Positions 1 through 64,000 of a stretch of 64,000 bases of DNA are shown piece by piece. The translations under genes were made by a program, and so were the position numbers. This DNA comes from Entrophospora sp. SA101. Its lineage: Eukaryota > Glomeromycota > Glomeromycetes > Entrophosporales > Entrophosporaceae. Below the pieces are notes generated by a model. That model did no database searches and had not been told where the DNA came from. It saw nothing but the letters and a program-made list of their open reading frames with translations. Numbering within the stretch: the stretch's first letter is position 1; the number at the start of each line of letters is the position of its first letter. The stretch is taken from assembly GCA_958430865.1 (NCBI GenBank), contig CAUDNR010003557.1, forward strand, positions 5,465-69,464, written 5' to 3'.

Positions 1-568
1 TATCCCTTAAACGTACAGGGATTTTTGGTCCAAATTTGTGTAGATCTTCCGAGTAAATTCAATCCCTCTTTAAATTAAAATACTATATACTAACAAACCC
101 CGAATATTTTTACATTTTCAATTAACATATATTCTGAAAAATTTATTTTAAAAAAAATCGTACATATTGGAATCATTATTTAAGGTTTTTTATAAGAAAC
201 ATTTGTATTTTTTTAAAATTTTTTTTTGAAAAGTTCACTATATGGAAAATTTTAATTATTGATACTAGACTTATGGTTTTTAGACATAAATCATGCAATT
301 TGATCTGCCTAATAAGTTCTATTAGTAGTGTTTACATACTAGCTAATAATTTTAGTGAAGGAGATATAAGGTTTATAATAACTGTATCGCAAATTTTTAC
401 TATCAAAAAATATGTAACCCCCAAATAAATTTTTTTAATAAAAGTATGGGGTTTTGAATATCATTTATGAAATAAGAAAAATTGTGCAGGAAAATATCTT
501 TTTTTATAATTTTTGAGTCACAATTGGAATTTTGGTCCAGATTTGGTCCAAAATTCGTTTAAGGGATA
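1..568. mobile_element. Non-autonomous TIR element (Tc1/mariner-like MITE)
   Basis: The first 13 bases (TATCCCTTAAACG) are the exact reverse complement of bases 556-568. This gives an 11-bp perfect terminal inverted repeat (TCCCTTAAACG) flanked by TA on both sides, the target duplication typical of Tc1/mariner elements. The inner ends are also partly symmetrical: TTTGGTCCAAAT-like words occur on both sides. There is no open frame of note inside, so it is a non-autonomous element. The left TA lies at the window edge, so the true left flank is not visible. Confidence 0.75.
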
Positions 569-611
569 AATGTTAAGATTTTAAGTTGAATGTTGTAGTG
601 AGTGAGTGGAG

Positions 612-633
612 TGATGATGATGATGATGATGAT
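612..633. repeat. (TGA)n microsatellite
   Basis: Seven consecutive TGA units just outside the right end of the MITE. Confidence 0.9.
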
Positions 634-652
634 AAAAATAAAACGCATGAAT

Positions 653-975
653 TTATTTGTAAATTATAAATAGTTTAGTTGCAGCAAGTAGAAGTGTATT
701 AGGAAAAAAGACTGATTCATTCCATAATGATAATGAAATTTTACTATTATTGTTTAGCATTAACCTTTTATATATTCTTATAATGCTTGCCTTTAATTGA
801 GTGTGAAGGAGCTCGACATATATTTGTTCTCCAGCAAATATGCTCCCATCAACATTCAACATTGCATGCGACAGGGTCAACTCTTGTATTTTGTGGATGG
901 TCAAGGCGAAAGCATTTTGAAGGGAGAACTGCTTTCTTGATGCTCTCTTATCATTTGTGAAGTTGATCGATCACA
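653..975 (-). pseudogene. PIF1/Helitron-type helicase C-terminal remnant
   Basis: Read on the minus strand from about 950 to 790, the frame gives QFSLQNAFALTIHKIQELTL followed by an NVDGSIFAGEQIYV-like stretch. This matches the late helicase motifs of PIF1-family proteins (FALTIHKxQGxTL and the GQxYVxxSR region), which in fungi are often carried by Helitrons. The glycine of the motif and the final SR are altered, the frame is lost after QIYV, and nothing upstream is recognisable, so this is a dead fragment. No Helitron 3' hairpin was identified. Confidence 0.6.
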
Positions 976-2023
976 TTATATTCATTAAAAAATGATGAGA
1001 CTAAACCCTTGGCAAATGACCAAACCCTTGTATAATGTTTTTTTATGTTATCAACCAACAATTATTTAGATTTTTGTTTTTTTTTACAACTTCATTATCA
1101 ACATCTCTTCTATGTAAATTGTGTTGTTTTAATATAAGCTTTGGTTTTTCTTTCTTTTTTGATGTATTGCTTAAATTACAATTATCATTGTTTATGTGTT
1201 AACATCTTCCCGTCTTCACTTTCTAAATAATGACTGACTCTGTTTTCTTGTCATTATTTTCAATCTGTAAACTTCTGCTTACATTTTCCTGATGCAAGTT
1301 TTTTAAAATAAAGATTGTCACTTCCAAATTCAATACTATTATTCTCAATATTTAATATATTATTGTTTTTGATTTCTAAGTCATTATAATTTGAACCATT
1401 ATTTTGAGTTTCAATTAATTCAATATTAGAAAATTCAGTTTCATTACTAGTCTTATTATTTTTCATCAGCAAATACTGCATCTCATCAACAAAAAAAAAA
1501 CAAAAAATTCAATTTCATCAACAATTTTTACTTTCATCAAAATCATCAAAGTGGCCCTTGGTGAGAAACTACCTTTTAGTCAGTACTTTTTTCATGTCAA
1601 TGACTAAAGTCAACCCACATTCAGGATAATGTATGGGACGAAACTTTGGGCTTGTTTTATATAGGGCCACTCACTACACTGCTGGTGGAGGAGACAGTCT
1701 TGTAGATAAAAAAACAGAAGACTTGTTTTTTTTTTTTTTAATTCAGATTCTTTTTAATCAACATTCTTCCTTTTATTTTTTATTTTTATTTTTATTATTT
1801 TGAATTTTAGAAGCCACCCTTTAAACTTAAAGCTTAATTCTATTTTAAAAAATTTATTATCAAAATGTTGAATTACTTAAACATAAATTTTATTTATACA
1901 ATTATCAAAGGGATGGAAGGGACCAATTCATAATCAGCTTAAGTTTTTTTCTTACTGGTCCAACATCTTTTCTTTATTTATTATAAATAGAACTTCTATC
2001 CATTTGAAAATATTTAACTTGAT
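976..2023. other. AT-rich spacer, no convincing gene
   Basis: The only open frame is a 73-codon Asn/Glu-rich stretch on the minus strand (1260-1481), with no recognisable motif and composition expected of AT-rich DNA. No tRNA or structured repeat was seen. Confidence 0.5.
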
Positions 2024-2031
2024 GTTGACAT

Positions 2032-2290
2032 TAAAGATGTTAACCGAAATTATTTCACTTAGTATTAGTAAGTGATCGTCACCGAATTCAAAATGCTGAA
2101 ATATTTTTTCATAGTTGCCAAAATTAACTTTATTAATTGCCGAAATTATACTCTAAATTATTTGAACACTTTAACTCAATAGCCAAAATTCTGGGTAGTT
2201 TTTTTATGTCCATCATTATGAAAATATTGTAAATCTGAAATTGCCTGCCGAAATTGATTTTTTCAAAAACCATTTTGGCTAACATCTTTA
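2032..2290. mobile_element. hAT-type MITE with exact 8-bp TSD
   Basis: The ends are imperfect inverted repeats: TAAAGATGTTAACC at the left and GGCTAACATCTTTA at the right. They are flanked by a perfect 8-bp direct repeat GTTGACAT (2024-2031 and 2291-2298). An 8-bp duplication is characteristic of hAT elements. The interior has several GCCGAAAT-like words and no ORF. The terminal sequence resembles that of the smaller MITE at 17847-17997, so both probably belong to one family. Confidence 0.85.
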
Positions 2291-2298
2291 GTTGACAT

Positions 2299-4100
2299 TG
2301 ACGTTAACTTTAACTACAATATGCAATCATTTTTGTCAACACTTAAAAATTTTCCTTTTTTTCGAAAAATTCCTTTTTCAAACAAGTTCTATATTAAAAT
2401 CTTTTTAAATAAATATATAGAAAAAAAATTTACAATCTAATAAATAAAAAAAAGCAAGCATTTCATATGCTGCTAATTATTTAAAACATGAAGATGAAAA
2501 GAAGAAAAGCTCTTGTGTGATTAATAAGAAAAAGCAATAACCGAGTTTACGGAGCTATTTGGAATCCAAATCCAAGAGATTGAAATCAAAACCAGTATGG
2601 TTACAATTAGCTGATATCAACAACTCATTATTACTATTATTAGTTAATACAGTGAACAATAAAAAATGCATAAATATTTTTTTAACAATTTTTTTATTTG
2701 TTTAAGAAGGTTGATAAATTAATTACAATGGAATATACAAGGAATAAACAGTAAATTTTTCGATTATTAATTTTATTCTTGAGTTCTCACACCTCTTGCC
2801 AACAATATTGCACGTTAATGATCTTTGATAACAGTTTTGTGTAATTGTACATACCCTTGGTGAATTTGAAAGATGTTGTTTTTTAAAAAAGAATTTTCAC
2901 ATCTACTCTCTCTCTCTCTCTTATTACAAAATTATTTAAAACAAACTTGATTAAATGTCAATTTTAATTTATTTAAGACAAACATCCCCTAATTTACATA
3001 ATAGCTCTTATTTAAATATTCGAGAAGCCATAATGTAATTATAGTTAAATTTATTTATTACAAGTAGGGATGCAGAAACTAGTAAAGAAGCATTAGTGGT
3101 TATACATTTATTTAAAGATCTGTGAGTGTAATAATGATAATATTTATAATTATGATAATGATTTAATACAATGATTTTAACACAATGAAATAAGGTTCAA
3201 ATATTAATATTTTATTTTAAGATTGTAGAATGTAAATTATTAAATAAATATTTAAATGATTAAGCAATAAAATATAAATCAACCATGTTTGTAAAAATAA
3301 TCAGAGATCAATGCATACCAAATTATCCTGATTAATTTATCATAATGGAGATTTAGCACAACAATTGGTTAGTTTATCAAAATTAGATGGGTATTAATAT
3401 GAAATTAGAAGAATTAGAAGGTATGCATGCACTAATAATAATAATATCATTTGTCATATTATCTAATTGGTTCAATTAATTTATTATTGCTTGGTTGATT
3501 TTTAGATCTTGAAACATATCTTTTGTCAATGGATGCAATTGAAGAGGTGTTAAAACGAAAATTTCTTGTAGTTAAATCTAGATATGCTCATTGGGAAAAG
3601 ATTACACAAAAAGTGCACTTTGCTTGTATTAATATAGTCCTTGCCAAAAGTTTTTATTTTTATAGTCTAATGAAATGTCTAAAACAGATGATCAATGATT
3701 TAAGGGTATATTTAAATATTAAAAATGGCTATTGAACTAGCAAAACAAGCCTAAAGGGGAAAACACTAAATCTTTACACTAGTCAAATTGGGTGTATCAT
3801 ATTCTGAACCAATTGATATTTATTTAACTAATAGTTGGTTTGCTGATTGGTGTCAATTGATGGTGGAATTAGTTTCAATTGGTCTTCTGATTTGTATTAA
3901 TAGCCCTTTTTGGTAATAAATGAAATTTTTTTATCAATCAGATATCCAATTACTTTTTGAGTTCAATCAATGCATATAAATGCTAAAGCTCAGTTCAAAC
4001 TGGAGAATTTTGGTCCAGTTTCGGATTCTAAAAAGTCAAAAAATTTCTGTTGTTCGGTTTGAACCTAAAAACTACTTGGCAGTCCCTGGTGCAGTCTAGT
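2299..4100. other. Spacer with no identifiable gene
   Basis: It holds a (TC)n run at about 2904-2922 and a 70-codon frame at 3523-3735 with no family match that I recognise. The last 120 bases (about 3980-4100) resemble 26530-26640: both have GCTAAAGCTC-like words followed by an AACTACTTGGCAG / AACTATTTGGTAG stretch. That indicates another dispersed repeat immediately left of each hAT fragment. Confidence 0.45.
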
Positions 4101-4300
4101 TAGAGATGTTCCATGCGCATGAAAAAAAATGCAATGTGCATTGCATCATGCGCATCATGCACATCATCATTATTATCATCATCATCATCATCAACTATAA
4201 CTACAATTTCAACTAATTTGCAAAATCATTCAATAAGTAATTTCGTTGATAGAATTTCTAGAACTGAAGTGATTTTTCTTAAAAAAAAGTCATTTCATAT
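4101..4300 (+). mobile_element. Truncated hAT element (copy related to 27153-27717)
   Basis: It starts with TAGAGATGTT and a palindromic ATGCGCATGA region, like the left end at 27153. It then retains part of the coding sequence, encoding TTISTNLQNHSISNFVDRIS, which also occurs in the copy at 27298-27675. The BED zinc finger that precedes this stretch in the fuller copy is missing. The right end runs into sequence resembling the 3' end of the neighbouring transposase pseudogene. Confidence 0.6.
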
Positions 4301-4481
4301 GAAACAATCTTTTTATTACAAAAATATCTATTAAATATATTTTTAACCAAAGTCCAAATTTGTTGGATTGTAAATCTATCTCCTTTAGTTTCTCTGAAGT
4401 AAGATTTGGATCATAATAATAAATCATTACTCATTTCATGAAACAAATTTTTTATTACTAAAACATTTATTAAATATATAA

Positions 4482-6972
4482 TTATTTATTTTTTAGGATA
4501 TGTTTTAATATATCTTTGGTTGCCTCCTCACCAAAGTTCAAATTTATTGGATTAGGAGTAATTATATGCTGATGAGCATGAACTTCTTTTAATTTCTTTG
4601 AAGTAAGCATACATTCTAAAGGTTTAGGTCCTGAGAGTTTCAGCCTAGCTTCTTGCAAATCAATATTCATATTGGCATGTATCTTTAGATCATATTTATT
4701 AAACATCCCCTCTACATGCTGCTGATGAACTACTATTGACCAAATTTGATTTTTAATGAATTCATATAGCAAGAGAAAATCAAATAATTTGGGATCATTG
4801 GCCACAGAGAAGACAATAAATTCATTATGAAAGTCATCTTCTTGTAATGCTTCAAAGAGACCAAAAGATTCTTTTCTTTGATTATTAAAATCATCTACCA
4901 GCTGGATAATGCATTTACTTACAAGGTTATTAGAGAAATTTGGCAGAGGAAAGTCTAATATTACACAGATAACTGCCCATGCAAATGTTTGACCATTGTT
5001 ACCTCCTAAATTACAGACTGAAAGTGGCAAGTGAGTCCATATATCCATCCACTTTTTAAATATATCCAAGGCCTTTGTTAATCCTGCTTTAATCTTATCC
5101 ATTAAATCAATATAATCATTTTTTTCTAGGCATCTATTTGCAGCTTGAAATTCTTCAAAAAAAAAAACAATTTCTGGTCTTTCTGCAGCTTCATTCAATT
5201 CCTTGGTCCATTTTTCCACCATTTCTGGTAGCTCATGAGCTCGATAATCATTAGGGAGTGTTTTAATGGTGCCATTATGTTGTATCCTAGGACAAGGATC
5301 TGCTGTAGTGAGAAAATTGAATAATCGTTCATAGAACCATTTGCCAAATTGAACCATAATTCTAATTAAAATATTCAAATTTTCATCCTGTAACCAACTG
5401 AGGAAAGTAGTCCACTTGTGATAATATCTCTGGCACATTTTTTGAGGACATCAACTGATCTTGCAAACATGAGGTGAATATCCTTTCTGTCAAGATACTG
5501 TTTGGCTGTTTCTAATTGATATAGCCATCTGGTTGAAATAGGTTTTTGGTAATTTTTCAATTGATATTGAAGAAAGGTCCAATACAACCTTTTAATTGTT
5601 TCTGTTTTCATGTTTAGTGGATTATCTTTATCTGGATCATTGTAGCCATTGTGAAGGTAGTAGGCAAGATTCAGTAGATTAAAAGGATGTGGATGTAAGG
5701 ACAAACCAGAGGGATTAGAATTACTGCCAAATGTAATTTTCTCAAAAGCATTTACAACAATATGAATTGCATGGAGACCACAAGGAATCCTAACTGTCTT
5801 TGAACCTGTTTTTTTTTTTTTGAACTCAACTACAGCACCACCCTTTTCCCCAGGCATATATCCAGTATTGTCAGTAAGCCAGTACAGACATTTATTTATG
5901 CATAAATTATAAGATTGACATGATTCTATTATAGTATTACAGACAACAATAGCACTACAACGTTCTATATCTACCATTCGGATTATAGAGAGTAAGGGTT
6001 CATTAGTGTGATGGCTCCAATATGACAAGCATACTAGGAAGATTTTTTTCTCTCCTCTTGTGCTTTCATCTGCAATAATGCCATAAGAAAAGAATTGACA
6101 ATCTTTATTAGGAAGATTGTCATGAATCACAACTTGAGCTACCTCTTTATTCCACCTTGCCAATGTTCTATGTGATTGACCAGTTAGGAAGGCAAAGATC
6201 TCCTTTGTACATTGAACAGTTGAGGATAAAGACATCTGACCAATATTACTCATTTGAGTAGCTAGGGAAACAAATTCAGGTGTGTGAGCATTTTTGTTTG
6301 CTTTGAATTTTTTTGCTACAGCATTTTGAAAGACTTTATTTGATATTGACTTTTTTTTACTAACAAGAGAATGGGTCTGGGAAATATATGTTTTTCTTCT
6401 TTATTCTTGCCTAGCAACCTTAATTGCAAGTAATTTTTTATATGCATTAAGATTTTCAAATTTTTTTTTTTAATTTTTTAATTTCCTTTTCTAATTCTTT
6501 CATCTTCTGATTTATCTCAGATTCATTATTCTGATGTTTACCTTTAGTTATTAGGACCCATTCCATGGCTTTTTTTTGCAAATAAGGGGTCAAAATCTCA
6601 CCTTGATGTGTACCATCTGGATATCTCATGTTTTCAAACAATTGGGAGCAAGCAATTAATTCTTTTTCATCTAAATTATTTATTTTATTGATTAATTTAA
6701 TTCTAATTTGCTTTGTCTTAGTATTAAGTTCTGCCATATTATTGTGGTCTATAACATTAACAGATGGGTGATCTAAAATATCTTGTGGGTAAACACTTGA
6801 TGCATTTTGGAAAATTGAATCAAAGACATCTTGGGATGGAGAAATATCTTTGGATAAGGAATCATTGGTTACTATAAATGAATTGTCAAGATCTATAGGT
6901 AAACTATTTTCTTTTTCAATTGGAGCATAAATTTTCTCTTTTTTGATTAGATGAGTCTGTTGAATTACTCAT
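4482..6972 (-). pseudogene. hAT-like DDE transposase, frameshifted
   Basis: A roughly 800-codon transposase gene can be followed from ATG at 6972 to the stop at 4482. It needs frame changes after the first dozen codons, near 6450 (an A-run) and near 5400 (overlap of 5375-5438), and it crosses one in-frame TAA near 6400. The N-terminal part is polar and ends in a Lys/Glu coiled coil. The middle has features of an RNase H-like catalytic core: ADEST (first acidic residue), LTDNTG (second), CGLHAIHIVVNAF and ISTRWLYQLE. The C-terminal third (4482-5438) would carry the last catalytic residue but was not resolved. These features fit the hAT-like class, but the exact family is not certain. A partial duplicate of its 3' end lies at about 4300-4480. 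Confidence 0.65.
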
Positions 6973-7100
6973 ATTTTTCTGTGAAATTTTGGCATTTTAT
7001 TTGAACAAAATTTGAAAGTTTATACAAAATAAAATTTGTAATATTAATTTAATAACATTTTAACATTTCCTTAAAAAGGGAGGATCGTCAAAGCAAATCT

Positions 7101-7640
7101 TAATAGTAAAATCGATAACTTTGAACCTTTACAAAAAAATTTTTATTAATAAAAATGAAAAAAACTCTCTGATTGGTCATTAATTGAGTGTTTTAAAATA
7201 AAATCGCGGAAAGATTATTCCCACAGCTAGTTTGGTTATTGAGCCTTTAGATTTTGAAATTTATCTAAATTTCCATTGTTAATAGTAAAATGACAACTTT
7301 GAACCCTTTACAAAAAATTTTTTTATTAATAAAAATTAAAAAAAACTCTCTGATCGGTTATTAATTGAGTGTCTGGAAATACAATCGCGGAATGGTTATT
7401 CCCACAGCTTGTTTGGTTATTGAGCCTTTAAATTTTAAAGTTTATCTAAATTTCATTTTATAGCGAAATCAACAAAATTGATAACTTTGAACCTTTACAA
7501 AAAAATTCTTTACTAATATAAATGAAAAAACTCTCTGATAGACTATTTATTGAGTGTTTGGAAATACAATTGAGGAAAGTTTATTCCCACAGCCTGCTTG
7601 GTTATTGAGCCTTTACGTTTTAAAGTTTATCTAAATCTTC
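7101..7640. repeat. Three tandem copies of a ~180-bp unit
   Basis: Three diverged copies start near 7101, 7280 and 7459. Each contains ACTTTGAACC, an A/T run, AACTCTCTGAT, TTATTCCCACAGC and TTTGGTTATTGAGCCTTT or a close variant, in the same order. The block lies directly upstream of the transposase pseudogene start (6972) and may be subterminal sequence of that element. No ORF spans it. Confidence 0.85.
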
Positions 7641-8204
7641 AATGATATTGCTATATATAATGTTTTGATGATATATATGTGTAACATTAAAAAATCCGCA
7701 TATAATAAATTTCAACCATTGTGACCAACTCCAGTCCATTATGCTACTATATATATACAGTATATTAATTCAATGAATTCGATTGCGTAATGGGATCTAC
7801 GTCACACATGCAAATTAAGTGAATGTTTTTACATCCTACTGAAAAAACCGGTTCTAAAATAACATTTTGGGTCATGTCCAACTATTACCATAATACAATT
7901 GGTGGAGACAGTTAGAGCAATGAAGGCACAAATTGAATTACATAATAATTACAAATAAATTGTATGGACGAAATAACAAATATTAGCCGATTTGTAAGTT
8001 TTTAATTAAAACCAATCTTTATTTTGATTTTTCTTTATTAGCGAGCCGTGCTATTCTTCAGATTACAAAGAAAATAATTTCGATTACATAATATTGTGAA
8101 TAAAAAAAAAATAAAAATAGCTCGCTTTTTTTCTCGCAGCGAAAATTATTCTTCACATTCATTTATAAAACGAAAATATTATGAATAGTCAATAAATTTA
8201 TAAA
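7641..8204. promoter_or_regulatory. Upstream region of the GPCR-like gene
   Basis: AT-rich 564-bp region between the tandem repeat and the receptor start codon. It contains TATATATA-type runs near 7749 but no motif I can name with confidence. Confidence 0.3.
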
Positions 8205-8703
8205 ATGCTATTGAAAACCTCGAATATCAATAAAATATTTTTAATTCTAGAATTAACGCAAATACCATTTGCATACAGTTTGTCAGCATCAAACGACACT
8301 GATTCAAATACCGATAATAATAATAATAATGCGCCAGATTTAATTTACACGGTTCTTATAGTTTCATTGGTTATCATTATCTGTAATTTTATTGGATGTG
8401 CATACATTATTTTACGTAAGACAAATTTCTGATTTTCAAAGATTTAAAAAAACATTGATTATTAACAAGAAAAATATTTTGTTTCAGGTACATACCTAAG
8501 ATGGAGGAAATCTCGTTCAGCAATTCCTATGTCACTTAGATTTCCATATTATATTGCTTTGACAGGTAAATTAGTGAATTGAAGGATTAATTTTAATTCT
8601 AATAAATCTAATAAACTCTAATTAAAATTTAATATTAGATATTCTCGTATCATTAGTTTCTTTAATAAATCACGTGAGTGTATATTTATTATTTCTTTTG
8701 AAT

Positions 8704-8734
<31 letters not shown>

Positions 8735-9700
8735 AATTAATAATATTATAAAGGGGTATGGTGCAGCCTATAGAGAGCCTCTAGAATCTCCGGCTTGTGA
8801 AGTAATTAGTTCATTATTAGTTTTTTCAACAGCTTTAACTATACATTTGGTTGCTGCTATATCAGTCACTACCTGGTTGAGAGTGGTTAGAGAAGTGAAT
8901 ATTGATTTTGGGAAGTACGATTATAAATTATGGGTACCAGTATTTTCAATAGCTATCATTGATATGTCACTTTCAGTTCGTGGTACTCCAAAACAGAAAT
9001 ATTGGTAAAAAATTTTTAAATCTTTATATTAAAAAAAAATTTTTTATTAATAAATTTTTATTTTTAGGTGTGCACCTGATGAAAGCAATGAAATTTTTTC
9101 AACGATGATTGTTGTGTCAATATTATCATTATTATCGATTATAATATTTTGTTATCTTTATGTTTTAATTTTAATTAAAAAGGCTGATCATAACAGTAGT
9201 ATTAGTAATGGTAGCGAAGGTACAACAATAAGCAATAGTTTATTAAAAGATAAACTTGAAAGAAAGGTTTACAAAAAAGTTATGACCTATATTTTAGTGT
9301 TTATTTTACAATATACTTCTGCCTTGATTAATAAGATAGCAAACCTTTTGAATGTAAGGGTTTATTTTAAATTTTTTTAAAAAATTTTTTTTTGAAAAAT
9401 ATTAATTAATTTGATTTATAAAATGTATAGCATAAATATGAACTTTTAGCTATAATTGCTCTAGTAGGTAAAAAAAGAAACTCTATATATCTTCTAATTA
9501 GTTGAATTATTTTAATTAATTCGATAATTATATACTTTTATCATTTTTTTTTAGGGCTAAATTTAGGCATATTTGGCAATTTCTTTCAATACATAATTAA
9601 TGAAGGGTTGTCATTAAAAAATTATTCAAATATAAGTCATGAATCTATGTCTTCCCGAGATGATGAAATTGAATTAAATGATAAAATCAATAATGTCTAG
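8205..9700 (+). CDS. Seven-transmembrane GPCR-like receptor
   Basis: Seven exons join in phase: 8205-8415, 8488-8565, 8639-8673, 8754-9004, 9068-9353, 9431-9467 and 9555-9700. All introns are GT-AG, and the product is 347 aa. The first ~28 residues look like a signal peptide, followed by a short Asn/Asp-rich extracellular stretch and about seven hydrophobic segments, the first at about residues 46-69. Cys123 (start of helix 3, PACEV) and Cys193 (second outer loop, YWCAPDE) are placed like the conserved GPCR disulphide. A polar loop of ~45 residues separates helices 5 and 6, and the cytoplasmic tail is short and acidic. Known role of the class: ligand sensing at the plasma membrane through heterotrimeric G proteins. 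The subfamily (cAMP-receptor-like, Git3-like or other) and ligand cannot be told from sequence alone. The assignment rests on topology and the paired cysteines. Confidence 0.75.
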
Positions 9701-12700
9701 AATATAGAATATATAAATATAAAATACAATGTATAAACGTATATACAATATATATATGTTTTAAGGATTTTTTAATTATGAAATTATGTTACATGCTTGT
9801 AAGTTATAGATATAACAGATAAATATGTGTAATTTTTAATTTTAACTTTAATTTTTAAAATTTGTATTTTTCCGCAAAATTCGACAGCAACCGCAGCATA
9901 TTTTAAAATTTCATTGGCTGCCGATCCAAAATTTACGGAAAAATACACCCTCAATATTAATATCATAAAAACTTTGTTATAAAGTAGATATACTACAAAC
10001 TCGTGATGTATTTCACTAAATTTAGATGAAAATTCTTGTGATATTGTGTATTCTATACGTTATTTTACTTTCTATAAGTATAATACTAGCCTAATACCTA
10101 ATCATCCAACATATTATTTCGTATATGTAAACTTTTGATCCTGTTTTTATTCATTTAGGAGAAATAAATTTTCCTTCGCAAAGAAATCCTCCGCTTCAAA
10201 TGTTACTCCTACGGTAAACCGGTTCGAGTTAACAACTCAAATTTAAGTTGTAATTAAGGAATTGGAATTGAAACTCTACATGCCATGAATGAAATTCTGT
10301 TGTACATGACAAATAAGCTCAAAGATCAAGAGTTGTTTTTGCGACTTGGTTTTCTTCAGAGGGTTTTAAGTATGATAGTAAGCATATGAGTGCAAAAACT
10401 TTAGTCATCCAATAAAATCGAATACAGGTCGGTATGTGGCAAAATGGAGGCCAGTCCCTATATCGGAATCCAAAAATGTAACGTCTGGACGCATATTCAT
10501 CAAGTATTCAAAAATCGCAACATTTAGGGGCACATATTCTTCCAAAAAATTGCAGGCATATGGTGTTCAAAACTTTATGGCACCAAAAATTGTGGCTAAT
10601 AAGGCAAACTTTGGATCTCAAACAATTTATGACACCAATTATGAATTAAATATAATTGAGAATGAATGATGTTGTTGTAAAATTACCAAATTAAAAATGA
10701 CCAATGCGAAAAAATCTTGACTAAAATCAAAATCAATATTCTTTACTCAAGTAAAAAAGTAAAAACTGACAAATCGTCTAATCGAAGTAAAATTACAATT
10801 ATTTTTTTGCTTTTATTATTCCTAACTTTATTTAGATTGTTTTTAAATTTTGTCATTTTCAATTTCACTCCAGAACAAACATTATCAACTACTCCATTGT
10901 TTGCTAAATAATCAATATCACTACCTTTGCTTCCAGGACAAGCATTATCTTCATTTACTAATTCATTTTCTGTTAAATCATCAATAATATTTATTACCAC
11001 GCAAAATTAGTATGTCAGTCAGTTTAAAGATTCAAAAAGAAAATTTAGTCAGGGCACGAACATCATCGATTTGAGATACTTTACGAGTATCAAAAGGGCC
11101 GTTTACTAAAAACAAATTTTTTTGAAGACATGGTGGGGAAAATTTGTAAGGACTCTTGGAACTTTACAATTAAGCGAAGAATTTTTTAAAAAACAACTAT
11201 TGGTATAACATTGTTAAAAAATGCCTATATTACAAAAGTTAGTATATGACATTAATAAAATATTCGAAAAGGAAATTTTTCAGTTAAAATTTTTTTTGAA
11301 AATCCGTGCTCAGTATAAAGAATTAATTACTTTATATTATCAATATAAATTGTGCTTGCTAAAAGGGTTTAAGAAAGTATCTGACTTCATCTTATATTTT
11401 GATCTTGAAGTAGCAAAGAAATTAATAGGATAAAAGCTGTGAACAAGATACTGACTGACATTTCAATTATTTTTTATTTTTAGTAAAAAAAACTTCAAAA
11501 CTCTGTCGAATAGTAGTAATGATTCATACCATCAAGCAAGTTTACTTGAAATATTTTTAAATTATCTATAGATAAAATTGTTCTAGTTGCGTTTAACAAT
11601 TTAACAAAACATAGAAGTTTAAACATTTGTTTCTATTGATTTGCCCTGAGTTCAAATTCTATGGGGCTTTAACCAAAAGCAAGCTCACTGCAGTAAATCA
11701 CTTGATTACAATTAAAAAAATATCAATAATTTATTTAATTTGTTAATAAAATAGGGTTTCAATAATTTAATGATGATAAGCGATGAAATTAATATTGAAA
11801 TATTGGTAGACACGGCAAAAAAAGCATTATTTTATAATTTTAATTAATTAGCTTTGTTTTTTTTAAAATATATTATTATATTTATTAATTGTTATATTTA
11901 GATAAAAATTGAGCAATTGTCAAAAAAAGAATATTTATTTACTATTTTCGTCTTCGTCAAGTGTTTAAGATTTTTTACTCTAGTCAAATTGTCAAAATGG
12001 TTCTTGATAAGGAACTACCTTTAGTCAATACTATTACTGCTTTGTCATATAGAAGGTTTTTGTCAATATTTTTCGGATACTTAAATAAGAGAATATTTAA
12101 ATTTTTGCATACTTAGTTGAGAAGAACTAAAAGCCTTTTTATAAAGTTGGGATATCTTTGGGATACCACGAAATGTGACGTATGAGAAAAAGTTGAATAA
12201 GTGTATATGAAGAAATCCAATTTCATTCTACTGCCTATAATAAAAACCATGCACTTCTACTCTATCTCCTGAAAGAAAACCAGGTGAAACTAGCTTCTCC
12301 ATTATTAAAATTATGCACACCATACTCTCTCGAAAACAAGCACGGGAAGGACATAAAGTCATGGCCAAATTCAACAATCCTAAACTGCAAACGAGTCCCA
12401 TTATATATACTTATTTGGATGGCAGGTGGGTGAACAAGTTTTTTGATTTTCAACGAATGTCAATGCTTGGGGAATTTTCCGAATGATATTTATTATTCTC
12501 TCCTTTCCTTTAAATTAAATGACAAGAGGAATTCACAAAAATGCATATTTGCCCTCCGTGAGAATATACTCATCCTGTAGATAATCTCAATATGCCCTTT
12601 TATTTCCTATTAGTCCTGCCCTGTCATACTTACAATCAATCACGAAATAGGTTCACGCATGATAAAAAAAAATCTCATTTATTATATCACAATGCTAATT

Positions 12701-12739
12701 AGCAACCTTTTAATTCTAATGAAAACCTTCGCCATTAAA
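9701..12739. other. 3-kb region without an assignable gene
   Basis: Short frames at 10436-10669 (77 codons, basic), 10717-10911, 11221-11433 and 12262-12453 (minus) have no recognisable domain and no splice partners that I could connect. The frame at 10436-10669 has a less biased composition than the others and may be an exon or gene fragment. No repeat with defined ends was found here. Confidence 0.4.
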
Positions 12740-13180
12740 ACATGCAAGTAAATTTGTAAATGATTTAACAAAGTTGTTGAATGAACCAGACTTTTATGAC
12801 GTAGAAGTTAAAGTTGGAGTGGTCCGGGATGATGTTGGAATCTTTAATATAAAGCTCATTCAAACATTTTAAAGGCTGCACCTTCATACTTTAAAAGCAG
12901 CTCTATCAAATAGTCGTAATAAAAATCCCGAGCATTGTGACATGCGATGAATTTGATTTTATTGATTGATAGTTTATAATCTTTGAAAATTCGACAGCGT
13001 CTCACGTTTCTTTTTAAAATCCGATAATTTGAAAGATTTGAAAAACAAATGCTTATATCAAGGTATTATTATTTAAGTTTAGAAGAAGCTGGTACTTGGA
13101 ATTGTGTTATTAAATGGGAATCAGACAAATTGAAAATTTGGAAGAAGAAACAATGGAATAAAGATAATTTTAAGAGTTAA
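12740..13180 (+). pseudogene. BTB/BACK-domain protein remnant
   Basis: The frame from 12747 reads SKFVNDLTKLLNEPDFYDVE, then a VKVG turn. After a one-base shift near 12852 it continues as KAHSNILKAAPSYFKSS. This is the start of a BTB fold (DxxxxVG, FxAHxxVLxxxSxYFxxxL). After a gap, RYYYLSLEEAGTWNCVIKWE at about 13053-13112 matches the BACK region that follows BTB in the large BTB-containing families of this fungal group. At least two shifts and stops (TGA after CDMR) break it. The C-terminal domain is absent. Confidence 0.65.
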
Positions 13181-14077
13181 AGAATATACTAAATAAAAAT
13201 TAGAATAATTATAACGACATTAATATAGTAAATGGTATATATATATATTAGATTTGATGTTTTTGAATAATTGATAAAATGTTAAAAGATAAAGATTTTT
13301 CTCTTTAATTCCAAATGCACTCTCTTTAAATGAATGTTCACTCAATAAAAATAACTTTATCCGTGCGTTGTTCATTTTTCGCCTTGATCACGTATCTTAA
13401 TTACGTTGTGTTTGTGATCATTTCATTGACATTTGTTATATTAAGGTTATTTTGATTATATTGAGAGATATGGTCAAGAGAAGAGTTAGGAAGAGAGTTA
13501 TTCTTCAACCAAGTCGAAAACCAACTCTTTAAATATATTTTCGAGTAGTACAATTTAATTTATTAGACTATTTTAAAGGTTTGTCATATGGTTGCTTCCA
13601 ACTTCTTAAATTCAAACTATTTGTTATTTGTTAACGAAATTGTTGGTGAAGTGATTGTTGACAAAATGAATCAAATCAACATTTATTTTTACATTATCAA
13701 ATTCATGATTTTAAAATTTTGTGCTGCCAGAATGGTCTGATGTAAATAAACATATATATAAAAATATACATAATAATAAAATATAATGAAAAAAAATGAT
13801 TTTTTTTGAACCTCTAATTTTAGTAAAAATAAATTGTTGACACATATAATTAGGCTTACTCAAAATGAAATTATTTTTGAATGTCATCCAGATGTCTGGA
13901 ATTTGAGTTCAAACTCAAATGAACATTAACATAAAGTGTAACGTCAACCAATTCATTTATATTTTCATCATCAATTTCAGTATCAATTCCATGACTTTGT
14001 CTACCAAACAAATTTTCCTAGACTATAAATATATATATTAAGTTTAATAATAAGCGGGATTAATTAATTTTCGTAAT
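13181..14077. other. AT-rich spacer, nothing identified
   Basis: No ORF above background, no RNA gene and no repeat with defined ends was seen. Confidence 0.4.
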
Positions 14078-14493
14078 AATATATGGGCCATACTGCAACA
14101 AAACCAGACAAAGTGAACATTGGTATTACCAAGAATTTCAGGGATCAAAATTTAGTAATGTGATTATTAAAATCTTCCATTTGTTATCCTCTTGATATAT
14201 AGAATTACCTCTATATAAAAATAGTTAATATGAAGCTAATTTACATCAGATCTACTATGGAACCAAAGAATTATAGCACCATTAGAAGTATTTTGAAGAA
14301 GGAACAAGGTGAAAAAATTGCTCCTTATATTTTTAAATTAGCAGATACTAAATCCTTGCAAACATATTTAGATAAAGAAAGGATTACCTATGAAATTTAC
14401 CAAGAAGAAAGAAAAATAATAAACACTAAGAAAAGAACATTAACACAGAACCACAAAAAACCTAGAAAGAAAAGAAAATCAGTAGAGAAATAA
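14078..14493 (+). CDS. Repeat-borne ORF (MKLIYIRST family), unknown function
   Basis: An 87-codon frame starts at 14230 with MKLIYIRSTMEPKNYSTIRS and ends in a very basic Lys/Arg tail. The upstream stretch 14078-14175 can be read in a nearby frame as KPDKVNIGITKNFRD. Both parts recur at 51051-51245 in the opposite orientation, with conservative changes, and the upstream part alone recurs at 32812-32862. Recurrence with amino-acid conservation suggests a once-functional protein of a mobile unit. I do not recognise the family. It is convergent with the TGA-as-Trp ORF at 14517-15303, only 23 bp away. Confidence 0.4.
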
Positions 14494-14516
14494 TTTGCTG
14501 TATAATATAATGAATA

Positions 14517-15303
14517 TTATCTTTTAAAAATTAAAGATATTAAAAAAAGATTTGTTAAAAAAGAATTAGTATGAGTTGGTTTGACTTGCTTAGGTTTTAC
14601 TTCAATTGTTTGTTCTTGTTTCTTTTTTAAGTGAATTTTCTCACTTATCTTTTTTGTAAACTGTAGTAGTTTGCTCTTTTTCCTTGGTAATGCTGGCAAA
14701 GATTTGTTGGCTAAATGTAGTTCTTGTTTTAGTTGCTGGATTGCTTGGGCTTGCCAACTTATCTCCTGATTCTTAACTGCTTCTAATTGCTCTAATTTCT
14801 CAGCTAATTGTCTTTCTCTTCATTCTTTGGCTACTTCTAAGGCTTCAAAGTGAGTTTCAGCATCTAATCTTGCCTCTTTAGTTTTTTTGCTTTCAATTTT
14901 CAATAATTTCAATAGTTTTAATTATTTTGCTATTTCTCACTTCATTTCTTAATTGCTCAATGAATTCTTCTTTTCAATTATCTTTATCTATTTTTATTTC
15001 TTCATCAGTTGGCTCATAATATTTTGAAACTACTTCAGTAATGTTATTTTCAAAGTTTTTATAATCCTTTTCAATTCTTTCTTTTTCCTTAGTTAATTTA
15101 TACTTTTCTAATTCTAAATTTTCTTTTTGTAATCCCAATCTTGTAATTATTAAAGTATCAATAATACCATCTTTATATTCATCTGTTACTAGACATTTAT
15201 TCTTAATCAACTCCACTAACATTTCTTCTAGTTCTTCAGCTTTCTTTTTTAATTGTATTAATTCTTGATTATTTTCAGGTGCTGGAATTCCTTTTACTAC
15301 CAT
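14517..15303 (-). pseudogene. Coiled-coil protein read with TGA = Trp (locus A)
   Basis: From ATG 15303 the frame encodes an Asp/Glu/Lys-rich coiled coil of ~260 residues ending in the stop at 14517. Three in-frame TGA codons fall where Trp fits well: after KDN (before KEEF), after IEN (before KQK) and after AKE (before RERQ). One frameshift lies near 14885. The only TAA/TAG met is the one created at that shift. One TGG is also used (EISWQ). The C-terminus has a basic KKISEKIHLKKK segment and ends in a short hydrophobic tail. No introns were seen. TGA=Trp is the rule in mollicutes, so endobacterial origin is inferred. The function is unknown. Confidence 0.6.
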
Positions 15304-15325
15304 AATATATTATTTTAATAAAATT

Positions 15326-15600
15326 TTATATTGGTTTTGGACAAGTAATGTTTTTAAATTCATCCCTTACAAATGGGCAAATATTATTATAAAGGTATTC
15401 TTGCCTTTTATAATCCAAAGGAGGTGGTGTTAACACTAAAATAGATAAAGATTTAATTTCTTCAAAAATATCTGCTTTCTTGGTTTTCAATAAATTGAAC
15501 TCAACAAAAGGTCCATTAGCAATTTCTTGAACTTTCACTGTACCAAAATTAGATGCTTCAAAAAGAAAATGTTGATACTTTTGTAAACCATTTAGTTTCT
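15326..15600 (-). pseudogene. DUF7869-type transposase C-terminal fragment
   Basis: The C-terminal ~90 codons, from KYQHFLFEASNFG to ITCPKPI and stop, match the last part of the fuller copy at 47789-48713 nearly residue for residue. The upstream part is cut by the assembly gap at 15601. The element lies head to tail with the TGA-as-Trp ORF, with 22 bp between them. Confidence 0.65.
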
Positions 15601-15610
15601 NNNNNNNNNN
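15601..15610. other. Assembly gap (10 N)
   Basis: Ten N. Continuity across this point is not proven by sequence. Confidence 1.
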
Positions 15611-16301
15611 AAGAGGAGAAATAAGCCTTTTATTTAAAAAAGAATTCAGATTAATTTAATTCAAGGTTATAAAGTTACAGGTCCTGTGACAAAACTTTTT
15701 GAACCCCCCACATACATTACTCATTATTTATTTTTACTATATGAATTTTGCATGTATCTTTATTTGTTATTTAATAGAATTGCTAAGGAAATTTATATGG
15801 TATTATTTAAATTTTAAAATGAAGTATTTTGTTCTGATGAATGGCAGCTTAATAAATTATTTAATAATGGAATAAAAATCATTAATATGCTAAATATTAG
15901 TTAAATAGCATCTCTGACATTGCTTGATCTTGGGTAAACTTTTAGAAAAGTTAAAAATGCACATATTATATAATTTTGTAAATTATATGATCAATTAGCC
16001 TTGTTTTTCTTGTTTTTTTTTCCTTTAAAGATTATTATTTTTATTCAACAAAAAGATCTGCACAGAATTTAGCCAATTAGAATTTCTTTTCATAATGTCG
16101 ATCATTACAGGATATTATCTCTGGTTGAATTTAGCCAATCAGAATTTCTTCTAGAATTTTTCATACCATCGATCATTATGGTATTTAGTATCTCCATCTA
16201 TGGAAATATCCATGACTGAAATATTACATCACGACCAATGGCCATTTTTCTATATATAATTGTAACGGTTATGCCACACAATGCACAGTGTCACATGAAA
16301 G
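15611..16301. other. Spacer with a two-copy ~62-bp tandem repeat
   Basis: GAATTTAGCCAAT, AGAATTTCTT and CGATCATTA occur in the same order at about 16065-16126 and 16127-16190. No gene is visible in the rest. Confidence 0.6.
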
Positions 16302-16800
16302 ATTATTCCTATTCCTATTTCTATATTTATATGCAAATATTTATTTAGAATTAGTAATTAGTTGATAAGCATATTATTGGAGAGTAGAATAGCACACGTC
16401 ATGTTATTTGTACTGCTCCAAGAGGTATAAATACCTTTGGCTTTAGACCAAGTTAAAATAATTAATAATTGATAATATTGTTAATATTGTTAATAACAAC
16501 CTTGATAACAATAACATAATAATAACTCTTAATAAATATATATATAACCTTACATAAAATAGTCTTTGACTGTAAGTAACTAATAAGCCCAGTGTGCTTG
16601 ACCCCCAGCCCTTCTGATAATTAATGGTCTGGCCAACCTTTAATTATTAGTTGGGAACCCTTTTAATTATTCAGATACCTCTCAAGGGGATGCCATTGGG
16701 ATATAGTTAGTTAAAGAACCTAGGTACCTTTTATCCAAGGGGATAAAATAAGTATTGACTGTAAAACAGTAGGTGAAGGACTGTCCTAGCTGTGTGTCAA
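16302..16800 (+). repeat. LTR-like repeat, plus-orientation arm
   Basis: This ~500-bp block is found inverted at 16985-17480 (interrupted by a MITE) and again, on the minus strand, at 50490-51019. Shared words include GGAGAGTAGAATAGCACAC, TATAAATAC followed by the GGCTTTAGACCAAGTT region, and AACCTTGATAACAA. Internally, a unit with GACTGTAAAACAGTAGG and a GTCCTAG word occurs at about 16757 and 16848. Dispersed copies without coding sequence fit a solo LTR or the arm of a foldback element. The exact termini are unresolved. Confidence 0.6.
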
Positions 16801-16984
16801 AATATTTGGACTAACCAGACAGAAGGTTGTAAGCTAGTGGAATCAACTGTAAAACAGTAGGCAAAGGAATGTCCTAGTTTTGTGTTGATATAGGTATAAT
16901 TATGGGCTGTAATTTGAGGGCAAAGTAAGACCAGCTGTGTGCCAGACATAAGAATTACCTGGTAGATAGGTAACTTGGATTGCA

Positions 16985-17480
16985 CACTCGCACTATTTTA
17001 TGTAGGATTATATGGGACATGGGACAATAGAAACTGCCTAAACATCAAAATCACGATTTTGAGATAATTGAAAAAAAAGATCTGCATTTCAAGTAATTAC
17101 CAATTGTTTTTAAGAACTTAACAGAAAATATCTCAAAATTTTATTAAGCAAAGTGGATATGGTTTCTAAGCTAAATTTAATCTCTGTAATAAATTGCATG
17201 TAGAAATGCTGTTAACTCAAAATCATGATTTTTGACATTTGGGTCATTTCTATTGTCCATGCCCCATATATTTATTAAGAGTTATTATTGTTATTGTTAT
17301 CAAGGTTGCTATCAATGATTACAATTTTTCTTCTAACTTGGTCTAAAGCCAAGTGTATTTATACCTCTTGGTGCAGTACAAATAATGTGATGTGTGCTAT
17401 TCTACTCTCCAATACTAATTCTAAATAAATATTTACATCAGATGAGTAGGTTAATAAATATAAATATAGAAATATGAATA
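16985..17480 (-). repeat. LTR-like repeat, inverted arm split by a MITE
   Basis: Together with 16302-16800 it forms a long inverted repeat. Between ACTATTTTATGTAGG (left) and TTTATTAAGAGTTATTATTG (right) it is split by the MITE at 17011-17268. The uninterrupted version of the same sequence is present at about 50750-50785. Confidence 0.65.
17011..17268. mobile_element. MITE (~258 bp) with TA target site
   Basis: The left end TATGGGACATGGGACAATAG mirrors the right end, whose reverse complement is TATGGGGCATGGACAATAGA. The similarity extends inward to a CACGATTTTGAG / CATGATTTTGAG pair, giving arms of ~50 bp. TA flanks both sides, and the empty site is visible in the related copy near 50764. 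There is no ORF. Confidence 0.8.
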
Positions 17481-17482
17481 TA

Positions 17483-18065
17483 GTTGGCTTGGTCTAAAGA
17501 CCTCCTAAATTTTGGGCAAATTTTAAAAGTATAGAAGTCACTTTCTGTCCTACCTTTTAAAAAAATAGCTTTATTAGTTGATAGAATATGTCTTTAGTTT
17601 TAATGTAATAGAGAGATTTTCTCAAAAAAATTATTTGTTGTAGAGTTCTATTCTTTTTTAAAACATGTACTTTACTATGCTCGCGAGGAATTTGTCCACT
17701 ATGATCATTTCTAAATTTAGGAAAAATATTACCAAATTTAGACTAGATATTGACTATCGTATCTAAATTTGGCAGTAAGAAAACTAAAATCACGTGAAGT
17801 CCTATTTTTTGAAAAATTTTATTACATTTTTGAACGAATTACAAAATAGTGATGTTAGCCGTTTAAAAATCCTTAGCCGGCTAAGCCGTTTACTACCTAA
17901 ATTGGTAATTTTATTTCTATAACAAGAAAGTAACGCAGAAATCTATTACCAAATTTAGAAATTATGCATGCAGATTATTAGCTGGCTAACATCACTATTA
18001 CAAAATTGCTATTTTGAAATCTGGCTATATGGCGCAGCAATAGGAGGTCTTTAGACCGAGCCAAC
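17483..18065. mobile_element. TIR element (~583 bp)
   Basis: Terminal inverted repeats of 25 bp (17483-17507 and 18041-18065) differ at one position; the core is GGTCTAAAGACCTCCTA. It lies against the end of the LTR-like arm. No clear target duplication was found, and there is no ORF. It contains a second MITE at 17847-17997. Confidence 0.8.
17847..17997. mobile_element. 151-bp hAT-type MITE nested in a TIR element
   Basis: The perfect 14-bp inverted repeat TAGTGATGTTAGCC / GGCTAACATCACTA is flanked by the exact 8-bp direct repeat TTACAAAA (17839-17846 and 17998-18005). The interior has a TTAGCCGGCTAA palindrome. The ends resemble those of the MITE at 2032-2290. Confidence 0.9.
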
Positions 18066-18195
18066 CATAGAAATAAAAATAAAAATAAAAATAAAACGTA
18101 TTACGAAAATAGATGTAATACGGATAAAATAATATTAAATTAAGAAAATAAGATTATAAAAATAGAAATAAATAAAATATAATAATAATAAAAAT

Positions 18196-18256
18196 TAAGA
18201 ATTTCGGAATTAGTTAAATTCGGCCAAAAGAGTGTCCAAATCTAATTCCGGTAACA
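18196..18256 (-). repeat. TTACCGGAATTAGA repeat
   Basis: On the minus strand this contains GTTACCGGAATTAGATTTGG and, 45 bp on, TAATTCCG, giving an inverted pair. The same motif opens the repeats at 25506 and 54488, so it is probably the terminus of a small dispersed element. Confidence 0.55.
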
Positions 18257-21200
18257 CTCTAAACTAAAACATATAAATTTTGTATACATCTATGAAGAGA
18301 CATCGAAAAAGTACAGATTACAGAAAATTTTGATTATAATAATAAAAAGTTTATTAAATTCGGACATGCATAATTATCAAATTAAAAAATCCATGAAAAA
18401 AAAAATCGAGACAAATTTTTTTTTACTCCCGTTTTAAAGCTGGATTGAATGGTGGTGATTTTTTAATAATATTTCAAATTTTTTAACTTTTGAGTATAAA
18501 TGATCCGCACCATATGTACTTGATAAAAATCAGTAAATTCACATAAACATGTAAAATAAATTTTAAATATTATAAATCGCATACTGATTCATATTATAAT
18601 CAAACATAAATATGTAAATTGACTGATCTTGGTTGTTTCAAATATTATATCGGAATGTAAGTAGTAAAAAAGTATTCAATTCATTTGTATGGCATCATTC
18701 TGATTTCAAATTGACACGAATTGGATTTCTATAAATCTGATTAATAGCAATTGGTATCAATTTAACTAATAACCATTTTTGTGCTGTTTGCTGTTAAGTG
18801 AACCTAAAGTTATTAAAAAACCAATTAACACTAATTGGCATGATATCCGTTCAGACATCATTCTACCAGTGCAGGTGGTTCTCAAAGAAGCTGACCCAAG
18901 AACTTTTTTTAAAATAAGGTGATGTCTCAAAATGTAAGCATGCATATTAGAATAATTTGATAACAATGTTAGATTAAATTTTATCAAATGTTGGTTGGAA
19001 TTGAAAATAAAACAAAAATATGGTAATAATATTTTCTTATGCTTAAAAAGATGGTATTAATTTTATTCTAAATTGGCCAAATGAGTTTATCATGAGTGTG
19101 AAGATGTTACTGAATATATAAAGTTATTTTTAGAATTCATGCATGAAATGGTAGTTTAATTATTTTTTTCAATTATTTAAAGTTAAATAAATGCATGGTG
19201 ACTTTTAATAAAACAATCAGTAGACTTAAATTAGAGTTTAGTGAAAATGTTTTTCATGATGCTCAAGTCATCACATGAACTGGAAAGAATCTGATTGTTG
19301 GTTGAATCTTGAACAGCTAATAGATAAAATAAGAAAAAAGATAAAGAATAGTAATTAACTTGACTTATTATTTTATAGATTGTTAAAGCCATACCAATTT
19401 TTGAAATAGAATAAATATCATTTGTAATTCAGAAAAAACAGCCAATTATGAGAGACACTGTTTATGGTATTTCCAAATAATTACACAGATGATAAATTAT
19501 GTAAGCAATGAAGATAATGTTGGAGGAAAGAGGATTATGAAGGGTTGGCCTAAAAGCATTCTGTAAAACAAATGTTTAGTATATATTTATATTTGATTGC
19601 AATAAAAATAAACTACCTTTCATTATTATTTTCTTCTTACAAGTTTCTCTTGAAGAACCTTTGACTTGTTGCGTGAGGCATATCTCAGCAATCCAAGTTG
19701 TCTATAAAAAATCATGCTTGGAAAACATACGAAAAGCACACTGTTTTTCTGTGCAGTTTTCATTGAAGCAATTTAATATTCTACCCGAAACTTCATGGTG
19801 AACTCAACTACATGGAAATGTACCAGGATTGCTAATGATATGCTAAGTAACACTGAAATTATACTTGGAAAGGGTTTCTAGAAAATATTCCAAATGCCTT
19901 TAATTCTGTATCAGTGAAACCTGTTAAATAATTCCAGATGATATTATAGAAGAAGTTGATTGCCATTTTTGAAGGTCTTTATTAATTTCACAGTAAGATA
20001 TAAATTTAAGGGTTATTGTTATGCAAAAATAATTAATGGCTATATATAAAACATACAAACCTCTCCATGTATTTGCTTCTTCAAGTCGTTTTCAATTCAG
20101 TCCTTTAATTTTTGGTCTTTTTGAGTAATTTAAAATTGCACACTAAGATAGAAACCTAAGATTTAACATTGTGCAAAAACAATTAAAGAGTTATATATAT
20201 AAACAAAGCATACAATACTCACCATACATTTACTTCACTTAACTATTCTGTTTGGCCATTTTTGTTCCAACCTTCCCTAGTGCATTTTTCTTGAATTATT
20301 AAAAAAAGTATAATGATTTTCATAAAAAATAAACATAATTAAAAAATAAACACAATAAATGAATAATACATACAAAATAAATGTCTTGGTATTTAACCTG
20401 TCATTTACCTCAATATGTTCCAATTCTTTTGATGAGCTTTAACACCAAGATTGAATAAGTCCTGAATTCTTTAATTTCGCCCAAAGTTGCGATTTAATTA
20501 ATTAGATCTCTTAGAAAAGTCTTTGCTGATTTTTTTAATACTATCACACAAGAAATAAAACCTTTGGAATGGCTGTTTTGTTGACAGAGTACACATACAT
20601 TTTTACCATTATAATGACAAGCCATCTGATTCTGAAACTTCTGGTGAATGATAAAGATTGCTTAACTCAATCAAACTTAGATCACTTGTTTTAAATTGGC
20701 TAATTACCAGTCAGTAGAGATTCTGTAGAACTTTCAATCCCGTACACTATTCTTTTTTGTTCCATATATTTTTTATTTTTTAATTTTTGTACGTAACGGA
20801 ATTTGTGAATTCTGAAAAGTTGATTGGTGGGAGCCAGTCTGTACGATCTTTGATCCCATAAGAGCATGATTTACTTACTACAGAGGTTCAGATGTACGGA
20901 ACACTGGACTTTCGGATTTGGCCATTGAGAGGTTTTGGTCACATATATAATCTATATTTAATAAAATTCTCATCTTATTTATCTTATTTTCTATTAGTTA
21001 AATTAATTGATTGGTAGTTGAAAATTAAATTGATCTATCAATTGATTACATTTTATACCTGTGAGATTACTTTGATTATTAATCATTTCAAAACCAAGAC
21101 AAAATATATATTTGACAAATTTTAATTTATTCAAAATGTTAAAAATTATCACACATTTTTAACTTTCAAATTTTTAAAAATAACAAATACAATGGTTTTT

Positions 21201-21272
21201 CCAAAAATCATAAACATAATCATAATCATAATATATATAAAATAAATAATAATATAAAAAAAAAAAAAATAA
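18257..21272. other. 3-kb intergenic region, no gene assigned
   Basis: A 73-codon minus-strand frame at 18766-18987 and scattered mixed-composition stretches (about 19620-19960 and 20730-20930) may be gene debris. I could not identify a family or splice structure. The last part is the 3' flank of the channel gene. Confidence 0.4.
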
Positions 21273-24200
21273 TTATTTTTTGGAATTCTTAATTTCATTC
21301 AACAAAATTTGCATTTGAGTCAACAATTGATCATTATTATTATTTAACATTTCCTTGAGGTCATCTTTAAGATTTTTTTCTATTCCCTTCATATTATTTT
21401 CAATTTGTTGAAACCTTGAATCAATATCATTTTCTGTTTTTTTTGACACTTCAATGAGTTTGTCTTCAATTTGTTGAAATCTTGAATCAATATCATTTTC
21501 TGTTTTTTCAGACACTTCAACAAGTTTGCTTTCAATCTGTTGAAATTTTGAATCAAAATCATTTTCTGTTTTTTTAGTCACTTCAGCAAGTTCTCTAAGC
21601 CTATCAGAAATATATGGGAGATCTTCTTCATTCTCATTGCTATCATCTGCTGCTTTAATTTTTTTACAAATATCATCAATTGGTGCATCATAGTATCTAA
21701 CAAAAAAAAATTTTTTAAAAGGAATTTATCAAAATGACTTAATTGATTAAATGATTATTATTATATTTACAATATATCAGGAAACCAATTTCTCCAACGA
21801 CGTTGATTAGGAAATAAATAAAATAATTCAATCTCTGTGATAATTTTTGCTTTTTGAGCCAAGAATGCTTCTTTTGTATTATAACGTTGAATTTCGTTGC
21901 TAAGCAAACCAATGAATAAGTTCATTAGGTATACCACAACTATGAATGAAAATGCAACAACTAATACTGTAAGATATGAATCATCTTGCAACACCCAAGC
22001 TCCAAATGCTCCATTATCTCCTAATAAAAAAATCAATCAAATTATATTATTTAGCCTAATTATTATTTTAATGAAATATATAATTAATACCTGTAAGAAA
22101 ATTATACATTGCCAGGATTGAAGAAGAAAATTGTGCAAACATATTTGTGTTGGCATCAGGTTGTTGTATAAGAAATGAATCTTGATTATATGAATTGTTG
22201 TTTGCAAAATATGTATAATATTTATTAACAAGGTTCCAAGGATTGTTGGTATCATTGAAATCAGGGTTGCCTAATGCAGAATTTTGTCTTGGTTTCAATA
22301 ATAAAAAAAATGCATGTGAAAAGCTTAAAATGATTATCATTATTATAATTAAGAACCAAAAGACTTTTTTAGCAACTCCTATAATAATGGCAAAATATGC
22401 TCCAAAATTTTTAAAAACTCTTAGAAATAATATTAATCTTAAATCTAATAATAAATTTGATGCAGAAATCAGTTGAACAGGTGGTGTATTACTATAATGC
22501 AACCATAGAATTGAAGTAACAATTGCTAAGGAGTAGGCACTTAGGTCTATTAATAATTAATATAATATTATTATTAAAAATTAATTAATTATTAACAATT
22601 AATAAATATGATGATAATAAAATAACATCACACCAAAGTAATTCCAGAAATCTTTGATATATCTCAATGGTTTCCAGATAAATTGTCTAACTTCTACTGT
22701 GAGATGAATTGCTCCAAGGACAATTGTTATTGTTAATAATGAATTTCTATTATTATCAGATAACTGATCTGGTGAGGTGGAAGTTGCAATAGCAAAGCTT
22801 AATAAAAATACTATATAAAAAATCAATATTCCAATATAATATCTAAATCCAAAAGTGTTCCATTTATAATCCAAAATTAGTTCAATATTCAAATGCTTGT
22901 ATAATTCTAAAGTATCCAATTCAACTAATTCAACAAATATGCTATTATCTGGCTTATATAATAATTCTTTCAATAATGAGTATTTGGGCTTGTATGTAAG
23001 CAATCCAGGATATGGAATTATCAATCTTACACAAGGTTTAACATCATATCTGTTGTAACGTTTGTATAACTTCATTATAAAGTCTCCAAGAATTATAAAT
23101 ATTATAAATATTATAAATATTATACATATTATAATTATTATAAATAATATAATTATAAATATTCTGGACCTTCTAAAATTAAACCATTTATCTTTAGAAA
23201 TAAAATTTTTATTAACCATTGCATTATAAGTTATTTCTTCATTAGAAATGTTATCATTAAATGGAAATAATATCATTGAAGTTCGAATAAAGAATTTTGA
23301 TGATTTTTGATGATTTTTTTGCAATCTTGGTAATTCTGATATAATTATTTTTAATAAACTAATATTTGTAGTAGTATCCTTTTTAAAATATTTAAAAAAA
23401 AATTCGAATAATTCTTCTACAAGCATGCTATTATTTACATTTAATGCTAATCCTAAAAATTTCTCTCCATGTTTGAAATTATATAAATCATTCAACATAT
23501 ATAAAATCATTTCTTTGTAAGGCTGTCTGGAAATTTGATGTCTATCAATATATGAATAATCATCATCAGTAACATTATTAAAATTAAATAAATAGTCTTC
23601 AATGTTATTCTTTTCTATAGCTGTTTTAATTTCTTCTGCTCTGTGTGAATAATCAACCACACCAATATTTCTGTATTCTCTTATCCCTTGTACAGTTATC
23701 CCTTGTGCACTTTTGTAACGATAATAATAACATCTTTTAATATACTTTGTAAATATTTTAAAATTTTGATTATTAAATGACAAAATGTGCACATATGTAT
23801 CTGTTATTAAAATTAAATCATCATTATTTAGCAATTTACAATATCCAAATTTTTCCCAATCCAAAATGCCATATTCATCAATTTTTGGAAATTTTTCTTT
23901 TATTTCATTATCAATTCTTTGGGCTTTTATATTGATATTTCGAAAACCTTCATTATACTCTACTGCCCATTTAATAGTTTTTCCTGTTTCTATATCAAAT
24001 TTATTTGGCGTTTTATAATCCTCATCATCAAGTTTTTCATATATTTCACTTAATGTTTGTCCTATATATAAATATAAATAATAACTATTTTTTTTTTTTA
24101 TATATATTTGTTGAAAAGAGTCTAATTGTTCTTTGTTAATAATTTCTTTGATGCAAAGTTGATTGTTAATAGCCATAACTATTTTATTATCTGGTATAGT

Positions 24201-25331
24201 TGGTCCAAATATGATATCATTTTTATCTTCATATGTATTTTTTATAAAGTTATCTAAATTATAAGGATCTATTAATTTATAAATGTAATTATTTATATTT
24301 TTATCATAAAATATTAATAATAAACATTCTAATTGACTTTTTATAACCATAAAATCTAATTTCTTCATAGTGATATCTTTTTCCAACTCAACTGTAAGAT
24401 AAAAAATAAATAAATAAACAAATAAAGAAAATAAGAAAGAAAAAAAGCCAAATAATACTTACATGAAGAGATAATAATATTATGTTTTATTGAGTAAACT
24501 ATTATTTTTGAATTATCTTTATAATATAATGCCATTATTGTTTTGTCTTGATTAAATATTATATCAGTATGATTTTTTCTACATATTATATAACAATTAT
24601 CTTGATATGATATAGTTGTTGGCTTCAATTTCCATTGTGATAATAATGAAACCTTATCACTTAATAGAAGATAATCAGAATTTACAAAATAATCTATGTA
24701 AGAATGATCACCATGACCATAAATTTTATATTTTGATTTATGAACCAATTTATCATTTCCGTTATCACTGATATATGAAAAATTGTCTAAATGATAGTTT
24801 ATTATTATAAAATCATTATTTGTAACAAAACCCCCAAAATCATTATTATTAAATGGACAATCATATGTTTTTTTTTTTGAAAAGTCAAGTAAGCCTATAG
24901 AATTGGTTTAAATGATGCAAATTTTTATTATTATTTATTGTTTATAAATAATATAATATGCATAATAAATAATCATACTTACTATTCCGATCAAGTATAT
25001 ATTTATTATCTGAAACATCCATTATATGCTTTTGAGAATATTTAAATTTAAAATAATTATCTTGGCCATCTTGTTGAATTGTTCCTTCATCAGGATTAAC
25101 TGTCCATCCAGCAATAGATTCATCTTGTTTACTAAAAGTTACTAAAAACTTATAATTAGGACTGCACTTTATTTCATCAATGGGACATCCATTATGTGTA
25201 TTGATTATAGTTTGTTGTCCAATAGCATCAACATTGATATAATTTCCAGCCAGATTTTTAGTATTATTTTCTGATATTTCATCTTTATCTACTTCCTTGA
25301 CTGTCACTACTTCTATACAGTCATCACTCAT
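21273..25331 (-). CDS. TRP-like cation channel with propeller-like N-terminus
   Basis: Six exons, read downward, join in phase: 24983-25331, 24463-24894, 22634-24391, 22091-22546, 21771-22020 and 21273-21696. The product is 1222 aa. Residues 1 to ~660 are soluble, with repeated short strands (CSPNYKFLVTFSKQD, DKTIMALYYKDNSKIIVYS) like a degenerate beta-propeller. Hydrophobic segments begin near residue 670. They include LLTITIVLGAIHLTVEVRQF, LRLILFLRVFKNFGAYFAII, a pore helix AMYNFLTGDNGAFGAW at about 990-1003 and a last helix LVVAFSFIVVVYLMNLFIGL. TGD after the pore helix and NLFIGLL in the last helix fit the ion-transport (TRP) fold. The C-terminus has three ~28-residue repeats with KKTENDIDSRFQQIE, a predicted coiled coil for oligomerisation. 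The gating stimulus is unknown. Confidence 0.8.
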
Positions 25332-25562
25332 TTTTTTATAAAAGAATTAATTGAACAAAATATATTAGAATTTTTTAAGAAATGTAAGGAAGGGTAAAAA
25401 TATATATTCTACTTTTATAAATAAAATAAAATAAAAATCTAATTAGATACTTATTCACTATTATTATTATAAAAAATTTTTTTTGGTAATAATCAATAAT
25501 AATAGCTTACTATTGTTACCGGAATTAGAATTTGACGCCGATTTGTTGGTCAAAATCTTTTT
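25332..25562. promoter_or_regulatory. Upstream region of the channel gene, with a TTACCGG repeat fragment
   Basis: AT-rich. At about 25514-25545 it contains TTGTTACCGGAATTAGAATT, the same motif as at 18196-18256 and 54488-54545. No promoter element is recognisable. Confidence 0.35.
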
Positions 25563-26019
25563 TAAAGTGGGAAATTGCATGAATTTCAAAATTTCATGCG
25601 CATCATGCATATTTTATGCAGTGCATTTAGAATATAATACAAAAATAGTTATATTGCCTTCTTCTTCACCACCTTCTATTCTAATTGTTCCATCATCATC
25701 ATTTTTATCATTTTCATCTCCCACATTTTCATCACAATCAATTGTAATATCCATCCATGTTATCATTGTTGGTATTTTTAATTAAAATAAATATACACGA
25801 TTTAAATCACATTTAGGTGTCAATCTGATTATCATGTATAAAAGAAAAACTGGACTAATTCCTTTTAGATGAAATAGGATCTGAAATTATCAATTCTATC
25901 TCATTTAACAAATGAGACAAAAATTTTGATTTAGTCATTTCTTAAAAAATACTATTAATAATATATCAATAATAACTTTGATATGGGACATTGCATTTTT
26001 TTTTTTCATGCATCTCTCA
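25563..26019 (-). mobile_element. hAT element fragment, opposite orientation to 27153
   Basis: The left end reads GGGAAATTGCATGAATTTC followed by TTTCATGCGCATCATGCAT, matching the reverse complement of the right end at 27660-27717. The right end (GACATTGCAT, T-run, CATGCATCTCTC) matches the left end there. The interior minus-strand frame encodes an acidic tail (DENVGDENDKNDDDG), plausible as a transposase C-terminus. No target duplication was identified. Confidence 0.6.
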
Positions 26020-27152
26020 TTTTATTATTTCGTAACACGTTATTATTTATTTGTTATATAGAAATTAATTTTGTCAGGCAATGGTTAAATCGCCCTCACA
26101 CAAAGAGGGCAGAATAGTCAGTTATGGACATTATAACCATTGGTAGGTTAGATTACAACGGGTTACTAATTAATTAATTAACATGTATATAAAAAGCATA
26201 AAACTAACTTTGTATAAGTTAGAAGTAACTTAATTAGTTTTGTCTAAATAAAATAAATAAAATTCTTGTCATCTTAACACAAAATTATCCATTAATAAAA
26301 CTAATTAAGGATAGAAATTATCTGTTTTATAATCAATTGATTGATAATAACAAAAATAAATAAATGAATACGAAATTCTTTATGATGATAAATACTTCAA
26401 TACAAATTTGTCTGTTTACATGAACTAAATTCAATTAATTTGATTCCTTCTAATAATTCCAATTTATTATTATTTAGTTGTATATTATCAATTTGTTTGA
26501 TACAAATTTAGTTACTCTATTGCCAATAAAGCTTCTATATTTAGAGCTAAAGCTCCGAACGGTTCAGTTCGGTTTCAGTTTAACTCTTTGTTCGGAGCTT
26601 TAGGTTAGAAACTATTTGGTAGCCTCTGGTATTCTAGTTTTTATATCCTGCTTATTGTACCCTGCTTATTTAGAATTAATTTATTGACTTCTAATCTAAT
26701 AAACTTATTATAACAACCAGTATCCCGGTTGGATGAGTTTTTCTGGAGGCACAGACTTAATTACTCGAAGGCGTTGTAGTTTAGAACCTGAAACAATAAG
26801 TGTCTGCATGTGTTTAAAGAGTTAGCGGAGACAATGCATTTTTTATATGTGAATTGAAAAGAAATAGAATGTCGCTAGGGTTTCTATTTGAATTATTTGT
26901 TTATTCGTTATCGAATTACATTGAAAGTTTAGTCAAATAAGACAAATAAAACAAAATGAATAAAATGAAACGTATAATTCAAATAACGAGTAATTCAAAC
27001 AAAGCGAGTAAAGCGAATAAGACAAATAAAATGAATAAAACAAATAAAATGAATAATTCGAATTAATATTAAAATTAAGATAGAGTTGTATTACGAATAG
27101 AAACTCTTGTCACCGATTAAATTTGGGAGAGCGTATTTTAATTGGTGATAAC
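26020..27152. other. Repeat-rich spacer with an LTR-like segment
   Basis: 26072-26279 starts TGTCAGG and ends TTAACA. It has TATAAAAAGC near 26190 and AATAAA near 26250, which is a small solo-LTR layout, but the flanks show no target duplication. A hairpin GCCCTC/GAGGGC lies at about 26092-26110. 26530-26640 resembles 3980-4100. 26900-27060 is a low-complexity run of AATAAAAC-type words. Confidence 0.35.
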
Positions 27153-27717
27153 TAGAGATGTTTCATGCGCATGATTTTTTTTCAAATCATGCAATGTCAC
27201 ATACAGAAAATGCGGAAATTAAATTAAAATTAAACACGCATTTTTACATTTTAATTAATTTTTTTATCATTAAAATTACCCGTAAAACACTTTAAAAATG
27301 ACAAATTCAGACATTTGGTCTCATTTTACCAGATTGGGTAAAGTTAATGGTTATAAGCAAAATAGAGCAAGTTGCAAATATTGTAACTGTGAGTTAAATG
27401 AAGCTCTTGGAAGGTGTAAACAACATTTGAAGAAATGTAATTCCGTATCTGTTTCTATCATGCAATCTATATTTGGACAAACCCATCCAATAACATCATC
27501 ATCATCACCGTCATTATCATCATTATTATTATCAGCATCATCATCATCATCAACGACTATAACTACAATTTCAACTAATTTGCAAAATCATTCAATAAGT
27601 AATTTCGTTGATAGAATTTCTAGAACTGAAGTGATTTTTCTTAAAAAAAAAAATGCACTCATAAAATGCGCATGATGCACATGAAATTTTGAAATTTCAT
27701 GCAATTTCCCATCCCTA
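27153..27717 (+). mobile_element. hAT-type element with ATGCGCATGATGCA-rich ends
   Basis: The left end TAGAGATGTTTCATGCGCAT and the right end (reverse complement TAGGGATGGGAAATTGCATG) are imperfect inverted repeats. The subterminal regions are unusually rich in overlapping palindromes built from ATGC. It encloses the BED-finger ORF below. The catalytic part of a transposase is missing, so it cannot move itself. No clean 8-bp duplication was seen. Confidence 0.65.
27298..27675 (+). pseudogene. BED-type zinc finger, N-terminus of a hAT transposase
   Basis: The 125-codon frame begins MTNSDIWSHFTRLGKVNG. Its CKYCNCELNEALGRCKQHLK continues to a Cys, giving the C-x2-C...H-x3-C pattern of BED fingers with the typical aromatic pair (W, F) ahead. 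A Ser-rich linker follows, then FVDRISRTEVIFLKKK, after which coding stops at the element's right end. BED fingers bind DNA at transposon ends and promoters. The absence of the RNase H core makes this a truncated transposase. Confidence 0.7.
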
Positions 27718-27742
27718 AGTCTAGTGTTTGAATCCGAATCTC

Positions 27743-27845
27743 AAATGAGACTCATTAAGGGGGCTACACCCTATCAAAGTAGCTTAAAATCATGTGTTCA
27801 CCACATGATCTTGATAATGTGTAACATCCTTAATGAGTCTCATTT
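27743..27845. repeat. Hairpin-forming inverted repeat
   Basis: AAATGAGACTCATTAAGG (27743-27760) is perfectly complementary to 27828-27845. Inner pairs such as ATCATGTG / CACATGAT extend the stem. The whole ~103 bp could fold into one long hairpin. It lies between the hAT fragment and the assembly gap. Confidence 0.8.
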
Positions 27846-27964
27846 CAGTCAGGGAGATTTCCAAATTTGGAAATCAATTCTAGAAATTTTTGTTGATCAA
27901 TTCATATACACTACAAATGAGTTTAGAAAACACTCCCCCGTTATGTTATGTCGCGTTTTTTTAT

Positions 27965-28228
27965 NNNNNNNNNNNNNNNNNNNNNNNNNNNNNNNNNNNN
28001 NNNNNNNNNNNNNNNNNNNNNNNNNNNNNNNNNNNNNNNNNNNNNNNNNNNNNNNNNNNNNNNNNNNNNNNNNNNNNNNNNNNNNNNNNNNNNNNNNNNN
28101 NNNNNNNNNNNNNNNNNNNNNNNNNNNNNNNNNNNNNNNNNNNNNNNNNNNNNNNNNNNNNNNNNNNNNNNNNNNNNNNNNNNNNNNNNNNNNNNNNNNN
28201 NNNNNNNNNNNNNNNNNNNNNNNNNNNN
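27965..28228. other. Assembly gap (264 N)
   Basis: Unresolved bases. Open frames drawn through it are artefacts. Confidence 1.
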
Positions 28229-28819
28229 TCAACTGAAAGAGCAAAACTTTTGGCTAAGTATTATTTTCATTAATTATTTAGAAAATTATTCTATTTGAAA
28301 AACATAATAATCAACTTGTTGTTGATGATCTGCATTATAGTAAAATTAACAAAAATTTACTGTTTTACAACTCCCTATTGATATGCATGACATATCCTGT
28401 GACTGATATATGGGGGATTACAACTGGTGAGAAAATCAGGCTATACATGAAGTCAAAATTAAAACCCCAAAGTCGAAATGTTTTAACTTGAGGCAACTAC
28501 ATACACACCCCTAAAAAAAGTATTGACTCACTTGATGATCCACAAAAATAATTGAATAAACAGGTAATACAAATACTCATTTTTTTACTAAGCAAATTGA
28601 TTTTGTGAATTAGTTTGTTGAAATGATTCCCATAACATTCTAAAATATCATATTGGACTGATTGTTATTGATGTTTAAAAGTCAAATTAAAATTTTTCAA
28701 GAAATTTTCAAAAAAGTCACACATGTACTATTATCTAATAAAAAGCAAAAATCCTTAGAAAGAAAATAACTATCATTTTCTTTGATAGTTGAAATTATAC
28801 AGAGGGAAATAACCAAAAA
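28229..28819. other. Spacer with half a MITE (28442-28503)
   Basis: 28442-28503 begins TATACATGAAGTCAAAATTA and matches the left half of the MITE at 49708-49850 closely. The right half is absent. Nothing else is recognisable. Confidence 0.6.
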
Positions 28820-29524
28820 TTACTTTCTTATTTTCAATAAAGGTCATTTCTTAGTTTCTTTAATTTCAATTTGTGCAGTTAATTGACCATTCTGTTGTAA
28901 TTGTTCTAACTGGTTCTTTAATTTTCATTCTCTGCTTCACAGGTATTTAACTTATTGACTAACTATTGAGGGGTTAAAGTTTTCAATTGTTCAATTTTCT
29001 GAGTCAATTTAATAATTTCTGTTTCTTGTTGTTTAATCTTATCTAATAATTCCTGTTTCTGTCTTTTGTTTCATTTCTCAGGATTTTCTTGAAACTTGGC
29101 TATTTCCTCTCTTTCAATTTCTAATGCTTCTTCAGCAGTGGCTAATTCTTCTTGTAATCCATTTATTTGTCTTTCATAAAAAGCAGACTGACTTATTTCC
29201 TCACTGGGCAAAAGTGGGAGTTCCTTTTCTTCCATGTCTTTTTCATATCTAATACAAAAACAAACAAATTTGTCACCATGAACATCAATATAATGTTTAG
29301 TTTGTAATCTACCACATCTCTCACATTTTTCCAATTCATCATTCTTGAATTTCTCCTTACAACTTTCACACACTACATCATTTGCAACATATTTACCATA
29401 CCTTAACACGAGCTACTATTTGGTTAACAGATTTATTATCCTCTCCATAACAATTAGAACAAAAATCACATGTTTTCTGACTTGACCTTTCTAAACCTAA
29501 AAGTGTGTAAGTTAGTTCTCTCAT
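28820..29524 (-). pseudogene. Zinc-ribbon coiled-coil protein, TGA = Trp (locus B, gene 2)
   Basis: The ATG at 29524 opens MRELTYTLLGLERSSQ with a CDFCSNC knuckle. After a one-base shift at about 29404 the frame has a second pair of knuckles (CESC, CERC) and a long Glu/Lys coiled coil. In-frame TGA codons fall after NPEK (before NKRQ) and after TKK (before PLLK), both acceptable Trp sites. One TAG and a shift lie near 28930-28990. The end is TAA at 28820. It starts 3 nt after the stop of the upstream ORF, with GAGGTAGG (29535-29542) placed like a Shine-Dalgarno site. That arrangement is bacterial rather than fungal. The function is unknown; zinc-binding and coiled-coil content suggest a structural or adaptor role. 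Confidence 0.55.
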
Positions 29525-29530
29525 TAATTA

Positions 29531-30110
29531 TCAACCTACCTCTATTCTAGCAACTAACTCTTGGATTTGGCATTTTTTTGTTTTCACCAATTGATGGAAT
29601 TCAGTTTTTAATTTTGTTCTTAATTGTCTAAATTTGCTTTGCTTTTTAGGTAAAGCAGGTAAATCCTTTTCAGCTAAATGCAATTGATTTTGCAATCCTT
29701 TGTTTTCTTCTGTGAGATTTTTGTTTCGTGATTCTTTTTCTGAAATTATCTTATTAGACACCTCTACTTTTTCCCTTTCTTGTTTTAGTTCTCATTCTAA
29801 TTCACCAATTCTTGCATCTTTATTCTCAATTATCTTACTAGAAATTTCTAACTTTTGGCTTTTCTCTGCTATCTCATTTATTGATGCTTCTTTCTGAGTT
29901 CATCTTTCTTTTCCTCCTGTTTCTAAAGCCTCTAAATGAATTTCGTTATCAATTTCAGCCTTCTCTGGTCTTGCTTTTCATTTTTCAACAAGGAGTTTAT
30001 TCTTTTCTAACTCTTCTTTTAACTCAGCATTCCCTTTTTCTAACTCAGCAATCTTTTCTTCAAGCTTTTTATTTTTTTTTTGTAAATAAAACCAAAAGAA
30101 TTTGAACTAT
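29531..30110 (-). pseudogene. Coiled-coil protein, TGA = Trp (locus B, gene 1)
   Basis: From about 30090 down to TAA at 29528-29530 the frame runs ~185 codons without TAA or TAG but with three internal TGA, at VEK/KARP, KER/TQKE and ELE/ELKQ, plus one TGA directly before the terminal TAA. All fit Trp. The product is almost entirely coiled coil, with LPALPKKQSKFRQL near the end. The same LPALP-(K/R)-K-x-SK motif occurs in locus A (14517-15303), so the two are homologous. Further upstream (to about 30440) the reading continues with frame changes at A-runs, including GTLIKTPSKFGPEIVQ. No introns were seen. Confidence 0.6.
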
Positions 30111-31157
30111 TTCAGGTCCAAATTTACTCGGTGTTTTGATCAAAGTACCTTTCATATCTACTTTATGTCCAACTTTTGCTCTTAAAAAAGGATTGATTTT
30201 TTCATTTTGTGCCCTGTTTGTTGAAATTGCTTGGATTTCACCCCTAATATTTGAAAATAAAAAATCACTGCATCATCATTTGAAATTCTTTTAAAAGAAA
30301 TATTGATTTATTACTAAGTGTTTTTGATATTCATTGATGTAAAAATGCCAGAAAATAACGGAACTGTAGTCCACATCTTCAATTCTTCCTCTGTGCATAT
30401 CGTTTGAAGTTTTGACATCTTGTTTTTACTGAACAATAATCCAAATGAAAACATCTTATTAGTAAAAAAATAATTTAAAGAATATATTCAATATACATAC
30501 ATAAACAGCATAGTGGACACTGTTGCAGATCACAAAAAAATGATCAACATAACATATGTTATGGTGAAAGTTCTTGCAAAAGTTTGATTATAAAAGTGTG
30601 AGATAATTTTGATCTTGCTGATGATCTGGACTTAGAGAGGTTACAGCTATATTCTAGTGAAGTTTCAGAAGCAACTGGGTCTGTGTAACAGTCTGCCCAT
30701 TATACAAATCACTGTTGCACAAAATGAGTGTCCATTATGCTTACATAAACTGGATATTAATGTCCAAATTTTTAACAGAATCATTTTTGTCAGCATTTTC
30801 ACAATTGTTATTGAAATATTTTTGGATGTAACTTGGAGTGGAGACATCGTTATTCCATTAGATTTTATTAGAAAAATCTAGGGATAATTTTTGGATTTCT
30901 TTATCCTTTATTTTAAAGTCCTTGATACTCTCTTTAGTTAAATTCAATATTCCCCAGTATGTAGGACTAAAAATTAGCGAATGAATATATTAATGAGTAT
31001 GAAAGGATCATGCTTTAAGACAATAACACTAGACTTATGTCAGCACTTTATGTGCATTTGGTATTTGTTTTTGGTATTTACAAAATAATTCAATAATATT
31101 TGGATCAATGATCCCCTATTATTAATAAAACAATGAGTTTATTTAAACATGCATTCA

Positions 31158-31776
31158 TTAAACATTTATATCAATCTTTACCTCAGAAATTCTATCATCA
31201 GTGTTTTTTGATGGTAATGGAACTTCATCTGATAATAAAGCTTCATCAACATTTTCAATGATAGATTCTTCATTAGATCCATTAAGATTAAGTAAAAATT
31301 CAGCACTTTCTTGCATTTCATTATCAAATATTACACTGCTTTCTTGTTTTCTTTTTCTTTCTGATGTATTTTCAACATTAGTACTAGTATCGCAAAAATC
31401 TTTTTCTGACTCTGCCACATTTCCCTCCAAATCATAAACATTCATTGTTGGACAAGGTGTATAATCATTCAACCCATTATTTTTGTCTGATTCTAATTTT
31501 TGAGTTATGAACTAAATATATGATGACCATATTAAAACAGATTATATCTAAAGAGCCCAGATGCAGTATGCTAAGAACCATAATACTCACATCTCTATAC
31601 TCAGAATTACTTATCTGTACTTTAATAGTTTTATCTTCCATGACACTTAATCCAACATTTGTATCATATAAAATATATGATAATATATGTTTGTTAGTAT
31701 TTGTTTGCATCATTATAAACAAACTTATGCTACTCGCTTGTCCAAATTTTAGTTCTTCAGCAAAAAATTTTTTATT
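31158..31776 (-). CDS. Spliced gene of unknown function inside the duplicated block
   Basis: Exon 31591-31776 (NKKFFAEELKFGQASSISLF, then a polar stretch ending SEYRD) joins in phase across a 79-bp GT-AG intron to exon 31158-31511 (FITQKLESDKNNGLNDYTPC and an acidic tail). The tail contains a nuclear-signal-like SERKRKQE. The 5' part above 31776 is uncertain; a TGA interrupts the frame there. No domain is recognised. The identical copy is at 62722-63340. Confidence 0.45.
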
Positions 31777-32107
31777 TCATTCTGATTTCTGATTGATGGA
31801 TTAAGATTTTTAAAAATTTTTTGAACCTTATTCTTTGCAGATTTAAGGTGGTTCTTTTGTTGAATTTTTTTTGTATAAAGCAGATCTCAATGAATCTATA
31901 AATTCTTCAAAACATTCATCAGTTAAATTGATCAATCCGCAACATAACGCATTATATTTATCAAACTCCAGCTAGTGTAATCTGTTTCTTCTAAATGTTT
32001 AGAACAAATAGTCAAAATCCATCCTATTTAAAAAAAAGTTAACACCAGATATGAAAGAGGAATGAAAAAATCTGGCTAAGAATAACGTTTTCTGGTGAAG
32101 AAGCTTA

Positions 32108-32436
32108 GGAGTAGGCTATAAAGAAACAATCCCCATAAAGGATTATATCAATAAAAGAGTATCCATGTCTTCTCACCAAGCATTGGCTGTAGGAGTCACC
32201 AAGCATATTAAATATGTGGTTAAGCGCATACAGACGTAGGAAACATTATACTGAATATACTAGAAACAAGCCCCTGGAGTAGGCTACAAAGAAGCAGTTC
32301 CTTGCAGGATCACGTCAATGAGAGTATCCACAAAACTTGTTCTAAACAGCGGACGCAAGGGTCACAAAACATTGTTTTGCTACGCTATACGGACACTGGA
32401 TATTATGAATCCAGATATTAATATAAGATATGTAAC
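32108..32436. repeat. Two tandem copies of a 168-bp unit
   Basis: GGAGTAGGCTATAAAG at 32108 and GGAGTAGGCTACAAAG at 32276 start diverged units. These share GGAT, TCAAT and GAGTATCCA blocks, and each ends with a GCATACAGACG / GCTATACGGAC motif. No coding frame was seen. Confidence 0.7.
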
Positions 32437-33323
32437 ATTTTTCATACTTTCCTTATTTAATTACATTCGATTTGAACAGTAACAAGCCCGGGATTTTTTT
32501 TTGTGGAATTCATAACGTAGCAGGCATTCAATTTTAAGAAATGATCGGCATTGGGTTCACAAAATAAACATAAACAGTACTAATTATAATAGAAAGCCTA
32601 GATTCCGTTTAATAAATAAAACATTTTTATTTATTTATTTAAATTAAATTATTTTTCTATTGTAAAAAGCTAAAGACATTAATCATATATATTTTTTTTA
32701 TACTGATTTATTAATTATTTTATATAGGGTATAATTCTATACATCAATTAATATTAAGAAGATAGCAAGTAGGAGTTTTAATAATCAACTATTAAATTTT
32801 GATTTGGTAATACCAATGTTCACTTTGTCTGGTTTTGTTGCAGCATGCCCCACATATGGATTGATGTTTTCACTGAAATATCATTATTATATATATTGAA
32901 AGTGATCCTTGTCATGTACCTCTCTTATATCTTCATTTTAAAGAAAAGACTAATCATTTAACAATAAATACAAAACAGCATATATATTTCCTTCTGATAT
33001 TTTTTTATCCTTGATAGTTAGTTGTGTAACAGCTCACCATTGATTGATTGTTTAATAACAAATACGTGTAAAAAATTAAAATTCTATATGGGTTCCAATT
33101 GTTATCATGAACTGTGAGTAATTATAATTTTTGATAATCGCAGGAACAATGCATTTTTTTTTCAGAAATAAAAACCAAAAAAATAACAAAGGAGAGATGC
33201 AAATTTTATAATTAAATTTTTTTTATAATAGTGATATATAGTTGTAAATCAATTATAATAAATAAATAAATAAAAATATACAAATAAGCATATAAAAATT
33301 TTTTGCCAAATGTTTTTTATCAC
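32437..33323. other. Spacer downstream of ATG2, with a repeat fragment
   Basis: 32812-32862 (GGTAATACCAATGTTCACTT followed by TGTCTGGTTTTGTTGCA) is the third copy of the conserved segment found at 14080-14130 and 51200-51245. The remainder is AT-rich 3' flank of ATG2. Confidence 0.55.
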
Positions 33324-36300
33324 TTATACTTTTTTTGTCGTTTTATATTTCTGTCAAAATTGAAAAAATTTAATATATTTAATGAATTAAAATTTGACAA
33401 CAAAAAAAATCAACAACACTTACATCCTCCATTTGTGGTCTTTTGGTTGGATCCATGGTGCTTGTTAATCCAAGTAATGTTTTAGAAACTGCTTCGGATG
33501 CACCAATCATTGGCTTTAGCACTGCTACAGGAACTGCCCTGATAACAGCTTTAACTGTTCCTTGAGTTCCTGTTTTCTCATATACTTCCATTGGTACTGC
33601 AAATATTGTGTGAGTTGCTGCTCCGATATTCTGTCTTAAACTTTTATAGGCAGCTTCAATTCCTAATAATTATAACAATAAATAATCACGTTATATTATA
33701 TATTTAATGTTCAATTATAAAAGTAAACTAATGATATTCAAAATACCTTCATTTAAATCAGCTGGTGGATTGGCATATTTACTTATAAGTTCTTTATCAT
33801 CATCCTCTTCTTCACTATTATCCTCCAGATCTTCACTAACATTTCTATTGTTTGTTCTTGGCTGTGTTTCAAAAGAAAGAATCTCATCTGCATGTTCCAG
33901 TAAAATCTGTGTGCCAACTGCAAGTTTTGTTCCAAATTTAATAGCCTCCATAGTTGTAGCTCTTGCAAATGATTGTGTACCTTTCTGAAGACCTTGATTA
34001 ATGAAAAGTAATCAGTGAATTTGCAAATTAATAACAAAAAAATCAAAATCATCATCATTATTAATATCATTGTTAACATCACTCTAAAAAGTCACAAACC
34101 TCGGATTATTCTACCATCTTTCTTATATTGTTCAATTGGCAAAAGAATAAGATCAGCAACACCAGATCCTATGTTAACTAATGATCGTATTGGGGTAACA
34201 CCAGATACAAAACTTGGAACCTGTGTATTTTTTATATGTGGTAACCATGCTGCTCCTAACTCTTCAAATAGTCGTTGCCAACCTTTGACCTGGTAAAATT
34301 AGTAGGGTTTATAATATAAATTTTATAATTAAATTTTTAAAATAACAATGACAATATTTATTTTCTAAAAAAAAAAAAAATGACCTACTCCTGTTAATTT
34401 AACAGATCTTAATGTCATTTCCGCTGCTTCAAAATGGAAAAAGTTCATTAATTCTACTAGATTTCCTCCTTTCAAATTAGTATAATCAATATGTTTTGGT
34501 TTATAATCTATTTTCATAACAATAGGTTGAATTTCGAAATATTCTAAAAATTATAATTATATAAATATGTCATTAATTAACCATAATATTTTATAAATTT
34601 TTCTAAATTAACTAATTATTGAAATAAAAATAAAAACATACGAAAATATGTATCATCTTCAACTTGATTTATATTTATTGTGTTGTCTTTGTATGAAAAA
34701 AATCCAATTGAAAAATTAAGAGCATCTTGATCTATATAAAATCTAAGTGGCAACAATTGTAACTATATAAAAAAGGATCAGAAAAAATTTTCAATATTTT
34801 TTTTAAAGAAATTTTCTATTCAAATCTTAATCTTGACAATGTCTCAAACACAAACCTTTATTCGAAATTCCTCTGCAGGTTCTGAAGGTATTGAACGAAT
34901 ACTATTTAATTCAAATCTTATCATGTTTGATTTGCTTTCTCTAGGTTTTGTATCTTTGTCTGGATGCATTTGTGTTAAGAATTTATGCCATGCTGAAGTT
35001 TTAATATTATCAATAATCTCAATATCTTGAACAAGTAACAACAATCGAAAAGCTATTACATCATTAGCAGGAAAAATATCAAATTCCAAATTTATTTTGT
35101 CAAGCTTTATATCGAGTTTACTTTTTCTTGAGCTATTAATTCTTTGTTTGTTTGTTTGGCTAGAAGACATTTTATTAGTTACACCACCAACAGCAGCAGA
35201 AGAAGAATTTGTAATTGATTCTGGTCGTTTATTTGAATAATAATTAATGTTGTTAATGTTGTTGGTTTCACTTATTGAAGGACCTATTCCCCCTTTTGAT
35301 ATGCTTTCTGTAGTTTCTATGGGATTTGTTGGTGCCTTCTCGAGATTAAAGTCTAGAATTTGATCTTTTGTGTGCTTCCAATCATATCCATCATATAATT
35401 TCCATATAACATTAAAATCGTTTAATTTTATTCTTGTTAAAGATTTTGGAAATCTATAAAATTAGGAGGAAAAAGGCATGAATATTAAACAAATAAATAA
35501 TAATTTAAATAGATTAATAAAATCATTACTCTTGATTGATATTTTCAAGTTCATTTGCAGTTGGCACAGAGAAATGGTCATCTTCAAAATTTAAACATTC
35601 ATTATCAGAATCTAAATGTTTATTATCAGAATCTGAACTAATATCATCATCAAATGTAATATCAGGCTTGATATTTTTTTTTTTATCCGGCTTGGAAGAA
35701 ACTAGAAATACATATAAATATATATAAATTTCAAGAAATAATTATTGATAGTAAAATAAAATAAATGTTAGTTATTACTACCTTCATTAGCATCATCCAT
35801 TATGATTTTCTCATAGTCTTCTTTATCATCTTCTTCTGTGCCATAAAATTTTTCATCAAACTCCAAATTAGAATTTGATATTTCAGGATTTGATGAATTT
35901 ATCTCCAGGGGGGTAAAGACATCCTCTTCAATAATTTTTTTAAGTGCTAAATAATTAAAAGCAAATTAATATTATAGAAATAGAAATATAAGACATTTAT
36001 GTTTAAATAATTACCATCAAGATTTATATCTTTTCGATGAAATCTTTCTTTTCGATTAAGTGGAACTCTGATAATTTGTCATTTTTTAAAAATAAAATAA
36101 TCATAAATCACAAATATATAAAGCGAATAAATATATTGATGGATGTTTTCTTTTTACATACTTTGTTTCAGATGTACCATTCTTTGATGTAATGTTAGTC
36201 ATTAAAGCAATTAAAGTTTGAAATGCATCTGCACATGTCTCTATTATAAGATTTTCATTTGTAAGTTCAAGCTATAGTTTTATTGAAGTTAGATGTTTAT

Positions 36301-39300
36301 AAATATTTAATCAATCGATAATTAATGATAATTAAAATTAATTAATTACCTCAAAGTGTGGATATATTTCACCTTTATTTGTTCGAAGTAATATTTCAGC
36401 AAAATCTAAAGAGGCTGTTTTAACAAATCCTAATGACTTTATTTTTGTGCAAAAAATTTTAATTTATTAATTTATTGATTTGTGTAAGTGAAAGGACCAT
36501 ATATAACCTTAGAATTATTTGCTCACCTTCCAATATTTTTTAACGCTCACAGATTCAGCAGAAAATCTATTATAAGGTTTATTATTGTTGAGCGATTTAA
36601 CATCATCAATAAGCATTAAATCCATTCTTTGAACAATAAATTTGCAAGAAAACATAGGCGAATCAGGATTAATATTACTACACAACTAATAATATTATAA
36701 TTAATGTTTGTGTGATATTTTTAATTTGAGATTTAAAAAATGTTTTCTAATCCTCTGAATTTTTTTTACCTTAACACAATCAATTGCGAAGACTACCCTT
36801 GCTGGAAATTTTTCAGGCTGATAGATAATAGAACAATCTCTGACAATAACAGATAGTTTAGTGAATTGACTGGGAATTTCAATAGAAGTTAACTGAAAAA
36901 TAAAATAAAATAAATTTTATCATTATTTAATTAATAAACACATAATATAATGTAATACAATGCAAATACCATTTCTGGTTCCTGTAAAAATTCTATTAGA
37001 TCTCCAGTCCATTTAGGATCTTTGGTAAAACTCAAAGTTATACCATTAACAAATAATGACATATCTGTTTCTTTCACATTTGATTCATCATCTTCATCAT
37101 CAAGTGATAAATGCATAATTATTGAAATCATTGGTCGAGTATTTTTATGCTAATAATTATAATCAATGATGGCAAAAAAAGTTATATTATTTACAAATAT
37201 GATAAATAATTAAAATAAATAATTTGAATTTACTTTAAAATCCTCGCTTAAAGTTCTACTAAATATCAGTTCGTCATTCTGATCCAAAAATGAGAATTGA
37301 TCATTATCTAAAACAATATAAGTATCATTCTGCATCCAATAATAATATATATTTATATTAAGTCATATATAAATCAAATATAAATGTCAATGAATAAAAA
37401 TAAAAATGAAAGAAATTTACATACTTTGCCTTCGTGTTTAAGAGCTGCAAAAAATCTAAAATCATTCATAATAAATTTATATGAATTCATTTTATCATAT
37501 TGAGCTGTTGTTTTATCTGACTGGCACAACAATGAAATTTCAACTAATAATATGTATACACCCAGATAAATTAGCCTCCAGAGAACATATCAATTAATAA
37601 ATTTAGTTAAAACAATTATAAATATCATTCTACAAACCATTTGTCATGGATACAACAAGAGATGCCAAGCTTGGTTTTAAGGATACATTGGTATCACTGC
37701 GAGCTCCAATAAATTCAGACTCAAGTTTTCTTCTCATATCAAAATCATCCAAATCGTACATACTTGATCCATAAGGCAATTCATTGTTTTCTAATCTACT
37801 GTTATTATTATTCCTAAATTGTGTGTTAAAAGTTGATTTGATATGATCACTATTATAAGATGCTACAACTTCATCATCATTCACAGAAATGTTTGGTTGC
37901 CATATTGATAAATCATTAAATAAGATTTGGAGTCTATCAAATTGTGTTTTGTTCATTTGAACACGAGTTTTAGGAAAAATACAAGTAATTACAAATATCT
38001 ATAAATATAAAAAATATATATTAAACTTAATATAATATAAAAAAGGTGATTTCCTAGATAGATAAATAAATTATTTTTTACTCACTGAACTTTCAATAAT
38101 TCTTTGTTTGAACATCAAAATCTCCTCTTCTTCATTTTCAGTTGGCCAAGTTGCTCTATCCTCACCTTCAAAAGATGTAAATGTTTGTGAAAAGGGTGAT
38201 CGAATTCCACTTGAGATAAATGTCAATCTACTAGTAATTTCACTAGTTGGACGATAAGATATTTCTACATTTAAAAGTGTTTTTGCTGATTGATTATGAT
38301 TAAGTGGTTGTATAGATGGATTCACATTAAGAAAGCATCTAGCTTCTTTTTCTATCATTGTTCAAAAAAAGATTTATAAAAATTAAATTAATTTAAAACT
38401 AATTAAATTGGTCGATCAATTAATTAATTAATTAATTAAGAATACCATCATATTTTTTCAAAAAAACTTTTATTCCATGACATTCAATTTTAATTTTGTC
38501 TTGTTGTTGTTCATAATTCTTCAAATACAATTCATCGTGTTGTTGTGATATAAGACTTGAAGATTGTGAATCAATATTTTGAAGACTACTATCTGTATAA
38601 AGATCAACATTTATTATATCTGCAATAAGCAAATCTGAATGTAAACTAAAATAATTTGTAACATCTAATTCATTTGTTCCACTCATATCCGGACAATTTA
38701 GCATGATTCTTATTAAATTACACTTTAAACTTAAACGTGATGTTTGCAAACTTTTATTCTAAAAAGATGTATGTATATATATATATATATTAATGATGAT
38801 AAATAGGTTTTCTATACAATTGGAAAAAAAAAACTGACCTCTTTTAGCCTTTGAGTATCCAAGTCATCTATTATATGTTGACTTGTTGAATGTTCTGAAT
38901 AAGTTGTCTTTGATGAAATTTCTTCTCGAGAATACATAACATTAGAGTTACCGCTTAAAACCATTATATATCTTTCCAATCTATCAATTATTCTTAAATC
39001 CAAATGTAATTGAATTGGTTGTAAATTTACTTTGATATCATTAACAACAAGATTTTGAGATATTTGTGTAGACGCCAATGAACCTAAAAGCGAGAAAATC
39101 AAAATGCTTTAGTGTTATCAATTAAAAATATGTTATTAAGCATTTAATATATATGTATAGGTATATATATAAAATATGTAATTAAAAATACAATAATTAT
39201 ACATATAAATACCTCCTGATGTATAATTATTTATACCAATTTTTATTTGAATCGCTTTGTTGTCAAAATTTCTTCCACTAGTTTCAAATGATGCAGCACT

Positions 39301-41858
39301 AGAACTTGAACCCTTGAAGCTATTGGCTTTATATTTAGCATTCTTTGTTGCTGGGTTTTCATTAACAACAAATTTTGGAAAATCTATTGTCTCAAGATCA
39401 TAAGAGTTCAAAAGATTTTGATCGAAAGATAATATGGGATTATAAATATCAAAATTGGGTAGAATATACTCGGGACTTGATGTATTGGTTTCCGGTTTAG
39501 AATTCTCTCCTTGTTTAGGATGATTTTTATTCAGCCACTCCGATATTGATAGGTTGGATAAAGATAAATTCACGTAAACATCTAAACCTTCTTCACCTTC
39601 TGCAATTTTTGGTAGATTAGAAGAATGACTACCACCTGTAATACTACCACTACGTTTTCTACTAAAAAAAACATCGGATTCATGGATTTGAATATTACAA
39701 GAAAAATCACCGATATCAACTTTTAAATGATCGCAATTAAGTATTTCTGGTACCCCTGTATCAAAAAATTTCCGATCAGGTATGCAATCAAGTAGAGGAT
39801 CCTGATATAGGAAAAAAAGTTCAAATTTAGAAATTTTCATTTTTATATCAAACATATTTGAAGTTGTGATGTTACTGTTATTATTATAGTTATTGTTACT
39901 ATTATTATTATTATTACTATTATTAATATTATCAAGATCCTCTAAAATGTAATCAGAATGTTCATCGTAATTAGGTTGCATAGGTTTGTAATAATTTTTC
40001 TTATCATAGTTTTGGTGATGCTGGTGATTATGATGTGGGTTATTATGTGTACTAGTTCTATTAATATCTGATAATTTATTTTCAACCATTTGATTTTTTT
40101 TAAGTACATTCTCGCTAAAATCATCATCACTTTCCATACTACCAGAAGATCTTGTATCCGAAGCATATTTACTTTTACCTAAAATGTTCAATAAATCTAA
40201 TATTAAAGCTAAGTGACCTGGTGTCATCATAGTTGCCACTGATTGAATAAATCCTTCAATGTCCAAAGATTGTGTGACACTTGCTTGTTTTTTAGCTTCT
40301 TGCGAATAATAAAATGAAGATGTGTCATTGTTCAAATCCATTTGAACTGAAAAAGGAGCATTTGGTCGCAATCTAATTCGAATCCAATTTTCTTTCTCTG
40401 AACAAGAAAGAATCATGGCTTCGTATGGCTTTTCTTCATTATCATGACAATCATCTTTTTCTAAAAAATTACGTGATTTTGTATAATTTGATGTACTATC
40501 ATATTCGTCATCATCATTGTCATTATTATTAGGTAATCTATCTGAATTCAAAGTTGATGGTTGATTCAGTTTATTCGAAACGTTAAATGGCGCTTCTCTC
40601 AACCAAATATTAAACCCATCAATTGTCACTGATTTTATTGTTTCTTTTTGATCAGGAGGCAAAGTAACGCTGGCAGAACTATTATTGTTGTCAGTGTTGT
40701 TTGATGTATTTTTGGAATGGCTTGAACCGGGTGTATCGTCACAAAATGATATGTTAGGTATTTCCAGATCAAAATAATAATCCTTTGTTATCTCAGGATC
40801 GGATGACAAGTTAAAATTGGGAGAAATGTTGGATTGATGATGAATTCTAATGCAAGAATTTTTAAGTACTATTTTAACATTTGATAATAATTTATCAATC
40901 AATCTTGCCAAAATTTGAACACCTTCAATACTACTTTCAGAATGTAGAGATGATTGTTGAGGTAAAGTGTCAGATTGGTCCATGTTATTATTAGTATTAT
41001 GATCTTGATTATCAGAAGGATATCCTGAACTGCTATGAAAAGAATTATAAATGGAATTTCGAAGCTCTTCATCCTCGTCAGGATATATTTCACGAAAAAA
41101 ATCCCCAGCGATAATGATTGATGATGATATATGAGAATCTTCTGGTGTAGTTTTAGCTACAATATTTTATATTTTATGTATAGATACATATATATGTAAA
41201 TATGTAAATATGTAATAATTGAAAATCCAAGAAAATGATATTTTATATCCAATAAATAAAAATAAAAAAAATTTCATTTCTTTATTATATTTTTTTCTTT
41301 TTATTATTTTAAATTTTTTTCTTGTATTGTTTATAATAAAAACATAAATTGATCCATTTATAATTATAATATGGGCCAATTTATTAAAACAATAATTTTT
41401 ACCATTTCTTGGTTTAACATATTCTGGAACAACTGTTAGTTGTAAATTATGCATCTCCAATACAACATCACCATTCCATATATTCTTCCATGGAATATCA
41501 GCTACAATGCCACCTATTCGACCTTCAGTCACTACAACTGGTAAATCTGTAAGAAGATCATTTATTACCTATAATTATAAAATATATACATACGCATATT
41601 AATGTAAATATTTAAGAGTTCCATAAATATATTAGAAAAAAAAAAATAAAAGACAAATACCTCTACATTAAGTTGCAACTCCTTTAAGTGAACAACACCA
41701 TTACCCAACAACTGAACCTCAAGGTTATCGAGATCTAGTTCTTCTGCTAAAAAATGACCTAAAGCTCGTTTTATTAAAAATTTTAGTAGTCTTTTTTGTA
41801 TTGTTACCGGTATTGCAATGCTCAAGCCCCAATTGCTGAAAGACCATCCTTTATACAT
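33324..41858 (-). CDS. ATG2: Autophagy-related protein 2 (lipid-transfer protein)
   Basis: Twenty-four exons join in phase into 2110 codons. The first are 41661-41858, 41403-41568 and 39213-41156; the last are 33747-33992, 33424-33662 and 33324-33350. The start is MYKGWSFSNWGLSIAIPVTI. The chorein-like N-terminus follows (KRLLKFLIKRALGHFL, LDLDNLEVQLLGNGVVHLKE). Late exons have LVQDIEIIDNIKTSAWHKF, PIVMKIDYKPKHIDYTNLKG and FFHFEAAEMTLRSVKLTG, then the conserved C-terminal region (VSFVSGVTPIRSL-type, GVADLILLPIEQYKKDGR, GLQKGTQSFARATTMEA). Known role: a rod-like bridge that moves phospholipid from ER to the growing phagophore with Atg18 and Atg9. The middle has Asn/Ser-rich low-complexity inserts (near 39850-39930). 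All inferred introns are GT-AG. Confidence 0.93.
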
Positions 41859-43020
41859 TTTTTTTATTTTATTTTATTTTATTTTAGCAAGTTATTATTT
41901 TTATAATGATTGTTGCACCCAAAATTGACTACTACGCACAATTACACACCTCCATCACCTGATTTTGGATGACTTTAATTGGTTTTTTTTTGTTTTAAAA
42001 CAATGACTTTATTATTACTTATTTTTGGTAATTTATCTATAAAAGGGAATCTGCAATTTCACGAAAATGGTTGCGTTGTATAATTGATCAGTCAATATGG
42101 CATGTTGATGTTGAAGAAATTAATCTCGAATGGATTTGTTTTTCTTTCTTTCCAAGGTCATAAAACTTTTCTACTTCCAGAACCTTCCGTTTTTTTCTTG
42201 CTGTGTTGAGAACAACATGAATCCAACAATTATTTACAAGAAAAATAAGAAAAAACCAATATTAATATATATACATTTGTCGTCGTAATGCATGTAAAGT
42301 TTGCACCCGTAATGTAAAATTACGCTATTACGGTGTTGCAACAAATACAATTTGGAAAGTCATAATTTACGATGTTGCAACTAACCGCAATGTTGTAATA
42401 TTTGCTATAAATATTTACGTAATGTTACATTCAAATAAAAAGTAGATCACGATCTTACTTTTCAATATCTTTTCTTCCGCGAGTATGTTTTATGCATTTT
42501 AAAACCATTTCTTTTTCGTATTTTTCATATAATATAATTAAAGATGAATTTTGCTACTGATAACAAGAAACAAACATGGTCCAAAATATAATGAAATATT
42601 TTATACGTGGAGCCATCTTGGCAATGGAAATTACCAACCTACGTGTAAGTTATGTTTGTCATTTTTTAAAGATGCCCGACCGTATCAAATGTTTTATAAT
42701 AATAAGATTTTTGAGACAATATAAATAGAAATTGGTCTAACTGCATTGTGATTATGTTGCAACACTATGTGTAGTTTTTATGTAATATATAAAGTTGCAA
42801 CTTTTGATATTAATATTTGATTACGGAGGGCAAACTTAAATGTATGTCATCTCTATATTGAGATAAAACCGTTATATTTTAAGAACTATTGCCTTTTCTA
42901 TCAATTAATGATGGATGGCTGTATAAACAGGGATCTTGGCAAATAATAAACCATTACTTTTTCGATCAATTAATGAGAGGGATTTTAATATTAGTATTAG
43001 CAAACTATTACTTTTACATA
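41859..43020. other. Intergenic region upstream of ATG2
   Basis: No ORF of note. 42270-42450 repeats words such as ATGTTGCAAC and TTACGNTGTTGCAAC. The ATG2 promoter presumably lies just above 41859, but no specific site is identifiable. Confidence 0.4.
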
Positions 43021-43195
43021 CAGTCACACCTCTTTTATATCCCCACCCATTTATATCCCCTCTTAATCTTATCCTCATTTATATCCCACATTTGAACAGT
43101 TAAAAATGTCCTTATTCTATATATTTCTAATATATATCCCACAAAATTTGAAAAAAACGCATGGAAAAAAGGGGGGTATAAAAGAGGTAAGACTG
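43021..43195. mobile_element. 175-bp MITE, pogo/Tigger-like ends, TA target
   Basis: The ends CAGTCACACCTCTTTTATAT and (reverse complement) CAGTCTTACCTCTTTTATAC are inverted repeats, flanked by TA (43019-43020 and 43196-43197). CAGTC-ACCTC ends and a TA target duplication are typical of pogo/Tigger elements of the Tc1/mariner superfamily. The interior has repeated TTATATCCC words. Confidence 0.85.
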
Positions 43196-43410
43196 TAATT
43201 ACATAATAATAAAAAAACAAATTAAAATTGCGAATTGATGATTGATTGATTTCGTGATTAATTTCACACACACATATATTAATCGGAAAATACTTTTTTA
43301 CAAAACAAATAAACAAAAAAGTTTGTTGAAAAATAGTGTTTTTAATTTATTACTTTTTGTACAGTTATATTCTTATTTGCAAAATCGTATAAATTTTTAT
43401 TGAAAATTTT

Positions 43411-44082
43411 ATGCAATCTTCTGACTCACCACCACAACCAGCTTCTTCGAATGTAAAAAGGTATAAGCCATTCTGGGATTAATTCACTCAAAAACTCACA
43501 AATTGGTGTTGGTTACCCTTAAAAACTAGTAGCGAATTACTGTGCCCAAGTCAATGGAATGACTCTTTAAAAAGACTAGCTTCTTGGTTCATGGATTATA
43601 GTTAAACCACAAATACCTAGAGATTTAAATAATTTTCCCTTTTACCAGATAGAGCACGGAAGAATTTTAAAGATGTAATTTCTTCTATAAATGAGAATTT
43701 AACTTCTTCTTTGTCTTCTTTTAAAGTTGAATATGTTACTGCTTCATCTTCGACCTCCTCTTCCAAAAAGCCTCCAGTAGGAAAATTATGACTTTACTCT
43801 AATTTGGAAGAAAAAAACAAAATATTAAAATGGATTGGTATCACGCGCTGGATGTACAACCAATGCCTAGCTGCAATTAATCATGATATAAAAACACAAA
43901 AATAGAAAGAAAATATTTACGTGAAAACTATTGCTGATCATCTAAAGACATCAAAAATTTTAACTAAACTTTAAAATGTATAAGCTCAATGACCATGCAA
44001 GATAAAAAAGAAAACTCTCTATAGTTTTATTCTATAAGACATAAGGAAAGATGCAATAGGGTGTTTTTTTAAATTTTATTAA
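43411..44082 (+). pseudogene. Fanzor-like (TnpB-related) RNA-guided nuclease remnant
   Basis: One frame from ATG 43411 reads through several stops. It starts with a Ser/Pro-rich lead and KRYKPFWD, then FTQKLTNWCWLPLKTSS and ASWF. Next comes KKPPVGKL with LYSNLEEKNKILKWIGITRW and MYNQCLAAIN, and finally, in the same frame, a DIRKDAIGCFF segment after a LYSFIL lead. This order (KYKPFW...LWLPT...SWF, then the basic strand, the W(F/I)G.xRWxYNxCL helix and the YDIRDEA helix) is that of eukaryotic Fanzor proteins. At least six stops interrupt it (first at 43480), and the RuvC part is not recognisable. It is a dead N-terminal remnant. The call is by recall of the family, not a search. Confidence 0.6.
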
Positions 44083-44404
44083 AATTAAAAGAGTTATAAT
44101 GGTTTAAAGTTTGTCATTTTTACTATTAAAAAAAAATTTTTCACCACTGATCATTACTCTATTTAAAGAATATTTTCACGATATAAAGAAGTGCTACGTG
44201 ATATTTGTGACTCGTGAAATTACACTAAAACAGATTCGGGAACTCTTCTACGAGAGTGATACTTTTTAACTGCAAAAATAGCAGCTTTACCAGAAAGCCC
44301 CATCCTATAGGCACTCGTAACCTATAACATCTTCTTGCAAAATTACGAATTTTACAGAGAAAAATAGAATTAAGAGCCAATGACACAGTTTTTTGTAAAC
44401 CTTC

Positions 44405-44661
44405 TCAAGATTCTAATTTTGTAGTTAAAGATAAATCTCTCCAGTCATCATCAGGTTCAATGTATTCATAGATTGACTCTTCGATTTCTAATCCAGGTTC
44501 ATTTACATCTAATTCATTCAAAATGTTTGTGTCAATCTGAGATTCATTTTCAAACACCTCCTTATCAATATATTCATCTGTAATGGGTTTAATAGTTTCT
44601 TTCATTTTTTTAGTTTCACAAGCTTTTGTAAATGCTAATTTCTTTTATTCTGTTTAGGCAT
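44405..44661 (-). CDS. Acidic ORF after a basic MPKQNKR start, unknown
   Basis: From ATG 44661 the frame gives MPKQNKRN, one TAG, HLQKLVKLKKMKETIKP, then an acidic region ending DDDWRDLSLTTKLES and stop. A basic start followed by an acidic stretch is common in transposon-encoded DNA-binding proteins, but I do not recognise this one. It runs opposite to the Fanzor remnant 320 bp away. Confidence 0.35.
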
Positions 44662-46155
44662 TTTAACAAAAAAAAAAATAAAGAAATAGATTTGAGTTAA
44701 AAATCGCGTTCCATAAAAGGAATGATTTTCATAGAAAATTTCACCAATTGACGCAACATTTGATGTGTTTAGATGATTGGCATCATACTAGTCTTGACAT
44801 GCATTATTACATTAGGGATGTAGCAATGATGGACTTTTTAAAAATTATATTGCTTTAAAAATTCAGATCTAAAAAGAATAAATTGCATTCTATCAAGAGA
44901 ATGAGGAAGAAACCATTATTCATTTCTCAAAGATATTGATGCAAGTGAGAAATAGCTGAAATAAATAATGACCTTTGTCTCACTGAATTGTCTTGGCGAA
45001 TCCTATTTGTGTATTCCCAAACCATGCTGATAACCAAGGTCCTAGATTTTCAGCGGTTGAAGAGAATAATAGAGGCACTAGCATCATTTCTCTTGATCCA
45101 GTAGTGAAAACCTTCATGACAAGCTATAACTCAAGTGGTGAGGTTACAGAATGGGGTATTAGTAGAATATATCAATTGTGCTTGCATTATGATAGAATCC
45201 GAGGTGAAAGGGATTCTATTCATGACCAAGCAAATAAGTGTAGGAAGTATAAGCTCCCGTCAGTGCATACTCTGTATCCACAAGAAAATTCGTAATCTTG
45301 TGGATGAATGTCATCAAAGATTACCAGGATGGTTCTTTGAAAACCACTATCATCAGGAAAATAAATCTTACGTAAACCTACATAGGGTTCAGAATTGGCC
45401 AGCATTATGTTGATATTTTGGTAATTCTGTTAACATTTCCGCATAATGCTGGTCAGTTTTAAATCCTGTGTAGGTTTACATGAGATTTATTTTCCTGATG
45501 ATGTGGCTTCCTGAGTTTAAAACATAAGACATAGTTAAAAATGCGGTTCTAGAAAAATCTACTCTAAAATTCTAAGACCTGGTCACATTACCATTTTCGC
45601 CAATATTTGCTCCACAAATCCTGCGAGTACCTTTGGTTCAAGGTTGTCATCTGCACTGAGAAATACACTAGCAAACATGCAGATGTTGTGGATATGTTCA
45701 AAGATCTTTGGTTGTACATCTTATAAATCTGCCATTAATAGATATGCAAATAGAGCTTGTAATATACTTTTGAAGTATATTACAGAAAAACAACAAGAGT
45801 CGTTTGCAACAGTGGGGCTTGCACCTAAGACACCTTATTGTGGGCTGTCTACATAGGACTTGTCTTTAGAATTAGTATAGGTTCAATGTAAGATATTTTT
45901 TTTTAAAGGAATTAATTAATTGTGTAATAAAAACATGCGATATTAAAATTATGAGGCTTGTTCCAATATATAAAATTTCCTATGCGATTTTAAATAAATC
46001 CCAGTATTCTAGATTGGATTTTCCCCAAAGTATGGTCAAACCTCATTTCAACTGATCTAAGGGACCACCCACCTATTACTATTACTATTACTGTATAGTC
46101 ATCAATTATTTTGAATACTATGATTCTATTTTCTTTTTCAATGATTTTAAAGCTT
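44662..46155. other. Spacer with gene debris
   Basis: Plus-strand frames at 44993-45295 (100 codons) and 45644-45856 (70 codons) have mixed, protein-like composition but no domain that I recognise. They may be pieces of one broken gene separated by the inverted repeat at 45350-45502. Confidence 0.4.
45350..45502. repeat. Long inverted repeat (foldback)
   Basis: The arm 45350-45410 (CATCAGGAAAATAAATCTTA, then the GTAAACCTAC word and the GGCCAGCATTA end) is complementary, with few mismatches, to 45443-45502. The loop is about 32 bp. It could form a strong hairpin and may be a foldback MITE or an inverted local duplication. Confidence 0.75.
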
Positions 46156-46482
46156 TTAATTCATATTGTTTGGTTCAAGAAAATTAAAAGCAGTTTCAAA
46201 AGCTTTTACAACTTCATTTATTATTAGAACATTAGGAATGGTTGTACTACTTGTATTACCCACAATAACATTTTCTCCTCCAATTTGCTCAAGAATTTCC
46301 TTTTTGGATGGCATTTCATTAATCTCCTCACCATCAATTGATATATATTTCTCTGCTGCTAATGCTGAACTGAAACTTAATCTATCAATTAAATTATCAA
46401 CATCATCTCTTTGACCATTTATATTTTGTATTAATGTTGTTGCATCTCCAACTTGTTCTTCATAATCTAAAGGAATAATACC
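46156..46482 (-). pseudogene. Probable transposase C-terminal tail
   Basis: A minus-strand frame of ~108 codons has DYEEQVGDATTLIQNINGQR, IDRLSFSSALAAEKYISID and EINEMPSKKEILEQIGG, and ends FLEPNNMN-stop. An acidic, helical tail containing a Y(I/L)xID motif is typical of the C-termini of CENPB/Tigger-type DDE transposases in fungi. Upstream, WHAL- and W-rich pieces are out of frame. The assignment is tentative. Confidence 0.4.
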
Positions 46483-47016
46483 AGAGAATTATTTTTAAAA
46501 CCATCATTATATTATAGTGCATGCCATCTAAAGACATCAAATGCTTCATTGTACTGCCAAATCTTCAAATCCCAAATAGCAGATATTCTTCAGTGTCACA
46601 GGATTATAAAATCACATGACTCAATCATTACGAGTTTGAGTATTCAAATTACATTGAAAGAATATTCAATTCGTTATCTGATTTATTTTAAATGCAGAGT
46701 TTGCTTATTTTGTCTTGGCTTTTTTTTAATTGTAAGAATGTAAATTTCTTAATAATGTATTGTATTGAATTTAAGAGAAAAAAAAATATTGCTTCACATT
46801 TTACCAAATTCGCCAAATGTGATGAAATTAACAACAATATCAATTTCATGTAAAGAAATGTTTATAATTATTATTAATGGTATATTATTTAGAGGTGTGT
46901 AAAGAATTTATTATTATTATAATTGGAAAAACAGGCACACTTTGATGTGGAGGAATATTTACATAGTTATGCATGATGAAATTAATTACATTATCCATTG
47001 TAAAAAAAATAATACA

Positions 47017-47518
47017 TTAATTTAACTTAATATATTTTATGAAAAAGTTTTCAAGACTATCTTCAATTGCATCCATTCCTCTTTTTCCACAATCACAATT
47101 ACTTTTATTACCATTGTTATTTACAGTGGGTGATTTTGATTTTGGTTCATTATTTGGTTCACTAACTGGTAATTCTTGATTATTATTATTGGTTTGTTGT
47201 GGTAAAAATGATTCTAAACTATCATTGGACAGCAGTTCATTTGTTGATTTTGTATCGTTGTTGTCTAATTGTCCTTTTGGTAATTCTAACCTTGTATCAT
47301 GGTTGTGTAATGGCCCTTGTATCATGGTTGTGAATTTCATTTGATGGTGATGCTGAAGGTGATGATGACAAATGTGATTCATTTGATGGATTATCATCAT
47401 TTATTGATGACAATGGTAAAGATGGTGACATTGATGTTGTTGATTTTACCAATACTTTTCCTGAGTTGACCTGATATGTTTGGTAATAACAAAACACCAC
47501 AATAAGCATAATGGACAT
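47017..47518 (-). pseudogene. Small secreted Asn/Ser-rich protein, broken by a 25-bp insertion
   Basis: The ATG at 47518 opens MSIMLIVVFCYYQTYQVNSG, a short hydrophobic signal-like leader, followed by a Ser/Pro/Asn-rich region to HNHDTR. The frame then ends at a stop unless 25 bp are discounted. A 17-bp word (CTTGTATCATGGTTGTG on the plus strand) occurs at 47291-47307 and again at 47316-47332 with 8 bp between. Removing one unit restores a frame running to NCDCGKRGMDAIEDSLENFF and the stop at 47017. A secretion signal, small size (~160 aa) and low complexity fit a candidate secreted protein, but no homologue is recognised. Confidence 0.5.
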
Positions 47519-47788
47519 CCTATTCTTGGAATTTCATTGGTTAAATTTTGTGACAATCAAATCCGAAATATCACACAAAACAAATTTCTGATTTGTTGCG
47601 AAAAATTAAAAATAGAAATAGTCATGGCCGATCAGAGATCACAAAAAAACATTCGGCCGGTTCATTAATTTTTAACAGTAATAGTAATAATTTTATATAT
47701 ATAGGACTTGTAGTTTGAAGTTAAAATCAAAATTAAATTGAATTTTAACATCAAATTTTAACAATCAAATCAAATTTTAATTGCCAAA
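47519..47788. promoter_or_regulatory. Divergent intergenic region
   Basis: 270 bp between the minus-strand secreted-protein ORF and the plus-strand transposase remnant. No specific motif is seen. Confidence 0.25.
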
Positions 47789-48713
47789 ATGAATGCAAAT
47801 AATGGTCCATGCAAAGTTAGAGGTTGTGATAAAAATGATCCTGATAAATATAAATTTAAGGTAAAACACAATATTGCAGTATTGATGCTACTGCTCATTA
47901 TAGTTATGATTGAGCCCAAAATGTTCATGTGCCACATTTAGATCAACAAGTAAGTAAAATCTATTACCTTAGTCTATGTAAATTTCATTTATTCAGTATT
48001 CAAGATGAAGCAGTAAGAGAACAAATTAATTATGTTCTTAATGAAGATGAAATTATAGGAAAAGGCCCCAATGGCACTCTTAGCATGATTTTTGATGGAA
48101 TCAAGAAATTGAATAAAGATGAAAAGCATTACTTGTGGTAATGCTGGTGGGCAGAATAAAATAACACTACAATTTGATTTTATTTATATTTGGTAATTTG
48201 TGGTTATTATTAAAGTATTGAATTGAATTTCACAATTCCTGGACATACTAAATTCAAGTGTGATGGCAATTTTGGCATGATTAAAAACTCTATAGAAGAA
48301 CAAGAGTAAATTGTCTGGATCATGTAGTAGATGTAATAAGAAAATCTAGTTCAGCTGGGTTAAATAAAGCACAGTGTTATGAAGGTGAAAAAGGATTTCA
48401 ATATTTAGATATTAAAGCAATTTTGGGAATTTATTTTAAGAAATTACCAAGCATACAGAAATATCAACATTTTCTTTTTGAAGCATCTAACTTTGGTGTG
48501 GTCAAAGTTCAGGAAATTGCTAATGGACCTTTTATTGAATCCAATTTATTGAAAATCAAAAAAGCAGATATTTTTGAAGAAATTAGAGCTTTGCCTATTT
48601 TGGTGTTAACACCGCTTACTTTGGATTACAAAAGACAAGAATATCTTTACCAGAATATTCATCCATTTGTGAAAGACAAATATAAAGATATTACTTGCCC
48701 CAATCCAGCATAA
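47789..48713 (+). pseudogene. DUF7869-type transposase, frameshifted
   Basis: It starts MNANNGPCKVRGCDKNDPDK and then shifts frame. It has HYSYD-TGA-AQNVHVPHLDQQ, KIYYLSLCKFHLFSI and ITCGNAGGQNK, then NFTIPGHTKFKCDGNFGMIK and YRRTRVNCLDHVVDVI. It ends GIYFKKLPSIQKYQHFLFEA ... DITCPNPA. The DxxxGQNKN-like block and the PGHTKFxxDxxFGxIK block are the hallmark of the DUF7869 family (RNase H-like, found in eukaryotic transposon proteins). At least three frameshifts and stops kill it. Its C-terminus matches the fragment at 15326-15600. It is convergent with the TGA-as-Trp locus C, 42 bp away. Confidence 0.65.
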
Positions 48714-48755
48714 AATGTAATTGAATAATTTTTATACTAAAATAAAATGACATAA

Positions 48756-50198
48756 TTAACTATTATGTTTTTTAATCCTCACTGTCTTAATAACTAAAAT
48801 AACTAGAAGACACAATAGTATTCCACAACCAACCATTCAATAAGTTTTCTCTCTCTTGTTCTTATTAAGTTGGTTTTCTAGTTGAGCCCTGGGAATTTTA
48901 TTCCATTTTTGATAGTAAGTTTCAGGATTTCTTATTTTTTCTGCAACTCATTCATCTTAGAAATTGATTGTTTTTTTTGGGGTCTGAATTGCCTTCATCA
49001 TTTTGCAATGTGAATCTAGGAAAAAGTAATATCAAAGATTCAGATATGGGATAAGTTTCACAATAACTTGAAGAATTTCTGTTTCTTTTCTTCATATTGT
49101 GTGGCCTTTTCATTAAGTTCACTTTTGATAGTAAAACCACCAGCAAATGATGCAGATTTCATTTTTTGTATAAGTTCTTGGCAGACTTCTCCAATTTGGT
49201 CTCAGGTTCCTTGGTCTGGGAAAACTTTTTCTCAATATACTTTTGATTCCTACACTTCCATAACCTTCTTTGTATTTAGGGACCACCCGCATATAAAATG
49301 GGGTGAATTTTGGGTGCCAATTGGTGGTATTGGTATACTAACTCTGTAGCCTTTTGGATTATAAGCCTTGACAACCTTTTTAACAACATCTCTAAGTACA
49401 GGTAAAATATCTGATCATTCTTGCCTAGTTATTTCTTCAAAAGTGTCAGCATGGTGTTTGGTACACAATGTTACATGAACTTTAGAATTTTGCCTTAAAA
49501 CCGCCCCAGCAGTTACACTTTTCCCTAGCTCAGAGACTTGAGATTTAAGCATTCCTTTTTTATTTAGTTCCATTTTGTCACACAAATAGCAAATTAGTTC
49601 ATTCCCTTCTGCACTTTTTGGACAAATATAACTAGGAGTATTATCATCTTTTCAAGTAAAGTGTTCATTTTGTTTACCTCTTGCAATTTGTTGGTGGAAA
49701 TTATGACTATACATGAAGTCGAAATTAAAACCCCAAAGTTGAAATGTTTTGACTTGAGGCAACTACATAGTAAAAATCAGTTTCAACCTTATTTCGACCC
49801 TATTTCAACCAGATCTGCAAATGGTTGAAATAGTTTCGACTTCATGTATAATTATGACATTGCAAGCATTTATATCCTTGACTAACTTCATAAGTGGTAA
49901 CATCCCAGTCCAACATAATTTTGCATTGAGGGCACCATATAGTAATGCTGTCTCATCTACTACTGCCTTTTTGATTAATAATTCTTGTCCTAAAAGGCCA
50001 ATCAAAATTTCTTTATTTTTAAGGTTTCTCTAATGATAATTTATTATTTCTTTATTGGTCAGCAGTATTTTCATCTAATTCTTTTTGAATCAAATTTTCA
50101 GAGCATTCTCAGCAACAAAATTGGTGGATCTCGTTTTCTTCATTTCATCAATTAATTTCTAAACCTTCTTTTATATTATTACATTCTTTTTTGGTCAT
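48756..50198 (-). pseudogene. Zinc-ribbon membrane protein(s), TGA = Trp (locus C)
   Basis: ORF 1 (50052-50198) starts MTKKECNNIKEGLEIN, has TGA-TGA and then FCC-TGA-ECSENL, and ends TAA. The next frame, from NFDWPFRTRI (50009), has knuckles CPQC and CLQC, and is interrupted at 49850 by a MITE. It resumes with QQIARGKQNEHFT-TGA-KDD, ICYLCDK,KVHVTLCTKHHADTF and TRQE-TGA-SDILPVLRD. After a TAG at 49252 come VY-TGA-EKVFPDQGT-TGA-DQIGE and KFFKLL-TGA. It ends NPETYYQKWNKIPRAQLENQ and KTY-TGA-MVGCGILLCLLVILVI, a transmembrane helix with basic residues after it, stop 48756. At least nine TGA codons sit at good Trp positions; TGG is used too. Frameshifts near 49000 and 50030 show decay. The function is unknown. 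Confidence 0.6.
49708..49850. mobile_element. 143-bp MITE with exact 8-bp TSD, inserted in locus C
   Basis: The perfect 17-bp inverted repeat TATACATGAAGTCGAAA is at both ends. The flanking direct repeat is ATTATGAC (49700-49707 and 49851-49858). Discounting the insert and one TSD copy restores the frame across KCLQCHN-FHQQIARGK of locus C. A half copy lies at 28442-28503. The 8-bp duplication suggests a hAT-type element. Confidence 0.9.
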
Positions 50199-50489
50199 GA
50201 TTACTTATTAATATAGTAAGTTTTAAGCAAAAAAAAAGAAGCCAATTCCAAGTGGAACATGTAGTATTGTTTTCATAAATATTACTGGGGAAGATAAAAA
50301 TAGGTAGTAAGTTGTTTTTTTAGATTTTGTTGTCCAAAGATTTTTGCATTTTATTATGTAACAATACATCATCATGATGCTTTCTTTTTCCAACATTTAT
50401 TATTTTTCTTTCTTCTTGTTAAATTTCATAGGTATTCTTTTCTTTTCTTAGATAAGCTTTCAGTGTATTGTGCAATCTGAGTTTCCTAT
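50199..50489. other. AT-rich spacer
   Basis: No gene or defined repeat is recognised between locus C and the LTR-like repeat. Confidence 0.4.
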
Positions 50490-51019
50490 TTAACAGGTTA
50501 TTTTGCATTCAACACACAGCCTATCTGCTGACTTATGGTCAAAGTTACTTTTATATGACACACAGCCTACTCGCTGACTTACGGTCACTAGTTTAATTAG
50601 CTAATTATATCCCAAAGGCATTCCCTTGAGACATATCTGAATAATTAAAAGGGTTCCCAACTAATAATTAAAGGTTGACCAGACCATTAATCATTAGAAG
50701 GCTTGGGGGGACAACCACACTGGGTTTATTAGTTACTTACAGTCAAAGACTATTTTATGTAAGGTTATATATTTATTAAGAGTTATTATTATGTTATTAT
50801 CATCAAGGTTGTTATCAACCATATTAACAATTGATTAATTCTTTTAACTTGGTCTAAAGCCAAGTGTATTTATACCTCTTGGGGCAGTACAAATAACATG
50901 ATGTGTGCTATTCTACTCTCCAATAATATGCTTATCAACTAATTACTAATTCTAAATAAATATTTACATCAGATGAGTAGGTTAATAAATATAAATATAG
51001 AAATATGAATAGGAATAAT
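50490..51019 (-). repeat. LTR-like repeat, third copy
   Basis: Homologous to 16302-16800, and to 16985-17480 without its MITE. It ends at GAATAGGAATAAT near 51019. Two direct copies of ACACACAGCCTA plus CGCTGACTTACGGTCA-like sequence lie at its left side (50510-50585). It provides the empty site for the MITE at 17011. Confidence 0.6.
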
Positions 51020-51050
51020 TATTTTAAAAACATATGGACATCCTATTCTT

Positions 51051-51245
51051 TCTTCAAAATACTTCTAATGGTGCTATAATTGTTGGGTTCCGTAGTAGAT
51101 CTGATGTAAATGAGTTTCATATTAACTATTTTGTCTAGACAAATATCATGATCGCATTACATTGTGATGTTAAGCAAACATTGTTGATCCCTGAAATCTT
51201 TGGTAACACCAATGTTCACTTTGTTTGGTTTTGTTGCATGCCCAT
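51051..51245 (-). pseudogene. Fragment of the MKLIYIRST repeat ORF
   Basis: On the minus strand, HATKPNKVNIGVTKDFRD (from about 51243) and, after a stop, MKLIYIRSTTEPNNYSTIRS with ILKKE then a stop. It is homologous to 14078-14300. The C-terminal half is missing. Confidence 0.6.
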
Positions 51246-51436
51246 ATAATATAATTTGACATGATCGACAATCGGGAATTTTAGAGATTAGTAATTATTA
51301 TTTATTATTATTATTATTGTTATTATTATTATCGCTAAAATTCAGGCCCCTGAAATTTTTATGTTACAGCAATCATGCCCCAAATACTGAAAAAATATAT
51401 TATAAACTAATTTATTATAAAAAACTTAAGAACAAG
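51246..51436. promoter_or_regulatory. Upstream region of the NDR kinase gene
   Basis: Short AT-rich leader with a (TTA)n microsatellite at about 51297-51332, starting only about 50 bp from the repeat fragment. The promoter must be compact or overlap the repeat. Confidence 0.4.
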
Positions 51437-53604
<2,168 letters not shown>

Positions 53605-54487
53605 ATAATAATTTATAGAAACTTAGAAAAATTTATTAAAAAAAGATATTATTATCATCATTTATTATTACCATTATTTCAATTATTAATTTATTTTTAA
53701 TTAATTATTTCATTTTTAATGTATATTTTTATTTTTTACATTTTAAAAAACAAAAAAAAAACAACAACTTTTCAAAAAAGGCTCTCGGCAAAAAGCAAAA
53801 AAAAAAAATTGGTTCGTTTCTATACATAATATTCCATTGTACGGTGCATCACCTTATATGTAGATCAAATTTATATAAAAATTAATATTACTAGCAGATC
53901 TTAGAGAACACATTTCTCTTTCTAAATTTCGTAATTTTTTTGCTGATTTCGGAGATTAAATTTTTAATATTTCTACGAGCAAATTTGAAAAAATCATGCA
54001 TGAAAGTAATGCAATCATGACTATTGATGATAATATTCTTTTCAATCTTTGATTTTTTTGGCTTTTATTAAAAAATCAGATTTGCAGATTTTTTGTCAAC
54101 AAGACGATGATAACTTGTTTATCATTGCTACAATTTATTACAAAAATGTCATCTATTATGTCCTCAATGTATTTATCAAGTGTAAGTGGAGAGAAGGTCT
54201 ATACAGTAACATGTAAATTCTGTGTCTAATAATGATGATAATAATGATAATGATGGTTATGATATTGATAATGGTCATGGAACAATCCTTATTAAAGATG
54301 ATAATAATTTCATCAAAAGGCAGTTTATTTAGAAACTTTTTCTTAACCAATTGATTACTAATCTATGAATGAATAGCAAGGCTCCCAAATCTGTATGTCC
54401 AACATAGAAAATTCTTTGTTCATCATGTTAAAATTATAAAATACAGATCTTTCGCTGATTTCATTCATCACCAATTAATTAACATAT
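53605..54487. other. 3' flank of the kinase gene, no gene
   Basis: AT-rich. A short minus-strand frame (54156-54350) is Ile/Asn-rich background. GAT/ATG microsatellite-like runs lie at about 54230-54310. Confidence 0.4.
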
Positions 54488-54545
54488 GTTACCGGAATTA
54501 GATTTTGAAGAAGATTTACTGACCGAATCTTTTAATTCCGGTAGG
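54488..54545. repeat. TTACCGG inverted repeat (third locus)
   Basis: GTTACCGGAATTA and TAATTCCGGTA face each other across ~30 bp. Same motif as at 18196-18256 and 25514-25545. Confidence 0.6.
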
Positions 54546-54708
54546 CTTATCCTATTCCATCACGTTTTGAGGAAATAAGGTGATGACCTTGTTACTAGAC
54601 AAATTCAAACGGAAAACTCTCCAAGTTCGCTATGATTATCATCTACAAAATAGGATATAACCTACCTCGTCCGTGCTATTATAGCATGGCAGCATAAATT
54701 AATTAACC

Positions 54709-55940
54709 ATGGGTAAAAAAACTGATCATAATAATAAGAATAAAAGAAAAGTACGTAAAAACAATTACTTGCGCCATTAAAACGAATTTTATTTATATAG
54801 ATTCGAATATCAGTCATAATGTTGATGCAAGCACTTCAGTAACAAATAATAAATTTAAACCAGAATAAGGCCTCTCAAGCAACACAATCACCCAACATAA
54901 ATGATATAGATATTGCAACAGCTAATAGAAATAATAAACTTGTGGCTGATGATACAACAATTCTTCTAGTGCAGAAGCTTTGTCTTTATCTCTCCATCAT
55001 CAACAACAACAACGTCAACAATAGTTTGTCATACTATTTTAAAATTAAGAGTAAACAGCTTCTGGTGATAATGGGCAGAATAAAAGAACAATACTACTCT
55101 TACCAAAAGTAAAAGGTATAATAAAGTAAACCAACAAGCTATCCGTAGAAGAGAATGGCATTAGTATAGGTATTTTAGACGCTATAATATATGAGAGTTC
55201 AACATCATCATCTAAGAACAAAACCTTTAAAAATTCTAAAGATAAGAAAAATAAAAAGATTGCTGGTGCTGATCATCAAGGATTAATGAAGCTAATGATT
55301 TTAAGAAATTTCTGAAATTAAGAATGATGGCAGTAGCGATGTTAAGAATAATATTGATAAGCCATCAAAATCTTTAATTCTTAATAAAAATTCGAATACT
55401 ACAGTGAAATCAAGTTATTCTAATAAGGGAAAAAGAACATTGAAGAAGCCCAGTACAGCAACTGAGCATCAACATAAATTTACATTTACCATTATATTTT
55501 TTAACAGATGTTGAAATCTTGGCAATCAATATTTTAATAAAAGCCGAGTCAACATTAAATCACACAGCTAACTCTGAAAAAGCACATCTTTATTTATTAA
55601 TGATGGCGGATCAACAGTTACAATCAACAAACAACCATTAATACACAAACTTGGTGGACCACCAAAATACAAAAAAAAAAGTTACAACCATTCTTTAAAT
55701 ATCCAAAAAGAAAAATAAATAAATGTTGTTTTGATAAATTGTTAAAAATTATGTGATAGATTTTTTTTTTTGGGTAATCAAAAATTTATTAAATTGAATA
55801 GAAAAGATAAATATGGATTTTTCTTAGTTGATACAAGTGTATTGACTGATTATCTAGGCATTATTGAAAAATCTATGGATTTTCGAACAATAAAGGCAAA
55901 GGATCAAAAGAATGAATATATGAAAATTTATGAATTTAAG
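54709..55940 (+). pseudogene. Bromodomain protein remnant (BRD7/9-like)
   Basis: ATG 54709 opens a basic MGKKTDHNNKNKRK that could splice (GTACGT ... TATATAG) into a Ser/Asn-rich frame (DSNISHNVDASTSVTNNKFK). Further pieces include SKNKTFKNSKDKKNKK and NKQPLIHKLGGPPKY. The frame at 55785-55920 reads KDKYGFFLVDTSVLTDYLGI, then IEKSMDFRTIKAKDQKNEYM. This matches the ZA loop and helix A of bromodomains (F.xPVD...VPDYxxxIxxPMDFxTI), with the usual Pro replaced. Stops and frameshifts separate the pieces and the BC region is absent, so it is a decayed gene. Bromodomains bind acetyl-lysine on histones. Confidence 0.5.
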
Positions 55941-57634
55941 ATCTTTTTTTAATAAACTATAATGACGATGACAAGTTAATTAATCATCATTGTTGACAAA
56001 TTTCATATTAGCAGTATATTTTTTACAAATATTTTTTTCATAATAATTGAAATGGTTTATATTACAAGATAATAATATTATATAGGATGAAGTTGACATA
56101 GATCATATTGATTGTATTAGATGTTACGTGATACTAATTAAGAAAATGACAATCAAGTTACATTATAATAACTTTTTCATCATGATCTGGTTCATTGAAA
56201 GTACTCTGAAGCAAATACTGGTAACAATGATCAGATGATAAAGGAATTTAAATTATTAATACCAATGTTTACATTAATTAACTTCATGGAAACTATATTT
56301 ATAGCTATCATGAAATAACTAGCCATTCATAAATAATTTTACTATTTATTTATTTACCTAATAGAAAATCTCGTAGTATGAACAGAAATAATATATTGGT
56401 AACACGTTCTAAGTTAAAACATCAAAATCAATCATATTTGTTTCTTTTATGTATCCTTTTGCGATTAATAAAGAGAGATAATTACATATTAATATGGCAA
56501 AATTAGTAATAATAAAAATTTGGATGAATTAAAATTATTACTACCTCTACTTTTACTTCAAAATTCATATCCACACCCACTACTATAAAGTTAGCAGTAA
56601 CAAATAGTTCTGGTATAATAATCAATGACTATTCAACAAAAAGAACAACAGCTTTGTATTTATTATTTATTTTATATGAACCTCCAATAATAAAATTTTT
56701 TATATTTATATATATACGATATGTATGTATTCAATTAGCAAAACATGTATCAAGAAACGAGATAAATTATAAAAGTTCCATGATGTCATTTAATGGAACA
56801 ACAAATGTCAAAATTGGTTATTGGTACAACATCAGCAATACAGCACAAAGTTCAGGAATAGAGCCAACAACTATTGTCACCTATTGGTCCACTTACTTCT
56901 GAATTTGGTGGTTCTTTGGAAAAGAATGTAATTATAATATATATTAAATATAATATAATAATATGCATATTGAGATTCATAAAAATAATGATTTTTATTT
57001 ATATTATTTATATTAGAATTAGCAGATATATGCGAAAATTGTCAAACCATTAATAATAACCAGGATAGCAAATTGAAGAGATGCCTTAACAGAAACTGTA
57101 TAATAATAATATTAGAATATACAATTAAATTTTTAATTTAAAATGAATAAGATTTTAACTCATCTTATTTTTATATATAGCATGTGCAAAGAAACAATTT
57201 CACAGACCATCCGATTTATGAAATAACAGTCATTAAAGACTTGTTATTCGGACACATACACACACACACACGCATTAATTGCACAAATTCATTCATCGCC
57301 TTTACCGATTAATACATATATATTACCTTAAGATATAATTGTATGAAAATAAATTAGCATATAAAACATTTGTTCATGATACCTTTGCTCCAAGAGTGTT
57401 TCAAATATATCCAATTTTTAATGAAAAAGGCTATTACCTTTCCTTTTAAATGATATTTTGTGTATTTTAAAGCATTTATTTACTTATTTACATGAAAGGT
57501 CTCAAATCATATTTTATATATTTTATACATTATATTTTGCGCCTCATACTTGTATAACCTGAGTGGTTTACTGCAAACACGTGATAACGTATCAGCTTTT
57601 TTAGAATAAAATAATATAAAGAATTCATAATATA
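55941..57634. other. Spacer, no gene identified
   Basis: It may contain further debris of the bromodomain gene (56480-56930 has mixed-composition frames). A (CA)n run lies at about 57253-57272. No other feature was seen. Confidence 0.4.
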
Positions 57635-57706
57635 TCCGCATTGGTCCAGTGGTTAGGATTTCGCGCTTTCACCGCGACGGCCGGGGTTCGATTCCCCGAT
57701 GCGGAA
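57635..57706 (+). tRNA. tRNA-Glu (UUC)
   Basis: The acceptor stem TCCGCAT pairs with ATGCGGA (57699-57705). The anticodon stem TCGCG/CGCGA encloses the loop CTTTCAC with anticodon TTC. The T arm is CGGGGTTCGATTCCCCG. The A box (TGGTCCAGTGG) and B box (GGTTCGATTCC) are intact. There is no intron. A T5 run at 57709-57713 can serve as pol III terminator. CCA is not encoded, as expected for a nuclear eukaryotic gene. Confidence 0.97.
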
Positions 57707-57708
57707 AA

Positions 57709-57713
57709 TTTTT
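57709..57713 (+). terminator. RNA polymerase III terminator
   Basis: TTTTT starting 3 nt after the tRNA-Glu 3' end. Confidence 0.7.
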
Positions 57714-58074
57714 GGCGAAATTAAAAATTTCTATCACTCTCTTAAACTTTTCCATTTGATTGTTTTACAAAATTCTCCGATTGTTGATCATGTCAAATAA
57801 TTGGCACTAATTGTTACAAATCCTCCGAACACGTGACACTAGGAAAAATATTGTAAATAATGTGATTCTCAAATAGTGATAACAGAAACTCTAGAATATG
57901 TTATCATTCATTCCAAAGCTTGGGGATTAGAGATAAATACGCACCCTCTCCCCCCTTCACTGCACAGTCTTTTTTCATTCCCATCTATATAAAACTCCGC
58001 ACACCCGTGACTATCACGTGATACTTTCCAAATGAAAATGGTGTGACTGACGTTATAAATTAATTTGTTATGTA
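57714..58074. other. Spacer after the tRNA
   Basis: No convincing gene. Contains a CACGTG-like CACGTGAT pair near 57830 and 58015, of unknown relevance. Confidence 0.35.
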
Positions 58075-58275
58075 ACAAAGAATTGATATTTTGTAAGAAA
58101 TATAAAGAATTAAATTTTATACTTAGCAAATGATATAAAGAATTAAATTTATTATTAACAAGAGATGATAAAGAATTATTTTGTAACAGGCAAGTAAAGA
58201 ATTGTTCACTTTATTAAGTGACAAGAGAATAAAGGATTATTTCTTTTTAATGGATACAAAGATTATTATAACAAA
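58075..58275. repeat. Degenerate tandem repeat around AAAGAATT
   Basis: AAAGAATT or AAAGGATT recurs about seven times at irregular 25-40-bp spacing, with ACAAGAGA/ACAGGCAA between units. Confidence 0.6.
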
Positions 58276-59315
58276 AGAACAAAAAAAGCAGACATAGAGG
58301 TTTATGTAATTGAAATTAGACATGTATCAAGAATTTTATTTCATTAAAAAATAAAAATCTCTATTATAAATTAACCTTAATTCCTAACTGATTAATTCTC
58401 TTGATAGATATGTTAGTTTAAAAACAATAAATACAATGGACTCTTATCTTAATCAACAATTATGAATATAAATTTTTTTTTGGTAATAATAATAATGGCA
58501 GTAGTATTTTTTATTAGTATCATGTGCAACCAATGAAGTACTTTGTTTCTCTAAGTGCATGCTATCATTCATTCCCAAGAGTAAGGTCACTTGCTGAAAC
58601 CTCTTAGTGACTGTCAAAGCTCTGTTGAAACTCTAATGAACAATTAGCAATACCTTGTCAAAACTCTGACAATTGACAACCCCCCCTAAATGCGAAACTC
58701 TGCCAAAACTCTAATAAACAATTAATGTGTAACCTATTGAAACTTCGTTGATTGATTTCTGGAGGAATTTTGCCCACAACCTTACCCAAGGGGAGGCACT
58801 TAGAGGGGATTGACTGTAAATAAATAATTGATTACCAAGCTTTTAAAATTTAAATTTACCATACCTTAATCATAACAACAAAGCATGTGCACCAGTGTTA
58901 CTGAGGGTTTTATACTATAGGTGTTGCTGCCCAAATTAAAAATCAAGAGCCCAAATCCCAAATTACTTTGTACATCTCAAATGTACAAATCCAAATGTAA
59001 ACCAACCTTCCTGCCCCTGCTTTCCTAATCAATAAGCATCTAGTGTAACAAAATGGTCCCCACAAATCCTGGGCACTTATTAATTTGGAGACAGAATACC
59101 ATGGGTGTACAAAGTAATTTGGGATTTGGCAGCATGTATAGTTTATACCAAGTGAAGTTAAAACATGTAAGTACTAAAAATAAAACAAGCAAGTTAGCAA
59201 GAAGCTTATGCAAAAAAAAAAAATCCAAGGTGTGACATTACAGTCAGGATTTTGAAAATTGATTATGGAAAAATCAGAAACCCCATGCTGATGGATTCAT
59301 ATATGTTACAAATAA
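58276..59315. other. Spacer with short direct repeats
   Basis: GAAACTCTAATGAACAATTA and AAAACTCTAATAAACAATTA occur ~70 bp apart near 58632 and 58702. No gene is recognised; the 60-codon frames on both strands near 59050-59230 overlap each other and look like chance. Confidence 0.4.
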
Positions 59316-59490
59316 GGTTGCTTGCCGAAACTAGGGAGTTTCGGCAGAATGGCGTATGCGAAACTGCCGAAATAGTTTCGGCAAATTGTTCTGAAACGCC
59401 GAAATGCCGAAAGTGCCGAAAGTGCCGAAATGCCGAAAGTGCCGAAAGTGCCGAAAGTGCCGAAAGTGCCGAAATGCTGAAAGTGCCTAT
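59316..59490. repeat. GCCGAAA(GT) minisatellite
   Basis: At least ten GCCGAAA units, mostly as GCCGAAAGT 9-mers, with inverted TTTCGGCA copies at the left, so the array can form hairpins. It stands out by its G+C content. Single GCCGAAAT words also occur in the MITE at 2032-2290. The right end is near an assembly gap. Confidence 0.85.
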
Positions 59491-59555
59491 AGCTGATTTT
59501 TATAATTGCTAGTAATATTTTAATATAGTTTCGCCATATTTTATTAACCTAGAGG

Positions 59556-59565
59556 NNNNNNNNNN
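59556..59565. other. Assembly gap (10 N)
   Basis: Ten N. Confidence 1.
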
Positions 59566-59629
59566 GAGTGAAAGTGGTAATTAATTACGTTAATTACGAA
59601 TTACGTATTTACGGTAATTAGCTAATTAC

Positions 59630-60281
59630 CATATCATGTATAGCTCCAATAAACTGAGGAATTTAATTCTTCAAAGAGAGATTTTTTAATTGTATAAGCA
59701 ATACTATCTAAAAAATCAAACCCAGATATATGATTGTTATAGCTCCCATATTTTGATTTAGATGGTGATTTTTTTTCCAAAGAAGCAGGTTTCAAAGTAG
59801 AAGTGTAATTATTAATTCATTGCTATTTTCAATTTGTAGTGATATTAAACTACATAAGCCAGGATAAGTGTTCAATGAAATATTATTTTTTGAGCAGAAA
59901 TAACTAGTTCTCATTAAAGAAATAATTCCTAATTTCTCTGTGCTTAATTGTCTTGTAGCATTTGGTTTAAGTGATTCTTCAGATTTTTTATGTTCAGAGG
60001 TTCTCATATGATCTCTAATTTTATCTATTCTTAACAAAGGTGTACCTTTTGCAAATGTTGTTATTCCATTGCATTCTCTACAAATTCTACAATATAACAA
60101 TGTATTTCCATTAACATATTCAGTTCTCAACCATGGATAATCATCAAACCTTAAGGTCAGCAGTTTTCCTAATATGTGATTCTTTAGGTTCTATATTTTC
60201 AGAGATTCTAGTTTGATCACCATTATTTAATTCATCATCTGACAAATTAATGATTTCAACTTCCATTGGTTGGTTGGACAT
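59630..60281 (-). pseudogene. hAT transposase N-terminus with zinc finger (DUF4371-like)
   Basis: ATG 60281 opens MSNQPMEVEIINLSDDELNN. A one-base shift near 60140 leads to FDDYPWLRTEYVNGNTL and the finger YCRICRECNGITTFAKGT ... LRIDKIRDHMRTSEHKKS (C-x2-C, H-x4-H-type). Then comes SYFCSKNNISLNTYPGLCSL and, after another shift, SKYGSYNNHISGFDFLDSIA to YWSYT and TGA near 59640. This is the start of the ZMYM/DUF4371 class of hAT transposases. The catalytic core is lost toward the assembly gap. Confidence 0.65.
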
Positions 60282-62067
60282 TTTATATATTTGAAAAAAA
60301 TTAAACAAGTTTCAATTAAATTAAATCAATAAAATTAATTTTTTTTGATAACAAGTCTGGGCATGCGTGACAAATTTTAATTTTAATTAATTTATTTTGT
60401 GCACACATAATTATGATGTAACGTTACACCCTCCAGCTGAATTTTCAACACTGGTTCCAACCATTTTCTATAATTGTTTCAAAATCTAATTCTTAACATA
60501 GTGCATGTTTTTTGTTTTTCTCAAATGGATGGTAATTAATGGTAATAATAATATTTAATGATTTCATTATGTGCATATTTACAATTGAAACTATACATTG
60601 TATACTTGCAACATATGTTGGATTGTTAATCCTCAAATTGCATGCCTGGTCACACCCAATAGTTATATGATTTGAACTTCTGATAAAACAACTTTTTGAT
60701 TTAGATATATGACTGATGAGATTGGTTTAGCTTCAATTTTAGTAAACTAAGCACTGAATTTACATCCGGAAAATATAAAAAAATTTTACATGTGTCAATT
60801 GTAGTTTAATAATAAAAAAGTGTAAAACTTACGTCGGCACTGTAAGATTTACACAATATTACATCGGCATCGTAAGATTTATGCAAGTTTACACTAAATT
60901 AATTTCCTGATGTAAGGCCAGTATTATAATGATTTGTTATTGTAATTATTATTATTATTATATACTGTATATACATTAAAACTAGAGTGACAATAACCAT
61001 CTTTCTTATGATAAACACCTACCTATTAATCTCATTAATCTCACAAAATTATCTTCTATTCTTCTTTTTTGTTGACATTGTAGTGGTATTTTAAAAAAGA
61101 AAGATTAGTTGTTTGATCAATAAATGCCATTACACATTAATTATTTATGTATTGTTTTTTTGTTTAATGTGAATTGTTTTTTTTTCATGGAAAACAATTT
61201 ATTTTCAAAGATGACAAAACATGAGTCTCCTAAAGAAGATATGTTAATGGCAGAGGTACTATTTTCTATTTGTATTGATATATATATTTTTACTTTGTTT
61301 TATTTGTAGTTTTTTTGTTATAAATATTTTAATTAGAGTAGATCTTGCTGGGTAATTATAAGATTCTTATCAAGATGGTAAATGGTTGTTATTTTGCTTT
61401 TTGTTAATAATATTATTATAAATAATTAATTACACGATACCAGCAGCACACCATTGAAAAAGAAACAATTCAAATATGAAATATTTCAAAATGTAATGTT
61501 TGATTATCAGAAATTAGCAGGCATTGAAGCACACATGCTACCTTGAACACTTTATAGTCATTTTCAATGCCTTACTCATATACACAAGGTTAATCTGACC
61601 TGCTTCGCCCTATAGATATGATGATACAACAGAATTCAAAGGGGGGAAGTGCATGGTTCTGGAGTTTATCAAAACTGCATCAATGACACTTTCATTAATC
61701 TTCCCTCACAGTACCAGACCAGTGAAGGCTGCTAGCATGCTAGCTGAAAAGTTGCCTACCTCTAGGGTAAGAATGGATCTGTCACTATGATCACTGGAAT
61801 CAAGGAGAAAGCTGTCAAATAAAGCGATTCAGATTTTGTTTGGTATGTTCCATATAAATAAATCATTTTATAAATTTTCTGTTCCTTTAATATTTATTTG
61901 ACCAACTGAATTTGTTATTTAAATGGGGATAGGGTTGTTGGTGATTAGGCATGCCCAACAAGACAGCAACCCAGGACTCAAAACTCTGAATCAGGGAAAA
62001 TTCAAAACAGCAACTTCCCAGGTTGTAACTTCCTGAGTTGGAGAATTTTCAACCAGTTGTAGGTGCC
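60282..62067. other. 1.8-kb spacer, no gene identified
   Basis: AT-rich left half. The segment 61440-62060 has mixed composition (e.g. a short frame around 61650-61790) and may be gene debris, but no family was recognised. Two GTTTACA/GTAAGATTTAC-like words repeat near 60830-60900. Confidence 0.35.
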
Positions 62068-64000
62068 AACAGCATAGTGGACACTGTTGCAGATCACAAA
62101 AAAATGATCAACATAACATATGTTATGGTGAAAGTTCTTGCAAAAGTTTGATTATAAAAGTGTGAGATAATTTTGATCTTGCTGATGATCTGGACTTAGA
62201 GAGGTTACAGCTATATTCTAGTGAAGTTTCAGAAGCAACTGGGTCTGTGTAACAGTCTGCCCATTATACAAATCACTGTTGCACAAAATGAGTGTCCATT
62301 ATGCTTACATAAACTGGATATTAATGTCCAAATTTTTAACAGAATCATTTTTGTCAGCATTTTCACAATTGTTATTGAAATATTTTTGGATGTAACTTGG
62401 AGTGGAGACATCGTTATTCCATTAGATTTTATTAGAAAAATCTAGGGATAATTTTTGGATTTCTTTATCCTTTATTTTAAAGTCCTTGATACTCTCTTTA
62501 GTTAAATTCAATATTCCCCAGTATGTAGGACTAAAAATTAGCGAATGAATATATTAATGAGTATGAAAGGATCATGCTTTAAGACAATAACACTAGACTT
62601 ATGTCAGCACTTTATGTGCATTTGGTATTTGTTTTTGGTATTTACAAAATAATTCAATAATATTTGGATCAATGATCCCCTATTATTAATAAAACAATGA
62701 GTTTATTTAAACATGCATTCATTAAACATTTATATCAATCTTTACCTCAGAAATTCTATCATCAGTGTTTTTTGATGGTAATGGAACTTCATCTGATAAT
62801 AAAGCTTCATCAACATTTTCAATGATAGATTCTTCATTAGATCCATTAAGATTAAGTAAAAATTCAGCACTTTCTTGCATTTCATTATCAAATATTACAC
62901 TGCTTTCTTGTTTTCTTTTTCTTTCTGATGTATTTTCAACATTAGTACTAGTATCGCAAAAATCTTTTTCTGACTCTGCCACATTTCCCTCCAAATCATA
63001 AACATTCATTGTTGGACAAGGTGTATAATCATTCAACCCATTATTTTTGTCTGATTCTAATTTTTGAGTTATGAACTAAATATATGATGACCATATTAAA
63101 ACAGATTATATCTAAAGAGCCCAGATGCAGTATGCTAAGAACCATAATACTCACATCTCTATACTCAGAATTACTTATCTGTACTTTAATAGTTTTATCT
63201 TCCATGACACTTAATCCAACATTTGTATCATATAAAATATATGATAATATATGTTTGTTAGTATTTGTTTGCATCATTATAAACAAACTTATGCTACTCG
63301 CTTGTCCAAATTTTAGTTCTTCAGCAAAAAATTTTTTATTTCATTCTGATTTCTGATTGATGGATTAAGATTTTTAAAAATTTTTTGAACCTTATTCTTT
63401 GCAGATTTAAGGTGGTTCTTTTGTTGAATTTTTTTTGTATAAAGCAGATCTCAATGAATCTATAAATTCTTCAAAACATTCATCAGTTAAATTGATCAAT
63501 CCGCAACATAACGCATTATATTTATCAAACTCCAGCTAGTGTAATCTGTTTCTTCTAAATGTTTAGAACAAATAGTCAAAATCCATCCTATTTAAAAAAA
63601 AGTTAACACCAGATATGAAAGAGGAATGAAAAAATCTGGCTAAGAATAACGTTTTCTGGTGAAGAAGCTTAGGAGTAGGCTATAAAGAAACAATCCCCAT
63701 AAAGGATTATATCAATAAAAGAGTATCCATGTCTTCTCACCAAGCATTGGCTGTAGGAGTCACCAAGCATATTAAATATGTGGTTAAGCGCATACAGACG
63801 TAGGAAACATTATACTGAATATACTAGAAACAAGCCCCTGGAGTAGGCTACAAAGAAGCAGTTCCTTGCAGGATCACGTCAATGAGAGTATCCACAAAAC
63901 TTGTTCTAAACAGCGGACGCAAGGGTCACAAAACATTGTTTTGCTACGCTATACGGACACTGGATATTATGAATCCAGATATTAATATAAGATATGTAAC
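62068..64000. repeat. Near-identical >=1.93-kb direct repeat, copy 2
   Basis: Same as 30504-32436 at an offset of 31564; the window ends inside it. It includes the spliced minus-strand gene (62722-63340) and the 168-bp tandem repeat (from 63672). Confidence 0.9.
62722..63340 (-). CDS. Second copy of the unknown spliced gene
   Basis: Identical to 31158-31776: exons 63155-63340 and 62722-63075, with the same intron and the same TGA just upstream. Two identical copies in one direction 31.6 kb apart imply a very recent duplication, gene conversion or an assembly artefact. Confidence 0.45.

Follow-up and report, generated by a model that had tools for sequence, protein, structure and literature searches.

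A truncated copy of a many-copied transposon in Entrophospora carries genes written with TGA at tryptophan positions

A stretch of 64,000 nucleotides from Entrophospora sp. SA101 (contig CAUDNR010003557.1, positions 5,465 to 69,464), hereafter the window, holds a truncated copy of a DNA transposon; the element has inverted repeats of 64 bp at its ends and two convergent genes, one encoding a protein with the domain DUF7869 and the other, called here the cargo gene, a HIT-like protein. Both genes are written with TGA at tryptophan positions, and the divergence among their copies was mostly built up under selection as proteins of genetic code 4. The reading favoured here combines decoding in Mollicutes with a long or repeated stay in the fungal nucleus. 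We infer that TGA was decoded as tryptophan by an endobacterium related to Mollicutes and living inside arbuscular mycorrhizal fungi. Copies of the element would have moved into the fungal nucleus, once or time and again, and they are now numerous there. This account is considered fairly probable.

The element and its copy in the window

A first-pass annotation had described an open reading frame at 48756..50198 and regarded it as endobacterial DNA captured in the fungal genome. Its coordinates are correct, as the minus-strand frame begins with ATG at 50198, ends with the stop TAA at 48758-48756, and contains 14 TGA and no TAG codons. The element is larger than this interval, extending from about 47846 to 51246 (Table 1), and homology among copies continues through the convergent second gene into the 64-bp repeat. 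The capture of a single piece of endobacterial DNA is not supported, as the cargo gene belongs to a many-copied inverted-repeat element.

Table 1. Parts of the element and later changes to it, in window coordinates
Feature	Position	Strand	Remarks
DUF7869 gene, 3' part	47846..48713	+	81-88% homology to intact copies L052-L060; left part of the element and left repeat absent
Broken cargo gene	48756..50198	-	zinc-binding Cys motifs, HIT-like domain, C-terminal membrane helix; 14 in-frame TGA
Deletion junction, about 150 bp lost relative to other copies	49216..49217	-	reference positions 856-1004 missing; gap also seen against the other copies
MITE-like insert, 143 bp	49708..49850		imperfect inverted repeats (88%); 8-bp target duplication at 49700-49707 and 49851-49858
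Later insertion in the element, about 580 bp	50467..51045		homology ends at 50466 and resumes at 51046; other copies have about 50 bp between
Right terminal inverted repeat	51184..51246	-	96% match to the 64-bp repeat over 51238-51184; outer bases by alignment

Inverted repeats at both ends are present in copy L016 (contig C1904), at 1275-1338 and 4905-4842, giving a nominal length of 3631 bp that includes some N; its DUF7869 gene is partial, with a run of N present, and ATAT lies on both sides of the element in AT-rich flanks. The window retains one such end. Among the copies examined, none was seen with both repeats and both whole genes, and the 64-bp repeat was not found in the short flanks of copies that have only the DUF7869 gene. 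A genome search with the repeat yielded 40 scored matches from 1407 first-look candidates, and a hand comparison of contig positions among the matches listed placed 8 of these 40 within 5 kb of a TGA-type DUF7869 match. Two more copies of the terminal repeat lie in the window itself, at 14093-14148 (plus strand) and 32851-32803 (minus strand).

Searching the same genome (101.3 Mb, 2123 contigs) at the DNA level returned 64 matches, 23 of which cover only the MITE-like insert, at 92-97% identity; this short inverted-repeat element, 49700-49858 with its 8-bp target duplication, is thereby found at no fewer than 23 further sites. A protein search with the best cargo copy, L014 on contig C1876, gave 71 matched stretches, counting distant ones on endobacterial contigs. 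Contig C1904 also carries near-identical (99.5-99.9%) versions of the cargo-bearing element and its flanks, L015, L016 and L017, within about 45 kb, perhaps a segmental duplication or an assembly artefact.

The window copy of the cargo gene is dead because its private changes comprise 20 nonsynonymous, 7 synonymous and one stop. The first-pass annotation had noted TAA and TAG as few and as adjoining frame breaks; TAA codons are indeed few and TAG is absent, and the frame is also disrupted by 21 indels of 1-11 bp, by the deletion of about 150 bp and by the 143-bp MITE-like insert. A lost intron was considered for the gap at 49217 and ruled out, as the missing stretch is coding in other copies. 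The claim that the cargo gene lacks introns and ends in a membrane helix is borne out.

TGA at tryptophan positions in both genes

With the reading frame of the window copy set by L014, 416 aligned codons of the cargo gene contain 14 TGA, two TAA (one of them the final stop), no TAG and four TGG. In the two remaining forward frames of this stretch there are together 23 TGA versus 49 TAA and TAG, a distribution that differs from that of the true frame (Fisher p = 1e-4). Of the 14 TGA codons, 12 coincide with TGA or TGG in one or more of the other copies, and the remaining two, at reference codons 398 and 430, are private to the window copy. L014 itself is open for 131 codons with 7 TGA, followed by one TAA and then by 361 codons with 8 TGA and a terminal stop, giving 15 TGA in total. 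Across 12 copies, with the reference L014 left out, in-frame totals are 102 TGA, 17 TAA, no TAG and 21 TGG.

Tryptophan sites of the cargo gene, defined as positions where the majority of copies carry TGA or TGG, are occupied in 13 copies by TGA 102 times, by TGG 21 times and by all other codons 12 times. TGA and TGG are exchanged among copies at identical sites, for example codons 74 and 445, and metagenome homologues such as P0013 (500 aa) have tryptophan at the TGA sites. Under code 4, pairwise dN/dS is at most 0.40 in 58 of 66 pairs (range 0.13-0.66; L048 and the near-duplicates L015, L017, L021, L024 and L025 left out). On terminal branches, 10 stops were seen versus 9.9 expected at the neutral rate and omega is 0.42, which fits decay following a selected history. 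The site counts and the code-4 dN/dS uphold the first-pass reading of TGA as tryptophan. RIP and random decay were considered as the source of the TGA codons and are ruled out on three grounds: other copies have TGA as well, and both the dN/dS values under code 4 and the comparison of frames speak against them.

The protein of L014 has Cys pairs near its N-terminus and a hydrophobic stretch at its C-terminal end, and scores 24 bits against the HIT profile (PF01230), above the cut-off of 21.5. Its histidine triad is not intact, reading HFYMR where 3imi, compared with homologue P0006, has HFHLH (the sequence in L014 is PHFYMRIV); for this reason the protein is classed by its sequence as HIT-like rather than as a HIT hydrolase, and hydrolase activity appears unlikely. 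It resembles the HIT family (3imi, 1y23 and metagenome proteins to which JGI gives the name Ap4A HIT family hydrolase) in its profile score and in sequence matches to solved HIT proteins, but differs from it in the altered triad, in a zinc-binding N-terminus and a membrane helix, and in being borne on a transposon. With two of three triad histidines lost, this protein of about 490 aa would more likely serve as a membrane-anchored binding protein than as a hydrolase.

The second gene shows the same use of TGA. The DUF7869 profile (PF25273) scores 62.4 bits on copy L052 against a cut-off of 26; the window has only the 3' part of the gene, in which a single TGA, at 47911-47913 (code-4 frame 47860-48141), falls at the conserved tryptophan site SYDwAQN, and this site is TGA in all 13 aligned copies. 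A DUF7869 gene on contig C1657 has 607 open codons with two TGA and three TGG, and both of its TGA codons lie at positions retained as tryptophan in ordinary relatives. Among the matches listed, from a search in which 150 of 622 candidates were scored to give 152 matches, a hand count found TGA in 69 of 69 near-full-length matches (at least 185 of 200 residues), 45 of which have no other stop and 40 of which have exactly two TGA and no other stop. Ordinary DUF7869 relatives in the same genome served as the control, from a search that scored 134 of 603 candidates and gave 149 matches. Among the matches listed, 22 by hand count share 50% identity or more across 280 or more of 291 residues, and 18 of these 22 are stop-free; the nucleus therefore seems intolerant of TGA inside working genes of the DUF7869 type. 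Some rows of these DUF7869 match lists, on different contigs, appear to duplicate one another.

Selection on the DUF7869 gene under code 4 is evident from a median dN/dS of 0.21 over 135 pairs, with one pair (L049-L011) at 1.15. Copies L052-L060 were chosen mostly for their long frames (L057 for its single TGA), so that the scarcity of further stops in them cannot count as independent evidence; in eight of these long-framed copies, L057 being excluded, dN/dS is 0.10-0.20 with changes concentrated at third positions. TGA and TGG vary at four of five tryptophan sites, and L058 and L060 have, in their longest frames, five and four TGA, respectively, and one TGG each. Reference codon 24, near or before the start, is TGA in five copies and ACA in two and is not a tryptophan site. 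Over nine copies terminal omega is 0.39, versus 1.36 for a shifted-frame control. L060, with 7 nonsynonymous and 24 synonymous private changes, still looks to be under selection, and L057, with 30 and 10, looks neutral. A sequence search of the PDB found no solved relative of DUF7869. The protein of about 580 aa is probably the transposase of the element, and its work would be the cutting of DNA at the inverted repeats and the joining of the cut ends.

These patterns bear on an explanation in which the TGA codons have no meaning at all, an ordinary fungal transposon lineage having gained TGA stops once and then spread in trans by means of intact relatives. As this explanation would have it, the DUF7869 family includes ordinary fungal genes too, and most copies share the same two TGA sites. 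Against it stand the exchange of TGA and TGG at tryptophan sites, dN/dS values far below 1 (seen also in the private changes of L060) where the shifted frame exceeds 1, and the existence of another gene whose tryptophan sites are often TGA. Together these make it highly improbable.

Composition, tRNAs and the site of decoding

Several contigs of the assembly come from resident endobacteria of Mollicutes type. Bacterial genes that contain TGA lie on C1609 and C1643 (for a tRNA thiolation enzyme, ribosomal protein L4 and histidyl-tRNA synthetase), and 16 genes of C458, C1609 and C1643 pooled contain 74 TGA and 25 TGG. These three contigs are classed as endobacterial by gene content, which served as the control for endobacterial contamination; C923, with a HIT gene containing TGA and a higher GC content, is assigned less surely, and C792 and C1735 by their tRNAs alone. 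No close copy of either gene of the element is present on these six contigs among the matches listed, and the cargo gene has only distant HIT relatives there, of 28-36% identity.

Contamination of this kind was considered for the window itself and rejected. Kinase-domain pieces follow the element at 52225-53139 and correspond one after another to consecutive parts of the profile, in the manner of exons of a single gene; a fungal MITE sits inside the cargo copy; and the twelve contigs with copies of either gene total 1.13 Mb, more than the 0.33-0.62 Mb given for Mortierellaceae endobacteria in PMC10507103.

The composition of the copies argues against a simple bacterial gift. CpG observed/expected is 0.02-0.15 (pooled 0.08) in the long-framed DUF7869 copies. 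The corresponding ratio is 0.66 for genes of the resident endobacteria, 0.28 for fungal ORFs and 0.30 for a single ordinary DUF7869 gene. Codon usage tilts slightly toward that of the fungus, at -0.006 to -0.047 per codon where held-out endobacterial genes score +0.02 to +0.19. In neither respect do the copies resemble the genes of the resident endobacteria, the set with which they were compared. Together with the missing close copy on endobacterial contigs among the matches listed, the scarce CpG and fungus-like codons tell against plain captured endobacterial DNA. Such CpG depletion is expected from a long stay in a CpG-methylating nucleus. Positions at which copies are divided between TG and CA are no more frequent in the DUF7869 gene than in controls (11 versus 18, 16 and 9, with L057 excluded), from which it follows that this gene lost its CpG ahead of the radiation of its copies; in the cargo gene such positions are more frequent (36 versus 18-20), and its CpG was therefore lost largely within copies.

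The main rival to decoding in an endobacterium is a purely nuclear element whose TGA codons are read as tryptophan by the fungus itself, through efficient readthrough or a special tRNA. Such an element would display what the selected copies do, namely a CpG content that is strongly reduced and a codon usage like that of the fungus, and would also show many copies on fungal contigs and, among the matches listed, none on endobacterial contigs, as is the case. Nuclear decoding is nevertheless judged unlikely, given that ordinary DUF7869 elements of the same genome mostly avoid in-frame TGA and that the TGA codons of the best cargo copy, 15 in all, would have to be tolerated. The tRNAs also speak against it: a pattern search for UCA tRNAs, blind to a tRNA with an intron behind the anticodon, gave four matches, of which three are tRNAs, and all three, on C792 and C1735, have the encoded CCA end of bacterial tRNAs. 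ARAGORN labels these three selenocysteine tRNAs; by their sequence they are taken for tRNA-Trp. On C792 (226 kb) two pairs of tRNA(UCA) and tRNA-Leu(UAA), differing in sequence, lie 102 kb apart, which could reflect a duplication or the joining of two strains.

A more intricate possibility is a transposon of two codes. It would survive in the nucleus of arbuscular mycorrhizal fungi, where CpG is depleted, and would stay functional by passing through Mollicutes endobacteria, nucleus and endosymbiont together forming one life cycle of the mobile element. Such a cycle would agree with all the observations, explaining together the selection in code 4, the loss of CpG, the star-like pattern of copies whose tips were selected, and the close relatives found in more than one fungal order; it is put forward tentatively, as possible rather than probable.

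Relatives and significance

The nearest relative of the element's DUF7869 protein outside the TGA clade is I3273_02745 (P0052), from a metagenome-assembled genome (MAG) of Candidatus Moeniiplasma glomeromycotorum, which is sister to that clade with support of 88/86, under the starred level, and on a long branch. Candidatus Moeniiplasma is an endobacterium that uses code 4. P0052 shares 52% identity with L052 and 55-64% with its better matches in the Entrophospora genome; it differs in being shorter (329 aa), is known here from its protein sequence, and comes from a MAG, a type of source that can be contaminated. The link to Mollicutes proposed in the first-pass annotation gains from this relative and from the UCA tRNAs of the assembly. 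In place of homologues with TGG and no endobacterial match, the searches found copies that carry TGA and, for DUF7869, this relative in Candidatus Moeniiplasma.

A code-4 donor other than a Mollicutes endobacterium, whether another bacterium or a mitochondrial-type plasmid, would be in keeping with the differences in CpG and codon usage between the element and resident endobacterial genes, and no close bacterial copy was found in GTDB contigs, IMG/VR or plasmids. Both the sister protein from the Candidatus Moeniiplasma MAG and the HIT proteins with similar later motifs on resident endobacterial contigs weigh against such a donor, which is regarded as quite improbable.

Standard-code DUF7869 proteins of Glomeromycotina (P0047 of R. 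irregularis, P0049 of R. clarus and L013 of the same genome as the window) resemble that of the element in sharing the domain, with overall protein identity of 36-41%, and in occurring in many genome copies. They differ in using TGG for tryptophan and in being mostly stop-free, whereas the DUF7869 gene of the element has TGA at tryptophan sites, forms its own clade with P0052 and is accompanied in some copies by the HIT cargo. Inside the TGA clade (support 99/99) are gene models of Gigaspora rosea, Ambispora, Diversispora and Geosiphon, relatives that suggest an arbuscular mycorrhizal fungus as the source of the window. Four models examined closely, P0030, P0031, P0038 and P0041 (from Ambispora, Gigaspora rosea and Diversispora), skip the surroundings of one or both TGA sites, as though introns had been introduced into these public models to dodge the TGA stops. 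In Ambispora leptoticha a DUF7869 gene and a HIT homologue have the consecutive numbers 8269_t and 8270_t, the contigs of both being given as 12,507 bp, and the pairing of the two genes therefore seems to be old.

Exchange of genes between these partners has been described. PMC10507103 reports fungal genes (MGMT, kinases, LRR) in endobacteria, and PMC5982333 describes bacterial genes of R. irregularis that came from donors other than known Mollicutes endobacteria; PMC11423566 and PMC8647823 also belong to this literature. The present case has the same partners and differs in that the genes in code 4 belong to a repeated element located on fungal contigs. A search of titles and abstract openings, with most subscription papers and all bioRxiv preprints outside its scope, found no mycoplasma-code transposon in a fungal genome, and the literature searched for DUF7869 by name gave no lead.

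If the favoured reading of decoding in Mollicutes and residence in the nucleus is true, a eukaryotic repeat family has genes selected in a code foreign to its nucleus. Transfer from bacterium to fungus would become testable in a system where the opposite direction has mainly been reported, and the copies would constitute a molecular record of past endobacteria in the fungal genome. As public gene models skip one or both TGA sites, the family may be hidden or mis-annotated in the public genomes of arbuscular mycorrhizal fungi.
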